A DNA stretch of 64,000 nucleotides, from contig AP025685.1 of assembly GCA_022846635.1 (NCBI GenBank), positions 682,001-746,000 on the forward strand, written 5' to 3'. The notes under the pieces are model-generated. The model ran no database searches, was not told where the DNA came from, and worked only from the letters and a program-made list of their open reading frames with translations. Within the stretch, counting starts at the first letter, position 1; each line of letters begins with the position of its first letter. Positions 1-64,000 of the stretch are shown piece by piece. The stretch comes from Salmonella enterica subsp. enterica serovar Choleraesuis. GTDB taxonomy: Bacteria > Pseudomonadota > Gammaproteobacteria > Enterobacterales > Enterobacteriaceae. Both the position numbers and the translations under genes were made by a program.

Positions 1-92
1 ACCTGACTGCGGCCCCGATTGCCAACAACAGCGTTGATATTCCAGAAGGGGATTTTAGCGCTTCGGCAACGGTTGTCGCTGAATTTCAGTAA
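1..92 (+). CDS. C-terminal end of a fimbrial subunit or adhesin (partial)
   Basis: Only the last 29 codons are present, read in the frame that ends at the TAA at 90-92. The tail alternates small and hydrophobic residues and ends in FSASATVVAEFQ. This is the closing beta-strand pattern of chaperone-usher pilins, which typically end in a tyrosine or phenylalanine two residues before the terminus. The next gene is also a pilin-like protein and starts 9 bases after this stop, with its ribosome-binding site overlapping the stop codon, so the two are co-transcribed. The rest of the gene, and presumably the usher and chaperone, lie left of the window. Which subunit it is cannot be told from this fragment. 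Confidence 0.7.
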   Translation, partial: LTAAPIANNSVDIPEGDFSASATVVAEFQ

Positions 93-101
93 GGAGCCCA
101 C

Positions 102-650
102 ATGCAAAGGTTGCTCACGTTTACGCTAACACCGCTGTTATTTTTAGTTGCCTGGCCGGGCTGCGCCAACACGGAGCTTATCGGCGGGGATATTAAATTT
201 ACCGGTACCGTACAGGCGCTGCCCTGCAGTATTGCGCCGGGGTCAGAAAAAATACCGGTGGATTTCGGCACACTATCGACCAAAAGCCTGTCAGGCGGCG
301 GCAAAAGCTCGCCTAAGGCATTTGCAATTCATCTTCAGGATTGCACTTCGGCGGTGTGGAACTCGGTCACGGTGACATTTAACGGCGATCGGGCGGCCAA
401 TATGAACGAGCGCCTGGCGATTAAACCGGTACCACCGGGAAATGCCAGCGGTATCGGCATCGGCCTCCAGGAATCAGATGGCACGGAGATAAAACTGGGT
501 GAGCCCACCAGGGCGGTTTCAATTAGCAATGCAAATCTGCAATTGGATTTTGCTGCATTTATTGAAGCCGATCCGGATGCGGTGAAAAACGGCACTTTAA
601 GCCCCGGCGCTTTTGTTGCCACCGCAAACTACACCCTGAATTACCAATAG
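102..650 (+). CDS. Type-1-like fimbrial subunit
   Basis: A 182-residue secreted protein. An N-terminal signal peptide (residues 1 to about 22, hydrophobic TFTLTPLLFLVAW, cleavage probably near CAN-TE) is followed by a pilin fold. The features visible are GGDIKFTGTVQALPCSI near the mature N-terminus, a second cysteine in HLQDCTS that would form the conserved pilin disulfide, and the terminal ANYTLNYQ strand. The length is typical of minor or major pilins of the chaperone-usher pathway, which are folded by a periplasmic chaperone and polymerised at the outer-membrane usher. The ATG at 102 follows a GGAG site that overlaps the stop of the preceding pilin gene. It is probably the last structural gene of the fimbrial operon, since a regulator gene comes next. 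Its exact role (shaft, adaptor or tip) is not clear. Confidence 0.82.
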   Translation: MQRLLTFTLTPLLFLVAWPGCANTELIGGDIKFTGTVQALPCSIAPGSEKIPVDFGTLSTKSLSGGGKSSPKAFAIHLQDCTSAVWNSVTVTFNGDRAANMNERLAIKPVPPGNASGIGIGLQESDGTEIKLGEPTRAVSISNANLQLDFAAFIEADPDAVKNGTLSPGAFVATANYTLNYQ

Positions 651-672
651 CCGAACAGCAAGGTCAGGAGTT

Positions 673-1341
673 ATGGATAATCAATATTTTATTTACGACA
701 AGGACTCATTTTTTGGCCGTGGCATGAAAACGTTAATCCTCGATTACCTGGTAAAAGAGGAATTATCCTGCTGCTGTTATAACGACTTTGGCACGCTGAT
801 GAGCTCTATTAACTCACCGGAGTATAACGGCAAAAAACGCAGCTTACTTTTTGATATTAACAGCCTGCCGGCCGATCGCTTTGCTGCCATTAGCCAAATC
901 CGCCAGATAAGTATGTGCGGTGATTTACGCGTGGTGGTGTTATTGCGGCCCAGCAACATACCGCTGTTCTTTGCCTTGTATTCATTGATTCCGGCGGCGA
1001 GCTGGTTATTAAAAACCGAGTCACTCTGTTACGTCACGCCTTTTCTCCATGAGTTAAGCACTCATACGGAAAAGAGAAACGCTTTTAGCCATTCTCTGGT
1101 GAGTTATACCCGCTCATGCTGGCTGTCTGGCGATGTGCATAAAATTATCTCCAGCTATGACTGGTGGCTGATGGAAGAGATATTTAAAGGAAAATCACTG
1201 ACCAAAATCGCCTACGAAGTTAAAAGCGATGTTCAGCGCCTGAGTTATCACAAACGGCGGTTAATGAAAAAGCTTAATGCGCGTAATAACGCCGATCTGG
1301 TGCAAATATTTAGCGGGCTGGTGGCCTCGGTACCCCATTAG
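673..1341 (+). CDS. LuxR-type HTH transcriptional regulator
   Basis: A 222-residue protein. The N-terminal two thirds look like a degenerate response-regulator-type domain (LLFDINSLP, then VVVLLRP). The C-terminal part, about residues 165-215, matches a LuxR/NarL helix-turn-helix: FKGKSLTKIAYEVKSDVQRLSYHKRRLMKKLNARNNADLVQIF, with the usual IA, KL and N positions. No full phospho-acceptor motif can be recognised, so it may not be phosphorylated. The ATG has a good AGGAG site 6 bases upstream. It lies 22 bases after the pilin gene and 95 bases before the peptide precursor gene. It could close the fimbrial operon, as such regulators often do, or control the peptide operon, or both. Cytosolic DNA-binding protein; the target is inferred only from position. 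Confidence 0.72.
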   Translation: MDNQYFIYDKDSFFGRGMKTLILDYLVKEELSCCCYNDFGTLMSSINSPEYNGKKRSLLFDINSLPADRFAAISQIRQISMCGDLRVVVLLRPSNIPLFFALYSLIPAASWLLKTESLCYVTPFLHELSTHTEKRNAFSHSLVSYTRSCWLSGDVHKIISSYDWWLMEEIFKGKSLTKIAYEVKSDVQRLSYHKRRLMKKLNARNNADLVQIFSGLVASVPH

Positions 1342-1369
1342 TTTTTAACTGATGAATCTTATTCAAGAA

Positions 1370-1394
1370 TTTGCCGGGTAAGTATCCCGGTAAA
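1370..1394 (+). promoter_or_regulatory. Inverted repeat upstream of the peptide precursor gene
   Basis: TTTGCCGGG, a 7-base loop, then CCCGGTAAA form a 9-bp stem with one G-T wobble. It lies 28 bases after the regulator stop and 43 bases before the precursor ATG. There is no T-run after it, so it is not a standard intrinsic terminator. It could be an operator for the upstream LuxR-type protein or an RNA structure in the leader of the peptide mRNA. Function is inferred from position only. Confidence 0.4.
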
Positions 1395-1436
1395 TAACCA
1401 CGTAGTTAATATCAAGGAAATTAAACAGGAGTCATT

Positions 1437-1634
1437 ATGAAAAAGATCAACGCAATTGAAGCAGCAGGCGTTATTGGCGGTCACTGCAAGACTTGCTCCA
1501 GCACCTATGAAGTCGTCTCCATTGGCGGTAAATCTTCTTGCAAACTGGTTACCACCTGTACTGATAAACACGGCACCACCACCACCATGAAAGACGCGCC
1601 GAATAATATGTGTCAGGTACCTAACGCCGCGTAA
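1437..1634 (+). CDS. Double-glycine-leader, cysteine-rich peptide precursor (bacteriocin-like)
   Basis: A 65-residue protein with a 15-residue leader MKKINAIEAAGVIGG ending in the Gly-Gly motif that C39 peptidases cut. The predicted mature peptide has 50 residues, starts HCKTC and has five cysteines (C17, C20, C35, C41, C59), many Thr/Ser and no long hydrophobic segment. The AGGAG site 5 bases upstream fits strong translation. From memory it resembles the small enterobacterial family DUF4762, for which I know no established function; this needs a profile search. The next genes encode a thiol oxidoreductase, an acyltransferase, a C39 ABC exporter and lipid-synthesis proteins, which suggests that the product is cleaved, oxidised, perhaps acylated and exported. 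An antimicrobial role is the simplest guess, but a signalling peptide cannot be excluded. The odd number of cysteines leaves one thiol free for dimerisation or modification. Confidence 0.75.
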   Translation: MKKINAIEAAGVIGGHCKTCSSTYEVVSIGGKSSCKLVTTCTDKHGTTTTMKDAPNNMCQVPNAA

Positions 1635-1654
1635 TTTTCTCAGCGTATTTGTTT

Positions 1655-1678
1655 GGGCATGGAGACGACTCCATGCCC
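1655..1678 (+). terminator. Perfect 10-bp hairpin between precursor and DsbA-like gene
   Basis: GGGCATGGAG, loop ACGA, CTCCATGCCC form a perfect 10-bp stem-loop 21 bases after the precursor stop and 31 bases before the start of the next gene. Only two T residues follow, so termination would be partial at best. Such a hairpin behind a small, highly expressed first gene usually stabilises the short transcript or reduces read-through into the processing genes. That role is inferred. Confidence 0.5.
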
Positions 1679-1708
1679 TTGCCGCGTTATCAAGGAAAGA
1701 GGCAGGTT

Positions 1709-2368
1709 ATGCAATTAAAACGCAGAACTTTTTGGGCGTGGACTTTATTCGTCATTATTATTTCATCGTTAATGACAGTATTAAGTTATCACCTGTTTGT
1801 ATTTAACACCTTCTCGACAAAGGGCGAGTCACAGGCATTTCGTGATATAGGCGCGGCTCAGGCAGCGCAAAGCCCGATTAAAACGCCCAATAGCATTATT
1901 GAAGTGATGTCTTATGGCTGTCACTACTGCGCGATGAACGAGGCCAATATCGCGGCCTTCAGGCAATCGCTGCCCCGGGAAACCTCTTTTAAAGTTATTC
2001 ACGTAGCGGGCTCAGGCGGACTGGCGACATGGGCGCCGATTTTCGCCACTCTTGAAGAGATGGGGCTGGAAAAGCGTCTGCGCGATAACGCCTATTACAC
2101 CATCATTACCCAAAACCAGAACCTCAATGACCCCTTGTTGCTGGATGGCTGGCTGCGCGCGAATAACGTAGATGTTGCGCGTTACCACGAGGTGAGCGCG
2201 AGTGCGGCGGTGCAACAACGCCTTTCGGATATGAAGGCTATCACTCGCTATTACGACATTAATGCGACACCGATGTTTATCATCAACGGGCGCTATGTGG
2301 TGGCACAGGACGCCGATTTCCCTGAGTTCTCCAAAAGAATGCTGGAGCTGCTGGAGAAAAGGGACTGA
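1709..2368 (+). CDS. Membrane-anchored DsbA-like thioredoxin-fold protein
   Basis: A 219-residue protein. One N-terminal membrane segment (about residues 8-32) would place the rest in the periplasm. The active site is Cys71-His-Tyr-Cys74 in SYGCHYCAMNEANI, and the cis-proline loop is in DINATPMFIINGRYVV, as in DsbA. The CxHxC-type dipeptide is that of an oxidant. The start at 1709 is chosen because AGGAAAGAGGCAGG precedes it; the longer frame from a TTG at 1649 would run through the hairpin and has no ribosome-binding site. It lies 74 bases after the peptide gene, so a role in forming disulfides in that five-cysteine peptide, or in keeping its thiols in a reactive state, is the natural inference. 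Global DsbA function is less likely given the membrane anchor and the context. Confidence 0.75.
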   Translation: MQLKRRTFWAWTLFVIIISSLMTVLSYHLFVFNTFSTKGESQAFRDIGAAQAAQSPIKTPNSIIEVMSYGCHYCAMNEANIAAFRQSLPRETSFKVIHVAGSGGLATWAPIFATLEEMGLEKRLRDNAYYTIITQNQNLNDPLLLDGWLRANNVDVARYHEVSASAAVQQRLSDMKAITRYYDINATPMFIINGRYVVAQDADFPEFSKRMLELLEKRD

Positions 2369-2370
2369 AT

Positions 2371-3324
2371 ATGGCGCTGCGTTTCTGGCTGGTTCGGTGG
2401 ATATTTAGCGTAAAAAATGCCGGGTTTCGGTGCCGCCAATGGCACCGGCGGGGCGCGGGATTTGCAATGGCTGCGCTGCGTCAAATACAGCGCCTGGGCG
2501 GAACGCGTCTGCTTTTGGGCGGCGCATGGCTGCTTTCTCGGCTGGGATTTACTGGTGCGCACTATCGCCGACTTAGCGCGGTTGCCAGCGCTAACTACCG
2601 CAGCCTGATACACGATGACCGGCGTATTAATGCTGGCTGGATAGCCCGGCGGCGGCGCATTCTCGAACAGGCGGCCACCTGGGGCCAGGACAAACTAACG
2701 CTGGCGCAAATTGCCGCCTGTAGCCAGCGGCTGGACGATGCTGTCGCCGAACTTGATACCCGGAAAACGCCGGTCATTCTGGCTCCTCTGCATACGGTTT
2801 CCGATGTGATTGCAGCCATGGTAGGGGCGGGGGTGAAACCGGGCCGGGCCAGCGTTGTGGTTTCCGCCAGCGCCGCGCAGTTTGATGAGCAAAGCCGCCA
2901 GCGCGGCGGCGTGGCGCTGGAATATTGCTCCATTAACCAGGACAACCCGCGCCTTGCCACTCAGTTAATGTCGCTGATGGTTGACGTTAAAACCGGGCAG
3001 CAGAATCTGATTATCTTTCCTGATATCACGCCGGACTATACCGAACATGGCACCCGAGGCGGGGCCGATAAATTCCCCTGCCGGTTGTTTGGGCTTCCGG
3101 CTCGTCTGCACAACGGCGTGGTGCGGCTATCTGCGGCGATTGGCGCGCAGATAATCTTCTATCGCCTCCATTATCGCGGCGGTATTGGCATTGATATTTT
3201 GCCGCCGGTAGCCGCAGCGGATGCGGCAGCTCGCCTGCCGGAAATTATCGAAAGCACTCTACGGGATTATCCCGATGACTGGCTTTTGTGGCACAGCCAC
3301 TCCCTCTATTTCATTAACAACTAA
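2371..3324 (+). CDS. LpxL/HtrB-like acyltransferase-family protein, atypical active site
   Basis: A 317-residue protein, basic at the N-terminus, with hydrophobic stretches near residues 40-65 that suggest inner-membrane association. The middle and C-terminus resemble lysophospholipid/lipid A acyltransferases (LPLAT): APLHTVSDVIAAM at the position of the catalytic motif, IIFPDITPDY, and the ending YPDDWLLWHSHSLYF similar to the LpxL end. The spacing in the motif is His-x3-Asp, not the usual His-x4-Asp/Glu, so the chemistry may differ or the fold may have been recruited for binding. Known relatives move a fatty acid from acyl-ACP, and an ACP gene lies in the same operon, so transfer to the peptide is a fair hypothesis. 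It begins 2 bases after the preceding stop, with its GGAG inside the preceding gene. Confidence 0.6.
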   Translation: MALRFWLVRWIFSVKNAGFRCRQWHRRGAGFAMAALRQIQRLGGTRLLLGGAWLLSRLGFTGAHYRRLSAVASANYRSLIHDDRRINAGWIARRRRILEQAATWGQDKLTLAQIAACSQRLDDAVAELDTRKTPVILAPLHTVSDVIAAMVGAGVKPGRASVVVSASAAQFDEQSRQRGGVALEYCSINQDNPRLATQLMSLMVDVKTGQQNLIIFPDITPDYTEHGTRGGADKFPCRLFGLPARLHNGVVRLSAAIGAQIIFYRLHYRGGIGIDILPPVAAADAAARLPEIIESTLRDYPDDWLLWHSHSLYFINN

Positions 3325-3331
3325 CAAAATA

Positions 3332-5452
3332 ATGACGACGATAATTCCCGATATGGTTTTCCAGGAGGAGACCAACGAATGTGGGCTGGCCTGTATTGCC
3401 ATGCTGGCGCAGACCCAGGGGCATCAGGCCTCGCTGGACGTTCTGCGTGAGCGCTATCCCGCCTCTGATCACGGCAGCTCACTCAATGATTTGGCGGATG
3501 TTCTGGGGCAGATGGATATCGCGACCGCACCGGTGCGCTTCGAGCACAGGGAACTGAGCGAGCTGCCGTTTCCGGCGATTATTCATTATGGTGCCAGTCA
3601 CTACGTTCTGCTGGCCTATAGTCAGGGCAATTACGCCTGCGTTATGAATCCGGCCATTGGCCAGCAGTGGCTGCCGCTTTCGGCGTTAAAAGAAGAGATC
3701 AGCGGCTATGCCCTAATCCTGGAAGATGAACAACCGCCACGTGAACCTTTACCGGGGGGAAAAAAACGATTCGCCTCCGGCGCGGCCTCGGTAATGAGCC
3801 TGCGTCAGACGGCGAAAGTCCCAGGTATTTATCGGCTGATGTTGCTCACCTTTTTGGTTTCACTCACACTGTTTCTGATGCCTATTATGGTGAGTAACGC
3901 CATTAATCAGGCCTTCTCCGGTACGGCCGATGGCCCATTTCCATACGGGGCATTTATTGCTGCTTTCGCCGTTGCCACCCTGCTGGCACTGGGCGTTCGC
4001 ATTATCAGTGAGCGCTACATCAAACGCTTTGTGTTGCTCAATGGCGCACAGGGATTCTCCCGGATGCTTAATAACCCGCTGCGTTTTTTTGAAAAGCGCG
4101 CACCTGGGGAGACATTTAGCCGTTTTGTCGCCTGGCAGGGGGGATTGCTACAGAAAATTGAGCTGGATAATGGTCTGCGCAGTGACTGGGTTATCTGTAC
4201 GATTGCGCTTGGCGTGATGTTCTGGATTGCGCCGATTCTGGCGCTCATTTCAGCGCTCGGGGTCACCGTTATGGGGGCCATCAGCATTTGGGCCGTGTTC
4301 CGCGACCGTTTTTATACCTGGGCGTTGCAGCAAAAAAGCGCCGTTCTGAACGATTTCTTTATGGAGACGTTGCAGGGCGCGCTCACCATAAAAAGCGCCG
4401 GGCTGGAGAACCAGCGCAAAGTGCAATTTGCGTGGCTGAGCAGCGAGTTATTTACCTGTTTACAGCGCCAGAAAATTTATCAGCAGGTCAAAGAGGGGCT
4501 GTATCAGCTAACCGGAAGCCTGGAGATGGTGCTGTTTATGGTGGTGGTGCTACCGATGGTGCATCAGCGCCTGATTTCGCTGGGCGATTTCTTTGCCTAT
4601 AGCTTTCTGCGACAGATTTTTAGTTCTTACGTCACGCGCATTTTCTACGCCATTATCCAGAAAACGCAGCTTCAGGTTATCGATTCACGCGCAGAGGCGC
4701 TGTTTAAAACGCCAGCCAGCGCGCCGTTGCCACCATCTCCTACGCTGCGGCCTGCTGCCGGGCATACTCCGCGCCTTACGTTTGCCGGGCTGTGTTATGG
4801 ATATGACCCTAAACAAACCATCCTGCATGATATCTGCCTCGATATTCCCCCCGGAGGCCAGGTCGCGATTGTCGGCGAATCGGGTGCCGGTAAAAGCACG
4901 CTGCTGCGGATAATTGCCGGTTTGCTGACACCAAACCTTGGGGAGTGCCGCGCCGATGGAATCTCGATTGAAGCCCGCCAGCTGGCCCAGGTGGTTTTTC
5001 TGCAAAGCCAGGAAGATATCCTGTTTAACGCCTCGGTGGTGGATAACGTCACCCTATTTGATCCCCACTTTCTGCCAGAACATGGCCCTAAAATTGAGGC
5101 GCTGCTCGAGGAGCTGGCGTTAGGCCCGGCCATACGCTCACTCCCCGGCGGTATCCAGGCTCTGATTCGCGAAAGTCATGCCGGGCTTTCCCTGGGCCAG
5201 CGTCAGCGCCTGCTACTGGCTCGGGCGCTCTACAGTCAGCGCCCGATAATGGTACTGGATGAGCCGACCGCTAATCTGGATGACGACACCGCGCTGAGCG
5301 TTATCAGTGCAATTCAAAGCCACTGCCGACGCCACGGCAAAACGCTGATCGTCGTGACCCATAGCTTTCTTATTTTGCCGCGCTTTGAGACGCGATACCG
5401 GCTGGAAAACGGAAGATTAACTCAGGAAGTGGCCGTGGAGGTAGCGGTATGA
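3332..5452 (+). CDS. C39-peptidase ABC exporter (bacteriocin-type processing transporter)
   Basis: 706 residues. Domains in order are a C39 peptidase (about 1-130), a six-helix membrane domain (about 165-445) and an ABC ATPase (about 480-706). The peptidase has Cys17 in NECGLACIAM and His90 in SHYVLL. The third triad position, 16 residues further, is Asn106 (VMNPAIG) where the family normally has Asp. The ATPase has Walker A GESGAGKST, a degenerate signature LSLGQRQR and Walker B IMVLDEPTANLD. Such proteins cut the leader after Gly-Gly and move the peptide across the inner membrane using ATP, as CvaB does for colicin V. The substrate is very likely the precursor at 1437. The frame is open further upstream, but the ATG at 3332 places Cys17 at the usual distance and follows the previous stop. 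It overlaps the next gene by ATGA. Confidence 0.9.
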   Translation: MTTIIPDMVFQEETNECGLACIAMLAQTQGHQASLDVLRERYPASDHGSSLNDLADVLGQMDIATAPVRFEHRELSELPFPAIIHYGASHYVLLAYSQGNYACVMNPAIGQQWLPLSALKEEISGYALILEDEQPPREPLPGGKKRFASGAASVMSLRQTAKVPGIYRLMLLTFLVSLTLFLMPIMVSNAINQAFSGTADGPFPYGAFIAAFAVATLLALGVRIISERYIKRFVLLNGAQGFSRMLNNPLRFFEKRAPGETFSRFVAWQGGLLQKIELDNGLRSDWVICTIALGVMFWIAPILALISALGVTVMGAISIWAVFRDRFYTWALQQKSAVLNDFFMETLQGALTIKSAGLENQRKVQFAWLSSELFTCLQRQKIYQQVKEGLYQLTGSLEMVLFMVVVLPMVHQRLISLGDFFAYSFLRQIFSSYVTRIFYAIIQKTQLQVIDSRAEALFKTPASAPLPPSPTLRPAAGHTPRLTFAGLCYGYDPKQTILHDICLDIPPGGQVAIVGESGAGKSTLLRIIAGLLTPNLGECRADGISIEARQLAQVVFLQSQEDILFNASVVDNVTLFDPHFLPEHGPKIEALLEELALGPAIRSLPGGIQALIRESHAGLSLGQRQRLLLARALYSQRPIMVLDEPTANLDDDTALSVISAIQSHCRRHGKTLIVVTHSFLILPRFETRYRLENGRLTQEVAVEVAV

Positions 5453-6603
5453 AGCGCCTGCGTCCGCGGTACCTCATCACCGGCGGTGCGCTATTAGCGC
5501 TGGGGCTGGGGGCATTTTTTAGCTATTGGCTACGCGCTGAACCGGCGCTGCCGGTACTAAGCGCAGAAGTGAGCCGGGGAGACATCGAAAAGGTGGTTCT
5601 GGCCTCTGGGATCTTAAAACCCGCGATGCAGGTAAATGTCGGGGCGCAGGTTAACGGGCAGCTGCGCAAACTTTATGTTCGCCAGGGCGATCGCGTCAAA
5701 AAAGGCCAGCTGCTGGCTGAAATCGATCCCACCATTCAGCAGTCGGAGCTGCGAAATGCCACCGCGCAGCTCGCGTCTGCCCGCGCCCAGCGGCTCGCGG
5801 CAGCCGCCACCCTGGTGCAATATCGCCAGGAGCTGGAGCGCCAGCGCTCAATGGCCCGCGATGGCTCCGGCATACGGAGCGAACTGGAGCGCGCTCAGGC
5901 GCAATATGAAGCCCAGCGTCAGCAGGTCTCGGTGAGCGAAGCCCAGATAGTGCAGGCAGAAATGGCGGTGCAAACCGCTGAGGCCAATCTCGGCTATACC
6001 CGGATTATGGCCCCGGATGACGGGGAGGTTTTAGGCATTGTGACCCGGGAAGGGCAAACCATTGTCTCTTCACAGACGGCACCCACCATTTTGATTCTGG
6101 CTAACCTCGAGAGAATGGAGGTACAAACCCGGATCTCCGAAGCGGATATTCAGAAAATACATCCCGGACAGCCGCTCTGGTTTTATGTCATTGCCAACCC
6201 GCAGCAGCGCTATAAAGGCGTGATGGGCTATGTACAGCCCGCCCCCCAGGAGGCGCTGGACGAGAGCCGTTCCGGAATGCCTCAGCCCGGCGGTCAGCAG
6301 GCGAGTGCCGTTTATTACAATGCCACCTTTGAAGTGGCCAACCGCGATCGGCAGTTAAAAACATCGATGACGGCGCAGGTTTTTATCCGCGTAGCGGAGG
6401 CTAAAAATGTGTGGCGTATTCCGGCTGGCGCGCTGGGGCATTCACTGGGCGCTGACCGCTATCAGGTATCGGTACTGGTCAATGGACAGCCGCAGACCCG
6501 TGTCGTCCAGACAGGTCTGGGCGATCGCCACTATGTTGAGGTACGCCACGGGCTGAAAGCCGGTGAGCGCGTGGTACTTCCTTCTGACGGACAGCAGGGG
6601 TGA
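5449..6603 (+). CDS. MacA/HlyD-family periplasmic adaptor protein
   Basis: 384 residues. An N-terminal membrane anchor (about 10-28) is followed by a lipoyl-type half (VNVGAQVNGQLRKLYVRQGDRVKKGQLLAEIDP), an Ala/Gln/Arg-rich alpha-helical hairpin (about 95-175), the second lipoyl half (YTRIMAPDDGEVLGI) and beta-barrel and membrane-proximal domains. The architecture and length fit MacA, which bridges an inner-membrane ABC pump and an outer-membrane channel, more than the longer CvaA/HlyD adaptors of C39 exporters. The ATG lies in the ATGA overlap with the transporter gene and the end overlaps the next gene's start region, so translation is coupled. It is the only adaptor in the cluster and must serve the MacB-like pump, the C39 transporter, or both. 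Confidence 0.88.
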   Translation: MKRLRPRYLITGGALLALGLGAFFSYWLRAEPALPVLSAEVSRGDIEKVVLASGILKPAMQVNVGAQVNGQLRKLYVRQGDRVKKGQLLAEIDPTIQQSELRNATAQLASARAQRLAAAATLVQYRQELERQRSMARDGSGIRSELERAQAQYEAQRQQVSVSEAQIVQAEMAVQTAEANLGYTRIMAPDDGEVLGIVTREGQTIVSSQTAPTILILANLERMEVQTRISEADIQKIHPGQPLWFYVIANPQQRYKGVMGYVQPAPQEALDESRSGMPQPGGQQASAVYYNATFEVANRDRQLKTSMTAQVFIRVAEAKNVWRIPAGALGHSLGADRYQVSVLVNGQPQTRVVQTGLGDRHYVEVRHGLKAGERVVLPSDGQQG

Positions 6604-6608
6604 AGGCC

Positions 6609-8558
6609 ATGAATCATAGCCCATACATTATTGAACTCCAGAACGTACGGCGTACCTTTATGGCCGGTAGCGAGAGTATTACGGTACTGAGCGATGTATC
6701 GCTGGCTATCCGTCCGGGAGAGATGGTGGCGATCGTCGGCGCATCCGGATCGGGGAAATCGACTCTGATGAATATCATCGGCTGTCTGGATCGTCCGAGC
6801 CAGGGGGCCGTTTACATCAATAATAGAGCGGTGCATGAAGCGACGGGCGATCGGCTGGCCGAACTGCGCAGCCAATACCTCGGTTTTATATTCCAGCGTT
6901 ATCACCTTATCCCCTGGCTTACGGCGCGGGAGAACATCGCAATCCCCGCCTTATATACCGCGATGCCGGAATCGCTGCGCCAGCAGCGGATCGGGCTGCT
7001 GGCAGAAAAGCTGGGGATTTCGGAACGGCTAGACCATAAACCTTTCCAGCTCTCCGGCGGTCAGCAGCAGCGGGTCAGTATTGCGCGAGCGCTGATCAAC
7101 GGCGCGCAGGTGATTCTGGCCGATGAGCCAACCGGCGCGCTGGATAGCGCCAGCGGCAAGGCACTCATGGCGGTATTGCATCAACTGCATGGCGATGGTC
7201 ATACGGTGATTATCGTAACGCACGATCCAAATATCGCCCGCCAGTCACAGCGGATCATTGAGATCAGCGATGGGCGGATCGTGGCCGATAACCCGAACCC
7301 AATTGCCAGGTTACCACAGCCTCCCGCGCTGCCCCCGGTGAGGGATAACGGTCGTGCCTCGTTGGGGCGCGCTCTTCGAGAGTCGGTGCGCATGGCCTGG
7401 CGAGCCTTGCGGGGCCATCGGCTGCGCGCCTTTTTATCCATGCTGGGCATTATTATCGGCATCTCTTCGGTGGTGTCGTCCATGGCGGCAGGCGAAGGCG
7501 CGCGGCAGGCCATCATGCAGGAGATAGGCAAGCTGGGCAGTACCACGCTAGAGATCCGGCCAGGATTAGGCTGGAGCTCGAAACGCACCGATATGGAGCG
7601 CGCTCTGTCGCTGGATGATGTGGAGAGCCTGAGCCGCCTGCCGTGGGTGGTGAATGTCTCCCCGGTGGTGAACAGTATGGTGACGGCGGTGCGTCAGGGA
7701 AATGATGCTTCGCTCATGCTGACGGGTGTGGCGCGGGAGTTTTTTGCGCTACAGGGCATCCAGATGGTTGAGGGCGTGAACTTTAGCGCCAGGGATGTAA
7801 CGGACGGCGAGCCGGTTTTGATTCTCGATGAAACCAGCCGCGAGGCGCTGTTTCCCGGTGCAGAGCAGGCAATCGGCCAGCTGGTGCAGCTCTCCGGAGC
7901 TCCGTGGCGAGTGATAGGCGTTGCGCGCAAGCCGGGGCCGAAAGTTGTCGGCGGTTTTATGTCGGCCTGGGTTCCGTTTAGCTCCCTGACGCAACGAATT
8001 TCAGGAGATAAACCGCTGGAATCCATTGCGCTGCGTTTCCAGGAGTCACTGACGCCAGAGCAGGCGGTTCGGGCAACTGAGCGCCATCTGATTCGCGAAC
8101 ATGGGCGCAAAGATTTCTTTACCCAGACCGATGATCAGCTGGCGAACGCGCTGAAAAAAACTTCTGATTCGATGTCTTTGCTGATTACCGCTATCGCGGC
8201 GATTTCTCTGCTGGTTGGCGGCGTGGGGGTGATGAACATCATGCTGGTTTCGGTGACGGAGCGAACCCATGAAATCGGCATCAGGCTATCGGTGGGCGCC
8301 CGACCGGCGGACATTATGAATCAGTTTTTAGTTGAGGCAGTGCTTATCTGCATTCTGGGCGGTCTGGCAGGGGTTATCGGTGCCTGGCTGGCCGGAGCCG
8401 TGTTCAGACTGATAACTGATGAATTCAGCATGGTCTTTACCGTCGGGCCGGTGGTGATGTCCTGCGGTTTTTCCGCCCTCATCGGCCTGACATTTGGTTA
8501 TTTTCCGGCGCGCCGCGCGGCCCGTCTTCATCCGACTCAGGCGTTGGCACGCGAATGA
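6609..8558 (+). CDS. MacB-family ABC transporter (ATPase fused to permease)
   Basis: About 649 residues from the ATG at 6609, which is preceded at good distance by AGGGG; a GTG at 6600 overlapping the previous stop is the alternative. The ATPase comes first, with Walker A GASGSGKST, signature LSGGQQQR and Walker B VILADEPTGALD followed by the H-loop THD. Then comes a linker, one membrane helix (FLSMLGIIIGISSVV), a periplasmic domain of about 200 residues and three C-terminal helices (LLITAIAAISLLVGGVGVMNIM and following). This is the MacB layout. MacB pumps take substrates, including peptides and lipopeptides, from the periplasm and push them through MacA and an outer-membrane channel. Here it would carry the second export step. 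ATGA overlap with the next gene. Confidence 0.9.
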   Translation: MNHSPYIIELQNVRRTFMAGSESITVLSDVSLAIRPGEMVAIVGASGSGKSTLMNIIGCLDRPSQGAVYINNRAVHEATGDRLAELRSQYLGFIFQRYHLIPWLTARENIAIPALYTAMPESLRQQRIGLLAEKLGISERLDHKPFQLSGGQQQRVSIARALINGAQVILADEPTGALDSASGKALMAVLHQLHGDGHTVIIVTHDPNIARQSQRIIEISDGRIVADNPNPIARLPQPPALPPVRDNGRASLGRALRESVRMAWRALRGHRLRAFLSMLGIIIGISSVVSSMAAGEGARQAIMQEIGKLGSTTLEIRPGLGWSSKRTDMERALSLDDVESLSRLPWVVNVSPVVNSMVTAVRQGNDASLMLTGVAREFFALQGIQMVEGVNFSARDVTDGEPVLILDETSREALFPGAEQAIGQLVQLSGAPWRVIGVARKPGPKVVGGFMSAWVPFSSLTQRISGDKPLESIALRFQESLTPEQAVRATERHLIREHGRKDFFTQTDDQLANALKKTSDSMSLLITAIAAISLLVGGVGVMNIMLVSVTERTHEIGIRLSVGARPADIMNQFLVEAVLICILGGLAGVIGAWLAGAVFRLITDEFSMVFTVGPVVMSCGFSALIGLTFGYFPARRAARLHPTQALARE

Positions 8559-9952
8559 AAAAGCAGATATCGATAGCTCTGATTCTATTGCTGAGCGGCT
8601 GTGGCGCTTTTACCCGCAGCGACTATCAACGGCCTCTGTTATCGCAACCGTTACATTGGGCACAAAAAAATGCCCGCGACTCCGCCCCCCGGGTTGCGCC
8701 TGACCGCTGGTGGTCGGCGTTTAACGATCCTCGATTGTCCGGGGTAATCGATCAGGCCCTGACCAGCAATAACTCGCTGGCCGACGCAGCGCTGACACTA
8801 CAACTGGCACGTAACGCTGCGGGGCTGACCAATACCAACCTGACGCCGGATATCGGGCTTTCCGGCGGGGCCAGTAATAGCAAAAACATACGCCACGGCA
8901 CCCCTTCCCAGGAGAGTTACAACGCCTCGTTCACTCTGAGCTATGAGCTGGACTTTTGGGGCAAGCTGGCGCGCGCCCGGGAGCGGGATGCCTGGGCTGC
9001 CACCGCCAGCGAGCAGGATTATCTCGCGCTGCGCCTCACCACTATTGATACCGCTGCCCGCCTGTACTGGCATATAGCATTGTTGCGCCAGCAGATAAGC
9101 AATGTGGCGGCCAGCGCCGAAATTGCCGGGCAGACTCTCGAAGAGATCCGCTCATGGCAACGGGCTGGTAAAGTCGGCATGCTTGATGTGCTTCAGGCCC
9201 GCCAAACGGTACTTAGCCGCCAGAATGAAGTGCGTAGCCTGCGTCAGCAACTTGATGCCGATCGCAACGCGCTGGCGCTGTTACTCAATCGCCCGGCGGG
9301 ACAGGCGCCAGATGAGGCTCAGGCCCTCGATCCCCGCCAACAGATCCCGCTTTCTACAACGACACCATTATCCGTGATCGCCCATCGCCCGGATATTCAG
9401 GCAGCCGAAGCGCGGCTGCGTTCGGCATTAGCCGGTTATGACGTATCGCGCCTGAGCTTCTATCCCTCTCTGACGCTCAACGGCTCGCTCGGCTCCGCCG
9501 GGCAGGCTTTCGACCAGTGGTTTAACCAGCCGGTACGCGATATCAGCGGCGCACTGGTATTGCCGTTTATCCAATGGAATACCACCCGGCTGACCGTCGA
9601 GCGGGCCAGCCTCCAGCTACGTCAGGCGGCAGTGGCATTTCGCGGCGCGGCTTATAAGGCGCTGACCGAAGTCGATGATGCGCTGGAACGGCGGCTTAGT
9701 GCGCATGAGCAGCGGGACAGGCTGCAGGCATCGCTGGACATTAGCCGCGAGCGTCTGAAGCTGACCGCCAGCCGTTATCGTGCGGGAGCCGTGGATTACC
9801 AGACGTTGCTGGATGCGCAGGACAACACCCTGACTCTGGAAAACGCGCTGGCGCAAAGCCAGTTCGATTATCTGTACGCCACTTTGCAGCTCTGGCTGGC
9901 TCAGGGAGCCGGAGATGAACCTACAAGGACAACCGTATATGCAGCACAATAA
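8555..9952 (+). CDS. NodT-family outer-membrane efflux lipoprotein
   Basis: 465 residues. The signal peptide ends in the lipobox LLLSGC, so Cys16 would be lipidated and the protein anchored in the outer membrane. Two OEP repeats follow with the usual helical-hairpin and strand pattern (DRWWSAFNDPRLSGVIDQAL, FTLSYELDFWGKLARARER, later YPSLTLNGSLGS and RYRAGAVDYQTLLDAQ). Trimeric members form the TolC-like exit duct of tripartite pumps. With the MacA- and MacB-like proteins it makes a complete dedicated envelope-spanning exporter. The start overlaps the macB-like stop by ATGA and the end overlaps the ketosynthase gene. Confidence 0.9.
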   Translation: MKKQISIALILLLSGCGAFTRSDYQRPLLSQPLHWAQKNARDSAPRVAPDRWWSAFNDPRLSGVIDQALTSNNSLADAALTLQLARNAAGLTNTNLTPDIGLSGGASNSKNIRHGTPSQESYNASFTLSYELDFWGKLARARERDAWAATASEQDYLALRLTTIDTAARLYWHIALLRQQISNVAASAEIAGQTLEEIRSWQRAGKVGMLDVLQARQTVLSRQNEVRSLRQQLDADRNALALLLNRPAGQAPDEAQALDPRQQIPLSTTTPLSVIAHRPDIQAAEARLRSALAGYDVSRLSFYPSLTLNGSLGSAGQAFDQWFNQPVRDISGALVLPFIQWNTTRLTVERASLQLRQAAVAFRGAAYKALTEVDDALERRLSAHEQRDRLQASLDISRERLKLTASRYRAGAVDYQTLLDAQDNTLTLENALAQSQFDYLYATLQLWLAQGAGDEPTRTTVYAAQ

Positions 9953-11192
9953 TTCGCTAAAACGGGTCGTCGTTACCGGCTACGGTGCGATTACCCCGCT
10001 GGGTGATTCAGCACAAGAGAGCTGGGAATCGATAATGGATTACCGGTTAGGCTATCGCTATATCGACAAGTCGCCTCTCAATATTCATACCCACTTTATG
10101 GGCATTGTTGAGAGCGAGCCGAGCCTTAAAGGCGTACCGGCGGCTATTCGCCGTCGCCTGCCGCGTCATGCGCGTTTGACCCTGGCCGCAGCGCGCCAGG
10201 CGGTAGCCATGGCCTTTGGCAAGGCCGGCCCGTGTGAATGCTACGATCCGCTGCGCTGCGGGGCGATTTTGGGCAGCGGCTGGGCGGGGCTGGATGAAAA
10301 CTACCGCGCGGTGGGGGAGTTTGAACGCACCGGCGTCACTTCGCCATTTAACTGTTTTTTATCGATGCCGAATGTGGCGACCGCCGCCTGCACTCAGTTC
10401 TGGGGGCTACGTGGTTACCAAAATAGTCCTGTGGCTGCCTGTGCAACCGGGACTATCGCGATTGGTGACGCCTTTGAAGTGATTCGCAGCGGGCGGGCCT
10501 CCATGATGCTGGCCGGTGCCGGGGAGTCGCTTAATAGCGATTGCGCGGTGTGGAATATTGACGTGCTTGGGGCGCTAAGCCGGGAGCCGGAAGCGCCTGA
10601 ACTCGCCAGCTGCCCGTTTAGCGCCAGACGCAGCGGTTTTGTGTTGTCGGAAGGGGCCGCGGTGCTTTGCCTGGAGGAGCGAGAGGCGGCGCTGGCACGC
10701 GGTGCGGTGATCCTGGGTGAAATTACGGGCTATGCAAACTTCAGCGATGCGTTTGATTTCACTTCTCCGGCGGAGGATTGCGTCGCTCGGGTGGCGACCA
10801 TTCGCGGGGCGCTGGAACAGGCGGGGTTAACGCCCGATCGCCTGGATTATATCAATGCACACGGCACCTCGACGGTACTTAATGACCTCAATGAAACCGA
10901 ATCCATCAAACAGGCCCTGGGTAAAGAGGCGTGGCGAATCCCGGTCTCCAGCACCAAATCTTATTCCGGGCACTTAATTGCGGCGGCGGGTAGTTTCGAG
11001 GCTATAGTCTGTCTTCAGTCTCTGGCCCATCAAATCATTCCGGCAACCGCTAATCTCAGCGAACCAGATCCGCTGTGCTGCCTTGATTATGTCGCCGAAG
11101 GGCACCGTCCGGCGACACTTTCCCGAACCCTGAACCTCAGCTTTGGCTTCGGCGGAGCGAATGCGGCGCTGGTGCTGGAGAGTCATTCATGA
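9939..11192 (+). CDS. FabF-like beta-ketoacyl-ACP synthase
   Basis: 417 residues from the ATG at 9939, preceded by AAGGA; an ATG at 9915 would add eight residues. The thiolase-fold catalytic triad is intact: Cys168 in VAACATGT, His308 in NAHGTSTVLND and His345 in KSYSGHLIAAAG. The spacings of 140 and 37 are the same as in E. coli FabF (163/303/340). The enzyme should condense an acyl thioester with malonyl-ACP, using the cluster's own acyl carrier protein. No ketoreductase, enoyl reductase or malonyl transferase is encoded next to it, so primary fatty-acid enzymes would have to supply those steps. The gene overlaps its neighbours on both sides. A role in making an unusual acyl group for the peptide, or a separate small lipid, is inferred. 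Confidence 0.88.
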   Translation: MQHNNSLKRVVVTGYGAITPLGDSAQESWESIMDYRLGYRYIDKSPLNIHTHFMGIVESEPSLKGVPAAIRRRLPRHARLTLAAARQAVAMAFGKAGPCECYDPLRCGAILGSGWAGLDENYRAVGEFERTGVTSPFNCFLSMPNVATAACTQFWGLRGYQNSPVAACATGTIAIGDAFEVIRSGRASMMLAGAGESLNSDCAVWNIDVLGALSREPEAPELASCPFSARRSGFVLSEGAAVLCLEEREAALARGAVILGEITGYANFSDAFDFTSPAEDCVARVATIRGALEQAGLTPDRLDYINAHGTSTVLNDLNETESIKQALGKEAWRIPVSSTKSYSGHLIAAAGSFEAIVCLQSLAHQIIPATANLSEPDPLCCLDYVAEGHRPATLSRTLNLSFGFGGANAALVLESHS

Positions 11193-11968
11193 CCTCGGTG
11201 CGCTACACCCTGCAAGACGCTATGGGCTGGGCCAGATTTTCCGGCGACTGGAACCCGGTGCATTTCAGCCTGACCCGCGCCAAAGCCCAGGGCGCGTCGC
11301 GATTGAGCGTACATGGAATGCGTGCATTGCTGGATGTGAAAGGGGCACTGGCGCCGGATTTATCTTCACCCTGGGTGAAATGTACCGTGCGTTTACGTCA
11401 GCCGCTATGGTGCGATACCGAATACAGCCTAAGCGTCCAGCCTGATGGCGCACAGGCATTGGTTGTGACTCAGGCGCAGCAACAAGAGGTGCGGCTCTCA
11501 TGTCGGCTGACAGGACAAAATGCGGCTCCGCAAGGCGGTAGCCATGAAATTAAGCGACCTGCTCAGGAGGAGATGCGGGCGCTGTACCGAGAGTTTATGA
11601 CGCTTATGCCCGGCGCCCGCCAGTGGCACTTTCTGGATGCCATCATGTTTCGTCAGCTGATTTGCGAGCCGGCCTTGATGGCTCAGCCCGCGATCGCCGC
11701 CGTTTTGCCCGCTCCTCTTACCCTCAATGAACTATTTGACCGTTTTCACGTTGTACAAACCCATCAGGAAGTGATTTTCGATGCTCATCTACAGGCACCT
11801 CTGACACGGGATATGGGCATTGATCTGGTGAGTTTACGGTTGCTGCCATCGCTGGTTGTGGAAGCGCCGGGCGGCGGGCTTGTGGTTCAGGTTGGGGTTT
11901 CAGCCGCTATCTCCCATCCTCAGCGGCAAATCACTAATCGGCTGACGTTAAAGATAGAAACGAGATAA
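11189..11968 (+). CDS. MaoC-like hot-dog dehydratase/hydratase
   Basis: 259 residues. The N-terminal 110 residues carry the MaoC hydratase motif FSGDWNPVHFS with Asp20 and His25, followed by SRLSVHGMRALL. In the family these residues catalyse (R)-3-hydroxyacyl dehydration or enoyl hydration on CoA or ACP thioesters. The C-terminal half (about residues 125-259) is not clearly recognisable and may be a second, degenerate hot-dog domain. ATGA-type overlap with the ketosynthase gene and an ACP gene 22 bases downstream suggest that it works on the ACP-bound product of the ketosynthase. A thioesterase-like role cannot be excluded because the folds are related. Confidence 0.72.
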   Translation: MTSVRYTLQDAMGWARFSGDWNPVHFSLTRAKAQGASRLSVHGMRALLDVKGALAPDLSSPWVKCTVRLRQPLWCDTEYSLSVQPDGAQALVVTQAQQQEVRLSCRLTGQNAAPQGGSHEIKRPAQEEMRALYREFMTLMPGARQWHFLDAIMFRQLICEPALMAQPAIAAVLPAPLTLNELFDRFHVVQTHQEVIFDAHLQAPLTRDMGIDLVSLRLLPSLVVEAPGGGLVVQVGVSAAISHPQRQITNRLTLKIETR

Positions 11969-11990
11969 TTAAAATTTAAGGAGAATCAGC

Positions 11991-12245
11991 ATGCAGTATG
12001 AAGAAGTTTATGCGCGGATAGCCAACATGATTGCCGACGCGAAAGACCTTGAGCTTAATGAGATAAATCCCCAGCGCCCCCTGGCGGCATTGGAGCTGGA
12101 CAGCCTGGATTACGTAGAGCTGATGGTACTGGCCAAACGCGAGTTTAATATCTCACTGGAGGCGGAGTTATTTATCAGGCATCCGCATATGACGCTTGAG
12201 GAGCTGTGTAAACACATTGTGGATACCCGAACGACACAGGCCTGA
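11991..12245 (+). CDS. Acyl carrier protein
   Basis: 84 residues, acidic and helical. The phosphopantetheine attachment site is Ser38 in LELDSLDYVELMV, matching the DSL motif of acyl carrier proteins. AAGGAG lies 8 bases before the ATG. It differs clearly from housekeeping AcpP (for example it begins MQYEEVYARIANMIA), as expected of a pathway-specific carrier. It is the last gene of the operon that starts with the peptide precursor. A holo-ACP synthase is not present nearby, so the host enzyme must modify it. It presumably carries the chain built by the ketosynthase and MaoC-like protein to the LpxL-like acyltransferase. Confidence 0.9.
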   Translation: MQYEEVYARIANMIADAKDLELNEINPQRPLAALELDSLDYVELMVLAKREFNISLEAELFIRHPHMTLEELCKHIVDTRTTQA

Positions 12246-12304
12246 GCCGTGCGTTAACTTCGGTAGCACACCCGCGATGACGCTATTTTAAAGGATGTGC
12301 TTGT

Positions 12305-12790
12305 TTATTGCTGGCTATCCCGGCAGCCATATAGGGGCATATCGTCATTCCCGATGCTTAAAAAATGGGGGCCTGGCTGAACGATAGTCAGGTAACCCCC
12401 TGGGCTGCTAACTCCGGGCGTGATACTGGCGGCAATGGTGGGAGGCAGATTATCTTCCGGGGAGGCGTTTATCTTCTTGCTGCGTATCTGATAGCTATCT
12501 GGCCCGGCGTCCGCAGGCGTTAGCTCTAGCATGATGTCGCGCAGGATCATATATCGCGCTTTATCCTGCTGCGCCATGCCATCAAAAGTGAGGTGAAGGC
12601 GGTTGCCGCTAAAAGCGATCGCCAGGGTTCCTTCTGCCATAAGACGGGTGTTATCAACTTGCTGGGTCACTGAAAACTGAGTGCGACACATAAAAACCGG
12701 AGCGGAACGGTACGAGGCCACAAAAGTGGCTCCTATGACGCCGAACAGTAGAGCGAAAGCACACAGCAAGAGAGCGATTCTATTGGGCAT
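12305..12790 (-). CDS. FidL-like membrane protein
   Basis: 161 residues from the ATG at 12790, which overlaps the end of the upstream regulator gene by 11 bases. One N-terminal membrane segment (about 4-27, IALLLCAFALLFGVIGATFV) is followed by a periplasmic domain with two cysteines (FMCRTQFSV and PLYGCRDSQQ). The layout, size and pairing with a ToxR/CadC-type regulator match FidL of the Salmonella MarT-FidL pair and similar gene pairs in other enterobacteria. The function of FidL is not established; a role in stabilising or sensing with the partner regulator, as ToxS does for ToxR, is plausible. It is convergent with the acyl carrier protein gene, so it probably does not belong to that operon. 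Confidence 0.6.
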   Translation of the reverse strand: MPNRIALLLCAFALLFGVIGATFVASYRSAPVFMCRTQFSVTQQVDNTRLMAEGTLAIAFSGNRLHLTFDGMAQQDKARYMILRDIMLELTPADAGPDSYQIRSKKINASPEDNLPPTIAASITPGVSSPGGYLTIVQPGPHFLSIGNDDMPLYGCRDSQQ

Positions 12791-13538
12791 AGGTTTTTTT
12801 TCTAGCGTAGTAACTCGAGCACTGCCCGGTTTTAATATTGCATTCAATTAAAGAGTAACTGGCGTTAGTTCCCAGCGAACCGTGAATTTTCCTCTGATGT
12901 ATATATATTCTTTTCAGGACGGAACAATCTAACGCTTTGGCATGAAAGGGGGTGTCATTGAACGGCATCAGGGCTTCTTCTAGATTCAGCCCAGTGGGCA
13001 GATAAATAGTACATTGGTTGTGAGTTAGGGCAGTGCTATGGGCGATCGGATGCTTAGCCAGTACATCACCAGGAATAATCCTTAGTATAAACAGCAAGCC
13101 TGAAAGCCCAATGACAAACATGCTTAGGAAAAGTAGTTTGCGCATTTTTTGTTTTTTTCTGAGACCGGTATTTTGTGGTGGAGCCGGTTTTTCAACGTCC
13201 AATAACGTCTGGCAGGAAATATTGACATCCTCGGAAATTTTAAAACCCACCCTGGGGATGGTAATAATGACCTCTTTTTCAATGCCGAGATCGAGAAGTG
13301 ATTTTCTTAGCGTGGAGATATATTGATTGAGGTTGCTGTTAGTGGCTTTAGCGCCATGGTTTTCGAATACCCTAAGAAATAATTCATTGCGGGTAATAAT
13401 CGTTTCCCGGTGTTGTAACAGTTCGGTAAGCAGGCGGCAGGCGGTAAGTGAAAGCTCTACACAATCGTCAGTTATAAGATTGACCAGTTGTGCGGAATTT
13501 GGCTCAAATGAAATGGCATCCTCAATGCTAAACATCAT
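12780..13538 (-). CDS. ToxR/CadC-type membrane-bound transcriptional regulator
   Basis: 252 residues. The N-terminal winged-helix DNA-binding domain (about 1-105) has the OmpR/CadC pattern: LSLTACRLLTELLQHRETIITRNELFLRVF, then SNLNQYISTLRKSLLDLG and TIPRVGFKIS. A basic stretch (KKQKMRK) and one membrane helix (about 132-152, LLFLSMFVIGLSGLLFIL) follow, then about 100 periplasmic residues with cysteines. Such proteins sense envelope or external conditions and act on promoters while in the membrane. GGAGG lies just before the ATG. It is co-transcribed with the FidL-like gene and divergent from a PapI-like gene. Its target could be the fimbrial, peptide or adhesin loci in this window; the sequence does not say which. 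Confidence 0.78.
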   Translation of the reverse strand: MMFSIEDAISFEPNSAQLVNLITDDCVELSLTACRLLTELLQHRETIITRNELFLRVFENHGAKATNSNLNQYISTLRKSLLDLGIEKEVIITIPRVGFKISEDVNISCQTLLDVEKPAPPQNTGLRKKQKMRKLLFLSMFVIGLSGLLFILRIIPGDVLAKHPIAHSTALTHNQCTIYLPTGLNLEEALMPFNDTPFHAKALDCSVLKRIYIHQRKIHGSLGTNASYSLIECNIKTGQCSSYYARKKTYAQ

Positions 13539-13707
13539 GTTTACCTCCTTATACGTTTAACAAAAACATCCTTTTCTTAGAGCGATTATAGTAATTAAGC
13601 GTAAATTTTAGATAAATAATCCGCAATATATTGATGATGTAGTTAATGTTGCTAATTTTTGGGCTAAAAACGACACTGTGGCTCCAGCGGATTGGAGGCC
13701 GTGTAAT

Positions 13708-14043
13708 ATGAAAATGACTGACAATATTAGAAAATCGTTTCATACAGTGTCGTCCCTGGCCGTTCGCAGCAATCTTCAGGATTTAATGGGTGCGATGGGC
13801 ATCACTGACTATGTATCTATTCGAACTCCAGAGCAAAACGTTATTCTAGACTTACTGGCTGCCCGAGGTGCTAAAGGATTATCGACCCGTGAATTAGCCG
13901 ATCTCTGCGGTCTGTCAATTTATAAAGTCAGGCATTTACTGCTCCCGCTCGAAAAAGAAGGGCATATATTGCGAAGTAAAATAATAAAACATCACCGCTG
14001 GTTTATAGCTGAAAGTTTCTATAAATTGCGCAGGAAATTCTAG
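13708..14043 (+). CDS. PapI/FaeA-like fimbrial regulator
   Basis: 111 residues from the ATG at 13708, with GGAGG upstream. The C-terminal half is a winged helix with the PapI/FaeA pattern: VILDLLAARGAKGLSTRELADLCGLSIYKVRHLLLPLEKEGHILRSK. PapI binds Lrp and directs it between GATC-containing sites to switch pap fimbriae on. The N-terminal 40 residues are extra compared with PapI (77 residues). No fimbrial genes lie next to it; the nearest are at the left edge, 13 kb away. It is divergent from the ToxR-type regulator with an AT-rich gap of 169 bases. Regulation of a fimbrial operon elsewhere, or of the left-edge operon, is inferred. Confidence 0.6.
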   Translation: MKMTDNIRKSFHTVSSLAVRSNLQDLMGAMGITDYVSIRTPEQNVILDLLAARGAKGLSTRELADLCGLSIYKVRHLLLPLEKEGHILRSKIIKHHRWFIAESFYKLRRKF

Positions 14044-14456
14044 CAATCTGGAAAAATACATGCAATACAGCGCACCAGATCAGAGTTTTAATGGTTGATG
14101 ATTCTTATTCATAGGCCGTTTATCTCGCGAGCGTTTCTGAATTATCTTAATGAAACAAATGAACTTAGTTATGCTGTGACATTCATCCCATGTTAGAAAT
14201 TTAAGAATAGGTAACGAAGTACGTCTTAAGATATTAATTTTCACAACCACCATTGAAAAACAGGCTAAATTTTGAGACCCGGAATATTCATAATCGATTA
14301 AATATCGCTGGGTCACTGTTTTCATTATGGATAGACGATTTCGGATTTGAGGGGGCGATCCATGCGTTAAGAGATATTGGTGAGTATGCCAGCCGTAATG
14401 TATGCAGCCCGGCGTAGCGGGCGCAGATAGAAGCCAGGAAGGGGGGTAAAGCGCCG
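14044..14456. other. Intergenic stretch without a supported gene
   Basis: 413 AT-rich bases between the PapI-like gene and ygbA. A minus-strand frame of 81 codons (14080-14325) begins MKTVTQRYLIDYEYSG, but I see no recognisable domain. The composition is AT-rich and it could be chance or the remnant of a regulator. No tRNA, repeat or clear terminator was seen. Confidence 0.4.
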
Positions 14457-14801
14457 CTATTTTTTACGGCGATATTTTTCCGGCAACGGCGGCACCGGGC
14501 GGCGATCGTCGATTAAATGATGAATAGTTAAAATCGGGTGACGCAGCAGCATTCTGGGGCCGGCCCAACGCATAATCACCTTCATCTGTTCGCGCTTTAC
14601 CGGTTGATAGCAGTGAATAGGGCACTGCTTGCAGGCTGGTTTCTCTTCGCCATAGGCGCAGCGATCGAGTCGCTTCATCGCATAAGCGTGCAGAGCCTGG
14701 TAGTCGTCTTCTGCGTTCTCCGGCAGGGGATGGCTGCGGGAATAGAGCGCTATCATTTTATCAATAGTCTGCTTTTCCCGATTAATACGTTTACCTGCCA
14801 T
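14457..14801 (-). CDS. ygbA: YgbA-like protein (nitrous oxide-stimulated promoter family)
   Basis: 114 residues from the ATG at 14801, chosen for its GGAGG site; a longer frame starts 13 codons earlier. It is close to E. coli YgbA in length and sequence type. A four-cysteine cluster, CAYGEEKPACKQCPIHC (C-x7-C-x2-C-x3-C), suggests binding of an iron-sulfur cluster or zinc. Another feature is MRWAGPRMLLRHPILTIHHL in the C-terminal part. In E. coli the gene is controlled by the NO-responsive repressor NsrR and linked to nitrosative stress; its biochemical role is unclear. It is a single gene here, divergent from the LysR gene to its right. It sits away from its E. coli neighbours, so the location is part of the variable region. 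Confidence 0.78.
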   Translation of the reverse strand: MAGKRINREKQTIDKMIALYSRSHPLPENAEDDYQALHAYAMKRLDRCAYGEEKPACKQCPIHCYQPVKREQMKVIMRWAGPRMLLRHPILTIHHLIDDRRPVPPLPEKYRRKK

Positions 14802-15091
14802 GATGCCTCCGCCGTTATCCCACTCACTTATAAAGTGCATCTATCTTACAACTTATTGCAATGGCGGGGCAGTGGTAAGCGTGACATAGCTCGTGATGGG
14901 TATGACGATGCGCTGATTGTTCCTGTGTTACTGCTAAATGCGGAAACGTTAGGGATGCCTATCCTGTAGCAAAGTTTCGGGAGGATAAACTATTCGATTT
15001 GTCCGTACGCCAGCCGTATCTGGCATCGACAGTCAAGATGCCAGCCGCTAGCATTCAATAAAAAGTTTTATGGCTAAATACGGTTTTTATT

Positions 15092-16000
15092 ATGAATGGT
15101 GATATCAGAAACCTGGATTTGAACCTGCTGAAAGCGCTGGATGCACTGATCGATGAAGGAAGCGTAACCCGCGCCGCCCAGCGCCTGTCGCTAACTCAAC
15201 CTGCGGTTAGCGGCATGCTGACCCGACTGCGCGATTATTTTGGCGATCCGCTGTTTGTTCGCACCCAGCGTGGAATGGTGCCTACACTGCGCGCCACTGA
15301 GCTGGCCGGGCCGATAAAACAGATCCTGACTGAGATCTCCATTCTGCTGAAACCGGCAGATTTCGATCCATTGAGCGCTGAGCTGACTTATACCATTGCC
15401 GCCACTGATTACGCGCTAAAAGCGGTTATCGTCCCGCTCATGACCGCACTTAAAAAGCGTGCGCCGGGGATCCGCGTGGCGGTACGTCCGGTGGATGAAT
15501 CCCGCCTCTTTCGCCAGCTTGAGCGCGGCGATATTTCACTGGCGCTGGTTACACCGCAAACGACTCCTGCCGAACTCCACGGTCGGGCACTCTACCATGA
15601 GCACTATGTTTGCGTGATGCGCGCCGATCATCCGATGGCGGCGGGCGGGGCTATTACGTTGGATCAATTCTGTGCACAGGAACATATCCTGGTCTCAACT
15701 GAAGGTAGTTTCTGGGGCGTGACCGATGAGGCTCTGGCAGCAATAGGCCGCCGCCGCCGGGTAGGAATGTCGGTAAATAGCTTCCTGGTATTGCCCGAAA
15801 TCCTGCGCATGACCGATATGATAGCCGTGGTACCACACCGCCTGGCCTGCTGCCATGACCAACTGATCCTGATGGATACGCCGCTGGAAGTGCCTGGGTT
15901 TACCAAAAGCATGGCCTGGCACGAACGTACCCATCGCGATCCCGCTCACCAATGGGTCCGCGCGCTGTGCCTTGAGGTAAGCCAGCACTACTCATCCTGA
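15092..16000 (+). CDS. LysR-family transcriptional regulator
   Basis: 302 residues. The N-terminal winged HTH is a classic LysR domain: LDLNLLKALDALIDEGSVTRAAQRLSLTQPAVSGMLTRLRDYFGDPLFVRTQRGM. The rest is a periplasmic-binding-protein-like co-inducer domain (about 92-295, similar to the NodD/NahR/LinR group). These proteins bind a small molecule and activate or repress a neighbouring gene. The next gene on the same strand is an SRPBCC protein, and an LTTR-like palindrome (16031-16052) lies between them, so regulation of that gene is likely. The ligand is unknown; relatives often respond to aromatic compounds. Confidence 0.88.
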   Translation: MNGDIRNLDLNLLKALDALIDEGSVTRAAQRLSLTQPAVSGMLTRLRDYFGDPLFVRTQRGMVPTLRATELAGPIKQILTEISILLKPADFDPLSAELTYTIAATDYALKAVIVPLMTALKKRAPGIRVAVRPVDESRLFRQLERGDISLALVTPQTTPAELHGRALYHEHYVCVMRADHPMAAGGAITLDQFCAQEHILVSTEGSFWGVTDEALAAIGRRRRVGMSVNSFLVLPEILRMTDMIAVVPHRLACCHDQLILMDTPLEVPGFTKSMAWHERTHRDPAHQWVRALCLEVSQHYSS

Positions 16001-16030
16001 TATCACGGTTATTTATATTTGTTATCACAA

Positions 16031-16052
16031 TCGATAATTTGTCTTATATCGA
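16031..16052 (+). promoter_or_regulatory. Candidate LysR-type operator
   Basis: TCGATA, 10 bases, TATCGA is a perfect 6-bp dyad about 100 bases upstream of the SRPBCC gene and 31 bases after the LysR gene. Its spacing and outer AT content resemble LTTR boxes (T-N11-A). Assigned by position and symmetry only. Confidence 0.4.
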
Positions 16053-16149
16053 AGTTGGCGGATAATTACTCCATAACGTTTATATGAACGTGCGACAGCG
16101 CTTGCTCAGCGGTCGTTAGCACGGTTTGAATAAATTTTTGGAGATGACA

Positions 16150-16665
16150 ATGAACGCGATTAACTGGCCAGAAGGCTATGTTCCAGGTTTTACCGACAAC
16201 TTCGTATCTAACGAAATGATTATCGCAGGCCTGAGCGTACAGGATATCTGGCCGTTGCTGAACGAACCTTTCCGCTGGCCTTCTTACTATAAAAACTCTG
16301 CCGATATCCGCTTTTACGACAATAAGGGCCCGCAGCTGGAGAACAACGTTCGCTTCTATTTCAGCACCTTCGGTTTTCCGGTTGAGTCCCAGGTTGTGGA
16401 GTATGTTCCACCGGCAAACGGCCAGCCGGCTCGCGTGGCATGGCACGGTTGGGCTGGCGAAGAAAACACGTCAGAACGCCTGGATGTGCATCACGCCTGG
16501 CTAATTGAGGATTTACCGGATAACCGTGTCCGCATCCTGACTCAGGAAACTCAGAACGGCGAACCGGCAAAAGCGCTGGCGAATACCCGCCCGAACCCAA
16601 TGCTTAACGGCCACCAGGAATGGCTGGATGGTCTGGTGGCCGCTGCCCGCGCCGCGAAAGCCTGA
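16150..16665 (+). CDS. SRPBCC-domain protein
   Basis: 171 residues from the ATG at 16150, preceded by TTGGAG at 6-base distance; two upstream in-frame ATGs are worse placed. The sequence shows the START/Bet v1-like (SRPBCC) pattern: an N-terminal strand, LSVQDIWPLLNEPFRWPSYYKNSADI, strands such as VRFYFSTFGFPVESQVVEYVP, DVHHAWLIEDLP and a long C-terminal helix ending in WLDGLVAAARAAK. The family has a hydrophobic cavity for lipids, polyketides or aromatics. No catalytic residues are evident. It probably forms a regulon with the LysR protein upstream and may bind or sequester its ligand. A strong terminator follows. Confidence 0.75.
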   Translation: MNAINWPEGYVPGFTDNFVSNEMIIAGLSVQDIWPLLNEPFRWPSYYKNSADIRFYDNKGPQLENNVRFYFSTFGFPVESQVVEYVPPANGQPARVAWHGWAGEENTSERLDVHHAWLIEDLPDNRVRILTQETQNGEPAKALANTRPNPMLNGHQEWLDGLVAAARAAKA

Positions 16666-16752
16666 GAAACTCGATAAATTAGTCTGCTATCGCCAGGGAT
16701 TATCCGGGGCGAATGATTTTTTCAGGCTGTGCTATCCGCCAGCCAAACATGA

Positions 16753-16779
16753 CGCCGCATACTCTGCGGCGTTTTTTTT
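16753..16779 (+). terminator. Intrinsic terminator after the SRPBCC gene
   Basis: CGCCGCA, loop TACTC, TGCGGCG and then eight T residues: a 7-bp perfect stem with a U-run, 87 bases after the SRPBCC stop. A typical Rho-independent terminator. Confidence 0.9.
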
Positions 16780-16989
16780 ATCGCCAATGAGACGGTGGAA
16801 CGCGAGTTTCCAATAAGGTAATGACCATTTTTCATCGCTCTATGGCCCGCAGGCCACTCTCGGGGCAGTCTGGCCCGGTTTATACTCTGCATTCGATCCT
16901 GTTACGGTTTAGCGCGCGAAGCGCGTCGTCTGGTGATAGAGCGTGGTTCCGACTTTCGCCGGGCGGGTTAACTTAAAGGTATAAACGAT

Positions 16990-17953
16990 ATGTCTGCTCT
17001 GTCCGTTGCGGTTGTAGTTACCGGGGGGGTTTAGCCCATTTCATTTCTCGGTACCGTCTATGGTTTTTGATAAGGCGATGCCGGAACCGGGACGATTTAG
17101 CGTGAGTATTTGCGCCGAACAGCCAGGGCAGGTGGCTTCTGATATTGGCGTATCCATCAATGTGGAGCATGGCCTGGAGCTGCTGACCAGTGCCGACATT
17201 ATTATCGTGCCGTTTTGGGGGCATCCGGCAGAGAAACCTGCTCAAGAGTTACTGAATGCGCTGGTCAGTGCCTGGCAGCGCGGTGCCGAAATTGTCGGAT
17301 TATGTCTGGGGGCTTATGTGCTGGCCTATGCCGGGCTGCTGGATAATCGCCGCGCCGCGACCCATTGGGAATTTGAGCATGATTTTGAGCAGCGCTTTCC
17401 ACAAGTGCGTCTGGACGGTAACGCGCTCTATACCTCCGACGGTCGTCTGATTACCTCGGCAGGCACGGCGGCGGGTATCGACTGCTGCCTGAATATTGTG
17501 CGTGAACATTACGGTACCTCGCTGGCTAACCGGGTGGCGCGCCGGATGGTGATGCCGCCGTACCGTGAAGGGGGACAGGCGCAGTTTATTGAGCGTGCGG
17601 TGCCGGAAACCACCCGCGATATGCAGATCAATGAGCTGCTGGATTATCTGCGTCGCAATATCGACAAGCGCCACGATTTAGACTCGCTGGCAGGGTACGT
17701 CAATATGAGCCGCCGGACGTTTACCCGTCATTTCACCCGCGCTACCGGTATGACCGTTGGCGAATGGCTAAATGCCGAACGCCTGCAGCGCAGTCAGGAG
17801 CTGCTGGAAACCACCGGCCATGCCATTGAACAGGTGGCGGAAATGTCAGGTTTTCAGTCGGCTATCTCGTTTCGCCAGAGCTTCAAATCCCGTTTTAATA
17901 TCAGCCCCAGCGAGTGGCGTAAAACTTTTCGCGGGCCTGAAGTACTGGCATAA
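16990..17953 (+). pseudogene. GlxA-family AraC regulator broken by a +1 frameshift in a G7 tract
   Basis: The main frame (from the ATG at 17060) has a class I glutamine amidotransferase/DJ-1-like domain with GLCLGAYVLAYAGLL and a C-terminal AraC HTH pair (about 90 residues, NMSRRTFTRHFTRATGMTVGEWL, then IEQVAEMSGFQSAISFRQSF). The first 20-odd residues of the family are missing. They are found in another frame from the ATG at 16990 (MSALSVAVVVTGG), which stops soon after a run of seven G at 17023-17029. With six G the frames join to give TGGFSPFHFSVPSMVFDKAMPEP and a protein of about 320 residues, the normal length. It is therefore a pseudogene, a slippage-switchable gene or a sequence error. 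A shortened protein from 17060 would keep the HTH but lose the first strand of the amidotransferase fold. Confidence 0.78.
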
Positions 17954-17982
17954 ACCGGCTTTGCTGCTGGCAACGCAAGCTG

Positions 17983-18375
17983 TTACGGCAGGATGGTAGT
18001 GAACTGGCCCGGAACGTTAATCTTAATCATTCCGCCCCACGAACACATTAGCATCGACTGTGACGTCAATGCTGGCATATTACCTGCCAGCACCGTGGGT
18101 GAGCCGGGAATCCACGGCGCAGAGGTTGCCGGGATGCAGGGCATAGGGGTCAACACCCCCAATGCGGCAGCGGTCGCGGCGGCTACCGTTGGGTTTGCGA
18201 TGCAGGTGCACATACCAAACGGCAGAATATTCACAAAGGGTTTGTTGTCCTGAATATTCGCCATTGGCATGTTGTTCACCAGAATGCGGTTAGCAGGCAA
18301 CACGTTCAGTATCGACGGCGCAATTCCAAAAGTGCAGTGAAGCAGTGCGCCACTGCAGACAGACGGGTAGCTCAT
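17983..18375 (-). CDS. PAAR-like (DUF4280) type VI secretion tip protein
   Basis: 130 residues from the ATG at 18375, preceded by GGGAG; an upstream in-frame ATG adds eight residues. The sequence is rich in Gly, Pro, Cys and short strands, with the family pattern VCSGALLHCTFGIAP, NILPFGMCTCIANP and the ending LMCSWGGMIKINVPGQFTTI. DUF4280 proteins are PAAR-like cones that cap a VgrG trimer and sharpen the spike of the type VI secretion system. It has no C-terminal effector extension. It is divergent from vgrG across a 735-base AT-rich gap. No other T6SS genes are in the window, so the pair would work with an apparatus encoded elsewhere. Confidence 0.78.
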   Translation of the reverse strand: MSYPSVCSGALLHCTFGIAPSILNVLPANRILVNNMPMANIQDNKPFVNILPFGMCTCIANPTVAAATAAALGVLTPMPCIPATSAPWIPGSPTVLAGNMPALTSQSMLMCSWGGMIKINVPGQFTTILP

Positions 18376-19110
18376 GGTAATACTCCCAATTGTTTCCATA
18401 CCTTGCGGGCGACGAAAGGCTTATGCTCTCCTGAACAGCAATATCCGAGAGGCTAAGAAGTTTATTTTCCCGCCAAGGCGGATTCAGGCAGAGTATTATT
18501 TAGCATGTTTTTATTTGACCGGGTATGCCGCCGTTATTTAATAAAAATAATAAACAAAATATAACAATAAAAGCGAAAAGATGTATCTTTCTCATCTCTA
18601 TGGATTCTGTTTGTAGCCCTTAAAGAAAATGATTAACAACGCGGTTTTATGACTTGTTGTAAATCATGACGAGTATCATTTTACAAATAATAAATTGTGA
18701 AGATGATTTTGAACGACTCTAATTTTGTTGGCTGTGATACTAAGAGTTTTACAGTTCGCATTTTTAGATGTTTGCAGATAACTTGATATTTTCCTTATTT
18801 ATCAATAATTTTTTTGGGGGTGTGTGATTTGTTTTGATGTCTTTTTTTGCATTGGGCATGTTTGCATGTGTGAGGATGGAAATATGCTTTAAGGTTAATA
18901 GCATATAAATATGGTGGTTTGTTTTTTGGGGGCGAGTGTTTTTGGTGGCGAATAGTATGCTGTTTGAACTAAATAGAAAACAGCCAGCACTGCCACAATA
19001 TATCCTTGAGAATGGCATGGCTTACCGATAGGTTCACCTGCTGTCGACGAGCGGGAAAACACTCAAGATGGATCTTACAAGGCCTGACAACCTGAAACAG
19101 GGAGCGTTAT
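18376..19110. other. AT-rich divergent intergenic region between PAAR-like and vgrG
   Basis: 735 bases, strongly AT-rich between about 18480 and 18960, with no supported gene. A minus-strand frame at 18764-19018 has low-complexity composition and no domain, so I treat it as chance. A 16-codon frame with an ATG at 19068 overlaps the vgrG start and could be a leader peptide. The GGGAG at 19100-19104 serves vgrG. Such AT-rich tracts in front of secretion genes are often H-NS targets, which is inference here. Confidence 0.5.
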
Positions 19111-21075
19111 ATGTATGACACAACAAAAATTAATATTATATCGCCAGCAATCACCGGTCTTGACCCCACTTCAGCCCATCTCGACTCCCGGCTAAGCGCG
19201 CTTTCCAGCGCTACCATTGCCGCCAGCGCTCTGTCAGCGGCATCTCTGGAGACGGCGCTGGCGACGCATCTCTCCGTAGCGTTAAATGGCCAGCATTACG
19301 ATGGGCTGGTTGCTGAAGCCCGCCAAATGGCGGCCACCGGCAATGCAGGCCGCTATCAGTTTGTGCTGCACCCCTGGCTGTGGTGGCTCACGCTTTCGAG
19401 CAATAACCGCGTGTTTCAAAACCTTAGCGCGCAGGAAATCATTGAAAAGGTTTTTAAAAGCAACGGATTTTCTGACTTTAAATTCCAGCTTAAAACCCCA
19501 CTGGCGAAGCGCGAGTATTGCCTGCAATACGGCGAAAGCGACTTCAGCTTTATTTCCCGTCTGCTGGAGCAGGAGAGGATTTTCTGGTTTTTTTCCCATA
19601 GCGAAGGTAAGCATCAGCTAGTGCTGGCGGATAATAACAACGCTTTTCCGCCGGTTCCTGGGGCTCAAACGCTGGTATATCAGGCAGCCAGTAGCGGTAA
19701 TAGGGAAATGGCGGCTATTCGCTCGGCACAGCTACATATTCAGGCTACCGCTCAAAGCGTTCAGACCAGCGATCACAACTACGAACAGCCGAATAACCAA
19801 CTATTTTCCCAGAGCGGAGGGAAAAAGAGCGGCGTGCAGTATCAGCATCCCGGCGGTTTTAGCGCCAGGGCGCAAGGTGATGCGCTGGCGGCATGGCGAG
19901 CTAATGCCCTCAGCGCACAGTCTAAACGGCTGATAGGTGAGAGCGACTGCGTAACTTTGCAGGCTGGCCACTGGTTTACCCTGAGCGAACATGATGACGC
20001 CGCGCTAAATATCGACTGGCTGATTACTTCCGTTACCCATGAATACGATGACTCAGGTTATCGCAACCGCTTTGTCGCAATTCCCAGGGCTACGCCATAT
20101 CGCCCGCAAAGCATCACGCCAAAACCGTTTATGCACACCCAAACGGCGATTGTGGTCGGTAAAAAAGGCGAAACCGTGTGGACCGATAAACTGGGGCGCA
20201 TAAAAGTACAGTTTCCCTGGGATAGGGAAGGTAAACGCGATGAGAGCAGCTCCTGCTGGCTGCGGGTAGCAACGGCATGGAGCGGCAACGGCTTTGGCGC
20301 GCAGTTTATCCCACGTATTGGCCAGGAAGTTATTGTGAGCTTTATTGACGGCGACCCGGATAAACCTCTAATTACCGGCTGCGTCTATAACGGCGCTAAC
20401 GCCGTGCCCTATGCACTCCCGGCAAACCAGATGCAATCCGGCATCAAGACCCAAAGTGAGAAAGGGTTTAACGAATTACGCTTCGACGATAACAACGATG
20501 CCGAACTGCTGGCGATGCAGGCTCAAAAGGATTTCCAGCTGACCGTGCTGAATGATGCCACCACCACCGTTCAGCACAATGAGATTATCAATGTTAAGAA
20601 TGACAGCACCCGAATAGTTGAAGACGGCGATGAAACCGTCACAGTGAAAAAGGGTAATCGCACGGTCAAGATTGAGGCTGGAAGCGATGTATTGGAGGTT
20701 AAAGATAAACGCACTGTTACGGTTAAAGGGGATCAGGAGCATTTGATTGATGGTAACCAAACTCACAAAGTGAATGGTAACTACATCCTGAATGTCGATG
20801 GCAATCTGACCATCAAGGTCAGCGGCACGCTGACGCTGGATAGCGGCAAAACGCTTACCGTGAAAAGCGGGCAGGACGTTAAAACCAGTGCCGCCAGTGC
20901 CTATAAGCTGGATGCTACCAGCATCACTAGCGAGGCCAAAGGAGTGCTGTCTCAAAAAGCCACCACCATTAATCATGAAGCCAAAGCGACTCTGACCAGT
21001 AAAAGCAGCGCAACCCAAACCGTGGATGGCGGCGGAATGCTGATTCTTAAAGGTGGATTAGTAAAAATTAACTAG
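19111..21075 (+). CDS. vgrG: VgrG, type VI secretion spike protein
   Basis: 654 residues, a normal length for a VgrG without effector extension. The gp27-like part has YQFVLHPWLWWLTLSSNNRVFQNLSAQEIIEKVF and YGESDFSFISRLLEQERIFWFF. The gp5-like OB part has DKLGRIKVQFPWDREGKRDESSSCWLRVATAWSGNGFGAQFIPRIGQEVIVSFIDGDPDKP. The C-terminal beta-helix has repeated strands (about 490-654), ending GGGMLILKGGLVKIN. The trimer forms the puncturing spike of the T6SS and carries PAAR-like tips such as the one encoded opposite. The extreme N-terminus (rich in Ala/Ser) is less typical. The TAG stop overlaps the first base of the tRNA-derived repeat array by two bases, so the right end of the module lies exactly here. 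Confidence 0.92.
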   Translation: MYDTTKINIISPAITGLDPTSAHLDSRLSALSSATIAASALSAASLETALATHLSVALNGQHYDGLVAEARQMAATGNAGRYQFVLHPWLWWLTLSSNNRVFQNLSAQEIIEKVFKSNGFSDFKFQLKTPLAKREYCLQYGESDFSFISRLLEQERIFWFFSHSEGKHQLVLADNNNAFPPVPGAQTLVYQAASSGNREMAAIRSAQLHIQATAQSVQTSDHNYEQPNNQLFSQSGGKKSGVQYQHPGGFSARAQGDALAAWRANALSAQSKRLIGESDCVTLQAGHWFTLSEHDDAALNIDWLITSVTHEYDDSGYRNRFVAIPRATPYRPQSITPKPFMHTQTAIVVGKKGETVWTDKLGRIKVQFPWDREGKRDESSSCWLRVATAWSGNGFGAQFIPRIGQEVIVSFIDGDPDKPLITGCVYNGANAVPYALPANQMQSGIKTQSEKGFNELRFDDNNDAELLAMQAQKDFQLTVLNDATTTVQHNEIINVKNDSTRIVEDGDETVTVKKGNRTVKIEAGSDVLEVKDKRTVTVKGDQEHLIDGNQTHKVNGNYILNVDGNLTIKVSGTLTLDSGKTLTVKSGQDVKTSAASAYKLDATSITSEAKGVLSQKATTINHEAKATLTSKSSATQTVDGGGMLILKGGLVKIN

Positions 21076-21142
21076 GGGTGAGCCGCTGGAGGCGAATAAT
21101 CGAACGGAGTTCGATGAGGAGTCCGTATCTCCCAAAAGCAAA

Positions 21143-21163
21143 AACCCAGCCATAGGCTGGGTT
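21143..21163 (-). terminator. Duplicated tRNA-Phe terminator, distal copy
   Basis: AACCCAGCC-ATA-GGCTGGGTT hairpin with an A-run on its left (a U-run when read on the minus strand). It is identical to the hairpin directly behind tRNA-Phe and displaced by two repeat periods (328 bp). Confidence 0.75.
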
Positions 21164-21306
21164 CTTTAAATAAGTGGTGCCCGGACTCGGACTAACGCCG
21201 CAGGCGTTGAACAGCGCGCCTGTCGCGCTGGCCCCGAAGGGGCGAGCCGTTACCGGCGAATAATCGAACGGAGTTCGATGAAGAGTCCGTATCTCCCAAA
21301 AGCAAA

Positions 21307-21327
21307 AACCCAGCCATAGGCTGGGTT
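21307..21327 (-). terminator. Duplicated tRNA-Phe terminator, middle copy
   Basis: Same 9-bp hairpin as behind tRNA-Phe, displaced by one repeat period (164 bp), with five A residues to its left that give the U-run on the minus strand. Confidence 0.75.
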
Positions 21328-21464
21328 CTTTAAATAAGTGGTGCCCGGACTCGGACTAACGCCGCAGGCGTTGAACAGCGCGCCTGTCGCGCTGGCCCCG
21401 AAGGGGTGAGCCGTTAGCGGCGAATAATCGAACGGAGTTCGATGAAGAGTCCGTATCTCCCAAA

Positions 21465-21491
21465 AGCAAAAACCCAGCCATAGGCTGGGTT
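21465..21491 (-). terminator. Intrinsic terminator of tRNA-Phe
   Basis: Reading the minus strand, the CCA end is followed after 11 bases by AACCCAGCC-TAT-GGCTGGGTT and then TTTGC. This 9-bp stem with a U-run is a normal tRNA terminator and the parent of the copies further left. Confidence 0.88.
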
Positions 21492-21502
21492 CTTTAAATA
21501 AG

Positions 21503-21578
21503 TGGTGCCCGGACTCGGAATCGAACCAAGGACACGGGGATTTTCAATCCCCTGCTCTACCGACTGAGCTATCCGGGC
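21503..21578 (-). tRNA. pheV: tRNA-Phe (anticodon GAA)
   Basis: A 76-base cloverleaf on the minus strand. The acceptor stem is GCCCGGA/TCCGGGC with an encoded CCA end. The D arm is GCTCAGTCGGTAGAGC, the anticodon stem-loop GGGGATTGAAAATCCCC has GAA in the loop, and the T arm contains GGTTCGATTCC. It reads phenylalanine codons. In E. coli pheV lies a few genes from mltC, so the symbol is assigned on position. tRNA-Phe genes are frequent insertion points for islands; the accessory region with vgrG begins on its 3' side. Confidence 0.97.
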
Positions 21579-21714
21579 AACGGGGCGCATTAAACCGTAA
21601 AGGCCGATCCGCGTCAATCCTTTTGTCTGAAACCATGTGTCAACTGCGCGAATTATGTCCGTCCACCTTCGCTGTTGGCTAATCTCTCGGGGCATGACTG
21701 CCCCGATCATGATA

Positions 21715-22797
21715 TTAGCGCGTACGGCGATAGCTCTTCTGAGCGGTATCCACTTTATACAGATAGCGGCGTGACTCACCAGAAGGGTGACGGGTGGTGA
21801 GCGTTTGGTAGACGTCTCCCGGCTGCATATTGTTAATCATGTTGAAAGCCTGGGTTTTATCGTTAGAGAACACCCTCAGCACGCTGCCCGCGCCGCCGTT
21901 GTATGCGGTAATCACCGCATAGCGACGAGAGGTTGGGTTATTAATCCCGGAAAGGTAAACATCGTTGAGCATCGCTAGGTAAGCCGTACCGGTATCAATG
22001 TTATTGGCCGGGTCGAACAGGTAGCTGCGGCTCGGGTTGCCCCATTTCCCCTGCGAACGGAACACGTCTTTACCGGCGGTATGCTGCACAACCTGCATCA
22101 GCCCCAGCGCATCGGAATTACTTACCGCATACGGGTTAAACGATGACTCAGTCTGCATAATTGCCAGAATCAGCGACTCATCCACGCCATATTTACGCGC
22201 CGCTTTACGAACCATCCCCAAATATTTATGAGCACGTTTGTCCTGGTGGTTAGCTACCAGGTTAATGGTCACACTATAGATAACGTGCAGGCCGTTGCTG
22301 CGGCTTTGCAGGCGGGTTTGCAGCAGATAATCGGCAAACTTCGCCGCCCTCCATTTCCAGCGAATAGGTTCGCCGGTGTTATCCACTACCTGCCCATACA
22401 GGAACGGCTGTTTGGAGATTTCGATGTCGTTAGCGTCGGAGTAAAGGTCGATAGAACCGGGATCATCGCCCATCAACAGGGTTGTGATGATGGCCTGGCG
22501 CAGATGTTCAGCCGGATCGGTGCCAGAGATAGTCTCGACCGTGATGGTACCCTCATCAAAGTTGATGTGGCTACGCGTCTGATAGCCGTCGGTATACTTA
22601 ACGTAGTCCTTCGGCCCGGCTATCAGCACCTCGTCAAAGCCCCAAATTTTCTCAATATTATGGGCAAACTGACCCATTAAAATATCGAAACCATTGGTAT
22701 CTTTGACCCAGTTTTCATTAAACGAGTCCGGTTTTTTGCTGGAACATGAAATCAGCAAAGGCGTAACGAGAGCCAGCGCAATAAGTTTTTTATTCAT
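21715..22797 (-). CDS. mltC: Membrane-bound lytic murein transglycosylase C
   Basis: 360 residues, the usual length. The signal peptide ends in the lipobox LLISC, giving an outer-membrane lipoprotein. The catalytic SLT domain (about 190-350) has the glutamate in [17 protein letters not shown] and the motifs GLMQV and ITAYNGGAG. MltC cleaves the MurNAc-GlcNAc bond with formation of a 1,6-anhydro product during murein turnover. It is third in the mutY-yggX-mltC operon, 27 bases after yggX. It is very similar to the E. coli protein throughout. Confidence 0.96.
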
Positions 22798-22823
22798 TCC
22801 GGGAGTGCGTGTCTGTTTGCTAA

Positions 22824-24184
<1,361 letters not shown>

Positions 24185-24344
24185 GTAATGGCTGACTTCC
24201 ATAATGAAATATTGGGAGGCAGATTCCAGCACAGCGTGGACCAGCCTGTAAACAGGAACTTTCCCGTAACGGCTGTAGCTTGCATCTGCTGACTAACTTT
24301 GGATAATGCCCGTTTCCCGAACACATTTAAGAGCCAGTTTCACC

Positions 24345-25064
24345 ATGAATAATGACGTCATCTCCCCGGAATTTGATGAAGAAGGTCGCCAGCTGCGACG
24401 GATCCGTAGTTTTGTCCGCCGCCAGGGCCGTCTGACTAAGGGGCAACAGCATGCACTGGACAACTATTGGCCGGTAATGGGCGTAGAGTATGACGCTAAT
24501 CCGGTGTGCATGAAGACTCTGTTCGGGAATGAGGCGCCGGTGACGCTGGAAATTGGCTTTGGTATGGGCTCATCGCTGGTGGCGATGGCGAAGGCTAACC
24601 CTCAGCACAACTTTCTGGGAATTGAAGTGCACTCCCCTGGCGTAGGCGCTTGCCTCGCTACCGCGCATGAAGAAGGCGTCAGCAACCTGCGGGTAATGTG
24701 CCACGACGCGGTGGAAGTGCTGGAAAAAATGATCCCCGATAGTTCGCTGACAATGGTGCAGCTATTTTTCCCCGATCCGTGGCACAAGGCCCGTCACAAC
24801 AAGCGCCGCATTGTACAGCCGCTGTTTGCCGAACTGGTAAAAAGCAAACTCAAGCTGGGCGGTGTCTTCCATATGGCGACCGATTGGGAACCTTATGCTG
24901 AACATATGCTCGAAGTAATGTCGTCACTGGACGGATATCGTAACCAGTCGGCAACTAAAGATTATGTACCGCGCCCGGACTCGCGTCCGGTGACTAAATT
25001 TGAGCAGCGTGGCCATCGTCTTGGTCACGGTGTATGGGATCTTATGTTCGAGAGGACGAAATAA
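24345..25064 (+). CDS. trmB: tRNA (guanine-N7-)-methyltransferase
   Basis: 239 residues from the ATG at 24345, the E. coli length; an in-frame start 13 codons earlier lacks homology. The SAM-binding motif is [15 protein letters not shown], followed by [15 protein letters not shown] and the family hallmark [18 protein letters not shown]. TrmB methylates G46 in the variable loop of tRNAs. The stop overlaps the start of yggL (TAATG), which gives translational coupling. Divergent from mutY, as in E. coli. Confidence 0.96.
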
Positions 25065-25390
25065 TGGCCAAACATCGTAGCCGCCGTTTGCGTAAAAAAA
25101 TGCACATCGCGGAGTTCCAGGAGTTAGGTTTCTCGGTTGGCTGGCGTTTTGCCGATGGCACCAGCGAAACGGATATCGACCAGACGGTAGATGCGTTTAT
25201 TGAAGAGGTCATTGAACCTAATGGCCTGGCATTTGACGGTAGTGGTTACCTGGTTTGGGAAGGTCTGATTTGCCTCCAGGAAATTGGTAAGTGTACCGAA
25301 GAACACCAGAAACTGGTTCGCCAGTGGCTGGAAGCGCGTAACTTACAGGACGTGAAAATGAGCGACCTGTTTGACGTTTGGTGGGACTGA
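25064..25390 (+). CDS. yggL: YggL family protein (DUF469)
   Basis: 108 residues, the same length as E. coli YggL. A basic start, [23 protein letters not shown], is followed by an acidic body ending DLFDVWWD. The ATG overlaps the trmB stop. E. coli YggL has been linked to 50S ribosomal subunits; the mechanism is not known. The composition (basic N-terminus, acidic rest) fits an RNA- or ribosome-associated protein. Confidence 0.93.
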   Translation: MAKHRSRRLRKKMHIAEFQELGFSVGWRFADGTSETDIDQTVDAFIEEVIEPNGLAFDGSGYLVWEGLICLQEIGKCTEEHQKLVRQWLEARNLQDVKMSDLFDVWWD

Positions 25391-25426
25391 CGGAGTATCC
25401 CGTCGCCGTTCAAAAGAGAGTGAACC

Positions 25427-26149
25427 ATGTTGCGTAAAACGCTATTAGCAAGCGCTCTGATGATGGCCGCGCTGCAGGCGCATGCCGATTATAAATGCGC
25501 CGTTACTCCGCGCGATGATATTGTACTGAAGCCGCAGACGGTGCAGGTTGTGGGTGAAAATGGCAACCTGATCATTGCCCCTGATGGCGGTGTCACCTTC
25601 AATGATAAAAAGCTGTCTTTGACCGCAGCCCAGCGCCAGCAGGCGCTCGATTATCAGAAGGCGCTACGCGCAGATCTGCCGTGGATTGATAACGGTGCCC
25701 GAACCCGTCTTGAAAAAAGCCGCGTGGCTCTGGATAAAATCATTACCGAGCAGGTTGGTTCCAGCAGCAATATGCATAAACGTCTGACTAAGCTGGACAG
25801 CCAGCTTAAAGAGCAGATGGAGCAGATTATCGAGCACCGCAGCGATGGCCTGACCTTCCACCATCAGGGGATTGAGAAAGTCCGGGCCAACGGCCAGCAA
25901 CTGGTTAATCAGACCATGGGTGGTATTCTCCAGGATAGCATCAATGAAATGGGCGCTCAGGCACTGACCAAAGGCGGCGGTAGCAACAATTTGCAGAGCG
26001 TACTGGGTAACCTGGGCGGGCTGCAATCGGCTATTCAGAGCGAATGGAAAACCCAGGAAAAAGATTTCGATAAGTTTGGTAAAGATGTCTGCCGTAAGGT
26101 GGAATCGTTGGAGCAGCAGCGTAAAACGCTGGTTTCCGGATTTAAATAA
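25427..26149 (+). CDS. yggN: YggN family periplasmic protein (DUF2884)
   Basis: 240 residues with a signal peptide (MLRKTLLASALMMAALQAHA), so exported to the periplasm. The mature part is rich in Gln, Lys and Asp, with a long helical middle (RLTKLDSQLKEQMEQIIEH), and matches the E. coli YggN/DUF2884 family. Function unknown. It lies 36 bases after yggL on the same strand and is followed by a strong terminator, so it is the last gene of trmB-yggL-yggN. Confidence 0.92.
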   Translation: MLRKTLLASALMMAALQAHADYKCAVTPRDDIVLKPQTVQVVGENGNLIIAPDGGVTFNDKKLSLTAAQRQQALDYQKALRADLPWIDNGARTRLEKSRVALDKIITEQVGSSSNMHKRLTKLDSQLKEQMEQIIEHRSDGLTFHHQGIEKVRANGQQLVNQTMGGILQDSINEMGAQALTKGGGSNNLQSVLGNLGGLQSAIQSEWKTQEKDFDKFGKDVCRKVESLEQQRKTLVSGFK

Positions 26150-26179
26150 AGCCAGACTCAGGTTGGATTCCTAAACCAA

Positions 26180-26207
26180 ACGGTACCTTCGGGTGCCGTT
26201 TTTTTTT
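26180..26207 (+). terminator. Intrinsic terminator after yggN
   Basis: ACGGTACC, loop TTCG, GGTGCCGT and then eight T residues: an 8-bp stem with one wobble, a stable tetraloop and a U-run, 30 bases after the yggN stop. Confidence 0.92.
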
Positions 26208-26288
26208 GGTTAAAACCCAGCAAGTTTTATCGGGGTGGCCTTAGAAAGGAATTTTTTGTTGATTAATTGACCGTTTTTCATATTTTTA

Positions 26289-26309
26289 TGTACGGTGTTT
26301 TTCCGTACA
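26289..26309 (+). promoter_or_regulatory. Palindromic operator of the toxin-antitoxin operon
   Basis: TGTACGG, 7 bases, CCGTACA is a perfect 7-bp dyad 69 bases before the antitoxin start, within an AT-rich promoter-like stretch. RHH antitoxins of DUF1778/GNAT pairs repress their own promoter by binding such inverted repeats, so this is the likely autoregulatory site. Confidence 0.6.
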
Positions 26310-26378
26310 TTTTTGTTCTGGAGCTGTCTCGCATATTGGCGAGTAGCTTCTGTTTTTATTTTTCGTTAGGCGGTAGTT

Positions 26379-26648
26379 ATGTCGGCAGGTAAGAGACAGC
26401 GTATCGATATCAGATTGTCTGATGCCGATAAAAACATGATTGATGAGGCGACAATGTTGACTAACCAGACAGTGACTCAATTTATCGTTTCCTGTGCATC
26501 CGCGCGGGCTGCGGAGGTTATCGAGCAGCAGCGCCGTATTGCTCTTAGCCGTGAGTCCTGGGAGCGTGTGATGGATGCTATTAATAATCCGGCTGAACCT
26601 AACGAGCGCTTAAAACAGGCTGCCAAACGTTTACACAATATGGAGTGA
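26379..26648 (+). CDS. DUF1778 ribbon-helix-helix antitoxin (TacA-like)
   Basis: 89 residues. The N-terminal ribbon-helix-helix part, RQRIDIRLSDADKNMIDEATMLTNQTVTQFIVSCASARAAEVI, is typical of DUF1778 antitoxins. The C-terminal 40 residues, including LSRESWERVMDAINNP, are the part that wraps the toxin in TacA/AtaR. It would dimerise on the palindrome upstream and neutralise the acetyltransferase encoded 3 bases downstream. In E. coli this interval between yggN and hemW holds ansB and yggM, so the pair sits at a variable position in the core. Confidence 0.9.
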   Translation: MSAGKRQRIDIRLSDADKNMIDEATMLTNQTVTQFIVSCASARAAEVIEQQRRIALSRESWERVMDAINNPAEPNERLKQAAKRLHNME

Positions 26649-26651
26649 ACG

Positions 26652-27182
26652 GTGGCGGATCTGCGTATCGAGATTTTCTCGCCTGACGCGAAATATAATT
26701 TTTCAGCGTTTGATTGCGGTGACGAGTCTCTGAATATTTTTCTGTCTGAGCATATGGCGCGTCAGCACGGCAACGGCATATTGCGGGCCTATGTTCTTAT
26801 CACTACAGATTCGCAGCCCCGAATTATTGGGTACTACACGCTTTCGGGAAGCTGTTTCGAGAAGGTGCGCCTGCCTTCCGGTAGCCGCAAACGTAAGGTG
26901 CCGTATGCCAATGTTCCGAGCGTTACGCTGGGCAGGCTTGCCGTTGACCGGCATCTGCAAAGGCAAGGATATGGGGGGCTGCTGGTTACGCATGCTATGT
27001 CTGTCACCTGGCGGGCTTCACTGACGGTCGGCGTGCATGGCTTTTTTGTCGAGGCGCTGAATCTGAAGGTCAGGTGTTTTTATCAGAATTTAGGTTTTAT
27101 CTCTCTGGCGGGGGCGAATGCAAACTCGCTCTTTTATCCCACCGCGAGTATGGCGCGGTTATTTTTAGAGAGTGAGGCGTAG
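26652..27182 (+). CDS. GNAT-family acetyltransferase toxin (TacT-like)
   Basis: 176 residues starting with GTG at 26652, 3 bases after the antitoxin stop. The GNAT fold has the acetyl-CoA loop in VTLGRLAVDRHLQRQGYGGLLV (RxxGxG-like: RQGYGG) and the catalytic tyrosine region VRCFYQNLGFISL. An early motif, FDCGDESLNIFLSEHMARQHGNGILRAYVL, is typical of TacT, AtaT and ItaT toxins. These acetylate the amino group of aminoacyl-tRNAs and stop translation, leading to growth arrest. Which tRNA is attacked cannot be read from the sequence. The convergent neighbour is hemW. Confidence 0.9.
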   Translation: MADLRIEIFSPDAKYNFSAFDCGDESLNIFLSEHMARQHGNGILRAYVLITTDSQPRIIGYYTLSGSCFEKVRLPSGSRKRKVPYANVPSVTLGRLAVDRHLQRQGYGGLLVTHAMSVTWRASLTVGVHGFFVEALNLKVRCFYQNLGFISLAGANANSLFYPTASMARLFLESEA

Positions 27183-27249
27183 CGGTTACCGCCATAAAGC
27201 CTGAACAACATCCCTGTTGGCAGGCTGCAGATGAAAGAGTGAAAGGCGC

Positions 27250-28389
27250 TTATTCGTCCGCCAGGAACAGTTCCAGCAGCGAATTTAAAAACAGCTTGCC
27301 GTGCTCGGTTATCTGCCAGTCGCTGGCGCTTTCGGTGAGGTAACCTTCGGCGATAGCCTTATCCAGCTGAGGGCGTATTACCGTCTCGTCCAGCCCGGTG
27401 AAGCGCGCAAAGTCGGCTCTTGGAGCAGCCTCCAGCAGCCGGAAGCGGTTCATAAAGAACTCGAAAGGCTTATCTTCGCTCTCTACGTCGTGCTGACGGT
27501 CGAGATATTTACCCTGCATATAGCCGCGCGGATGGCGGGTTTTAGCGCTGCGCAGTATACGTCCGTCCGGAAAGGTTATTTTTCCATGTGCGCCACAGCC
27601 GATCCCCAGATAATCGCCAAATCGCCAGTAGTTGAGATTGTGCTGGCATTGAAATCCGGGTTTGGCGTAGGCCGAGGTTTCATACTGCTGATAACCGGCT
27701 GCAGTCAGCAACCGGTGACCCTGCTCGAAGATATCCCACAGAGCATCATCGTCCGGCAGGCGCGGAGGGCGCGAGCCAAACAGCGTATTCGGCTCGATAG
27801 TGAGCTGATACCAGGACAAATGCGGCGGATTGAGCTCAATGGCCTGGCGCAGGTCATCCAGCGCCTCTTCCAGAGACTGGCCGGGCAAACCGTGCATTAA
27901 ATCCAGGTTAAAGCTGCGTAGCCCCAGCCCGGCGGCAAGGCGGGCTGCGCGCTTCGCCTCTTCTGGGCCGTGAATACGTCCCAGCCGCTGTAGCTTATCG
28001 GCAGCAAAGCTTTGCACACCTATGGAGATACGGTTAATGCCCGCCTGCTGATATTCCACAAAACGGTCGGCTTCTACGGTACCGGGGTTGGCTTCCATGG
28101 TGATTTCCACATCGGCTGCCAGCTGTAATCGGGCGCGTACGCCGTCCAGCAGCGTTTGCATCGCCGGGCCAGAAAGCAGGCTTGGGGTTCCGCCGCCGAT
28201 GAATATCGTGCGCACCTCGCGCCCCTGTACCATCGGCAGGTCGCAATCTAAATCTGCCAGCAGATGCTGCACATAATCATCGTGCGGCACTTCTCCCTTC
28301 AGCGCATGTGAATTGAAGTCGCAATAAGGGCACTTCTGTACGCACCAGGGAATATGGATGTACAGGCTGAGCGGTGGCAACTCAACCAT
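27250..28389 (-). CDS. hemW: Radical SAM protein HemW (heme chaperone)
   Basis: 379 residues; E. coli has 378. The radical SAM cluster motif is Cys16-x3-Cys20-x2-Cys23 in [16 protein letters not shown]. Also visible are [34 protein letters not shown] and the HemN-type C-terminal domain. HemW binds heme and delivers it to membrane proteins such as respiratory enzymes; it is not a coproporphyrinogen dehydrogenase although related to HemN. The start overlaps the end of rdgB by 8 bases. Last gene of yggS-yggT-yggU-rdgB-hemW. Confidence 0.96.
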
Positions 28390-28975
28390 GACGCAGAGCT
28401 TCCAGAAGCAGAGCCAGGGCTTTACCGCGGTGTGATACTGCGCCTTTTTCTTCTTTAGTCATTTCAGCTGCGGTCTTCCCGGCCTCTGGCACGTAAAACA
28501 CCGGATCGTAGCCGAAGCCGCCGCTGCCAACCGGAGCGTGGTTTATTTCACCCGCCCAGCTACCGTGGCATACCAGAGGCGTAGGATCATCCGCGTGGCG
28601 CAGATAAACCAGTACGCAATGGAACTGAGCCTGGCGCTGGCCGTCCGGAGTCTGTTGCAGCTCTTGCAGCAGTTTCTCTAGATTTGCGCGATCGTTACCG
28701 TGTTCCCCGGCAAAGCGTGCGGAATAGATACCCGGCGCGCCGCCCAGGGCGTCAACCGCCAGACCGGAGTCATCGGCAATAGCGGGCAAACCGGTGATGC
28801 GCGAGGCGTGACGGGCTTTAAGAATAGCGTTTTCAATAAAGGTCAGGCCGGTCTCTTCAGCATCGTCAACGTTAAGCTCAGTCTGTGCGACGATATCCAG
28901 GCCAAAATCCTGTAATAACGACGCAAGCTCGCGCACTTTACCGGCATTCCCGGTAGCGAGAACCACTTTTTGCAT
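28382..28975 (-). CDS. rdgB: XTP/dITP diphosphatase
   Basis: 197 residues, the E. coli length. The family motifs are [54 protein letters not shown] and the C-terminal [10 protein letters not shown]. The enzyme hydrolyses non-canonical dITP, dHAPTP and XTP to monophosphates and keeps them out of DNA. Located between yggU (15 bases) and hemW (8-base overlap) in one operon. Confidence 0.96.
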
Positions 28976-28990
28976 AGCGAAAATCCTGTG

Positions 28991-29281
28991 TTAATCGAGC
29001 AGCGACGCAACCTGCGCCGGAATCTGCTGAGGATGAATAATTGTCAGTTGCTTGTGGCGGCCGAGGTCGCCCTTTTCAAGGACGACCTGGCTTTTCGCGA
29101 CCCGAAAAGCGCGGGCAAGAAACTTAATCAAATGGGCATTGGCCTGACCGTCGACCGGCGGCGCGGTGATAGCCACCTTAAGCTCATCACCGTGCAACCC
29201 GACGAAGGCGTCGCGGCTGGCGCGCGGCTGAATATACAGCCGCAGCGTCAGCCCTTCAGGATGGGCTTCAACGGCACTCAC
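28991..29281 (-). CDS. yggU: YggU family protein (DUF167)
   Basis: 96 residues with a GTG start at 29281 that overlaps the yggT stop (GTGA). This start gives the E. coli length and the conserved beginning [23 protein letters not shown]. The DUF167 core includes [24 protein letters not shown] and [16 protein letters not shown]. Small alpha/beta protein of unknown function. The alternative start four codons upstream lies inside yggT and is less likely. Confidence 0.93.
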
Positions 29282-29832
29282 AGCAAATACCAAAGCCCAG
29301 GGAACAGATCCATGCCCAGATAATTCAGGAAATAGAGCGCCAGGATAACGCCCATACCGGAAAAATCGATACCGCCCATAGCAGGAAGAATGCGGCGAAT
29401 CGGTGCCATTAGGGGCTCGGTAAGCTGCATCATTACGTATTCTACCGGGCTGCGGCCCTGACTAATCCAGCTCATCAGAGAGCGAATAATCACGACCCAG
29501 AAAATCAACGAGCCGGCTGATTTGAGCAGCGACAGCAGGCCGACCAGCAGATTGACCGGATCCAGCGATAGCACACCGGCCTGAATCAACAGCAAAATCG
29601 GATATTTGAGCGTAGTGAGAATAAACGCCACCAGCAGCGAAGAGGTATCAATCGGGCCAATGGCCGGGATGATACGACGCAGCGGGCCGATAATCGGCTG
29701 GGTGACCTTCACGACAAACTGTGAAAATGGGTTATAAAAATCGCAACGCGACCACTGCATCCAGATGCGTAGCAATAGCACCATTACGTAGAGATCGATA
29801 AGGGTTTTGACGATAAAGGTCAACGTCAGCAT
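29278..29832 (-). CDS. yggT: YggT family integral membrane protein
   Basis: 184 residues. Two YGGT modules, each with two membrane segments: [24 protein letters not shown], then [24 protein letters not shown], and again [15 protein letters not shown] with [25 protein letters not shown]. The duplicated P-x-R-R-x-x-P motif is the family hallmark. It has been connected with osmotic or ion stress, but no firm mechanism is known. Co-transcribed with yggS (15 bases) and overlapping yggU. Confidence 0.95.
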
Positions 29833-29847
29833 GGCGTTCCTCAGTTG

Positions 29848-30561
29848 TTATTGTGCCGGGCGCGTCGGGTAATTCCGGGCACCAAATATGGCGGTTCCAA
29901 TCCGAACCATCGTACTGCCTGCGGCGATGGCGGCGTCCATGTCGTGGGTCATACCCAGAGATAAGGTGTCCACGGTGTTGTAACGAGCTTTAAGCCGCTC
30001 GAATGCTACCGCCATCTGGCGGGCAACGGCAAACTGGCGCTCGGTATCTTCTTCTGGTGCAGGTATTGCCATCAGGCCACGCAGGCACAGATGCGGCAGC
30101 GCAGCGACCTGCTCTGCCAGTTCATCCAGCTGCTCAGGCGCAATACCGGATTTGCTCTGCTCATCGCTAATATTTATCTGAATCAGCACGTTCAGTGGAG
30201 CCATTCCCGACGGGCGCTGCTCATTCAGGCGCTGAGCGATTTTCAGACGGTCGATGGTATGACACCAGGCAAAGTTTTCGGCAACCAGTCGGCTCTTATT
30301 GGACTGCAAAGGGCCAATAAAGTGCCAGACCAGGTCGGTTACGCCCTGGTCTGCGAACCAGTTGATTTTCTCCACGCCTTCCTGAACATAGTTCTCGCCA
30401 AAGGCACGCTGACCGGCATCGATGGCTTCCTGAAGTGCGCTCACAGGTTTGGTTTTACTTACTGCAAGCAGGGTAACTTCTTCTGAGTCCCGGCCGCAGC
30501 GCTGTGCAACGTCCGCAATTTCCTGGCGAACCTGCGCTAAGTTATGGGCTATATCAGTCAT
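29848..30561 (-). CDS. yggS: PLP-binding homeostasis protein YggS (PLPBP)
   Basis: 237 residues. A TIM-barrel related to alanine racemase domain I. The PLP lysine is in EVTLLAVSKTKPVSALQEAI, with AFGENYVQEGVEKI, WHFIGPLQSNKSR and the C-terminal phosphate-binding LSLGMTHDMDAAIAAGSTMVRIGTAIFGAR. It has no enzymatic activity in known members and keeps pyridoxal phosphate and amino-acid pools balanced. First gene of the yggS-hemW operon and divergent from yggR with a 20-base gap, so the promoters must overlap the coding ends. Confidence 0.95.
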   Translation of the reverse strand: MTDIAHNLAQVRQEIADVAQRCGRDSEEVTLLAVSKTKPVSALQEAIDAGQRAFGENYVQEGVEKINWFADQGVTDLVWHFIGPLQSNKSRLVAENFAWCHTIDRLKIAQRLNEQRPSGMAPLNVLIQINISDEQSKSGIAPEQLDELAEQVAALPHLCLRGLMAIPAPEEDTERQFAVARQMAVAFERLKARYNTVDTLSLGMTHDMDAAIAAGSTMVRIGTAIFGARNYPTRPAQ

Positions 30562-30581
30562 TAGAGTCTGGGTGGTGAATT

Positions 30582-31574
30582 ATGGATGAATTAGTGGCCC
30601 ATAGTGTAAATCATAACGCTTCGGATCTACACCTGTGTACAGCCGGGGGCTCTTTCTGGCGGCGCAACGGTGAGCTGGAACCGCTGCCGTTTCCGGTGCC
30701 AGAGATTGAATCACTGCTGGAGGGCTGGCTGGATGAACGTCAGCACCGCCAGTTTGAAAGCGAAGGCCAGATTGATTTTGCTATTACGTTATCCTGCGGT
30801 CAGCGCCTGCGGGCCAACGCTTTTAAGCGTGAAGGTGCTGTAGGGCTCGCTCTGCGTTTGCTGCCCGTTCGCTGCCCGGAACCTGAATTGTTAGGCGTAC
30901 CGGAAGCCTTTCTCAATCGTCTTACCTGTCGGGGGCTTATCCTGGTAACCGGCGCTACCGGTAGCGGTAAATCTGTCACACTGAATGCGGCTATTGGCAG
31001 TATTCTGGCTCAGGGCGGGCGTCATGTTGTTACGCTGGAGGACCCGGTGGAGTTTATTCATCCTTCTGCAAAAGGATTAATTCAGCAGCGAGAAGTCGGG
31101 CGGCATTGCGCATCGTTCAGCGAGGGCCTGCGGGCCGCGCTGCGTCAGGATCCTGATGTTATCGTTCTGGGGGAGTTACGCGATGAAGAGACCATACGGC
31201 TGGCGCTAACGGCGGCAGAAACTGGTCACCTGGTATTGGCAACCCTGCATACCCGCGGGGCTTGCCAGGCCGTTGAACGGCTGGTGGATGCGTTTGGCGA
31301 AGGAGAGCGCCACGCGGTTCGCAGTCAGCTGGCCGGAAGCCTGCTGGCGGTACTGGCTCAGCGCCTGGTTGTGGGAGAGGGTGGGCGGCTGGCCTTATAT
31401 GAACTGCTGCTGAACTGTCCGGCGGTGGCGAACTTAATTCGTGAAGGCAAAGACCATCAGTTGCCCGGCTTGCTGCAAACCGGCCAACAGCTGGGTATGC
31501 AGAGCTTCGCTCAGGCTCTGGTAAAACTTAAAGCTGCGGGGAAAGTGAATATGGAGGCGGATGCCGGGGATTAG
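30582..31574 (+). CDS. yggR: PilT-like type IV pilus ATPase homologue YggR
   Basis: 330 residues (E. coli 326). Secretion-ATPase features are an N-terminal PAS-like part (HNASDLHLC), Walker A LVTGATGSGKSVT, the Asp box VTLEDPVEF, LRAALRQDPDVIVLGELRDEETIRLALTAAETGHLVLATLHT with Walker B and His box, and a C-terminal helical domain. PilT proteins drive pilus retraction. No pilus genes adjoin it, as in E. coli, where the role is unclear. Single gene, convergent with ruvX, with a bidirectional-looking hairpin between. Confidence 0.93.
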   Translation: MDELVAHSVNHNASDLHLCTAGGSFWRRNGELEPLPFPVPEIESLLEGWLDERQHRQFESEGQIDFAITLSCGQRLRANAFKREGAVGLALRLLPVRCPEPELLGVPEAFLNRLTCRGLILVTGATGSGKSVTLNAAIGSILAQGGRHVVTLEDPVEFIHPSAKGLIQQREVGRHCASFSEGLRAALRQDPDVIVLGELRDEETIRLALTAAETGHLVLATLHTRGACQAVERLVDAFGEGERHAVRSQLAGSLLAVLAQRLVVGEGGRLALYELLLNCPAVANLIREGKDHQLPGLLQTGQQLGMQSFAQALVKLKAAGKVNMEADAGD

Positions 31575-31580
31575 CGCTAA

Positions 31581-31604
31581 GCCCGGCGCAGCCGGGCATA
31601 TTTT
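31581..31604. terminator. Hairpin between convergent yggR and ruvX
   Basis: GCCCGGC-GCA-GCCGGGC is a 7-bp perfect stem, followed by ATATTTT. It lies 6 bases after the yggR stop and 22 bases before the end of ruvX, and may end transcription from the left; the U-run is interrupted. Confidence 0.6.
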
Positions 31605-31619
31605 GGGCAGAGGCTTTCT

Positions 31620-32039
31620 TTAGCTTTGGGCTTCGAAGTAGCTTTCAAGAATAATAACCGCTGAGGCTGAGTCGACGCTGCCTTTGTCCAGGGCGCGAAA
31701 ACCGCCGCGCTCAAACAAACCGGCCCGCGCCTCTACGGTGCTCAGGCGTTCGTCATGCAGGATAACTTCAACCCCAAAGCGCCCGTGCAGGCGGTTGCCA
31801 AATTTACGCGCTTTGTCAGTGAGTGGCTGGTTGGTTCCATCCATATTTAGCGGCAGGCCAACAATAGCCCGCTCCGGTTGCCACTCTTTAAGCAGGCGAC
31901 CTATAGCATCCCAATCTGGATTGCCGTTGTTGGCTTTTAGCGCCGCCAGCGGGCGCGCGGTACCGGTAATGCTTTGGCCGACCGCAACGCCAATGCTTTT
32001 GGTGCCAAAGTCAAAGGCCAGGAAAGTGCCGTTATTCAT
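31620..32039 (-). CDS. ruvX: Putative pre-16S rRNA nuclease / Holliday junction resolvase-like protein
   Basis: 139 residues, RNase H-like fold. Motifs are [17 protein letters not shown] with the first catalytic Asp, [22 protein letters not shown] and [17 protein letters not shown] with the last Asp. The E. coli homologue YqgF is essential and trims the 5' end of 16S rRNA; RuvX resolvase activity is reported in other species. The ATG overlaps the yqgE stop by one base (TAATG), so translation is coupled. Confidence 0.95.
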
Positions 32040-32602
32040 TATGCATGCCCTGCCACAGTGGGAAGGTTGTGAATGTCGATACCGATAAGCTTTGCCGCTT
32101 CGCGCCAGCGTTCGGCTATCGGCGTATGGAATAGAATTTTTGAATCAGCCGGAGCCGTGAGCCATGAGTTCTCGAGTATCTCCTGCTCGAGCTGGCCCTT
32201 TTCCCATGAGGAGTAGCCGAGGGCAAGCAGCAGATTTGTCGGCTGGCGAGAAGTACCCATTGTTTCCAGCACGTCCCTGGAGGTCGTGATGATGGTGTCA
32301 TCCGATATTTGAATACTGGCGGCAAACACGTCTGGTGGCGAATGCAGAATAAATCCACGGTCATCGGCCAGCGGCCCGCCGACAAAAACCGGTTTATCCA
32401 GCCGTACGGACGGATCGCGCGGTTCAGGGGTAATCTTCAGCTTTTCGAGCACGCCATCAATTTGCAACCCATCCAAAGGCTTGTTGATGATAATACCCAT
32501 TGCGCCATCTTCGTTTTGTTCACAAACATACACGACCGAGCGTCTGAACAGAGGATCCTGAAGCCCCGGCATGGCAATAAGAAAGTGATGCTGTAAATTC
32601 AT
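32039..32602 (-). CDS. yqgE: YqgE/AlgH family protein
   Basis: 187 residues, DUF179. Family features are [73 protein letters not shown] and the terminal NLPTVAGHA. Function not established; it is genetically linked to ruvX in many gammaproteobacteria, as here. Follows gshB after 132 bases, so it may have its own promoter as well. Confidence 0.95.
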
Positions 32603-32700
32603 TGTCGATGATTCTTCCTAATTGAACAGGTCGGTACCTAAAACAGGGTGAGTCAGCCTGACAACCGGGGCTGCGTGACAAATCCGGCACACCGGATTCT

Positions 32701-32727
32701 AAAAAGGCTGACGGGGTCCATCCCGTC
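32701..32727 (-). terminator. Possible weak terminator after gshB
   Basis: On the minus strand GACGGG, 6 bases, CCCGTC is followed after AGCC by five T residues. The stem is short and the U-run is displaced, so partial termination or attenuation into yqgE is all that can be suggested. Confidence 0.35.
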
Positions 32728-32734
32728 TACGGCG

Positions 32735-33685
32735 TTATTTTGCCAGCCGCGCTTCGATTGCATCCATCAGCATGCCGGTAATTGAAACATCCGGGAAGGC
32801 GGCTTCAATTTCACGAATACAGGTTGGGCTGGTGACGTTAATTTCAGTCAGACGATCGCCAATAATATCCAGTCCGACAAAAATGAGTCCTTTAGCTTTC
32901 AGCGTTGGCGCTACGCGGCGGGCTATCGCCCAGTCGCTTTCGGTCAGCGGACGGGCTTCGCCACGGCCACCGGCCGCCAGGTTACCGCGGGTTTCTCCAC
33001 CTTGCGGGATGCGCGCCAGGCAATATGGAACGGGTTCGCCATCGACCACCAGAACGCGCTTATCGCCGTCTTTAATGGCAGGCAGATAGGTTTGCGCCAT
33101 GCAGAACTGCGTACCGAGAGCGGTCAGCGTTTCAGCGATGACGGGCAGGTTCGGATCGTCCTGTTTTACCCGGAAAATAGAGCTACCGCCCATACCATCC
33201 AGTGGCTTAAGAATAATGTCACCATGCTGTTGATGGAACTCTTTAAGCTGAGATTTGTTGCGGGTTACTAGCGTTTCTGGCGTCAGATCGGCGAACCAGG
33301 CGGTAAACAGCTTTTCGTTACAATCGCGCAGGCTCTGCGGTTTGTTCACGATAAGCGTACCCTGTTCTTCGGCGCGTTCGAGCATATAGGTTGCGTAAAT
33401 AAACTCGGTATCAAACGGCGGGTCTTTACGCATCAGAATGACGTCCAGCTCAGCCAGCGCAATATCCTGCTCACCCGTGAACTCAAACCACTTATCGTAG
33501 TTATATTCTACTTTCAGCGTGCGGGTTTTGGCTCTGGCCTCTCCGCGCAGCATATAAAGGGAGTTCATCTCCATATAATGCAGTTCGTAGCCACGCTTTT
33601 GTGCCTGTTCAAGCATGGCGAAGCTGGAATCTTTTTTAAGGTTAATATCCGCGATGGGATCCATCACGATGCCGAGCTTAATCAT
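32735..33685 (-). CDS. gshB: Glutathione synthetase
   Basis: 316 residues; E. coli 316. ATP-grasp enzyme that joins gamma-glutamylcysteine and glycine. Visible are the start MIKLGIVMDPIADINLKKDSSFAML, IILKPLDGMGGSSIFRV for ATP binding, RVLVVDGEPVPYCLARIPQGGETRGNLAAGG and LTEINVTSPTCIREIE for metal and substrate binding. Lies 10 bases after rsmE, as in E. coli, within endA-rsmE-gshB-yqgE-ruvX. Confidence 0.97.
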   Translation of the reverse strand: MIKLGIVMDPIADINLKKDSSFAMLEQAQKRGYELHYMEMNSLYMLRGEARAKTRTLKVEYNYDKWFEFTGEQDIALAELDVILMRKDPPFDTEFIYATYMLERAEEQGTLIVNKPQSLRDCNEKLFTAWFADLTPETLVTRNKSQLKEFHQQHGDIILKPLDGMGGSSIFRVKQDDPNLPVIAETLTALGTQFCMAQTYLPAIKDGDKRVLVVDGEPVPYCLARIPQGGETRGNLAAGGRGEARPLTESDWAIARRVAPTLKAKGLIFVGLDIIGDRLTEINVTSPTCIREIEAAFPDVSITGMLMDAIEARLAK

Positions 33686-33695
33686 TTAATTCTCC

Positions 33696-34427
33696 TTAAC
33701 CCAGATCGCCAAACCGCACCTGGAGCGCGGTAATGGCTGTCAGGGCCGTGGTTTCGGTCCGCAATACGCGTGGCCCTAACAGAATATCAGTAAACTGATA
33801 GTCTGCGGTCATTGATATTTCCTGAGCTGATAGCCCACCTTCAGGCCCGATTAACAGGCGTACCCGCTCTACGGGCAGCGGCAGGGTATTGATACTGGCG
33901 CTGGCGCGCGGATGAAGGTTGAGTTTCAGTCCATCATCTTGTTCAGCACACCACTCTTCCAGTTGCATCACCGGGCGGATTTCCGGTACCTGGTTGCGTC
34001 CGCACTGCTCGCATGCGGCAATAGCGATTTTCTGCCACTGGCTAAGCTTTTTATCCAGCCGTTCAGAATCCAGTTTAACCCCGCAGCGCTCAGAGATAAG
34101 GGGAGTAATAACATTTACCCCTAGTTCAATGGATTTCTGGATAGTGAATTCCATTTTTTCGCCGCGAGACATCACCTGGCCCAGATGCAGAAATAGCGGA
34201 GACTCCCGGTTATCTTCGGTAACAGTCTGAATTTGAGCCTGCACGCGTTTTTTATCAGCCGAAGTAATTTCAGCGCGAAAAAACCGATTGCTGCCGTCAA
34301 ACAGATCCAGCTCCTGGCCCGGTTGCATCCGCAATACCCGGCCAACGTGATTGGCCGCGTCTTCAGAAAGCGCGATAAGCTGGCCCGCCGCCAGCGGCTG
34401 GGGGTGATAGATGCGGGGTATACGCAT
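33696..34427 (-). CDS. rsmE: 16S rRNA (uracil-1498-N3)-methyltransferase
   Basis: 243 residues from the ATG at 34427, which gives the E. coli length and the start [12 protein letters not shown]; an upstream in-frame start adds five residues. SPOUT-class fold with the knot motifs [14 protein letters not shown] and [18 protein letters not shown]. It methylates U1498 of 16S rRNA near the decoding centre. Located 53 bases after endA. Confidence 0.95.
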
Positions 34428-34480
34428 GACAATTTCCGGCAATTAGCTGCCGCTCCTGGCGCAGGGGCAGGGCGGCAAAG

Positions 34481-35212
34481 TTAGTGAGTTGAGGCTAGTG
34501 TAGGGTAGCTATTTTGCCGCTGGCAAGCCTTGAGTACATAAGGATTGTGATTCCCCTGGAGCGCTGCGATACGTCCATCGCGCACGCACTCCCACGAACT
34601 TACCGGGTACATCTTGTCCCAGGCGGTGAATAGCTGAGTTTGCTGGCGCGATAATCGCAGTTGGTAGCGATCGCGCATATAGAAGTAGGTGCGGGCAATA
34701 GCGCCGCGCGCTCTCGGTGGCGGCTCGACGCGCTTGCCTTTGAAATCCACTTTCATTTCACAGCGACCGTACTGTCCTTCGCCGCCGTTCCATTGGCTGT
34801 ATGGGAAGTTATTTCGGTCGGCATTCACCTCGCCTACGGCGGGCTGCAGGTTATGCATATCACTTTCTATGGCGCGGTACCCGGGGTCTCGCGAACAATT
34901 TTTGCGTCCACCGTCTTGCCAGCATTGGCGCTGGTGGCCGAACTGCCAGGCCGGAACGACATGTTCCCACTCGATACGTTGAGCGCGATTGGCATTCTTG
35001 CGTACCTGATAACCACAGCTTTGTAAGTCGATTACGCCTTTTTTACCGTGCCAGCTGATGGCGCAGCCACAGTAAAAATCTCCAGGGGCATCGGCATTAA
35101 CTTTAACGCCAGCGGCTTTGGCTTTAGAGAAGCTGGTGATGGCGGCAAAGCTATGGCCAGCCATCATTAAGAGTGAAACAGGTAGTAACAGCAGCAGTTT
35201 TTTGCGAGGCAT
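34481..35212 (-). CDS. endA: DNA-specific endonuclease I
   Basis: 243 residues (E. coli 235) with a signal peptide ([19 protein letters not shown]), so periplasmic. The beta-beta-alpha metal nuclease features are [19 protein letters not shown], with the catalytic His in EHVVPA, and [18 protein letters not shown]. Paired cysteines give disulfides in the oxidised periplasm. It degrades double-stranded DNA non-specifically. Follows sprT after 93 bases. Confidence 0.95.
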
Positions 35213-35305
35213 CTTCAGAATCCGTCCTAAACATGCCTGAACCCTACCTGATCATTTATCCAGTTTCAACGCTATAAGGGATGCGGCTGATGGGGAAAAT
35301 GACCG

Positions 35306-35821
35306 TCAGTTTTGAACGATAGCCGGATCGGGCCGCAGCAGGGCGCCGCATTGGCGGCAGCGGTATTGGGTTTCGCCACGCATAACCCGATTGTGGCGGC
35401 GGATTGTGAGCTGATGGGGCTGGCAGTCGCAGTGATATAAAAAGCTCTGCGGGCGCAGTGTGCTCAGGTCAAAACTATGGGTGCGGCTGGCTGGGACACC
35501 GAGCACGCTCTCCATCATCCAGCGCCACTCTTTGCCATGAGGCGGGACCCGGCCAAAGTGGCTCCATACCAGCAGGTGAGCCAGCTCATGGGGAACAACT
35601 TCATCAATAAACGCCTGCTCATTTTCCAGTAGCAGCACTGGATTAAGGCGAATTTGGTTCTTCTCCAGCCATGCGGTGCCCGCGCTGGCACCGCGCTGTG
35701 CATAGAGTATCTGTGGCTCGGGATAGCTAGTCTCCAGGAAGTCATTGGCCTGAGCCAGATGCCTGCGCATGCTGGCCATCACGGCTTGCTGGAGGGCAAT
35801 TGGGATACGGGGTGGTTTCAT
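35306..35821 (-). CDS. sprT: SprT family zinc metalloprotease-like protein
   Basis: 171 residues from the ATG at 35821 ([15 protein letters not shown]), matching E. coli SprT (165 residues); a longer frame reaches 35884. The zinc-binding [13 protein letters not shown] is in the middle, and a C-terminal zinc ribbon has paired cysteines ([18 protein letters not shown]). Related eukaryotic Spartan cleaves DNA-protein crosslinks; the bacterial function is unsettled. In E. coli the next gene to the right would be galP; here an accessory adhesin locus follows. Confidence 0.94.
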
Positions 35822-36457
35822 AGCCGAGAGCATAATGTCCCGGCAAACAGCAGGCAAGTCACGGGCCGCCAGCTGAATGAACATTATTTTAATATATTGA
35901 TAGTTAGATGTTTTTTAGTATGACCATTAGCTGGCATCTTGGTTAGGCGTTTTTATTAAATGTGAACCAAAGGTGATCAATGCCCGCATCTTTAAAAAAA
36001 CTGAAATAAGTTTTGCAAACTTTGCGTTAAATACATCCGTGAAAGACCCAAAAATGTTCATTCAAATATTCTTGATAACATCATGAAAAATAATTGCTTT
36101 TACACTTTATCTGTAATTGCTTAGAAGCGATATGAGTGTTGGTGTGACATTAAGTTATTTTTGTTAACATAATGGCAACATTGTTAGTATGGATATGAAA
36201 AAATGACTGTGTTAGATTTTTCCTAAATTGATTATGGGGAATTTTCGTCTGTTTGAGAAAAATTCAATTTTTTTCCCGGTCAGTCTCTGGATAACAAAAA
36301 ATAACGACTGGCAATTAATGGTAAATAAAGTATTAACTGGCGATTTTATTAATAACAAAATTAATGATACCGAGTGGAAACTAAATATCTGCGAACGAAC
36401 CTGGGTATTAATGATATTTAAATAAGCCAGCTTAGATAGCTTAAGGGATGACGGAAA
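35822..36457. other. AT-rich regulatory stretch upstream of the adhesin operon
   Basis: 636 bases, clearly more AT-rich than the flanking genes from about 35890 on. A plus-strand frame of 65 codons (36228-36425) and a minus-strand frame opposite it show no recognisable domain and are treated as chance. It probably holds the promoter(s) of the TolC-like gene and adhesin. I could not assign a specific operator. AT-rich leaders of this kind in front of giant adhesin genes are typical H-NS targets (inference). Confidence 0.5.
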
Positions 36458-37816
36458 TTGCAAAGGATAATGCTATTAGGCCGGGCCATATCAAAGCTGA
36501 TGATAATAGCCACGTGCTCCATATTTATCCCGGTTTCGGTAAATGCCGCGCCGGCGCCCTCATGGGCAACTGGGCCAGACATGGCTCAGGCTTCAACAGT
36601 CAGTTTGAAAGAGAGCATACTCTTTGCCCTGAACCGGGACCCTTCTGTTGGTCAGCAGGCCGGGCAGCTTGGTATAGGAGAAGGAATGGTCAACGAGGCG
36701 CGTAGTGCCTGGTTTCCTCACATCTCAATGTCCGGTAGCACCGGCCATAACAGAACGACGGATTCCAGCGGTTCTATGAACAATTCCGCCGCGTGGGGGC
36801 TGACGATAACTCAGCTCGTGTACGACTTTGGCCGCACAAACAGCAGTATCAGCCAGGCGAATAAGCAGCGCGATAGCTATCGCTATGAACTGATGCAAAC
36901 CTTCACTAACGTGGGGGAAAAAACCTCTCTCGCCTATATCGAGATCCTGCGTTATCAGGCCCTGATTGGTGCTACCGAAGATGGTTTAGCCGCTCTTGAA
37001 AACGTTCGCCAGCTGGCCGAGTACCGGGCCGATGCCGGGCTTAATTCGCGTTCTGAAGTGCTGCAAACCGAGACCCGTATTGGCGGCATGCGCGCCACGC
37101 TCGAGCAGTACCGGGCAGCCCTGGCCAGCGCTACTGCCCGTTTTGGCGTAATCACTGGCATCACTGCCAGTAAGTATCAGCCACTTCCAAATCCTCTGGC
37201 GCTTGAGCAAAAATCCATAACGGATATTAACTACTCGCAAATTCCTTCAGTCATGGCCGCGGAGGCCGCCGAAAACTCATCAGAACATGCTGTCGCGCGC
37301 GCTAAATCAGAACATTACCCTTCTGTCAGCGTACAGGGGGGAAGAACCCGTTATGAATCAAGCAGTCGCTCCTATTGGGATGATCAGATTCAGATGGTGG
37401 TTGATGCGCCTATTTATCAGGGCGGGGCGGTAAACGCACGCATCTTCCAGGCTCAGCAATCCCGTAAGATTGCGGCATCAAAGGTTGAGCAGGCTAAGTT
37501 TGATGTCCTGCAAAAGGCTTCTGTTGCTCTGGCCGACTGGCGCGGAGCCGAAGGGCGAGAGGGTGCAAACCAAATTCAGCATACTAATGCACTGCGCACT
37601 CGTGACGTTTACAAAGATGAATATACGTTGGGCAAACGTAGCCTTAACGATCTGCTCAGCGTTGAACAGGATGTTTATCAGGCCGCTTATTCGCAAATTA
37701 TTGCCGATTATGATGGCTGGACGGCTGCGGTAAATTATGCCGCTGCCGTAGATAACTTATTACCTCTGGTTGGAATACAAAAAAACGTAACCTCGACACT
37801 ACCAGATCTGAAATAG
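36458..37816 (+). CDS. TolC-family outer-membrane protein of a type I secretion system (LapE/AggA-like)
   Basis: 452 residues. The signal peptide ends near VSVNAAPAP. Two OEP repeats give the TolC barrel and helical tunnel: TVSLKESILFALNRDPSVGQQ, ITQLVYDFGRTNSSISQANKQ, YRADAGLNSRSEVLQTETRI and DVYKDEYTLGKRSLNDLLSVEQDVYQA. The AggA/LapE subfamily is encoded next to giant biofilm adhesins and forms their outer-membrane exit duct. The start is uncertain: TTG at 36458, ATG at 36470 (AAGGA very close) or ATG at 36500 would all leave a usable signal peptide. The adhesin gene follows after 116 bases. The matching ABC and adaptor genes are not in the window and probably lie to the right of the adhesin. 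Confidence 0.88.
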   Translation: MQRIMLLGRAISKLMIIATCSIFIPVSVNAAPAPSWATGPDMAQASTVSLKESILFALNRDPSVGQQAGQLGIGEGMVNEARSAWFPHISMSGSTGHNRTTDSSGSMNNSAAWGLTITQLVYDFGRTNSSISQANKQRDSYRYELMQTFTNVGEKTSLAYIEILRYQALIGATEDGLAALENVRQLAEYRADAGLNSRSEVLQTETRIGGMRATLEQYRAALASATARFGVITGITASKYQPLPNPLALEQKSITDINYSQIPSVMAAEAAENSSEHAVARAKSEHYPSVSVQGGRTRYESSSRSYWDDQIQMVVDAPIYQGGAVNARIFQAQQSRKIAASKVEQAKFDVLQKASVALADWRGAEGREGANQIQHTNALRTRDVYKDEYTLGKRSLNDLLSVEQDVYQAAYSQIIADYDGWTAAVNYAAAVDNLLPLVGIQKNVTSTLPDLK

Positions 37817-37932
37817 CACTAAATAACAATAGTGCACTGTAATGGAAATAATGGGATTAAGTTCTCAGGGACTCCCCTATTTTCAACGATAGAGATTGTT
37901 CAGATCTGCTAATTAATAACAAGGAGTTCCCT

Positions 37933-40900
37933 GTGGCTAAAATTATTAATATTATCGCTCGTAATACCGCCAGCAAAACCGTGCTTAATAGTGAGGGAAA
38001 CCTGTCGGTATTACTGACTACGCCGAGCGTAGTACAGATTCAAGGATCTCCGGCAGATGTTGAGCGTTACGTACGCCAGGGTAAAGATCTGCTTATCTAT
38101 ATGAAGGATGGCTCGGTCATTCGCTGCGGAAACTACTTCGCGACTGACGAGGGGGGTGAAAAGCACTCTGAGCTGGTCTTCCAGGATAGCAATAATCAGC
38201 TGACGCATATCACCTTTGGGGATACGGGTGATCTCACCGGCCTGGCGCAGGTGACTTTAACCCCGCAGGCAACGACGATTGCCAGCATTGAACCATTTAT
38301 CGAACAGGGCGCGCTGGATAGCATGCCGTGGGGCTGGATTGCAGGCGGCCTTTTGGTTGGCGGCGGTATTGGGGCACTGCTGGCGAATGATGATGGCGGC
38401 GGAAGCAACCACACCCAGATTATCGATAATACCCGTCCGGTTGAGACGGCTAAACCTTCCTTTGTTGTTTCCGATAACCAGGGCGACCGCCAGGGCGTGT
38501 TAAGCAGCAACGCTCTGACTGATGACACCACGCCAACTTTCTCGGGTACCGGGCAGCCGGGCAGCACCATCCAGATTAAGGATGCCAGCGGCAAGACCAT
38601 TGGCAGTGCGATGGTTGATAAAGACGGCTCGTGGTCGGTAACACTTCCGGCCCAAAGTGCGGGCAAGCATACCTATAGCGTGGTGCAGGTTGAGGGCAAT
38701 AAAGTCACCGAAGGCGGCAATATCACGCTTGAGATTGTTACCGCTAAAGCCAGCCTCACAGTCGATACCACCGCTGGCGATAACGTGGTTAACGCCAGCG
38801 AAGCGGCGCAGGCAGTAGCGATTGGCGGAATGTCCAAAGAGCTACCGGCGGGCACAGAGATCACCGTTACTCTGAATGGCAAATCTTACACCACTAAAGT
38901 GGCGGCTAATGGTAGTTGGACGGTTTCTGTTCCGGCAGGCGATGTGGCTAAGCTGGCGGAGGGAGTACATCAGGTAAAAGTAACCGGCACCGACCGCACC
39001 GGCAATATCATTACTTCTGAACAGACGCTGACCGTCGATACCCAGGCACCCATTGCCAGCATTGATAAGCTGACGGCAGATAACGTACTGAATAACGTTG
39101 AGATAGCAGGTAAACAGACCCTGACCGGTACCACTAATGCCGAAGAGGGGCAGACCGTCACGGTTAAACTGGGCAGCCATACCTGGACGACCAAAGTCCA
39201 GGCGGGCGGCAAATGGAGTATCGATCTCGCGGCCGGTGAGCTGAACGACCTGCCACAGGGAGCAAATGCCGTCACGGTTATTGTCAGCGATAAAGCCGGT
39301 AACCAGTCCACTACTACCGGTAGTATTACGGTAAGCAGTAAAGCACCAACGCTGACGGTTGATAATCTCACCGATGATAACGTGCTGAATGCCAGCGAGC
39401 AGGCTCAGGTACAGATCCTCAGTGGTAAAACCGATGCTGCGCCTGGCAGTAAAGTTGAAGTCGTTATTAATGGCACAACTATTCTGGGGGCCATCACTAA
39501 TGATGGCAGCTGGAGTGCTCCACTTCCGCCAGAACTCATCCAGCAGCTTGGTCAGGGCGCACAGCAGGCCACCGTTACCATCACCGATGCCGCAGGCAAC
39601 GTCACTACCCAAACGCATGATTTCACCACTCAGGCGGCAGCGCCGGTCATCGAGATTACTCAAATTAACGGTGGTCAGATTTTAAATATTGAAGGTGTTA
39701 GCCAGCCGCTGACTATTACCGGTACCACTAACCTGGATGTGGGCACCTCGCTAATCGTGACCCTTAATGGCAAGCAGTATCATGCCCAGGTGACTGAGGG
39801 AAATGGTACCGGCAACAATGTCTGGTTGCTGAAAGTTCCGGCTTCCGATCTTGCCCATCTCGATAATACGACTTATGAGGTTGCCGTTAGCGGAACAAAT
39901 GCCATCGGTAACTCTTGTTCAGACAGTAATACCCTGGTTGTTGACACACTGGCGCCCGTTATCGGTATCGACAAACTGACGGACGATAACGTTCTAAACA
40001 ACGTGGAAATTTCTGGTAAGCAATCCATCAGCGGTACTACAGACGCAGAGCCAGGCCAAACGTTGACAGTTAAACTGGGCAGCCATACCTGGACGACCAA
40101 AGTCCAGGCGGGCGGCAAATGGAGTATCGATCTCGCGGCCGGTGAGCTGAACGACCTGCCACAGGGAGCAAATGCCGTCACGGTTATTGTCAGCGATAAA
40201 GCCGGTAACCAGTCCACTACCACCGGTAGTATTACGGTAAGCAGTAAAGCACCAACGCTGACGGTTGATAATCTCACCGATGATAACGTGCTGAATGCCA
40301 GCGAGCAGGCTCAGGTACAGATCCTCAGTGGTAAAACCGATGCTGCGCCTGGCAGTAAAGTTGAGGTTGTTATCAATGGCACAACCATTCTGGGGGCCAT
40401 CACTAATGATGGCAGCTGGAGTGCTCCACTCACGCCAGAACTCATCCAGCAGCTTGGTCAGGGCGCGCAGCAGGCCACTGTTACCATTACCGATGCCGCA
40501 GGCAACGTCACTACCCAAACGCATGATTTCACCACTCAGGCGGCAGCGCCTGTCATTGAGATAGCCGAAATCAACGGTGGCCAGACCCTGAACAGTGAAG
40601 GCGTTGGCCAGCCGCTAACCGTGACCGGTACTACTAACCTGGATGTGGGCACTTCGCTAACCGTAACTCTGAACGGTCAGGAATATCAGGCTCAGGTTAC
40701 GGCAGGCAGCAATCCGGATGTCAATGAATGGCTGGTACAGGTTCCGGTTGACCATCTGGTCGCGCTCGACAATACCACTTATCAGGTTACTGCCAGCGGT
40801 ACTAATGGTATCGGTAACTCTTGTTCTGGGAGCGGTAAGCTGGTGGTTGATACTTTGCCGCCATCGGTTGCTATCAACACCATTGCCGGAGACAACCTGC

Positions 40901-43900
40901 TGGGCCAGGAAGATCTGGCACTTACCCAGACCATTAGTGGCTCGGTTAATCATGCCAAAGAGGGCGACAAAGTCGTCATCAAACTGAATGGTGTGACGCT
41001 TGATACTGTAACCGTTAAAGCCGATATGACCTGGTCGCTGGATGTCACACCGCAAGTCATGGCGGCCCTGGGTGATGGCACCGTTGATGTTACCGCGATC
41101 GTAACTAACTTCAGCGGTAACAGCAGCTCCAGCCATAGTAGTTTTGTGATTAACGCCGGGCTGCCGGGCCTGGGCGTAGATATTGTCTCGGGCGATGACA
41201 TCATCAACGCCATCGAACTGAATCAGGATCTCAAAATTAGCGGAACCAGCAGCCACGTACTGGAAGGGACAACGGTTAGGCTGGAAATTAACGGTGAAGA
41301 GGTTGGCAGTGCGGTGATTGAAGCCGGCGGACGCTGGCAGACCGGCCTCTCTTCCGAACAATTGAAAGCGCTGGTAGCAAACAGTGGTCAGCAGGATCTT
41401 ATCGATTTTAATATCAAAGTCTCTGCCAATGACGGTTACAACGAGGTTCAGGGCCAGCACGGAGTCACGGTAGATCTCAGCCCAACGGCGATCACTCTCA
41501 ATGAAGTGACCGGCGATGACATGATTAGCGCCGCCGAAAAAGGCGCAGGCATCACCCTTCGCGGTACTACGCTGAATGTGGAAGAAGGGCAAACGGTGAT
41601 TATCCGCATCGGCAGCGAGACGCTTACCACTACCGTAGAGGCCAATGGAGACTGGCGCTATGACGTACCAGCAGACAAGCTGGATGCGCTCAAAGATGGC
41701 GCGCTGGATATTCAGGTTAGTGTAGTGAATGCCAGCGGCAATACTGCTACCAGCAACCGGCTGGTAACAGTTGATACCCAGGCCCCTGATATCAGTATCA
41801 ATGCGTTTGTGGACGATAATATTGTTAATAGCGCAGATGCCGCGACTAACCAGACTCTGAGCGGGACTAGCAGCGCCGAACCGGGGCAGAAAATTACCGT
41901 TAACCTTAACGGCAAGAACTACTCCACCACGGTTGCCAGCGATGGTACCTGGGCCGTAAATGTTAACAGTGAAGATCTACTGGCGTTAGGGCAGGATACC
42001 CACAGCATTACGGTCACGGTTCAGGACCGCGCCGGTAACCCGGCTACCGCTGGCAGCACTATCCTGGTGGATACCAGGGCGCCTGGCGTCATTATTGATG
42101 ACTTCACCGCCGACAATATCCTTAACCTAAGCGAACACCAGCTTCCTCAGGTAATAACCGGCAGCAGCACCGGTGGCACCGTAGGTGACGTGGTAAAAGT
42201 GACGCTGAATTATGTCACCGATAGCGGCCCGCGAAGCGTGGAATACACCACCGTTCTGGATGCCTCTGGCAAATGGAGTATTGGGGTTCCAGCTGAACAG
42301 ATTAAAGCCCTGGAAGGTGAGAGCAAAATCTCGGTCTCTATCACGGATAAAGCCGGTAACACCGGTAGCGCAGAGAAGCCATTTGATATCCAGCTCGATC
42401 CGCCGCAGATAGCTATCCAGAGCAATATTGCTTCCGATGATGTCATTAACGCCCAGGAGAAAGGCGTTGACCTGAAAGTGACAGGTACCAGCAACCAGGC
42501 TGGTCAGCAGATTACGGTTACCATTAACGGCCTGGATTACACGACCACGGCCGATGCACAGGGAGCCTGGTCGGTTACCGTTCCTCCTGCCGATCTGGCT
42601 AAGCTTGGCGAAGCCAGTTATGTGGTTACCGCCAGCGTTACCGATAAAGCCGGCAACAGCGCCAGCGATAGCCATACCGTAATTGTCGATACATCTTCTC
42701 CACGCGTGATTATTGTGGGGCTGGAAGATAATGACGCTGTTATTAATGACACTGAGCTTAATGATGGCCAGACCCTAATCGGGCGGGTGGAAAATGCCGA
42801 GCCTGGCTGCGAGGTGACCGTCACCGTCGGCGGCTTTAGCGATACGGTGAATGTACAGCCGGACGGCAGCTGGCGCGTAAGCCTTAGTGCAGACGATCTC
42901 AAAGCTTTGGGCGACGGTGCGCTTGATTTTAAAGCGGAGGTGATTAACGGTCGCGGCAACCACGGTGAAAGCCACTTCCAGGCGGAAATTGACGCTGGGT
43001 TCCCGGGGATCCGCATTGATACCGTATCTGGCGATGATGTAGTCAACATCGTTGAGCAGAAAGGCACGGTAATTATCAGCGGTACCGTTATTGGGGCTGA
43101 AATCGGGGCCGATGTAGTGGTGAATGTTAACAATCAAACTTACACCACCACGCTGCTTCGCGATGGTACCTGGTCGGTCGAGGTACCGCCGCAAGATGTG
43201 CGCACCTGGCCTCAGGGGGAGCTGGAAATCAATGCCAGCGTCAGCGATAGCGCAGGTAACAATAGTAGCTGGGCTCATGACATCAACATCGATCTGACGC
43301 CAACGGCAATTACCATTAATCCGCTCTCTACCGATAATGTGATTAACCTGGCCGAGCGCGATCTTCCTCTGACTTTGAGCGGTACAACAACAGAGGTGGA
43401 AGCCGGGCAGACTGTCACCATTGTGTTTGGCGGTCGCCAGTACAGCACTGAAGTGCAAAGTGACGGCAGCTGGAGTTACGAGGTACCGGCGGCTGACCTC
43501 CAGACCCTGCGTGAAGGTGATGCCAGCGTTCAGGTTAGCGTGAGCAATGTTAACGGTAATCAGGCCTCCTCTGGTCAGGATTATCGCGTTGATTTGACGC
43601 CGCCAGTAACCGTCATTGAGGCTATTAACGGCGATAATCAGGTCAATGCCGCAGAAGCCAGCGGCGGATTCGATATTAAGGGCCAAACTACCGCCGAACC
43701 GAATCAGGTAGTCACCGTGGTTTGGGGCGACCAGAGTAAAACGGCAACTGTTAATGCCGATGGTACCTGGTCGGTACATATGGATGGCGTTGATATCTCA
43801 ACCCAGTCGCAAGGCCCACAGAAAGTTACTGTTACCGTTGAAGATAAAGCCGGTAACTCTTCAACCACGACTCAGACGGTGCTGGTAGACACCATCGTAC

Positions 43901-46900
43901 CGTCCATCACCATTAACGACTTTGGCGGTGCCGACAATATCCTTAACTCCAGTGAGCACCAGCAGTCGCAGATTATCAGCGGCAACGTGCAGGGAGCAGA
44001 GCCGGGCAACAAAGTAACCGTTACCATCGGCGACTGGAGCATCACCACGATTTTGGATGCCAGCGGCAACTGGAGCGTCGGCATGCCTGCGGCCCAGGTG
44101 AAGGATTTGACCGAAGGCAGCCATACAATCAGCGTAGAAGTGACGGACTCGGCGGATAATAGCACGACAGCCACTCATCCATTTAATGTGACAACCAGTG
44201 AGCCATTCATTGCGATTGACGCGATTAGCAATGATGGCGTCATCAACGCCCAAATGAGCGGTGAGGGCATCACTGTTACTGGTACCAGCGATCAGGGCGG
44301 CCAGCAGATAACCCTGATGCTCAATGGTTGTGAATATACGACTAAAGCAGAACCAGGTGGAAACTGGTCTATCGACCTGAGCCCGGCGGATCTCGCCGCG
44401 CTGGGTGAGGCCGGTTACACCCTGACAGCCTCGGTTACCGATACCGCGGGCAACAGCGCCAGCGCGACGTTACCGGTATTGGTAGATACCGCCTCGCCTG
44501 TTGTCACCATTAACGGCCTGGAGAATAACGATAATGTTATCAATATTGATGACGTTACTAATGGCCAGACGCTAAGCGGTACGACTCACAATGTTGAACC
44601 AAATCAGATAGTCATTATCACCATTGGCGGGCAGGAACATCGGGCGACGGTAGATGTTAATGGCGACTGGTCAATAGCGCTTGATACCGCCACATTACAG
44701 GCGCTGGGCGATGGCCGCCTGACCGCGTACGCAACCGTGACTAATCAGCACGGTAATAGCGGTAGCTCTCAGTACGACTTTGAAATTGACGCCGATATCC
44801 CGGGGATTCGTATCGACACCGTAGCCGGTGACGATGTGATTAACTTTATTGAACATCAGCAGGACCTGATCATCAGCGGTAGCAGCAGCGGGGCTAAAGC
44901 CGGTGCCGAGGTAAGCGTAACGATTAATGGCCAGCTGCACGTGACTACGCTGCACGGCGACGGTACCTGGTCAGTGAAGGTTGATGCCAGCGAAGTATCC
45001 GCATGGAATGGCAGCAAGGTGACGATTTCCGCCAGCGTACCGAATGCTAACGGCAATCAGAGCGCGGTCATTGGTCACGATGTGGTTCTCGACCTTAATC
45101 CGGTAGCGATCACCATTGATCCAATCACCAGCGATAACGTAGTGAACCACGCCGAGCGCAATGAGGGGATTACTTTAAGCGGTGCGGTAAATGGCATTGA
45201 AGATGGTCAGCAGGTATCGGTAACATTTGCCGGTAATCATTACCTGGTCACTATCGAAAATGGCCGCTGGAGCCTCGAGGTTCCGGAGAACAAGCTGAAC
45301 GCTCTGCGTGATGGAGAGGCCAGCATTACCGTGAGCGCTACCAACGTAAACGGCAACACCGCCAGCGCTGAACTGCAATATCACGTTGATATGACTGCAC
45401 CAAACATCAGCATCGATGTGACCGGTGAAGATAACCAGATTAATGCCACCGAAGCGGCAAACGGCTTTGTTATCAGCGGTTCCAGCGATGCCGAGCCGGG
45501 CCAGGAAATCGTTATTAACTGGTTAGGTAAGCCGTACCCAGTTAATGTCGGTGAGGACGGGCTGTGGACCATTACGGTTGATAAGGTAACTGATACCGGT
45601 GCCATGGTGCAGGGAATTCAGGAAATAACCATCACCACCACCGATCGGGCAGGCAATAGCACTACCGTTACCAAGGCGATTAATGTCGATACCCTGGTGC
45701 CGGAAATCACTCTGACGCCGATTACTGGCGACAATATCCTCAACGCCACGGAATATACCCAGGCCCAGATTATCTCCGGGAGCTGTCTCAATGCGCAGCC
45801 TGGCGCGGCGGTGGTGGTCAGCATTAACGGAAAATCTTACACCACGGTGCTGGGTAATGACGGCAGCTGGCAGCTGGGTATCCCGGCCGCAGATATTGCT
45901 GCGCTGAGCAAAGGTGATAATGAGCTGACCGTTACCGTAACCGATAGCGCGGGCAATACCAGTAAGGTGACTGAAAACCTCCAGGTAGTGCTGACGGAGC
46001 CGCTTATTGCCATCAATCAGATTGCTGGCGATGACATTATCAACGCCTTTGAGAAGGCTGAAGGCGTCTCAATTAGCGGTACCAGCAACCAAAACGGCGG
46101 TGAGATTACCGTCACTCTGAATGGTCTTACTTACAGCACTACCGCTGATAGCGACGGCAACTGGCAGCTGGATGTCCCGCCGGCCGATCTGGCCTGGCTT
46201 GGCGAGGCAGGCTATACCATTACCGCGACGGTCACCGATAGCGTAGGTAACCATGCCAGCACCAGCCACGGGGTTACTGTCGACACTTCGGCTCCGCGTG
46301 TAACCATTGAGCCGCTGGGCGACGACGTTATTAATATTACAGAGAGCGCGTCTGTTCAGACCATACGCGGAACCACGCAAAATGCTGAAGTGGGCAGCGT
46401 GGTAACGCTGGTTCTGGGCGGAGTGACCTATACGGCCGACGTGAAGGCTGGTGGGGTCTGGTCGGTTGATATTCCGGCGAATACTTTTAACCAGTTTGGT
46501 GATGGCAAGGTTGAGGTTGAAGTCTCGGTCGAGAATGGTCGCGGTAACGTTGGCTCGGCGCAGCATGAACTAATGGTGGATGCCGGGCTGCCGGGTCTGC
46601 GCTTCGATACCGTTGCCGGTGACGATGTAATTAATATCCTGGAAGCTCAGGGGGCGATTGTTATCAGCGGTACCACCAGCGAAGTGCCGAGCGGCAATCT
46701 GGTGACAATTACCGTTATTGAAAAGGATACCGGCCTCAGCCGGGAGTATTCGGCGCAGGTTAATGTCGATGGTAGCTGGACCGCCACCATGCCAGCTGCC
46801 GATGCGGCGGCCTGGCAGAACGGTACCCTGAATATTAGCGCCAGCGTTGATAATGGATCCGGCAATACCGCCAGCTTTGGTCATCAGGTGCAGGTTGACC

Positions 46901-49900
46901 TTAGCGGTGTAGCTATCTCTATTGACCCGGTGGCCGATAATAACGTTCTCAACGCCGCCGAGCAGAAAACAGACTTGCTGTTAACCGGTACTACCGCAGG
47001 CGTAGAAGCGGGGCAGATAGTCACCATTATCATTGCCGGGCACCAGTATCAGGCCGTTGTGGAAACTGATGGCAGCTTTAGCTATACCGTGCCATTTGCC
47101 GACCTGGCTTCACTGCGCGACGGTAGTGCCAGCGTCCAGGCCAGCGTCTGCAACGTTAACGGTAATGGTGCCCAGGCTGAACAGAATTATATCGTTGACC
47201 TCACCGCGCCGGTTCTCACCATCGACAGCGTTACCGGCGATAACATTCTCAATGCTGCGGAAGCCGCAGATGAAATTATCGTTAGTGGTTATACCAACGC
47301 AGAACCGGGCCAGCAGGTAGTTGTTATCTGGAACGGGACTGAGCACTTAACCACGGTTGAGGCAAATGGTAGCTGGTCGTGCACTCTGCCTCCTGCCGAT
47401 CCTTCTATGCCTCAGGTGCCTTATGACCTCCAGGTCTCAGTCGCTGACAAAGCCGGGAATACCACCGAAGTTACCCAGGTGCTGGAGATAGATACACTGG
47501 TGCCGGTGATTACTATTAACACCATCGCCGGTGATAACACGATCAATGCCACCGAGCATGGCCAGGCGCAAGTTATCAGCGGTAGCTGTATTAATGCTGA
47601 GCCGGGGGCAATTGTTACCGTTACCGTCGGTAGTGAGAAATACACCACGGCTCTGGGTGCTGATGGTACATGGAGCGTTGGCCTGCCGGCCTCGGCGGTC
47701 GCGGCGCTTTCTGCCGGCGAAAATACGGTCCATGTCTCGGTGACCGATGCCGCGAAGAACACAGGCGAAAAAGAGGTAAGCTTCGACGTTAACCTGACGC
47801 CGCCGTCTATCGTCATTGACACGGTTGCTGGGGATAACGTGATTAATCGGGCTGAAAAGAGCGCCGATCTGGTTATCACCGGTACCTGCAATCCGGCTGA
47901 TAGCGAAGTTACGGTTACCCTGAATGGCAATAATTATCTCGCTCAGGTTGACGCTGACGGAAACTGGACGGCTACCGTGCCGCCTGCGGAACTTGCCGCT
48001 ATGGGCGAGGCCGTTTATACGATTACCGTTGCGGCCACCGACTCAGTTGGTAACCACAATACCGCCAGCCATCAGGTACTGGTAGATACCAGCCTGCCGC
48101 AGATTACCATCGACCCGATAGCGGTGGATGACATCATTAATGACGTTGAGATCAAATCTGAGCAGCTCATTAGCGGCCGGGTGGACAATGTCGAAGTAGG
48201 TAAGACGGTTTATGTTGATGTTGGCGGTACCATTTATAACGCCCAGGTGGGTAGCAACGGCCTTTGGCAGGTAGGAATACCGGCTGAGGACTGGCAGGCA
48301 ATCGGCCAGGGCGACCTGACCGTGAAAGCCTGGGTGGAAAACCAGAACGGCAACCGTGGAGACGCCAGCCGCGATATTACGCTGGATGTGGACTATCCAT
48401 CACTGCGCGTGGATACGGTAGCCGGTGATGATGTGGTTAACGCCATCGAACTGAGCCAGAACCTGGTTATTACCGGTAGCTTTACCGGTATCGATACTGC
48501 TAAGGGGCTTACCGTTACGGTCAATGGAATTAGCACCAGTGCTGAAATTTCGAAGGATGGAACAACCTGGCAGGTCAGCTTTAAACCAGAAGAGATGGCT
48601 AACTGGGCAGATGGGCCGCTAACTGTCGAAGTCTCCGGTACCAATGCGTCCGGTAACACCCAGAGTATTAAGCATAACTTCACCGTTGATACCGAGCAGA
48701 CGGCTATCACCATTGATACCCTGTTTGGTGACGACCGCCTCAATGCCGTTGAGATGCAGGGTGCCTTTGAGATAACGGGCCAGACCAGCAATGTCGAAGA
48801 TGGTAGCAAAGTAACCCTGATTCTGGGCGGTAATACCTACACTGCGGATGTGGCTAACGGGAAGTGGAGTGTAAACGTCACTCAAGACGACCTGGCCGGG
48901 CTGCTGGATGGTCGAAATAGCGTCAGTGTGTCGGTGGCGAATAAAAATGGCAACGTCGCCAGCGCCGATCGCCTGTTCACGGTGGATAGTGAAGCGCCGG
49001 TCGTAACGATTGATACCGTTGCCGCCAACAACATCGTCAATGCCGCCGAAGCGGCTGGCGTGGTGACCATCAGCGGCTCCACAACTGCGGAAGCAGGCCA
49101 GACTGTGGATGTATGGGCAGGCGCAGTGCACCTTGGTTCCGCGACGGTGACAGCAGGTGGTCGCTGGACTATGGATGTGACTGAATTTGCCAGCCTGACC
49201 GATGGCAATATCGACCTGGTCGCGAAGGTTAGCGATAAGGCGGGTAACCCAGGAGAGGCGACTCAGGGCATCCTGCTGGATACCGCGGCGCCAACGCTCA
49301 CTATTGATAACTTTGCCGTCGACAATGTGCTTAACGCCCGCGAAGTGAGCGAAGCGCAGGTTATCAGCGGTAGCAGCACCGGAGCTGCCGCAGGTGATAA
49401 AATCAGCGTCGTTTTCGGCGGCAACACTTACTCGACCATTGTCGATACCAACGGCAAGTGGAGCGTTGGGGTTAAAGCCAGCGATCTGCAACAGCTGGAT
49501 GAAGGGAGCCACGATATCGTCGTCACCATCACCGATGCGGCGGGCAATAGCCATAGTGAAACGCTGCCGGTGTCTGTGGATACCATTGAACCGGCCTTAA
49601 CGATTAATACGTTGTCTGACGACGGTATTCTCACCAGCGACGAGCAGACTAAAGACCTGGAAATTACCGGTACCTGTGACATTAAACAGGCCGGTGTCCA
49701 GGTTACGGTACAGCTCAACGGAAAATCCTATTACGGTACCACTGACGCCGACGGTAATTGGTCAGTATTGGTGGAGCCTGCCGACCTTAAAGCTCTGAAC
49801 GACAACCAGCAATATTTGGTTACGGCCAGTGCGACCGACAGCGCGGGGAATACCGGCAGTGTGGTGAGCCAGCTTGATGTCTCTGTACATCTGCCGCGCA

Positions 49901-52900
49901 TTACCATTGACTCCATTACTGCCGATGACGTCATTAACACCACGGAAGCTGGCAGCGGGGTTACCATCTCGGGTGAGATCGATGTTCCGGTAAACACCAT
50001 CGAAGTGCGGATTGGCGGCAAGGTATTTAGCGGCAGCGAAATCACAATTGATAACAGTGGCGAGAAGCCAAAATGGTCTCTGAACCTAGATGCTGACACC
50101 ATTGCCGAATTGGGCGATGGTCTGCTGACCGTCAACGTAGTAGCGACTGATGATCTGGGTAATAGCAGCAGCAACACCCGCGACTTCACTATCGATGCCA
50201 GCCTGCCAGGGATTCGTATCAATACCGTGGCCGGTGATGACGTTATTAACGCCATTGAGCACGGCCAGGAGCTGGTGGTTACCGGTACCAGCGAAAATAT
50301 CGCCAGCGGTACCACGGTATTTATTACGGTCGGGGATTACACCACCGATGCACTGATTGGTCTTGATGGACGCTGGTCGGCCACCATTCCTCAGAGTGAA
50401 GTCGCTGAACTGAACGATGGCCCTGTTACTATCACCGCTAGCGGTGATAACGCTATCGGTAACAATTACTCGGTTGGTCATGACATCACCGTCGCTCTCG
50501 GCGGTGATGTGGTCGTAGCGATTAATAACGTGACCACGGATAACATCCTGAGCGCCGGTGAGATCGCTAAAGATGAGTTTATTCTTAGCGGAACTTCTAC
50601 CGGTACCGAGGTTGGAGATCGGGTAGATATTGTTATTGGTGGTAATTCCATCCAGACCACCACTGAGGCGGGCGGTAGCTGGAGCATCAATCTCCCGGCC
50701 AGCATGCTGGACGGTGTCAAAGACGGTAGCACCCAGGTCAGCGTCACCATCACCAATGGCGACGGCAACAGCGCCAGCGCCGGGCATACCTTTACGCTGG
50801 ACACCACGCCGCCAGTTATCGTGGTTAATCCGTTGACCTCCGACAACGTTATTAACGCCAGTGAAGCTGCGGCGGTTGTAATTAGCGGCTACAGCAACGC
50901 CGAGCCGGGCCAAACGGTCACCATCACTGCCGATGGTCTGGCTCCATCTTTGACGGCAGTCGTCCAGGCGGACGGTAGCTGGTCGGCCAGCGTTCCTGCA
51001 GATCTGTTCCCAGATAATTACACCGGAAACGTAGAGTTCACCGCGAGCGTTAGCGACCTGGCGGGTAACCCATCTACAACCACCCACACCGTAGGGGTTG
51101 ATACCCTGGCTCCGCAGGTTAGCGTCAATAATTTGACTGCTGATAACGTGATTAACGCGGCAGAAAAAGGTCAGGCACAGGTAATCAGCGGTACCAGCAC
51201 CAACAGCGAGCCGGGCGATACCGTCGCCGTCAATTTTGGCGGCACGACCTGGCAGACCGCGGTGGATAGCAGCGGCAATTGGAGCATCGGTATCCCGGCG
51301 GCTGAAATGGGCAATCTGTCTGATGGTAATAACAGCTTTACCGTCACCATCAGCGATCGGGCGGGCAACTCAGAGACAATCACCCATAACTTTAGCGTTG
51401 ATACCGGTAAAGGCTGGATAACTTTTGATAAGCCAGCTGAAGACGGCGTTCTCAATGCCACCGAGAAGGGCGAACCGCTGGTGCTGACTGGCGAAAGCTC
51501 TCTGGCGGAAGGCACTGCTATCACTCTGACGCTGGCGGGTAAAACCTACGATATCGTTGCCGGAGTGGGCGGAGCATGGACATGCGAGATCCCGGAAAGC
51601 GATCTGGCTTTACTGGGCGAGGCAAATTACAGCATTACCGCCAGCGGTCATGATGCCAGCGGCAACCTGGTGACCGGCAGCGAACCAATGCTGGTGGATA
51701 CCATCGCTCCGGTTATTACCGTGGCATCTATTACCAGTAACGACATCATTAGCGCCGAAGAAGCACAGGGTAATGTCACCATTATGGGTACCGTAACCGG
51801 CGCGGCGGCGGGTGATAGCGTCAACGTGGTTGTGGGGGGGATCGACCTTGGTACCGTTAGCGTTAACCCAGATGGTACTAGCTGGAATATCGCCCTGACG
51901 CCAGAGCAAATGGCCCAGCTTGGCGACGGCCTGCTGACGGTTGAGGTGGCGATAACCGATGATCACGGTAACGTAGGCACCGGCAGCCGCGATTTTACGA
52001 TTGATACCGGTATTCCGGGGATCCGTATCGATCCTGTTACCGGTGATAACGTCCTGAATATGGCGGAGCGGGATCTGGAGCTGTGGATAACCGGTACCAC
52101 TTATGGCGTCAAAGCAGGCGCTGCGGTGACGGTCACGGTGGATGGGGAAAACTACGAGGTTACCACCAACCCGGACGGAAGCTGGGTGGTGAAAGTTGCC
52201 CCTGGCGATATGGTCGACTGGGACAGCAACCTTACGGTAACCGCCAAAGTGGAAGACGATGCAGGAAACCAGGCCAGTATCTCTCAGGATGTGCGGGTAG
52301 ATAACGCAGAGGTGTCAGTAGCCATTGACTACATCACCGATGACAACGTTATCAGCAGCGGCGAAAAACCAAATGCACTTACGCTTACCGGTACCACTAC
52401 CGGCGTAGAAGAAAATCAAACGGTTACCATCACACTGGGTGGTAAGCAATACACTGCGAAGGTTGAATCTGACGGTAGCTGGAGCATTCCGCTGGAGGCC
52501 GGTAGCTTCAATGCATTGCGCGATGGCGAAGTCACTATTCAGCTGAGCGTAGAGAACCAGGCGGGTAATAAAGCCACTAACAGCCACGTGTTTGAGGTAG
52601 ACACCGTGGCTCCGGTCATCACCATCAATTCAGTTACCGAAGATAACATTATCAACGCTACTGAATTTGCTGCCGGAGTAACGATTAGCGGTACCAGTGA
52701 CGCTATTGGTCAGGAGCTGACCGTAGAATTTAACGGTAAACCGCATACCACAACGGTAGGGGCTGACGGCAGTTGGACGCTGCTGGTGGAAACTGACGAC
52801 CTCGCCGGTCTGGCACAGGGCGCGAATTCCCTCACGGTAAAAGTTGCCGACGAGGCTGGTAACGAGCGTACCGCCAGCCATACCTTGCAGGTGGATACCG

Positions 52901-55900
52901 AAGCACCAGAAGTTATCATCAATACGATTGCGGGTGATGACAAGATTAATAGCACCGAGAAGGGTCAGGCGCTGGTTATCAGTGGCGGCAGCAACCGCGG
53001 CAGCGCCGGCGATAGCGTCGAGGTGATGTTTAACGGCAATCCTTATTACACCCAGCTGGATGCTAATGGCAAATGGAGCGTCGGAATCCCGGCGGCCGAT
53101 ATGGCCAATATGACCGATAAAGGTTATGAGGTGGAAGTCTCCATTACCGATAAAGCAGGTAACGTGGGTGACGCAAGCCACAGCTTTATCGTCGATACCC
53201 AAACTCCGACCATTACCTTTAATGCGCTGTCGGCCAATGACGATAACGTATTGAACGCCATAGAGCAGCAACAGGCGTTGACCGTTTCCGGTGAAAGTTC
53301 GCTGGGCGCAGACGTAGAAATAACGGTCACCCTGAACGGCGTAAACTACACCGCCACCACTAACGTAGATGGCGATTGGTCACTGACTATCCCAGCTTCC
53401 GATCTGGCCAATCTGGGTGAGGCTAACTATGTTCTGAGCGCCAGTGGTACTAACGATAACGGCAACAGCGCCTCTGGCAGCACCAACATGCTGGTCGATA
53501 CCCGCGCGCCTCAGGTCACTATTGATTCGGTAACCGGCGATGACATTATCAGCATCGAAGAGGCGGCAGGGGCTGTCACTATCAGCGGCAGCACTCAGGG
53601 GGCCCAGGCCGGGAATACGGTAACTGTACTAATTGCCGGTAAACCTCACACGACTCAAGTTGAGGCCGACGGTAGCTGGACGTTGGATTTGGATACCGGT
53701 GAGCTGGAGCTGCTTGGCAGCGGGCCACTGAATATCAGCGCCAGCGTCACCAACAATAACGGCAACACCGGCAACGGCCAGCGTGCTATCGATATCGATA
53801 GCACCCAGCCTGGTATTCGTATCGATTCGGTGACTGCTGATAACGTTATCAACAATGCAGAACGGGCTGCTGACCTGATTATTAGCGGTACCACCACTGA
53901 TGTTGGAACCGGCAGCCTGGTCACCGTAGTGATAGGTGGCGAGACCTTTGAGCCAGTTGCGACTAACGCCGACGGAACCTGGACGTTGATAGTCAAAGCT
54001 AGCGAGATGGTGGACTGGAGCGGCGATAGCATCAACGTAACTGCCAGCGTGGTCAATGTTAGCGGCAATAATGCTTCGTTCACCGAAATCGTTGGTCTCG
54101 ATACCCGCGAGGTCTCTATCTCCATCGATCCGGTCACTACCGATAATGTGGTCAACCTGGCGGAGAAAGGCGGGATTATCACCCTGACCGGTAAAACCAC
54201 CAATGTGGATGATGGCCAGACCGTTACCGTTACCATTGGCGGCAAGCAGTACACCGGCCTGGTCTCTGGCAATAGCTGGAGTGCACAGCTGGATGCCGGA
54301 GCGCTCAATAGCCTGCGCGACGGCAGCGCCAGCGTTCAGGTCAGCGTCTCTAATGACAGCGGCAACAGCGCCAGCAACGGCAGAGATTTTGAAATCGATA
54401 CCGTGGCTCCGGTAGTGGTGTTCGATTCGGTCACCGCTGACAATGTACTGAATGCTAAAGAGCTGGGCGAAGCGCTGACTCTGACCGGCTCCACGACCGC
54501 TGAACCGGGCCAGAACGTGTCGGTCACTATTGGCTCTGTGACCGAGGAAGTAACCGTCGATGCTAACGGCCTGTGGAGCATCACTATTCCCGCAGGTGAG
54601 TTGAGTGGGCTGGGCCTGGATGCGAACCAGGGGATGCAAAACGTCACCGTAACCGTTGCCGATAAAGCCGGAAACTCAACGACCGCCAGCCACGGCTTCC
54701 TGGTCGATACAGTTGCGCCAACCACTAGCATCAATACCGTGGCGGGCGATGACGTTATCAACATTAGCGAACGCGGCCAGGCGCTGGTGATCAGCGGCCA
54801 CTCCGACGACGCAAATCCAGGAGATAAAGTTACCGTTAGCCTGAACGGTACATCTTATACCACTCAGACAGATGCCAGCGGCAACTGGATCGTAGGGGTT
54901 CCGGCAGCTGACGTGGCCAACCTGGCGGCAGGCAAACATGACATTGCCGTCACGCTGACCGATAGCGCGGGCAATACCACCGTGACTCCAGCAGTCAAAC
55001 CGATCGTGGTCGATCTGGATATCCCGACCATCACCTTTGGCAAACTGGCGGCCGACGATGTGCTTAACGCCATCGAGCAGGGCCAGGATCTGGTGGTAAA
55101 TGGCAACAGCAACATGCTGGCTGAAAACGCGGTTGTTACCGTTACTCTGGCCGGTCGTCAGTATACGGCGACGGTTCAGGGCGATGGCAGCTGGTCTTTG
55201 AACATTCCACCGGCTGATTTGATGACGCTGGGTGATACCAACTATACCCTTAGCGCCAGCGCCAGCAGCACAACTGGTAACCCTGTTACCGGCAGCACTC
55301 AGCTGCTGGTGGACACCCGCCTGCCGACGGTGAATATCGACACTATCTCCACAGACGATGTCATTAATATCGAAGAGCGGGATAACGATATTGTTATTAA
55401 AGGCACCGTTAGCGGCGCGGCGGTCGGTGACGACGTTACCGTAGTGGTGGGTGGCATCGTTAAAGAAGTTAAAGTGCAGGATGGGGGGACTTGGCAGGCA
55501 ACGCTGACGGCAGATGAGGTACAAAGCCTGGGTGATGGCCCGCTGGATGCCAGCGTTAGCGTTACTAACGCCCATGGCAATACCGGCAGCGATAGCCGCG
55601 AGTTTGTCATCAATCTCGACCAGCCGGGGCTGCGTTTTGATACCGTTGCCGGTGACGATGTGATTAACAGTATTGAGCTGGGTCAGCCGCTGGTTATAAC
55701 CGGCAGCAGCACCGGCCTGGAGGCTGGCACTGAGGTTACCGTAACGGACGCCAACGACGTGAAATACCACGGTATCACCACTGCGGACGGTAGCTGGACG
55801 GTCACCATTACCGATGTCTCTGGCTGGACGCCGGGCGAGGTCATGCTCACCGCCAGCGCTCAAAACGATGCCGGAACGCCGGTTAATATCGGCCACCAGG

Positions 55901-58900
55901 TCACTGTGGATAATGCGCCGGTGGCGATTGTTATCGATACCATCGCTACTGATGATGTGATCAACGCCCAGGAGCGCGGCGAACCGCTGACTATCAGCGG
56001 TACCACCAATGCGGAAGCCGGGCAGACCGTGACGCTGGTTGTGGCTGGTAAAACCTGGACCACTACTGTGGAAGCGGACGGCAGCTGGCACTATGACGTA
56101 CCGGCCAGTGCGCTCAGCGCATTGCGCGACGGCATGGCCAGCGCTCAGGTGAGCGTCAGCAATATTAACGGTAACCCGGCCAGCGCCGCGCGTGAATTTA
56201 TGGTGGATACCAGTGCGCCGATGCTGACCATTGACCCGGTCACCAGCGATAACATTCTGAACGCCAGCGAAGTAGCGGCAGGCATCACGTTGACCGGTAC
56301 TTCAACGGCAGAAGCCGGGCAGAGCATCGCTATTGACCTGAATGGTCAGTCGCTTTCGGCGATTGTTCAGGCCAACGGTACCTGGAGCGTCAATGTCGGT
56401 AGCGATAAGCTTAATTTGCTGAATCAGAACGAAAATACTCTGACAGCGACCGTAACCGACCAGGCGGGCAATAGCACTACGACCACTCACCAGGTGCTGG
56501 TAGACACGGTGGCACCGACTGTGACTATCGATGCTATTGCCGGTGATAACGTCATTAACTCCAGCGAGCAAAAACAGGCGCTGGTCATTACCGGTAGCAG
56601 CAGCGGCGGGCGTGCCGGGAATACGGTCACCGTTATTCTCAACGGTAAAGACTATGTCACCCAGCTCGACGCTGCGGGTAACTGGAGCGTCGGCATTCCG
56701 GCTGAGGCCATGCAACTGCTGGCAGCCGGTTCAGACGCCGTAAGAGTCACGATTACCGATAGCGCCGGTAACGTGGGTGAGGCAACCCGTTCGTACACCG
56801 TGGATAACGGCCAGCCTTCCATCAGTTTTGCCGATATCGCTGATGATAACGTGTTGAACGCTACCGAGCAGGGCCAGACCCTGAAAGTCAGCGGTACCAG
56901 TACCGGACTCGAAGCGAATACCACGATAACTGTTACCCTGGGCGGCAAAGAGTACACCGCCCAGACCGATGCCGATGGTAAATGGACGCTGGATATTCAG
57001 CCGACCGATCTGGCTCAGCTGGGTGACAGCCTGCATACGGTAAGCGCCAGCGCCAGCAGTAAGTCCGGCAACCCGGCCAGCGGCAGTGCGTCGTTAACCG
57101 TCGATACCCGTGCGCCGGTGGTGACCATCGACGATATCACCGCCGACAACGTTCTCAATATAGAGGAGAGAGATAGCGATCTGACCATTAGCGGTAAAGT
57201 CACTGGCGCGGCCGAAAACAATACGGTTTATGTCACCCTGGCGGGTAAAACCTACACCGCTACTGTGGACTCCAGCCTGAACTGGAGCCTGGATATCCCG
57301 AGTGCCGACCTGGCGACGTTAGGCGACGGGGCGCTGACCCTAACCGCCAGCGTAACCAACGATCGCGGCAACACAGGCCAGGGTTCTCATGAATTCCAGG
57401 TCGACTATAAAGAGCCAGGCCTGCGCTTCTCCGACGTGGCGGGCGATAACGTTATTAACTTAAGCGAGCACGATCAGCCGGTAGTTATTCGCGGTACCAG
57501 TACCGATCTGGCTGCGGGCACTATCGTCACGGTATCGGTTAGCGGCCAAAATCATCAGGGCGTAGTCCAGAGCGATGGCAGCTGGTCGGTTCCGGTAGAC
57601 GCCGCCGACGTGCGCCAGTGGCCAGCCGGGCCGCTGGTGATGACTGCGACGGCGGCAGGCGGGGCTTCAGGTAATTCAGCTACCATTAGCCATACGGTCA
57701 CCGTCGATCTGTCACCGGTATCGATCTCCGTAGACGATGTCACCAGCGACAATGTGCTGAATGCTATCGAGATGGGAGAAGGCATCACCCTGACCGGTTC
57801 CACGACCGGTGTTGAAAAAGGGCAGATGGTTAATATCTCCTTCGGCGGACGCACCTACAGCGCTACCGTCGGTGAGGATGGAACATGGGGTGTCGCTATC
57901 CCATCCACCGACCTTAGCTCGCTGGCAGAAGGCAGCGCGCAGATATCGGTATCGGTCATTAACAAGATTGGTAATCCGGCCAGCAGCAGCCACCAGTTCA
58001 CCGTAGATACCGTGCCACCGCACGTTACGGTTGACCTGGTCACCGCAGACAACGTGCTGAACATTGCCGAAGCCGCCGCCGGAGTTACGGTCAGCGGCAC
58101 CACAGATGCACCGGCCGGCACGGCGGTACAGCTTACCCTTAATGGCCAGTCCTATGCGGGGGTTGTGGGCGCTGACGGCACCTGGAGCGTGGTGCTTGAC
58201 GCCAGCGCGCTGGCAGGCCTCATCACCGGTAATCAAGCCTATCAGGTGAGTATCAGCGATGCGGCTGGCAACGTTGCCACCACCAATGCCTCCTTTGTGG
58301 TTGATGTGAGTGCGCCGACCGTCAGCTTTAATACCGTAGCGGGTGACGACATCATCAACCTGGCGGAACACGGCCAGGCACAGGTGGTCAGCGGAACGAC
58401 TACTGGCACGGTAGCCGGGAACATTGTCGAGGTTAAAGTAGGCGGCTTTACGGCGACGACGGCGGTGGACAGCAATGGCAACTGGAGCATCGGTTTGCCT
58501 GCCAGCGAGGTAGAAGCCCTGCAAAATGGCAGCGTGACCCTGGAAGCAACCGTTACTGATAGCGCCGGGAACACCGGTGATGCTACTAAGACTATTACGG
58601 TTAACACCTCGAACATTCTTCTGACGGTCGATATTCCGGCTCAGGATGGTGTTCTGAACATTAACGAACAGAAGAAAGACCTGACGATTACCGGCACCAG
58701 CAGCTCGCTTCCGGACGGCAGCGCCGTCACAGTTACCTTCAACGGTAAGAGCTACGACGCCGATATTATCGACGGCCGCTGGTCTATCACAGTAGACAAA
58801 GCGGATCTGGCAACGCTTACTGACGGTAGTTCCTACGTGGTGACCGTCAACGCTACAGACAGCGCGGGTAATACGGCAACGGCCAGCCAGTCGCTACGGA

Positions 58901-61900
58901 TTGATACCACTGCACCGGAGATCATTATCTCCCCAGTGGCTGTCGATAACGTTATCAATGCCGCCGAACATGGCAAGGCACTGGTGATTAACGGCAGCAC
59001 GACGGCGGAAGTGGGTCGTACGCTAACCGTTACCGTTAACGGTAAGAGCTACACCTCGCAGGTAGCGGCCGATGGCACCTGGAAAGTAACGCTACCGCAG
59101 GCGGACGTAGCGCTGCTGCCGGAAGGTAACCTGTCTGTCGATGCGATGGTCAGCGATACCTCCGGTAACATTGGCAGCGGCAGTGAAACAATACGGGTCG
59201 ACATTACACCGCCAACTATCACCATCAATGCGGTGAGTAACGATGATCTGATCAATGCCCTGGAGCAGCTCACCGCTCAGACCATCAGCGGTACCACGAC
59301 GGCAGAGGTTGGACAGACTATTACCATCACCCTGGCCGGACGCACCTACAGCGCGCTGGTTACCGCGGGCGGCAACTGGGAAGTGAAAGTTCAGCCGGTA
59401 GATTTCGTGGGCCTGGTGGATGGTAAGTACGCCATCAACGCCACGGTGAAAGATACCGCCGGCAACACCGGTACTGGCAGCCGTGAGATAACCCTTAACG
59501 GCGAAGCTCCGGCAATTACCATCAACACTGTGGCGCAGGATGATGTTATTAACGCCGCCGAACACGGACAGCCGCTCACGATTACCGGTACCACCACGGC
59601 ACCGATTAATCAGACGGTCACCGTGACCCTTAACGGGCAGAACTATACGGCGCTGGTCAAGGCTGGCGGTCTCTGGTCGGTGGTTATTGGGGCTACGGCG
59701 GTACAGGCCCTGGCCGATGGCGGCTCTTATGACATCAGCGCCAGCGTCAGCAACCTGATTGGCAATAGCGTTACTGAAACCCACAACATCACCGTGGACA
59801 CCACGCCGCCATCGATGACTATCACCATCGACAGCGTGGTGGGCGACAGCGGCCTGAGTAACACTGACTTCATTACCAACGTTGGCAACGTGGTGTTGAA
59901 CGGGCAGATTGGCTCTGTGCTCGGCGCGGGCGAGAAGGCGCAAATCAGCCTTGATAACGGTGCCACATGGATAGATCTGGTGATTAACGGACTTAGCTGG
60001 CGTTACAGCGATGACCGCGCCCTGCTGGATGGCTCCCACAATTACCAGGTTCGGGTTATTGATGCCGCTGGTAACGTTGGCGCAACGGATAGCCAGGATG
60101 TGGTGATTGACCGGGTTGCGCCGGAAGCGGCTAAGACCATTGTTATCGACCGCATCGCCGAAGATACCGGCCTTGCCAGCGATGACTTTATCACCAGCGA
60201 TAGGCAGCTGACTCTGGAAGGTCATCTGGGCGCTGCGCTGAGCACCGGCGAGCATCTGCGTATCAGTACGGACGGTGGCGTCACCTGGACGGAGGTGATG
60301 ACTAACGGTACCAACTGGAGCTACGTGGATACCCGTGAACTGGCGGATGGCGATTACGTCTACCAGCTGCAGGTTATTGATGATGCTGGCAATATCGGCC
60401 AGACCGTTAATAAGACGGTCACGGTAGATGGCACCCGTCCGGATATGGACAACGTGGTCACCATTACGCATATCACTAACGATAGCGGTTTGAGTGATAG
60501 CGACTTTGTCACTAATGACCGAAACATAACGGTTCATGGTGCATTAACAAGCACACTTAAACCGGGGGAGTTTGTTCAGATAAGTAGTGATGGTCAAAAC
60601 TGGGTGATGGTAACAACGATTGGCAATACCTGGTTCTATGATGATCCCCGTACGCTGTTGGAGGGCGAGAATAAGTATTATGTTCGAGTAATTGATACTG
60701 CAGGTAACGTGGGCTCCAGCGCAGAGCAAACCGTCGTGGTGGATGTTACCCAGCCGGACAGCGGTATTACAATTTCCGTTACTGGCATTACCACAGATAG
60801 TGGTTTTGACACCCATGATTACCTCACTAACGACCGTTCGCCCACATTGCATGGTGAGCTTGGTATGGCTCTGGGAGAAAACGAATACCTGCAAATCAGC
60901 CGCGATGGCAAATTAACCTGGGAAACTATTGCTGTGCGCGCCGGGGAAACTACCTGGTCATGGGCAGAGACGAATTTACTGGGCGATGGCGCTTATATCT
61001 ATGACTTCCGTGTTATTGATTTAGCCGGAAACGTCAGTGATACCAGCAGCCAGACGATTAATATCGATGGAACGGCTCCAGTCTATGGTTTGAGCATTAC
61101 AGGTATCAGTAGCGATACCGGCCAGTCATCCAGCGACTACATCACGATGGATAGAACGCTGACGCTGGAAGGCGCTATCGGTCAGGAGCTGGGCGACGGT
61201 GAAAGGGTTCAGATAAATATCGATGGCACCTGGGTTGATACAGTAGTAAGTGGAACTACCTGGAGCTATGAAGATACCCGTGAACTGGCAGATGGCGACT
61301 ATAACTATCAGGTCAGGATAATCGACCATGCTGGCAACGTTGGTTCTACAACTAGTCAGATAGTAACCGTTGATAACGTTGAACCAGATAGCACCGGCAC
61401 TATTCAGTATGGTGTAGATAATAGTGGTGATCTCCATGGAAATATTCTTAGCGGAGTTTCTACTGATGAGCTGAATCCAGAATTCCATGGTGTGATCGAT
61501 GTGCCGCTGGAGGATGGGGCCCTTGTTGAGCTGTATCGCACCGGCACCGATGGTCGTCAGCATCTGGTTGGTAAAGTCAACATGACTACCGACTTGAGCT
61601 GGATGTTGTCGGATAGCCTGGGCGGCATGGCTGATGGAGAGTACAGGTATGTACTGCGGATCACCGATAAAGCTGGAAACTATACTGATTCCGATGAGTT
61701 TCTCTATAACCTGGATACATGGGTGCCAACAACCACGGCACTGGTTCATGAGCTAACAACTACCGATACGACGCCGATCGTTACTGGTGAAATCTCGGAT
61801 GCTTTGCTGGCCAATGAGTACCTTGAAGTCAATGTGGATGGAAAGGTCTACACTTCCCGTACCGGGGGTGGCATCGTGATCGACCCGGCGCATAACACCT

Positions 61901-64000
61901 GGTATTTGCAGATACTGGATGGTGATGCAATGGGATATCAAAACTATGATGTGAAGGCACAGGTAAAAAGCAGTGCAGGCAACGGAAACGTGACTGGTAT
62001 CGCTACAGGTGCCCTGAATGTTGTGAATGAAGCTGATATGACCCCGGTTTGGACATCGCAAAATATGGCTAATGCCTACACCGCGACGTACACGCTGGGT
62101 GATAACGGTCAGTGGATGATTGCTAACAACCGCCAGGTAACGACTTTCAATGGACTTAATGAAGCAGAGTCGAAAGCATTCACTTTCCCATCGACCCTTA
62201 ATGGAGACTTTGTTAGCGGTACTTTTGTAGACTTTGACCGTGATGGCGACAGCGATATTGTGGTGACCCGTAGCAACTATGGCGGGGGTAATAATATTCC
62301 TGTGATGGTGAATAATGGTGATGGTACCTATACCGGCCAGGTTCAGGGAGTTGGCACACCAATATGGTATGCAGCCGTAGTTGCTTATGACAAAGAAGGG
62401 GATGGATATCTCGACTTCGTAGTGAGTGATGCGGGCGCAACTCCAGACTCTATGGGCTTTATCAATAACAATCAGGGAACTCTAGTAGCGGCTGGTGATT
62501 CAACTACGCCACTGAACAGAGCTGATGAGCAAATCGGTAAGACTGTTGGCAAATTCGAGATGTTGCACGAAGCATCAGGCGTCGACATCAACAACGATGG
62601 GAAGGTGGATATTGCGCTCCATACCACCAACTCAATAAATACCGCCACCAGCTACTTTACTCTGTCCACCATGCTTAACCAGGGTGATGGCACCATGGTG
62701 TGGGGACAGAACATGTATGGCACGTTCTTCGCTGATGCTGGTGAGGCGCAGGCACAGTATGCTATCTCTATGACTTGGGCTGACTTTGATGGTGACGGAT
62801 ATATGGACCTCTATCTTGGTAGCTCAAGGGTCAATGGAGTCACTGGCAATAATCAGTACCAGGGCGTCGTTATGCGTAATGACGGTAATGGATTGTTGGA
62901 GCCCGCTGAAAAGGTAGGAACTTCGACAACCGACAAGTATCAGAGTAATACCTCGGTTGCCGTGGACTGGGATCATGACGGTAAAATGGATGTGATTAAG
63001 CTTGCGAAAACCGGGCAGTCTTATCTCTATACCAATACGTCAGAAAAAGGTGCTATCAGCTTTAGTGACGGGCAGGCAATCGGCTCGACATCCACGACCC
63101 GCGTATCGGGGGCGGCGTTGGTTGATTATAATTGGGACGGTGCCACCGACCTGCTGATTACTCGTCAGAGTGGTGCGCCTGAGCTGGTACTCAACCAAAA
63201 CAAGGTTGAATACGGTGAAACTATTCATCTACGTATTCTGGATGCAAATGGAATTAACGTGTTCTATGGCAACACGGTTAACCTGTATGACTCCCAGAAT
63301 AACCTGGTAGGTAGCCAAATCCTCAATGCACAGTCTGGGTTTGGCATCAATGACTCTTCGGCACTGGTTAGTTTCTATGGGCTTAATGCCGATGAAACCT
63401 ACCACGCAGAACTGGTACGAGCTATTGGAACCGAGCGAGCTGATATCAATCAGGATAACAACCTGAGCTGGGGAGGGTTGAAAGCGACGGATCCATTCGA
63501 TAATTACGTACTTAGTGCTGAGAAGGGTGATGCGGATAACAGCGGTAAATTTACCGGAACAGGCTACAACGATACCTTCTTCGCAACCCGGGGAGGGGAT
63601 AGCTACGATGGTGGCGGCGGTACTGAAACCTGGTCAGAGCACAATACGTGGTCTTCTACCGGCGGTATAGACATTGTTGACTTTAAACTGGCTGACACCG
63701 GTGTCACAGTTTCTCTGGCGGAAAATGGGGCTCAAGATACCGGATTTAATACGGTAACTTTGAAGAATATCGAAGGCCTTGCTGGTTCGGAGTTTGACGA
63801 CGTCTTCACAGGTAACGCTCTGAATAACCAGTTCGAAGGCCGCGGCGGTAACGACACCTTTAATATCGGCAACGGCGGCCAGGATACCCTGCTGTATAAG
63901 TTGCTAGACCAGAATGATGCTACCGGCGGTAACGGCAGCGATGTGGTTAACGGCTTCTCGGTAGGTACCTGGGAAGGGACGGCGGACTCCGACCGCATCG
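37933..64000 (+). CDS. Giant BapA/LapA-like type I secreted repeat adhesin (3' end outside window)
   Basis: The frame is open from a GTG at 37933 (AAGGAG 6 bases upstream) to the window end: 26,068 bases, at least 8,689 codons, without a stop. Domains in order: a Bap-type prefix (about residues 1-125, with AKIINIIARNTASKTVLNS, VERYVRQGKDLLIYM and VIRCGNYFA); a hydrophobic Gly-rich stretch, GWIAGGLLVGGGIGALL (about 137-153); a long array of Ig-like domains of about 100 residues (to about 59.8 kb) with the recurring pattern AGDDVINAxE, ISGT, GQxVTVxxNGxxY, DGSW, DxAGN, VDTxxP; five Ig-like domains of another type; a section with six DxDxDG motifs; and an RTX-type start (GSEFDDVFTGNALNNQFEGRGGNDTF). 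The acidic, Ca-binding composition and the TolC-like neighbour indicate type I secretion and a role in biofilm or host attachment. The length is extreme even for this family. Confidence 0.93.
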   Translation, partial: MAKIINIIARNTASKTVLNSEGNLSVLLTTPSVVQIQGSPADVERYVRQGKDLLIYMKDGSVIRCGNYFATDEGGEKHSELVFQDSNNQLTHITFGDTGDLTGLAQVTLTPQATTIASIEPFIEQGALDSMPWGWIAGGLLVGGGIGALLANDDGGGSNHTQIIDNTRPVETAKPSFVVSDNQGDRQGVLSSNALTDDTTPTFSGTGQPGSTIQIKDASGKTIGSAMVDKDGSWSVTLPAQSAGKHTYSVVQVEGNKVTEGGNITLEIVTAKASLTVDTTAGDNVVNASEAAQAVAIGGMSKELPAGTEITVTLNGKSYTTKVAANGSWTVSVPAGDVAKLAEGVHQVKVTGTDRTGNIITSEQTLTVDTQAPIASIDKLTADNVLNNVEIAGKQTLTGTTNAEEGQTVTVKLGSHTWTTKVQAGGKWSIDLAAGELNDLPQGANAVTVIVSDKAGNQSTTTGSITVSSKAPTLTVDNLTDDNVLNASEQAQVQILSGKTDAAPGSKVEVVINGTTILGAITNDGSWSAPLPPELIQQLGQGAQQATVTITDAAGNVTTQTHDFTTQAAAPVIEITQINGGQILNIEGVSQPLTITGTTNLDVGTSLIVTLNGKQYHAQVTEGNGTGNNVWLLKVPASDLAHLDNTTYEVAVSGTNAIGNSCSDSNTLVVDTLAPVIGIDKLTDDNVLNNVEISGKQSISGTTDAEPGQTLTVKLGSHTWTTKVQAGGKWSIDLAAGELNDLPQGANAVTVIVSDKAGNQSTTTGSITVSSKAPTLTVDNLTDDNVLNASEQAQVQILSGKTDAAPGSKVEVVINGTTILGAITNDGSWSAPLTPELIQQLGQGAQQATVTITDAAGNVTTQTHDFTTQAAAPVIEIAEINGGQTLNSEGVGQPLTVTGTTNLDVGTSLTVTLNGQEYQAQVTAGSNPDVNEWLVQVPVDHLVALDNTTYQVTASGTNGIGNSCSGSGKLVVDTLPPSVAINTIAGDNLLGQEDLALTQTISGSVNHAKEGDKVVIKLNGVTLDTVTVKADMTWSLDVTPQVMAALGDGTVDVTAIVTNFSGNSSSSHSSFVINAGLPGLGVDIVSGDDIINAIELNQDLKISGTSSHVLEGTTVRLEINGEEVGSAVIEAGGRWQTGLSSEQLKALVANSGQQDLIDFNIKVSANDGYNEVQGQHGVTVDLSPTAITLNEVTGDDMISAAEKGAGITLRGTTLNVEEGQTVIIRIGSETLTTTVEANGDWRYDVPADKLDALKDGALDIQVSVVNASGNTATSNRLVTVDTQAPDISINAFVDDNIVNSADAATNQTLSGTSSAEPGQKITVNLNGKNYSTTVASDGTWAVNVNSEDLLALGQDTHSITVTVQDRAGNPATAGSTILVDTRAPGVIIDDFTADNILNLSEHQLPQVITGSSTGGTVGDVVKVTLNYVTDSGPRSVEYTTVLDASGKWSIGVPAEQIKALEGESKISVSITDKAGNTGSAEKPFDIQLDPPQIAIQSNIASDDVINAQEKGVDLKVTGTSNQAGQQITVTINGLDYTTTADAQGAWSVTVPPADLAKLGEASYVVTASVTDKAGNSASDSHTVIVDTSSPRVIIVGLEDNDAVINDTELNDGQTLIGRVENAEPGCEVTVTVGGFSDTVNVQPDGSWRVSLSADDLKALGDGALDFKAEVINGRGNHGESHFQAEIDAGFPGIRIDTVSGDDVVNIVEQKGTVIISGTVIGAEIGADVVVNVNNQTYTTTLLRDGTWSVEVPPQDVRTWPQGELEINASVSDSAGNNSSWAHDINIDLTPTAITINPLSTDNVINLAERDLPLTLSGTTTEVEAGQTVTIVFGGRQYSTEVQSDGSWSYEVPAADLQTLREGDASVQVSVSNVNGNQASSGQDYRVDLTPPVTVIEAINGDNQVNAAEASGGFDIKGQTTAEPNQVVTVVWGDQSKTATVNADGTWSVHMDGVDISTQSQGPQKVTVTVEDKAGNSSTTTQTVLVDTIVPSITINDFGGADNILNSSEHQQSQIISGNVQGAEPGNKVTVTIGDWSITTILDASGNWSVGMPAAQVKDLTEGSHTISVEVTDSADNSTTATHPFNVTTSEPFIAIDAISNDGVINAQMSGEGITVTGTSDQGGQQITLMLNGCEYTTKAEPGGNWSIDLSPADLAALGEAGYTLTASVTDTAGNSASATLPVLVDTASPVVTINGLENNDNVINIDDVTNGQTLSGTTHNVEPNQIVIITIGGQEHRATVDVNGDWSIALDTATLQALGDGRLTAYATVTNQHGNSGSSQYDFEIDADIPGIRIDTVAGDDVINFIEHQQDLIISGSSSGAKAGAEVSVTINGQLHVTTLHGDGTWSVKVDASEVSAWNGSKVTISASVPNANGNQSAVIGHDVVLDLNPVAITIDPITSDNVVNHAERNEGITLSGAVNGIEDGQQVSVTFAGNHYLVTIENGRWSLEVPENKLNALRDGEASITVSATNVNGNTASAELQYHVDMTAPNISIDVTGEDNQINATEAANGFVISGSSDAEPGQEIVINWLGKPYPVNVGEDGLWTITVDKVTDTGAMVQGIQEITITTTDRAGNSTTVTKAINVDTLVPEITLTPITGDNILNATEYTQAQIISGSCLNAQPGAAVVVSINGKSYTTVLGNDGSWQLGIPAADIAALSKGDNELTVTVTDSAGNTSKVTENLQVVLTEPLIAINQIAGDDIINAFEKAEGVSISGTSNQNGGEITVTLNGLTYSTTADSDGNWQLDVPPADLAWLGEAGYTITATVTDSVGNHASTSHGVTVDTSAPRVTIEPLGDDVINITESASVQTIRGTTQNAEVGSVVTLVLGGVTYTADVKAGGVWSVDIPANTFNQFGDGKVEVEVSVENGRGNVGSAQHELMVDAGLPGLRFDTVAGDDVINILEAQGAIVISGTTSEVPSGNLVTITVIEKDTGLSREYSAQVNVDGSWTATMPAADAAAWQNGTLNISASVDNGSGNTASFGHQVQVDLSGVAISIDPVADNNVLNAAEQKTDLLLTGTTAGVEAGQIVTIIIAGHQYQAVVETDGSFSYTVPFADLASLRDGSASVQASVCNVNGNGAQAEQNYIVDLTAPVLTIDSVTGDNILNAAEAADEIIVSGYTNAEPGQQVVVIWNGTEHLTTVEANGSWSCTLPPADPSMPQVPYDLQVSVADKAGNTTEVTQVLEIDTLVPVITINTIAGDNTINATEHGQAQVISGSCINAEPGAIVTVTVGSEKYTTALGADGTWSVGLPASAVAALSAGENTVHVSVTDAAKNTGEKEVSFDVNLTPPSIVIDTVAGDNVINRAEKSADLVITGTCNPADSEVTVTLNGNNYLAQVDADGNWTATVPPAELAAMGEAVYTITVAATDSVGNHNTASHQVLVDTSLPQITIDPIAVDDIINDVEIKSEQLISGRVDNVEVGKTVYVDVGGTIYNAQVGSNGLWQVGIPAEDWQAIGQGDLTVKAWVENQNGNRGDASRDITLDVDYPSLRVDTVAGDDVVNAIELSQNLVITGSFTGIDTAKGLTVTVNGISTSAEISKDGTTWQVSFKPEEMANWADGPLTVEVSGTNASGNTQSIKHNFTVDTEQTAITIDTLFGDDRLNAVEMQGAFEITGQTSNVEDGSKVTLILGGNTYTADVANGKWSVNVTQDDLAGLLDGRNSVSVSVANKNGNVASADRLFTVDSEAPVVTIDTVAANNIVNAAEAAGVVTISGSTTAEAGQTVDVWAGAVHLGSATVTAGGRWTMDVTEFASLTDGNIDLVAKVSDKAGNPGEATQGILLDTAAPTLTIDNFAVDNVLNAREVSEAQVISGSSTGAAAGDKISVVFGGNTYSTIVDTNGKWSVGVKASDLQQLDEGSHDIVVTITDAAGNSHSETLPVSVDTIEPALTINTLSDDGILTSDEQTKDLEITGTCDIKQAGVQVTVQLNGKSYYGTTDADGNWSVLVEPADLKALNDNQQYLVTASATDSAGNTGSVVSQLDVSVHLPRITIDSITADDVINTTEAGSGVTISGEIDVPVNTIEVRIGGKVFSGSEITIDNSGEKPKWSLNLDADTIAELGDGLLTVNVVATDDLGNSSSNTRDFTIDASLPGIRINTVAGDDVINAIEHGQELVVTGTSENIASGTTVFITVGDYTTDALIGLDGRWSATIPQSEVAELNDGPVTITASGDNAIGNNYSVGHDITVALGGDVVVAINNVTTDNILSAGEIAKDEFILSGTSTGTEVGDRVDIVIGGNSIQTTTEAGGSWSINLPASMLDGVKDGSTQVSVTITNGDGNSASAGHTFTLDTTPPVIVVNPLTSDNVINASEAAAVVISGYSNAEPGQTVTITADGLAPSLTAVVQADGSWSASVPADLFPDNYTGNVEFTASVSDLAGNPSTTTHTVGVDTLAPQVSVNNLTADNVINAAEKGQAQVISGTSTNSEPGDTVAVNFGGTTWQTAVDSSGNWSIGIPAAEMGNLSDGNNSFTVTISDRAGNSETITHNFSVDTGKGWITFDKPAEDGVLNATEKGEPLVLTGESSLAEGTAITLTLAGKTYDIVAGVGGAWTCEIPESDLALLGEANYSITASGHDASGNLVTGSEPMLVDTIAPVITVASITSNDIISAEEAQGNVTIMGTVTGAAAGDSVNVVVGGIDLGTVSVNPDGTSWNIALTPEQMAQLGDGLLTVEVAITDDHGNVGTGSRDFTIDTGIPGIRIDPVTGDNVLNMAERDLELWITGTTYGVKAGAAVTVTVDGENYEVTTNPDGSWVVKVAPGDMVDWDSNLTVTAKVEDDAGNQASISQDVRVDNAEVSVAIDYITDDNVISSGEKPNALTLTGTTTGVEENQTVTITLGGKQYTAKVESDGSWSIPLEAGSFNALRDGEVTIQLSVENQAGNKATNSHVFEVDTVAPVITINSVTEDNIINATEFAAGVTISGTSDAIGQELTVEFNGKPHTTTVGADGSWTLLVETDDLAGLAQGANSLTVKVADEAGNERTASHTLQVDTEAPEVIINTIAGDDKINSTEKGQALVISGGSNRGSAGDSVEVMFNGNPYYTQLDANGKWSVGIPAADMANMTDKGYEVEVSITDKAGNVGDASHSFIVDTQTPTITFNALSANDDNVLNAIEQQQALTVSGESSLGADVEITVTLNGVNYTATTNVDGDWSLTIPASDLANLGEANYVLSASGTNDNGNSASGSTNMLVDTRAPQVTIDSVTGDDIISIEEAAGAVTISGSTQGAQAGNTVTVLIAGKPHTTQVEADGSWTLDLDTGELELLGSGPLNISASVTNNNGNTGNGQRAIDIDSTQPGIRIDSVTADNVINNAERAADLIISGTTTDVGTGSLVTVVIGGETFEPVATNADGTWTLIVKASEMVDWSGDSINVTASVVNVSGNNASFTEIVGLDTREVSISIDPVTTDNVVNLAEKGGIITLTGKTTNVDDGQTVTVTIGGKQYTGLVSGNSWSAQLDAGALNSLRDGSASVQVSVSNDSGNSASNGRDFEIDTVAPVVVFDSVTADNVLNAKELGEALTLTGSTTAEPGQNVSVTIGSVTEEVTVDANGLWSITIPAGELSGLGLDANQGMQNVTVTVADKAGNSTTASHGFLVDTVAPTTSINTVAGDDVINISERGQALVISGHSDDANPGDKVTVSLNGTSYTTQTDASGNWIVGVPAADVANLAAGKHDIAVTLTDSAGNTTVTPAVKPIVVDLDIPTITFGKLAADDVLNAIEQGQDLVVNGNSNMLAENAVVTVTLAGRQYTATVQGDGSWSLNIPPADLMTLGDTNYTLSASASSTTGNPVTGSTQLLVDTRLPTVNIDTISTDDVINIEERDNDIVIKGTVSGAAVGDDVTVVVGGIVKEVKVQDGGTWQATLTADEVQSLGDGPLDASVSVTNAHGNTGSDSREFVINLDQPGLRFDTVAGDDVINSIELGQPLVITGSSTGLEAGTEVTVTDANDVKYHGITTADGSWTVTITDVSGWTPGEVMLTASAQNDAGTPVNIGHQVTVDNAPVAIVIDTIATDDVINAQERGEPLTISGTTNAEAGQTVTLVVAGKTWTTTVEADGSWHYDVPASALSALRDGMASAQVSVSNINGNPASAAREFMVDTSAPMLTIDPVTSDNILNASEVAAGITLTGTSTAEAGQSIAIDLNGQSLSAIVQANGTWSVNVGSDKLNLLNQNENTLTATVTDQAGNSTTTTHQVLVDTVAPTVTIDAIAGDNVINSSEQKQALVITGSSSGGRAGNTVTVILNGKDYVTQLDAAGNWSVGIPAEAMQLLAAGSDAVRVTITDSAGNVGEATRSYTVDNGQPSISFADIADDNVLNATEQGQTLKVSGTSTGLEANTTITVTLGGKEYTAQTDADGKWTLDIQPTDLAQLGDSLHTVSASASSKSGNPASGSASLTVDTRAPVVTIDDITADNVLNIEERDSDLTISGKVTGAAENNTVYVTLAGKTYTATVDSSLNWSLDIPSADLATLGDGALTLTASVTNDRGNTGQGSHEFQVDYKEPGLRFSDVAGDNVINLSEHDQPVVIRGTSTDLAAGTIVTVSVSGQNHQGVVQSDGSWSVPVDAADVRQWPAGPLVMTATAAGGASGNSATISHTVTVDLSPVSISVDDVTSDNVLNAIEMGEGITLTGSTTGVEKGQMVNISFGGRTYSATVGEDGTWGVAIPSTDLSSLAEGSAQISVSVINKIGNPASSSHQFTVDTVPPHVTVDLVTADNVLNIAEAAAGVTVSGTTDAPAGTAVQLTLNGQSYAGVVGADGTWSVVLDASALAGLITGNQAYQVSISDAAGNVATTNASFVVDVSAPTVSFNTVAGDDIINLAEHGQAQVVSGTTTGTVAGNIVEVKVGGFTATTAVDSNGNWSIGLPASEVEALQNGSVTLEATVTDSAGNTGDATKTITVNTSNILLTVDIPAQDGVLNINEQKKDLTITGTSSSLPDGSAVTVTFNGKSYDADIIDGRWSITVDKADLATLTDGSSYVVTVNATDSAGNTATASQSLRIDTTAPEIIISPVAVDNVINAAEHGKALVINGSTTAEVGRTLTVTVNGKSYTSQVAADGTWKVTLPQADVALLPEGNLSVDAMVSDTSGNIGSGSETIRVDITPPTITINAVSNDDLINALEQLTAQTISGTTTAEVGQTITITLAGRTYSALVTAGGNWEVKVQPVDFVGLVDGKYAINATVKDTAGNTGTGSREITLNGEAPAITINTVAQDDVINAAEHGQPLTITGTTTAPINQTVTVTLNGQNYTALVKAGGLWSVVIGATAVQALADGGSYDISASVSNLIGNSVTETHNITVDTTPPSMTITIDSVVGDSGLSNTDFITNVGNVVLNGQIGSVLGAGEKAQISLDNGATWIDLVINGLSWRYSDDRALLDGSHNYQVRVIDAAGNVGATDSQDVVIDRVAPEAAKTIVIDRIAEDTGLASDDFITSDRQLTLEGHLGAALSTGEHLRISTDGGVTWTEVMTNGTNWSYVDTRELADGDYVYQLQVIDDAGNIGQTVNKTVTVDGTRPDMDNVVTITHITNDSGLSDSDFVTNDRNITVHGALTSTLKPGEFVQISSDGQNWVMVTTIGNTWFYDDPRTLLEGENKYYVRVIDTAGNVGSSAEQTVVVDVTQPDSGITISVTGITTDSGFDTHDYLTNDRSPTLHGELGMALGENEYLQISRDGKLTWETIAVRAGETTWSWAETNLLGDGAYIYDFRVIDLAGNVSDTSSQTINIDGTAPVYGLSITGISSDTGQSSSDYITMDRTLTLEGAIGQELGDGERVQINIDGTWVDTVVSGTTWSYEDTRELADGDYNYQVRIIDHAGNVGSTTSQIVTVDNVEPDSTGTIQYGVDNSGDLHGNILSGVSTDELNPEFHGVIDVPLEDGALVELYRTGTDGRQHLVGKVNMTTDLSWMLSDSLGGMADGEYRYVLRITDKAGNYTDSDEFLYNLDTWVPTTTALVHELTTTDTTPIVTGEISDALLANEYLEVNVDGKVYTSRTGGGIVIDPAHNTWYLQILDGDAMGYQNYDVKAQVKSSAGNGNVTGIATGALNVVNEADMTPVWTSQNMANAYTATYTLGDNGQWMIANNRQVTTFNGLNEAESKAFTFPSTLNGDFVSGTFVDFDRDGDSDIVVTRSNYGGGNNIPVMVNNGDGTYTGQVQGVGTPIWYAAVVAYDKEGDGYLDFVVSDAGATPDSMGFINNNQGTLVAAGDSTTPLNRADEQIGKTVGKFEMLHEASGVDINNDGKVDIALHTTNSINTATSYFTLSTMLNQGDGTMVWGQNMYGTFFADAGEAQAQYAISMTWADFDGDGYMDLYLGSSRVNGVTGNNQYQGVVMRNDGNGLLEPAEKVGTSTTDKYQSNTSVAVDWDHDGKMDVIKLAKTGQSYLYTNTSEKGAISFSDGQAIGSTSTTRVSGAALVDYNWDGATDLLITRQSGAPELVLNQNKVEYGETIHLRILDANGINVFYGNTVNLYDSQNNLVGSQILNAQSGFGINDSSALVSFYGLNADETYHAELVRAIGTERADINQDNNLSWGGLKATDPFDNYVLSAEKGDADNSGKFTGTGYNDTFFATRGGDSYDGGGGTETWSEHNTWSSTGGIDIVDFKLADTGVTVSLAENGAQDTGFNTVTLKNIEGLAGSEFDDVFTGNALNNQFEGRGGNDTFNIGNGGQDTLLYKLLDQNDATGGNGSDVVNGFSVGTWEGTADSDRI
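38755..41160 (+). repeat. N-terminal Ig-like domains of the adhesin with a 906-bp duplication
   Basis: About eight Ig-like domains of roughly 300 bp. Bases 39171-39655 reappear almost unchanged at 40077-40558, a distance of 906 bp (302 residues, three domains); I see only a handful of silent or single-residue changes. The rest of the 906-bp unit (39661-40070 against 40567-40970) has diverged clearly. This part is irregular compared with the ordered array to the right. Confidence 0.85.
41150..59200 (+). repeat. Ten-copy higher-order repeat (about 1.8 kb, six Ig-like domains per copy)
   Basis: One domain type with the signature [LIF]PG[LI]RxDTVAGDDVIN recurs with its proline codon at 41164, 43003, 44800, 46591, 48397, 50206, 52015, 53809, 55624 and 57415, i.e. 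every 1,791-1,839 bp. Other domain types keep the same phase, for example the LGEAxYxxTASxTDxxGN type near 42.6, 44.4, 46.2, 48.0, 51.6, 53.4, 55.2 and 57.0 kb, and the SExxQAQxISG type near 43.9, 45.7, 47.5, 51.2 and 58.4 kb. Copies differ strongly at DNA level. Confidence 0.88.
59815..61380 (+). repeat. Five Ig-like domains of a second type
   Basis: Five units of about 315 bp start with the pattern D(S/T)Gxxxx(D)(F/Y)(I/V/L)TxD, as in GDSGLSNTDFITN, EDTGLASDDFITS, NDSGLSDSDFVTN, TDSGFDTHDYLTN and SDTGQSSSDYITM. Each ends in a strand (Y/F)xxRVIDxAGNVG. They lack the DDVINAxE motif of the main array and resemble the distal Ig-like domains of other Bap-type adhesins. Two further, less regular domains lead to the next section. 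Confidence 0.8.
62040..63200 (+). other. FG-GAP/VCBS-like section of the adhesin (predicted beta-propeller)
   Basis: Six acidic Ca-binding-type motifs are spaced 150-200 bp apart: DFDRDGDSD (62230), DKEGDGYLD (62389), DINNDGKVD (62587), DFDGDGYMD (62782), DWDHDGKMD (62968) and DYNWDGATD (63124). Each is followed by a short hydrophobic strand and a variable loop. This is the pattern of FG-GAP repeats that build integrin-type beta-propellers. It lies between the stalk of Ig-like domains and the secretion end, a usual place for the ligand-binding tip in such adhesins. Confidence 0.75.

Follow-up and report, generated by a model that had tools for sequence, protein, structure and literature searches.

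MacB-type ABC transporters are described as lacking a route through the inner membrane and as taking up their substrates in the periplasm; STII follows a route through Sec and Dsb and then MacAB-TolC, and a SyrD-type ABC transporter together with MacAB has been proposed for Pseudomonas phytotoxins (PMC5985334). For class II microcins, the C39 exporter is reported to operate in one step and to need a CvaA-type adaptor (PMC10233263). The window analysed here, a stretch of 64,000 nucleotides from Salmonella enterica serovar Choleraesuis, contains both a C39 exporter and a MacAB pump in one operon at positions 1437-12245. An earlier note had described positions 3332-9952, coordinates that cut across this operon, as four export genes with a single MacA-like adaptor and a single channel; these genes are present as placed, and the single adaptor is also found in related loci. 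That note left out half of the operon, namely an acyltransferase, a ketoacyl synthase (KAS), a dehydratase and an acyl carrier protein (ACP). Taken as a whole, the operon appears to produce one ribosomal peptide that is exported in two membrane steps and is acylated and disulfide-bonded en route, a reading that we consider reasonably probable.

The ten genes, all on the forward strand, are arranged in the order precursor peptide, DsbA-like protein, LpxL-like acyltransferase, C39 exporter, MacA, MacB, channel, KAS, MaoC-like dehydratase and ACP, with four-base overlaps at the C39/MacA, MacA/MacB and MacB/channel junctions. Gene order is kept in all 36 related loci (of which L103 repeats L051 and L104 repeats L040), ruling out a chance grouping of unrelated genes; DsbA is absent in two of them, L057 and L061. 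Two diverged loci (L064+L180 and L065+L181) are rearranged, with the order peptide, MacA, MacB, channel, KAS, MaoC, ACP, short-chain dehydrogenase/reductase (SDR), LpxL, C39: MacA, MacB and the channel have moved together, the acyltransferase and C39 form a second mobile block, and peptide, exporters and lipid genes remain together. Every gene of the operon is assigned and no immunity gene is recognised inside it; immunity could be located elsewhere.

The precursor peptide (1437-1634, 65 aa) belongs to DUF4762 (PF15959, E=1.4e-30) and carries the double-glycine leader of microcin-type precursors: 15 residues ending in GG (residues 14-15), followed by a 50-residue core with five Cys and a D-K-H-G turn. 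E8 and GG are invariant among six aligned DUF4762 peptides. The peptide filter applied to the locus set required K-x-G or DK-x-G, and invariance of this motif is to be judged from searches made without that requirement. The peptide is seen in 35 of the 36 related loci; it falls below the BLAST cut in L055, L057, L061, L062 and L102, and a GG peptide is otherwise seen in all but L061. A 79-aa ORF of L056 (3876-4115), upstream and with a single Cys, is not a DUF4762 peptide and was left out of the set. The core is predicted to form a three-strand sheet; the model has no PDB match with E < 0.001, so that no function can be drawn from the fold.

The adjacent gene (1709-2368, from an ATG at 1709; a longer ORF call begins with TTG at 1649) encodes a DsbA-like thiol oxidoreductase (PF01323, E=1e-8) with a CHYC active-site motif and TP ahead of the second motif; a single hydrophobic segment near the N-terminus, identified by hydropathy only, points to a membrane anchor. 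CxxC is retained in 31 of the 32 orthologue fragments and lacking only in the broken gene of L063, a locus (genome G161) in which several genes are split. The number of core Cys appears to track the presence of DsbA, with few DsbA-free loci behind the comparison: it is 4-6 in 36 peptides from DsbA-bearing loci and two in the three peptides of the DsbA-less loci L057, L180 and L181, and two peptides from E. coli plasmids with DsbA-bearing operons have four. In the Chimaeribacter locus, L061, DsbA is lacking and no peptide can be read.

The C39 peptidase-ABC exporter (3332-5452, 706 aa, from an ATG at 3332 within a longer in-frame ORF from 3221) matches PF03412, PF00664 and PF00005 and aligns over its whole length with ComA. 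Its catalytic positions are C17, H90 and Asn106, the latter in place of the Asp of the Cys-His-Asp triad found in class II microcin exporters; Cys and His are invariant and Asn is present in all 11 aligned rows, as well as in 30 of the 31 C39 proteins fetched from operon loci (that of L057 is unreadable by pattern) and in L064 and L065. Asp is kept in 25 of 28 control C39/T1SS proteins, the other three being unreadable by pattern. Papain itself uses Asn, and peptidase activity may therefore be retained despite the replacement. In a tree, which carries a long-branch warning, L216 included, the C39 proteins of the operon (14 of the 31 fetched, plus that of the window) form one clade adjoining the diverged L064 and L065 and apart from all 28 controls; the control loci are high-ranking paralogue matches rather than a random draw, and edge-cut fragments in L068 and L212 were left out of them.

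MacA (5449-6603) scores 295.9 bits against the NCBIfam MacA model (model positions 15-363 of 371; equivalog cut-off 342) and MacB (6600-8558), which also has Pfam matches, 685.5 bits against the corresponding MacB model (positions 4-648 of 648; cut-off 966); scores below the equivalog cut-offs indicate homologues and not the housekeeping MacAB. Both match the solved E. coli MacA/MacB structure (5nik) almost end to end. MacA is a full adaptor of its type, with residues 4-377 aligned to E. coli MacA 7-362, a span that should take in the hairpin, lipoyl and barrel parts, a C-terminal membrane-proximal region and a short cytoplasmic N-terminus; MacB has the N-terminal ATPase, the periplasmic core and the FtsX-like membrane part. 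Adjoining macB is the gene for a NodT/TolC-type outer-membrane channel (8555-9952; PF02321; TIGR01845, outer_NodT, 222.2 bits, above cut-off) with the lipoprotein signal LSGC. No second MacB was recognised elsewhere in the genome by MacB_PCD matches, the two further ones being a neighbouring pair taken as LolC/LolE.

The earlier note had the adaptor and the channel shared by both exporters. With a CvaA-type query, taken from L181, itself one of the 25 control C39 loci, the operon loci L033-L065 and L100-L104 yielded no CvaA/HlyD adaptor, and no CvaA-type fusion protein stands next to C39 there; in all 25 controls a CvaA/HlyD gene adjoins C39. MacA remains beside MacB when C39 shifts to the far end of the rearranged operon, and the three type I HlyD adaptors of the genome that score above cut-off each adjoin their own T1SS ABC gene; other proteins of the adaptor family score below that cut-off. 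These findings suggest that MacA most likely serves MacB only and that C39 and MacB most likely act in series; C39 would probably work without an adaptor, but may dock on MacA as well. The two-step route proposed in the earlier note thus survives as the best reading of the comparative data and the published precedents, while its shared adaptor is not borne out.

The acyltransferase (2371-3324, 317 aa) is assigned from structural matches and its orthologues; the copy in the window has no Pfam match even at E 10. One of six orthologues matches Lip_A_acyltrans (7.5e-5), and NCBI places an orthologue in the LpxL/LpxP family of acyltransferases. The best structural matches of the predicted model (pLDDT 61) are PatA and LpxM, with Z 9.6-10.3 over 206-220 residues, the next row being at 4.9; with this pLDDT and Foldseek TM-scores of 0.31-0.46, evidence for an LPLAT fold is only moderate. 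A sequence comparison with the PDB gave one match, at E 0.88, judged to be due to chance. The canonical motif of LpxL/LPLAT-like acyltransferases is H-x4-D/E; here an H-x3-D form is found, which reads PxHxVSD in 32 orthologues and HxISD in the remaining four of the 36. None of the ten proteins encoded by the operon matched C-N hydrolase (PF00795), the family of Lnt-like acyltransferases, at E 0.001.

Downstream of the channel lie a FabF-like beta-ketoacyl-ACP synthase recognised by family matches (9915-11192), a MaoC-like dehydratase (11189-11968; PF01575, 22.9 bits, below the cut-off of 27) with a GDxNPxH motif, and an ACP (11991-12245, PF00550) with a DSLDY attachment site. These three and the LpxL-like enzyme are found in all 36 related loci; the KAS motif ACATG is present in 35 orthologues, the 36th being an extracted fragment of five residues, GDxNxxH in all 36 dehydratases, and DSLDY in 35 ACPs, being absent in L062. 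An SDR ketoreductase follows ACP in all 43 other loci and is missing in the window. Among 32 SDR matches elsewhere in the genome the best has 36% identity, and none is thus a clear orthologue; the lipid part may here draw on a housekeeping reductase, or it may be in decay.

In the family, DUF4762 peptides occur in 28 of 295 genomes, all 28 with a C39 orthologue, and 264 have neither; of the 154 genera sampled in this one family, 20 have the C39 clade of the operon. A contig scan gave five true orthologues among the 80 loci listed, the other 75 being left out, and the spread among named genomes that it shows is a lower bound. Beyond the family, the acyltransferase model had no match at E 1e-6 in the 368 other genomes drawn from across the class. 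By megablast, 1400-12300 matched nothing in E. coli genomes and had two short matches in plasmids, and a sensitive ('distant') DNA search with the C39 gene gave no match; a protein search revealed plasmid relatives in 14 records, 12 of them listed at 42-53% identity. E. coli plasmid relatives of the operon occur in nine of 5426 complete genomes, with exporter and lipid genes again together. The literature library searched yielded no paper on DUF4762 or on the operon.

In the proposed pathway, the KAS, the MaoC-like dehydratase and the ACP, recognised by their families, would assemble a dedicated acyl chain on the carrier protein, with the SDR ketoreductase taking part in the 43 other loci and not here. 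At the inner membrane the LpxL-like enzyme would transfer the chain to the peptide, perhaps to the Lys conserved in the D-K-x-G turn, Lys44 in the window, or to the N-terminus. The C39 protein, also recognised by family, would then bind the double-glycine leader, cut it and deliver the peptide only to the periplasm, with no adaptor. The anchored DsbA-like protein, judging from the Cys content, would form disulfides in the periplasm, and MacB would then pick up the mature peptide, probably still lodged in the membrane, on the periplasmic side and pass it through MacA to the channel. The peptide is presumably acylated, as judged from the operon company alone; the fatty-acid half would then explain the presence of a second pump, since an acylated peptide should remain in the inner membrane until lifted by a MacB/Lol-type pump.

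Other readings of the same genes have to be weighed. The operon might have two products, with MacAB and the channel exporting a free lipid or polyene made by KAS, MaoC, ACP and the LpxL-like enzyme, and C39 sending the peptide out otherwise or leaving it in the periplasm. LpxL-like enzymes, KAS, dehydratases and ACPs do also make non-peptide lipids. MacB pumps, in turn, carry glycolipids (PMC5985334); this reading nevertheless seems improbable, since exporters and lipid genes form one set in every related locus, with the peptide in all but one, and likewise in plasmid operons, the rearranged loci hold all three together, and no CvaA-type adaptor is left for C39. A one-step route, in which C39 would recruit MacA and the channel as in CvaAB-TolC while MacB used both for other cargo, would agree with the sole adaptor and sole channel of the operon and with the direct exit, lacking a periplasmic intermediate, described for class II microcins (PMC10233263). 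It is very unlikely: the match of the adaptor to MacA extends almost to the C-terminus, the part reported to dock on MacB (PMC5985334), and the adaptor stays with MacB where C39 moves away. Moreover, its tail before the membrane segment, which starts at residue 1-22 in 36 orthologues versus 14-74 in 27 CvaA-type adaptors, is mostly shorter than theirs, although these are crude hydropathy estimates and the two ranges overlap.

Surface display, in which two-step export would leave the peptide on the cell as a coat resembling a small lipoprotein, in the manner of CexE/Aap, instead of releasing it, is compatible with the favoured pathway and differs from it in the end point. The lack of a recognised immunity gene, odd for a bacteriocin, speaks for it, and the Aat system is reported to pair an acyltransferase with a MacAB-TolC-like pump and to place a glycine-acylated substrate on the surface (PMC7943197); the acyltransferase of the operon is LpxL-like and not Lnt-like, and entry would occur via C39 and not Sec, leaving this end point rather unlikely, if less so than the two-product scheme. 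With a C39 clade that lacks a CvaA-type adaptor and has a MacAB pump beside it in all loci fetched, the operon offers a clean natural system in which to ask whether a C39 exporter can deliver to the periplasm and whether MacB lifts lipidated peptides from the membrane. If the peptide is acylated, it would represent a novel type of lipidated ribosomal peptide, and the operon has relatives on E. coli plasmids.

Several known systems resemble the operon in part. STII of E. coli, as described, is a small Cys-rich peptide that first enters the periplasm, is oxidised there and exits through MacAB with a TolC-type channel, as would the peptide here (PMC5985334). It uses Sec, a signal peptide and the host Dsb, whereas the operon has C39 and a GG leader. 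To our knowledge, the STII system includes no acyltransferase or fatty-acid genes. For PvdRT-OpmQ and the SyrD-type systems, one ABC exporter is proposed for the inner membrane and a MacAB-type pump for the outer step, and pyoverdine matures in the periplasm between the two (PMC5985334); the literature library searched held no paper treating PvdE together with PvdRT. Their cargo, differently from that of the operon, is non-ribosomal. We know of no C39 peptidase and no dedicated fatty-acid elongation genes in these Pseudomonas siderophore and phytotoxin systems. Aat/Cex shares the acyltransferase and the MacAB-TolC-like pump, with acylation preceding exit, as the genes would suggest here; its Lnt-like enzyme is described as acting on an N-terminal Gly, likely with a phospholipid donor, after Sec entry (PMC7943197), whereas the operon has an LpxL-like enzyme, its own ACP module and C39 entry. 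Class II microcins of Enterobacteriaceae share the GG-leader peptide and the C39-ABC exporter, but are reported to need a CvaA-type adaptor and an immunity protein and to have no periplasmic intermediate (PMC10233263); the operon has MacA/MacB instead, Asn for the catalytic Asp, and added lipid genes. Selidamides and nostolysamides are described as ribosomal peptides with a demonstrated acyl group, which is presumed here, and nostolysamides as class II lanthipeptides acylated on Lys. Their acylating enzymes, as far as we know, differ from that of the operon, and no MacAB is known to take part. The operon may tentatively be taken, with somewhat less than even confidence, to define an undescribed class of Enterobacterales ribosomal lipopeptides, combining a DUF4762 peptide, LpxL-like acylation from its own type II fatty-acid module, cleavage and flipping by an adaptor-less C39, periplasmic oxidation, lifting from the inner membrane and expulsion by a dedicated MacAB, and plasmid carriage between E. 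coli strains; its two-step model would follow the precedents of STII, pyoverdine and Aat.

The co-directional operon at window 1437-12245 opens with the gene for a DUF4762 double-glycine (GG) leader peptide of 65 aa, which is followed by an anchored DsbA-like protein; it further encodes a LpxL-like protein of 317 aa, identified in the present analysis, a C39 peptidase-ABC exporter (C39), a MacA adaptor, a second ABC pump (MacB), a NodT-type channel, a FabF-like ketoacyl synthase (KAS), a MaoC-like dehydratase and, as the last gene, ending at 12245, an ACP. These family assignments rest on the matches found, less firmly for the acyltransferase and for the dehydratase, whose window copy scores under the Pfam cut-off. 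The C39, MacA, MacB and channel genes, correctly located in an earlier note, all lie inside the operon; several neighbouring genes overlap by four bases, thus the four export proteins are probably made together.

In a sample of 295 genomes of the family, 30 besides the window's own have a C39 orthologue, with 51-69% identity, and matches below this set drop to 31%; with the window's genome the carriers are 31, spanning 20 of 154 genera by a count of the rows. The loci compared were all 31 from other genomes (one genome having two) and five named ones, from Klebsiella spallanzanii, Enterobacter mori, Serratia oryzae, Pluralibacter gergoviae and Trabulsiella guamensis, two of these five duplicating loci already in the set. 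Gene order and strand are the same in 36/36 for the genes found; DsbA is absent from L057 and L061. DUF4762 occurs in 28 of the 295 genomes, all 28 with the operon; three genomes have the operon but give no DUF4762 match, two of them (loci L055 and L057) with a GG peptide missed by the model, while no readable GG peptide was found at the third locus, L061. In L061 and L227, a Chimaeribacter-type locus without DsbA, a GG leader is followed by just seven residues, and a further short signal-like ORF precedes the acyltransferase.

A ketoreductase (SDR) follows ACP in all 43 other loci searched, including those on plasmids, and is fragmented in L063; it is absent from the window (expected at 12245-12305), and a search of the window's genome found no close copy elsewhere (best 36%). 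The full set is therefore of eleven genes, one of which was lost in the window strain. Upstream of the operon, window 102-1341 codes for a fimbrial subunit and a regulator of the LuxR family, both likewise found ahead of it in 14 of the 31 loci L033-L063 (L033-L046) and in L100, L101 and L104, which suggests shared control. Past the operon, a winged-helix regulator resembling ToxR is encoded together with a small membrane protein (12305-13538, minus strand), as also past it in L038, L045, L100, L101 and L104. Relatives are found on plasmids of E. coli, Salmonella and Chimaeribacter (L225-L229, L231); C39, MacB and channel are fragmented in L228, and transposase pieces lie directly upstream in the E. 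coli ones. Among insertion sequences of the E. coli TUM9812 chromosome, a remnant (L234 9001-11008) holds only truncated KAS, dehydratase, ACP and SDR.

The earlier note had also proposed that both ABC exporters share one adaptor, and this is not supported. The adaptor matches MacA almost to its end, including the region corresponding to the part that, in MacAB-TolC, docks on MacB (PMC5985334). A CvaA/HlyD adaptor, the type of ordinary C39 exporters, adjoins the C39 gene in 25/25 control loci with other C39 exporters of the same bacterial family, one of which supplied the CvaA query; with this query none was found in the operon loci L033-L065 or L100-L104. In the window's genome three type I HlyD adaptors score above the model's threshold, and each of them adjoins a T1SS ABC gene of its own; the CvaA query recovers the same three and a weak match at 1177385 (21.8 bits). 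One such ABC and HlyD pair lies just beyond the window end (G000:C1:746436-749971), after a RTX-like reading frame, and two other T1SS sets are present. No second MacB was recognised among the MacB_PCD matches of this genome, the other two, a neighbouring pair, being presumably LolC/LolE. Two diverged loci, whose C39 proteins are 29-31% identical, show a rearranged order of peptide, MacA, MacB, channel, KAS, MaoC, ACP, SDR, LpxL and C39: MacA stays with MacB, while C39 stays with the acyltransferase. When 15 C39s of the operon, the two diverged ones and 28 controls are placed in one tree, both arrangements group together and every control falls outside, on the opposite side. About 8 kb from one rearranged operon, in the same genome, L181 10212-15999 encodes a CvaA/CvaB/TolC-like set, accompanied by two GA-leader peptides rich in glycine.

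The two-step export proposed in the same note is supported as the best model. C39 is the only candidate within the operon for the inner-membrane step, and a periplasmic oxidoreductase is encoded alongside; MacB offers no path through the inner membrane and picks up its substrates from the periplasm, according to structural work reviewed in PMC5985334, where a SyrD-type ABC exporter is proposed as the inner step for Pseudomonas phytotoxins. We infer each transport and modification step of this route.

The 36 peptides of DsbA-bearing loci have 4-6 core cysteines each, and the three readable ones of DsbA-free loci (L057, L180, L181) have two each. Cysteine content tracks the DsbA-like enzyme in this set, which is a hint, as independent DsbA losses are few. 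On two E. coli plasmids with DsbA-bearing operons a four-cysteine GG peptide is encoded elsewhere on the plasmid; the peptide-model search found none on two Salmonella plasmids and a Chimaeribacter plasmid. Some operon-bearing genomes also encode DUF4762-like GG peptides at distant sites (L182 6447-6608, L183 6348-6497, L184 6551-7354, L185 6445-7322), as tandem pairs in two cases; thus one exporter may serve several peptides.

The earlier note's account of two pumps is confirmed for the export genes; it missed the lipid module. Pfam gives no match for the window's LpxL-like protein, but one of six orthologues matches Lip_A_acyltrans; in a low-confidence structure model only PatA and LpxM stand well above background. 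NCBI names a plasmid orthologue a LpxL/LpxP family acyltransferase, unlike the annotations in L225-L229 and L231, which read 'ABC transporter'. Among 36 orthologues, motifs are conserved in 35 for KAS (the exception being a failed extraction), in 36 for the dehydratase and in 35 for ACP (the exception being L062). The simplest sense of the whole operon would be that a dedicated acyl chain is attached to the peptide. A D-K-x-G stretch is kept in all DUF4762-like peptides compared from beside the operon, and the two peptides from E. coli plasmids have it as well, but its D is not kept in 3/4 unlinked peptide loci; the structure model places it in a turn, which could alone account for D and G, so that its lysine as the putative acylation site is only a guess.

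Two motifs deviate. The catalytic Asp of C39 is replaced by Asn (Asn106, window 3647-3649) across the operon clade, in 30/31 fetched proteins (L057 being unreadable) and in the diverged L064 and L065, while controls have Asp in 25/28 (three unreadable); the acyltransferase motif is H-x3-D in 36/36 orthologues. To our knowledge, neither change is known to abolish activity.

Class II microcins are described as exported without a periplasmic intermediate (PMC10233263), and the operon, in whose loci no CvaA-type adaptor was found, is not a member of that group. The Aat system, which combines an acyltransferase with a MacAB-like pump, is a published parallel (PMC7943197); judged by its acyltransferase the operon does not belong to it and the enzyme is different, although the pairing is alike. 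The operon would work in the manner of Aat and also of STII, which undergoes Dsb oxidation in the periplasm and then exits via MacAB-TolC (PMC5985334).
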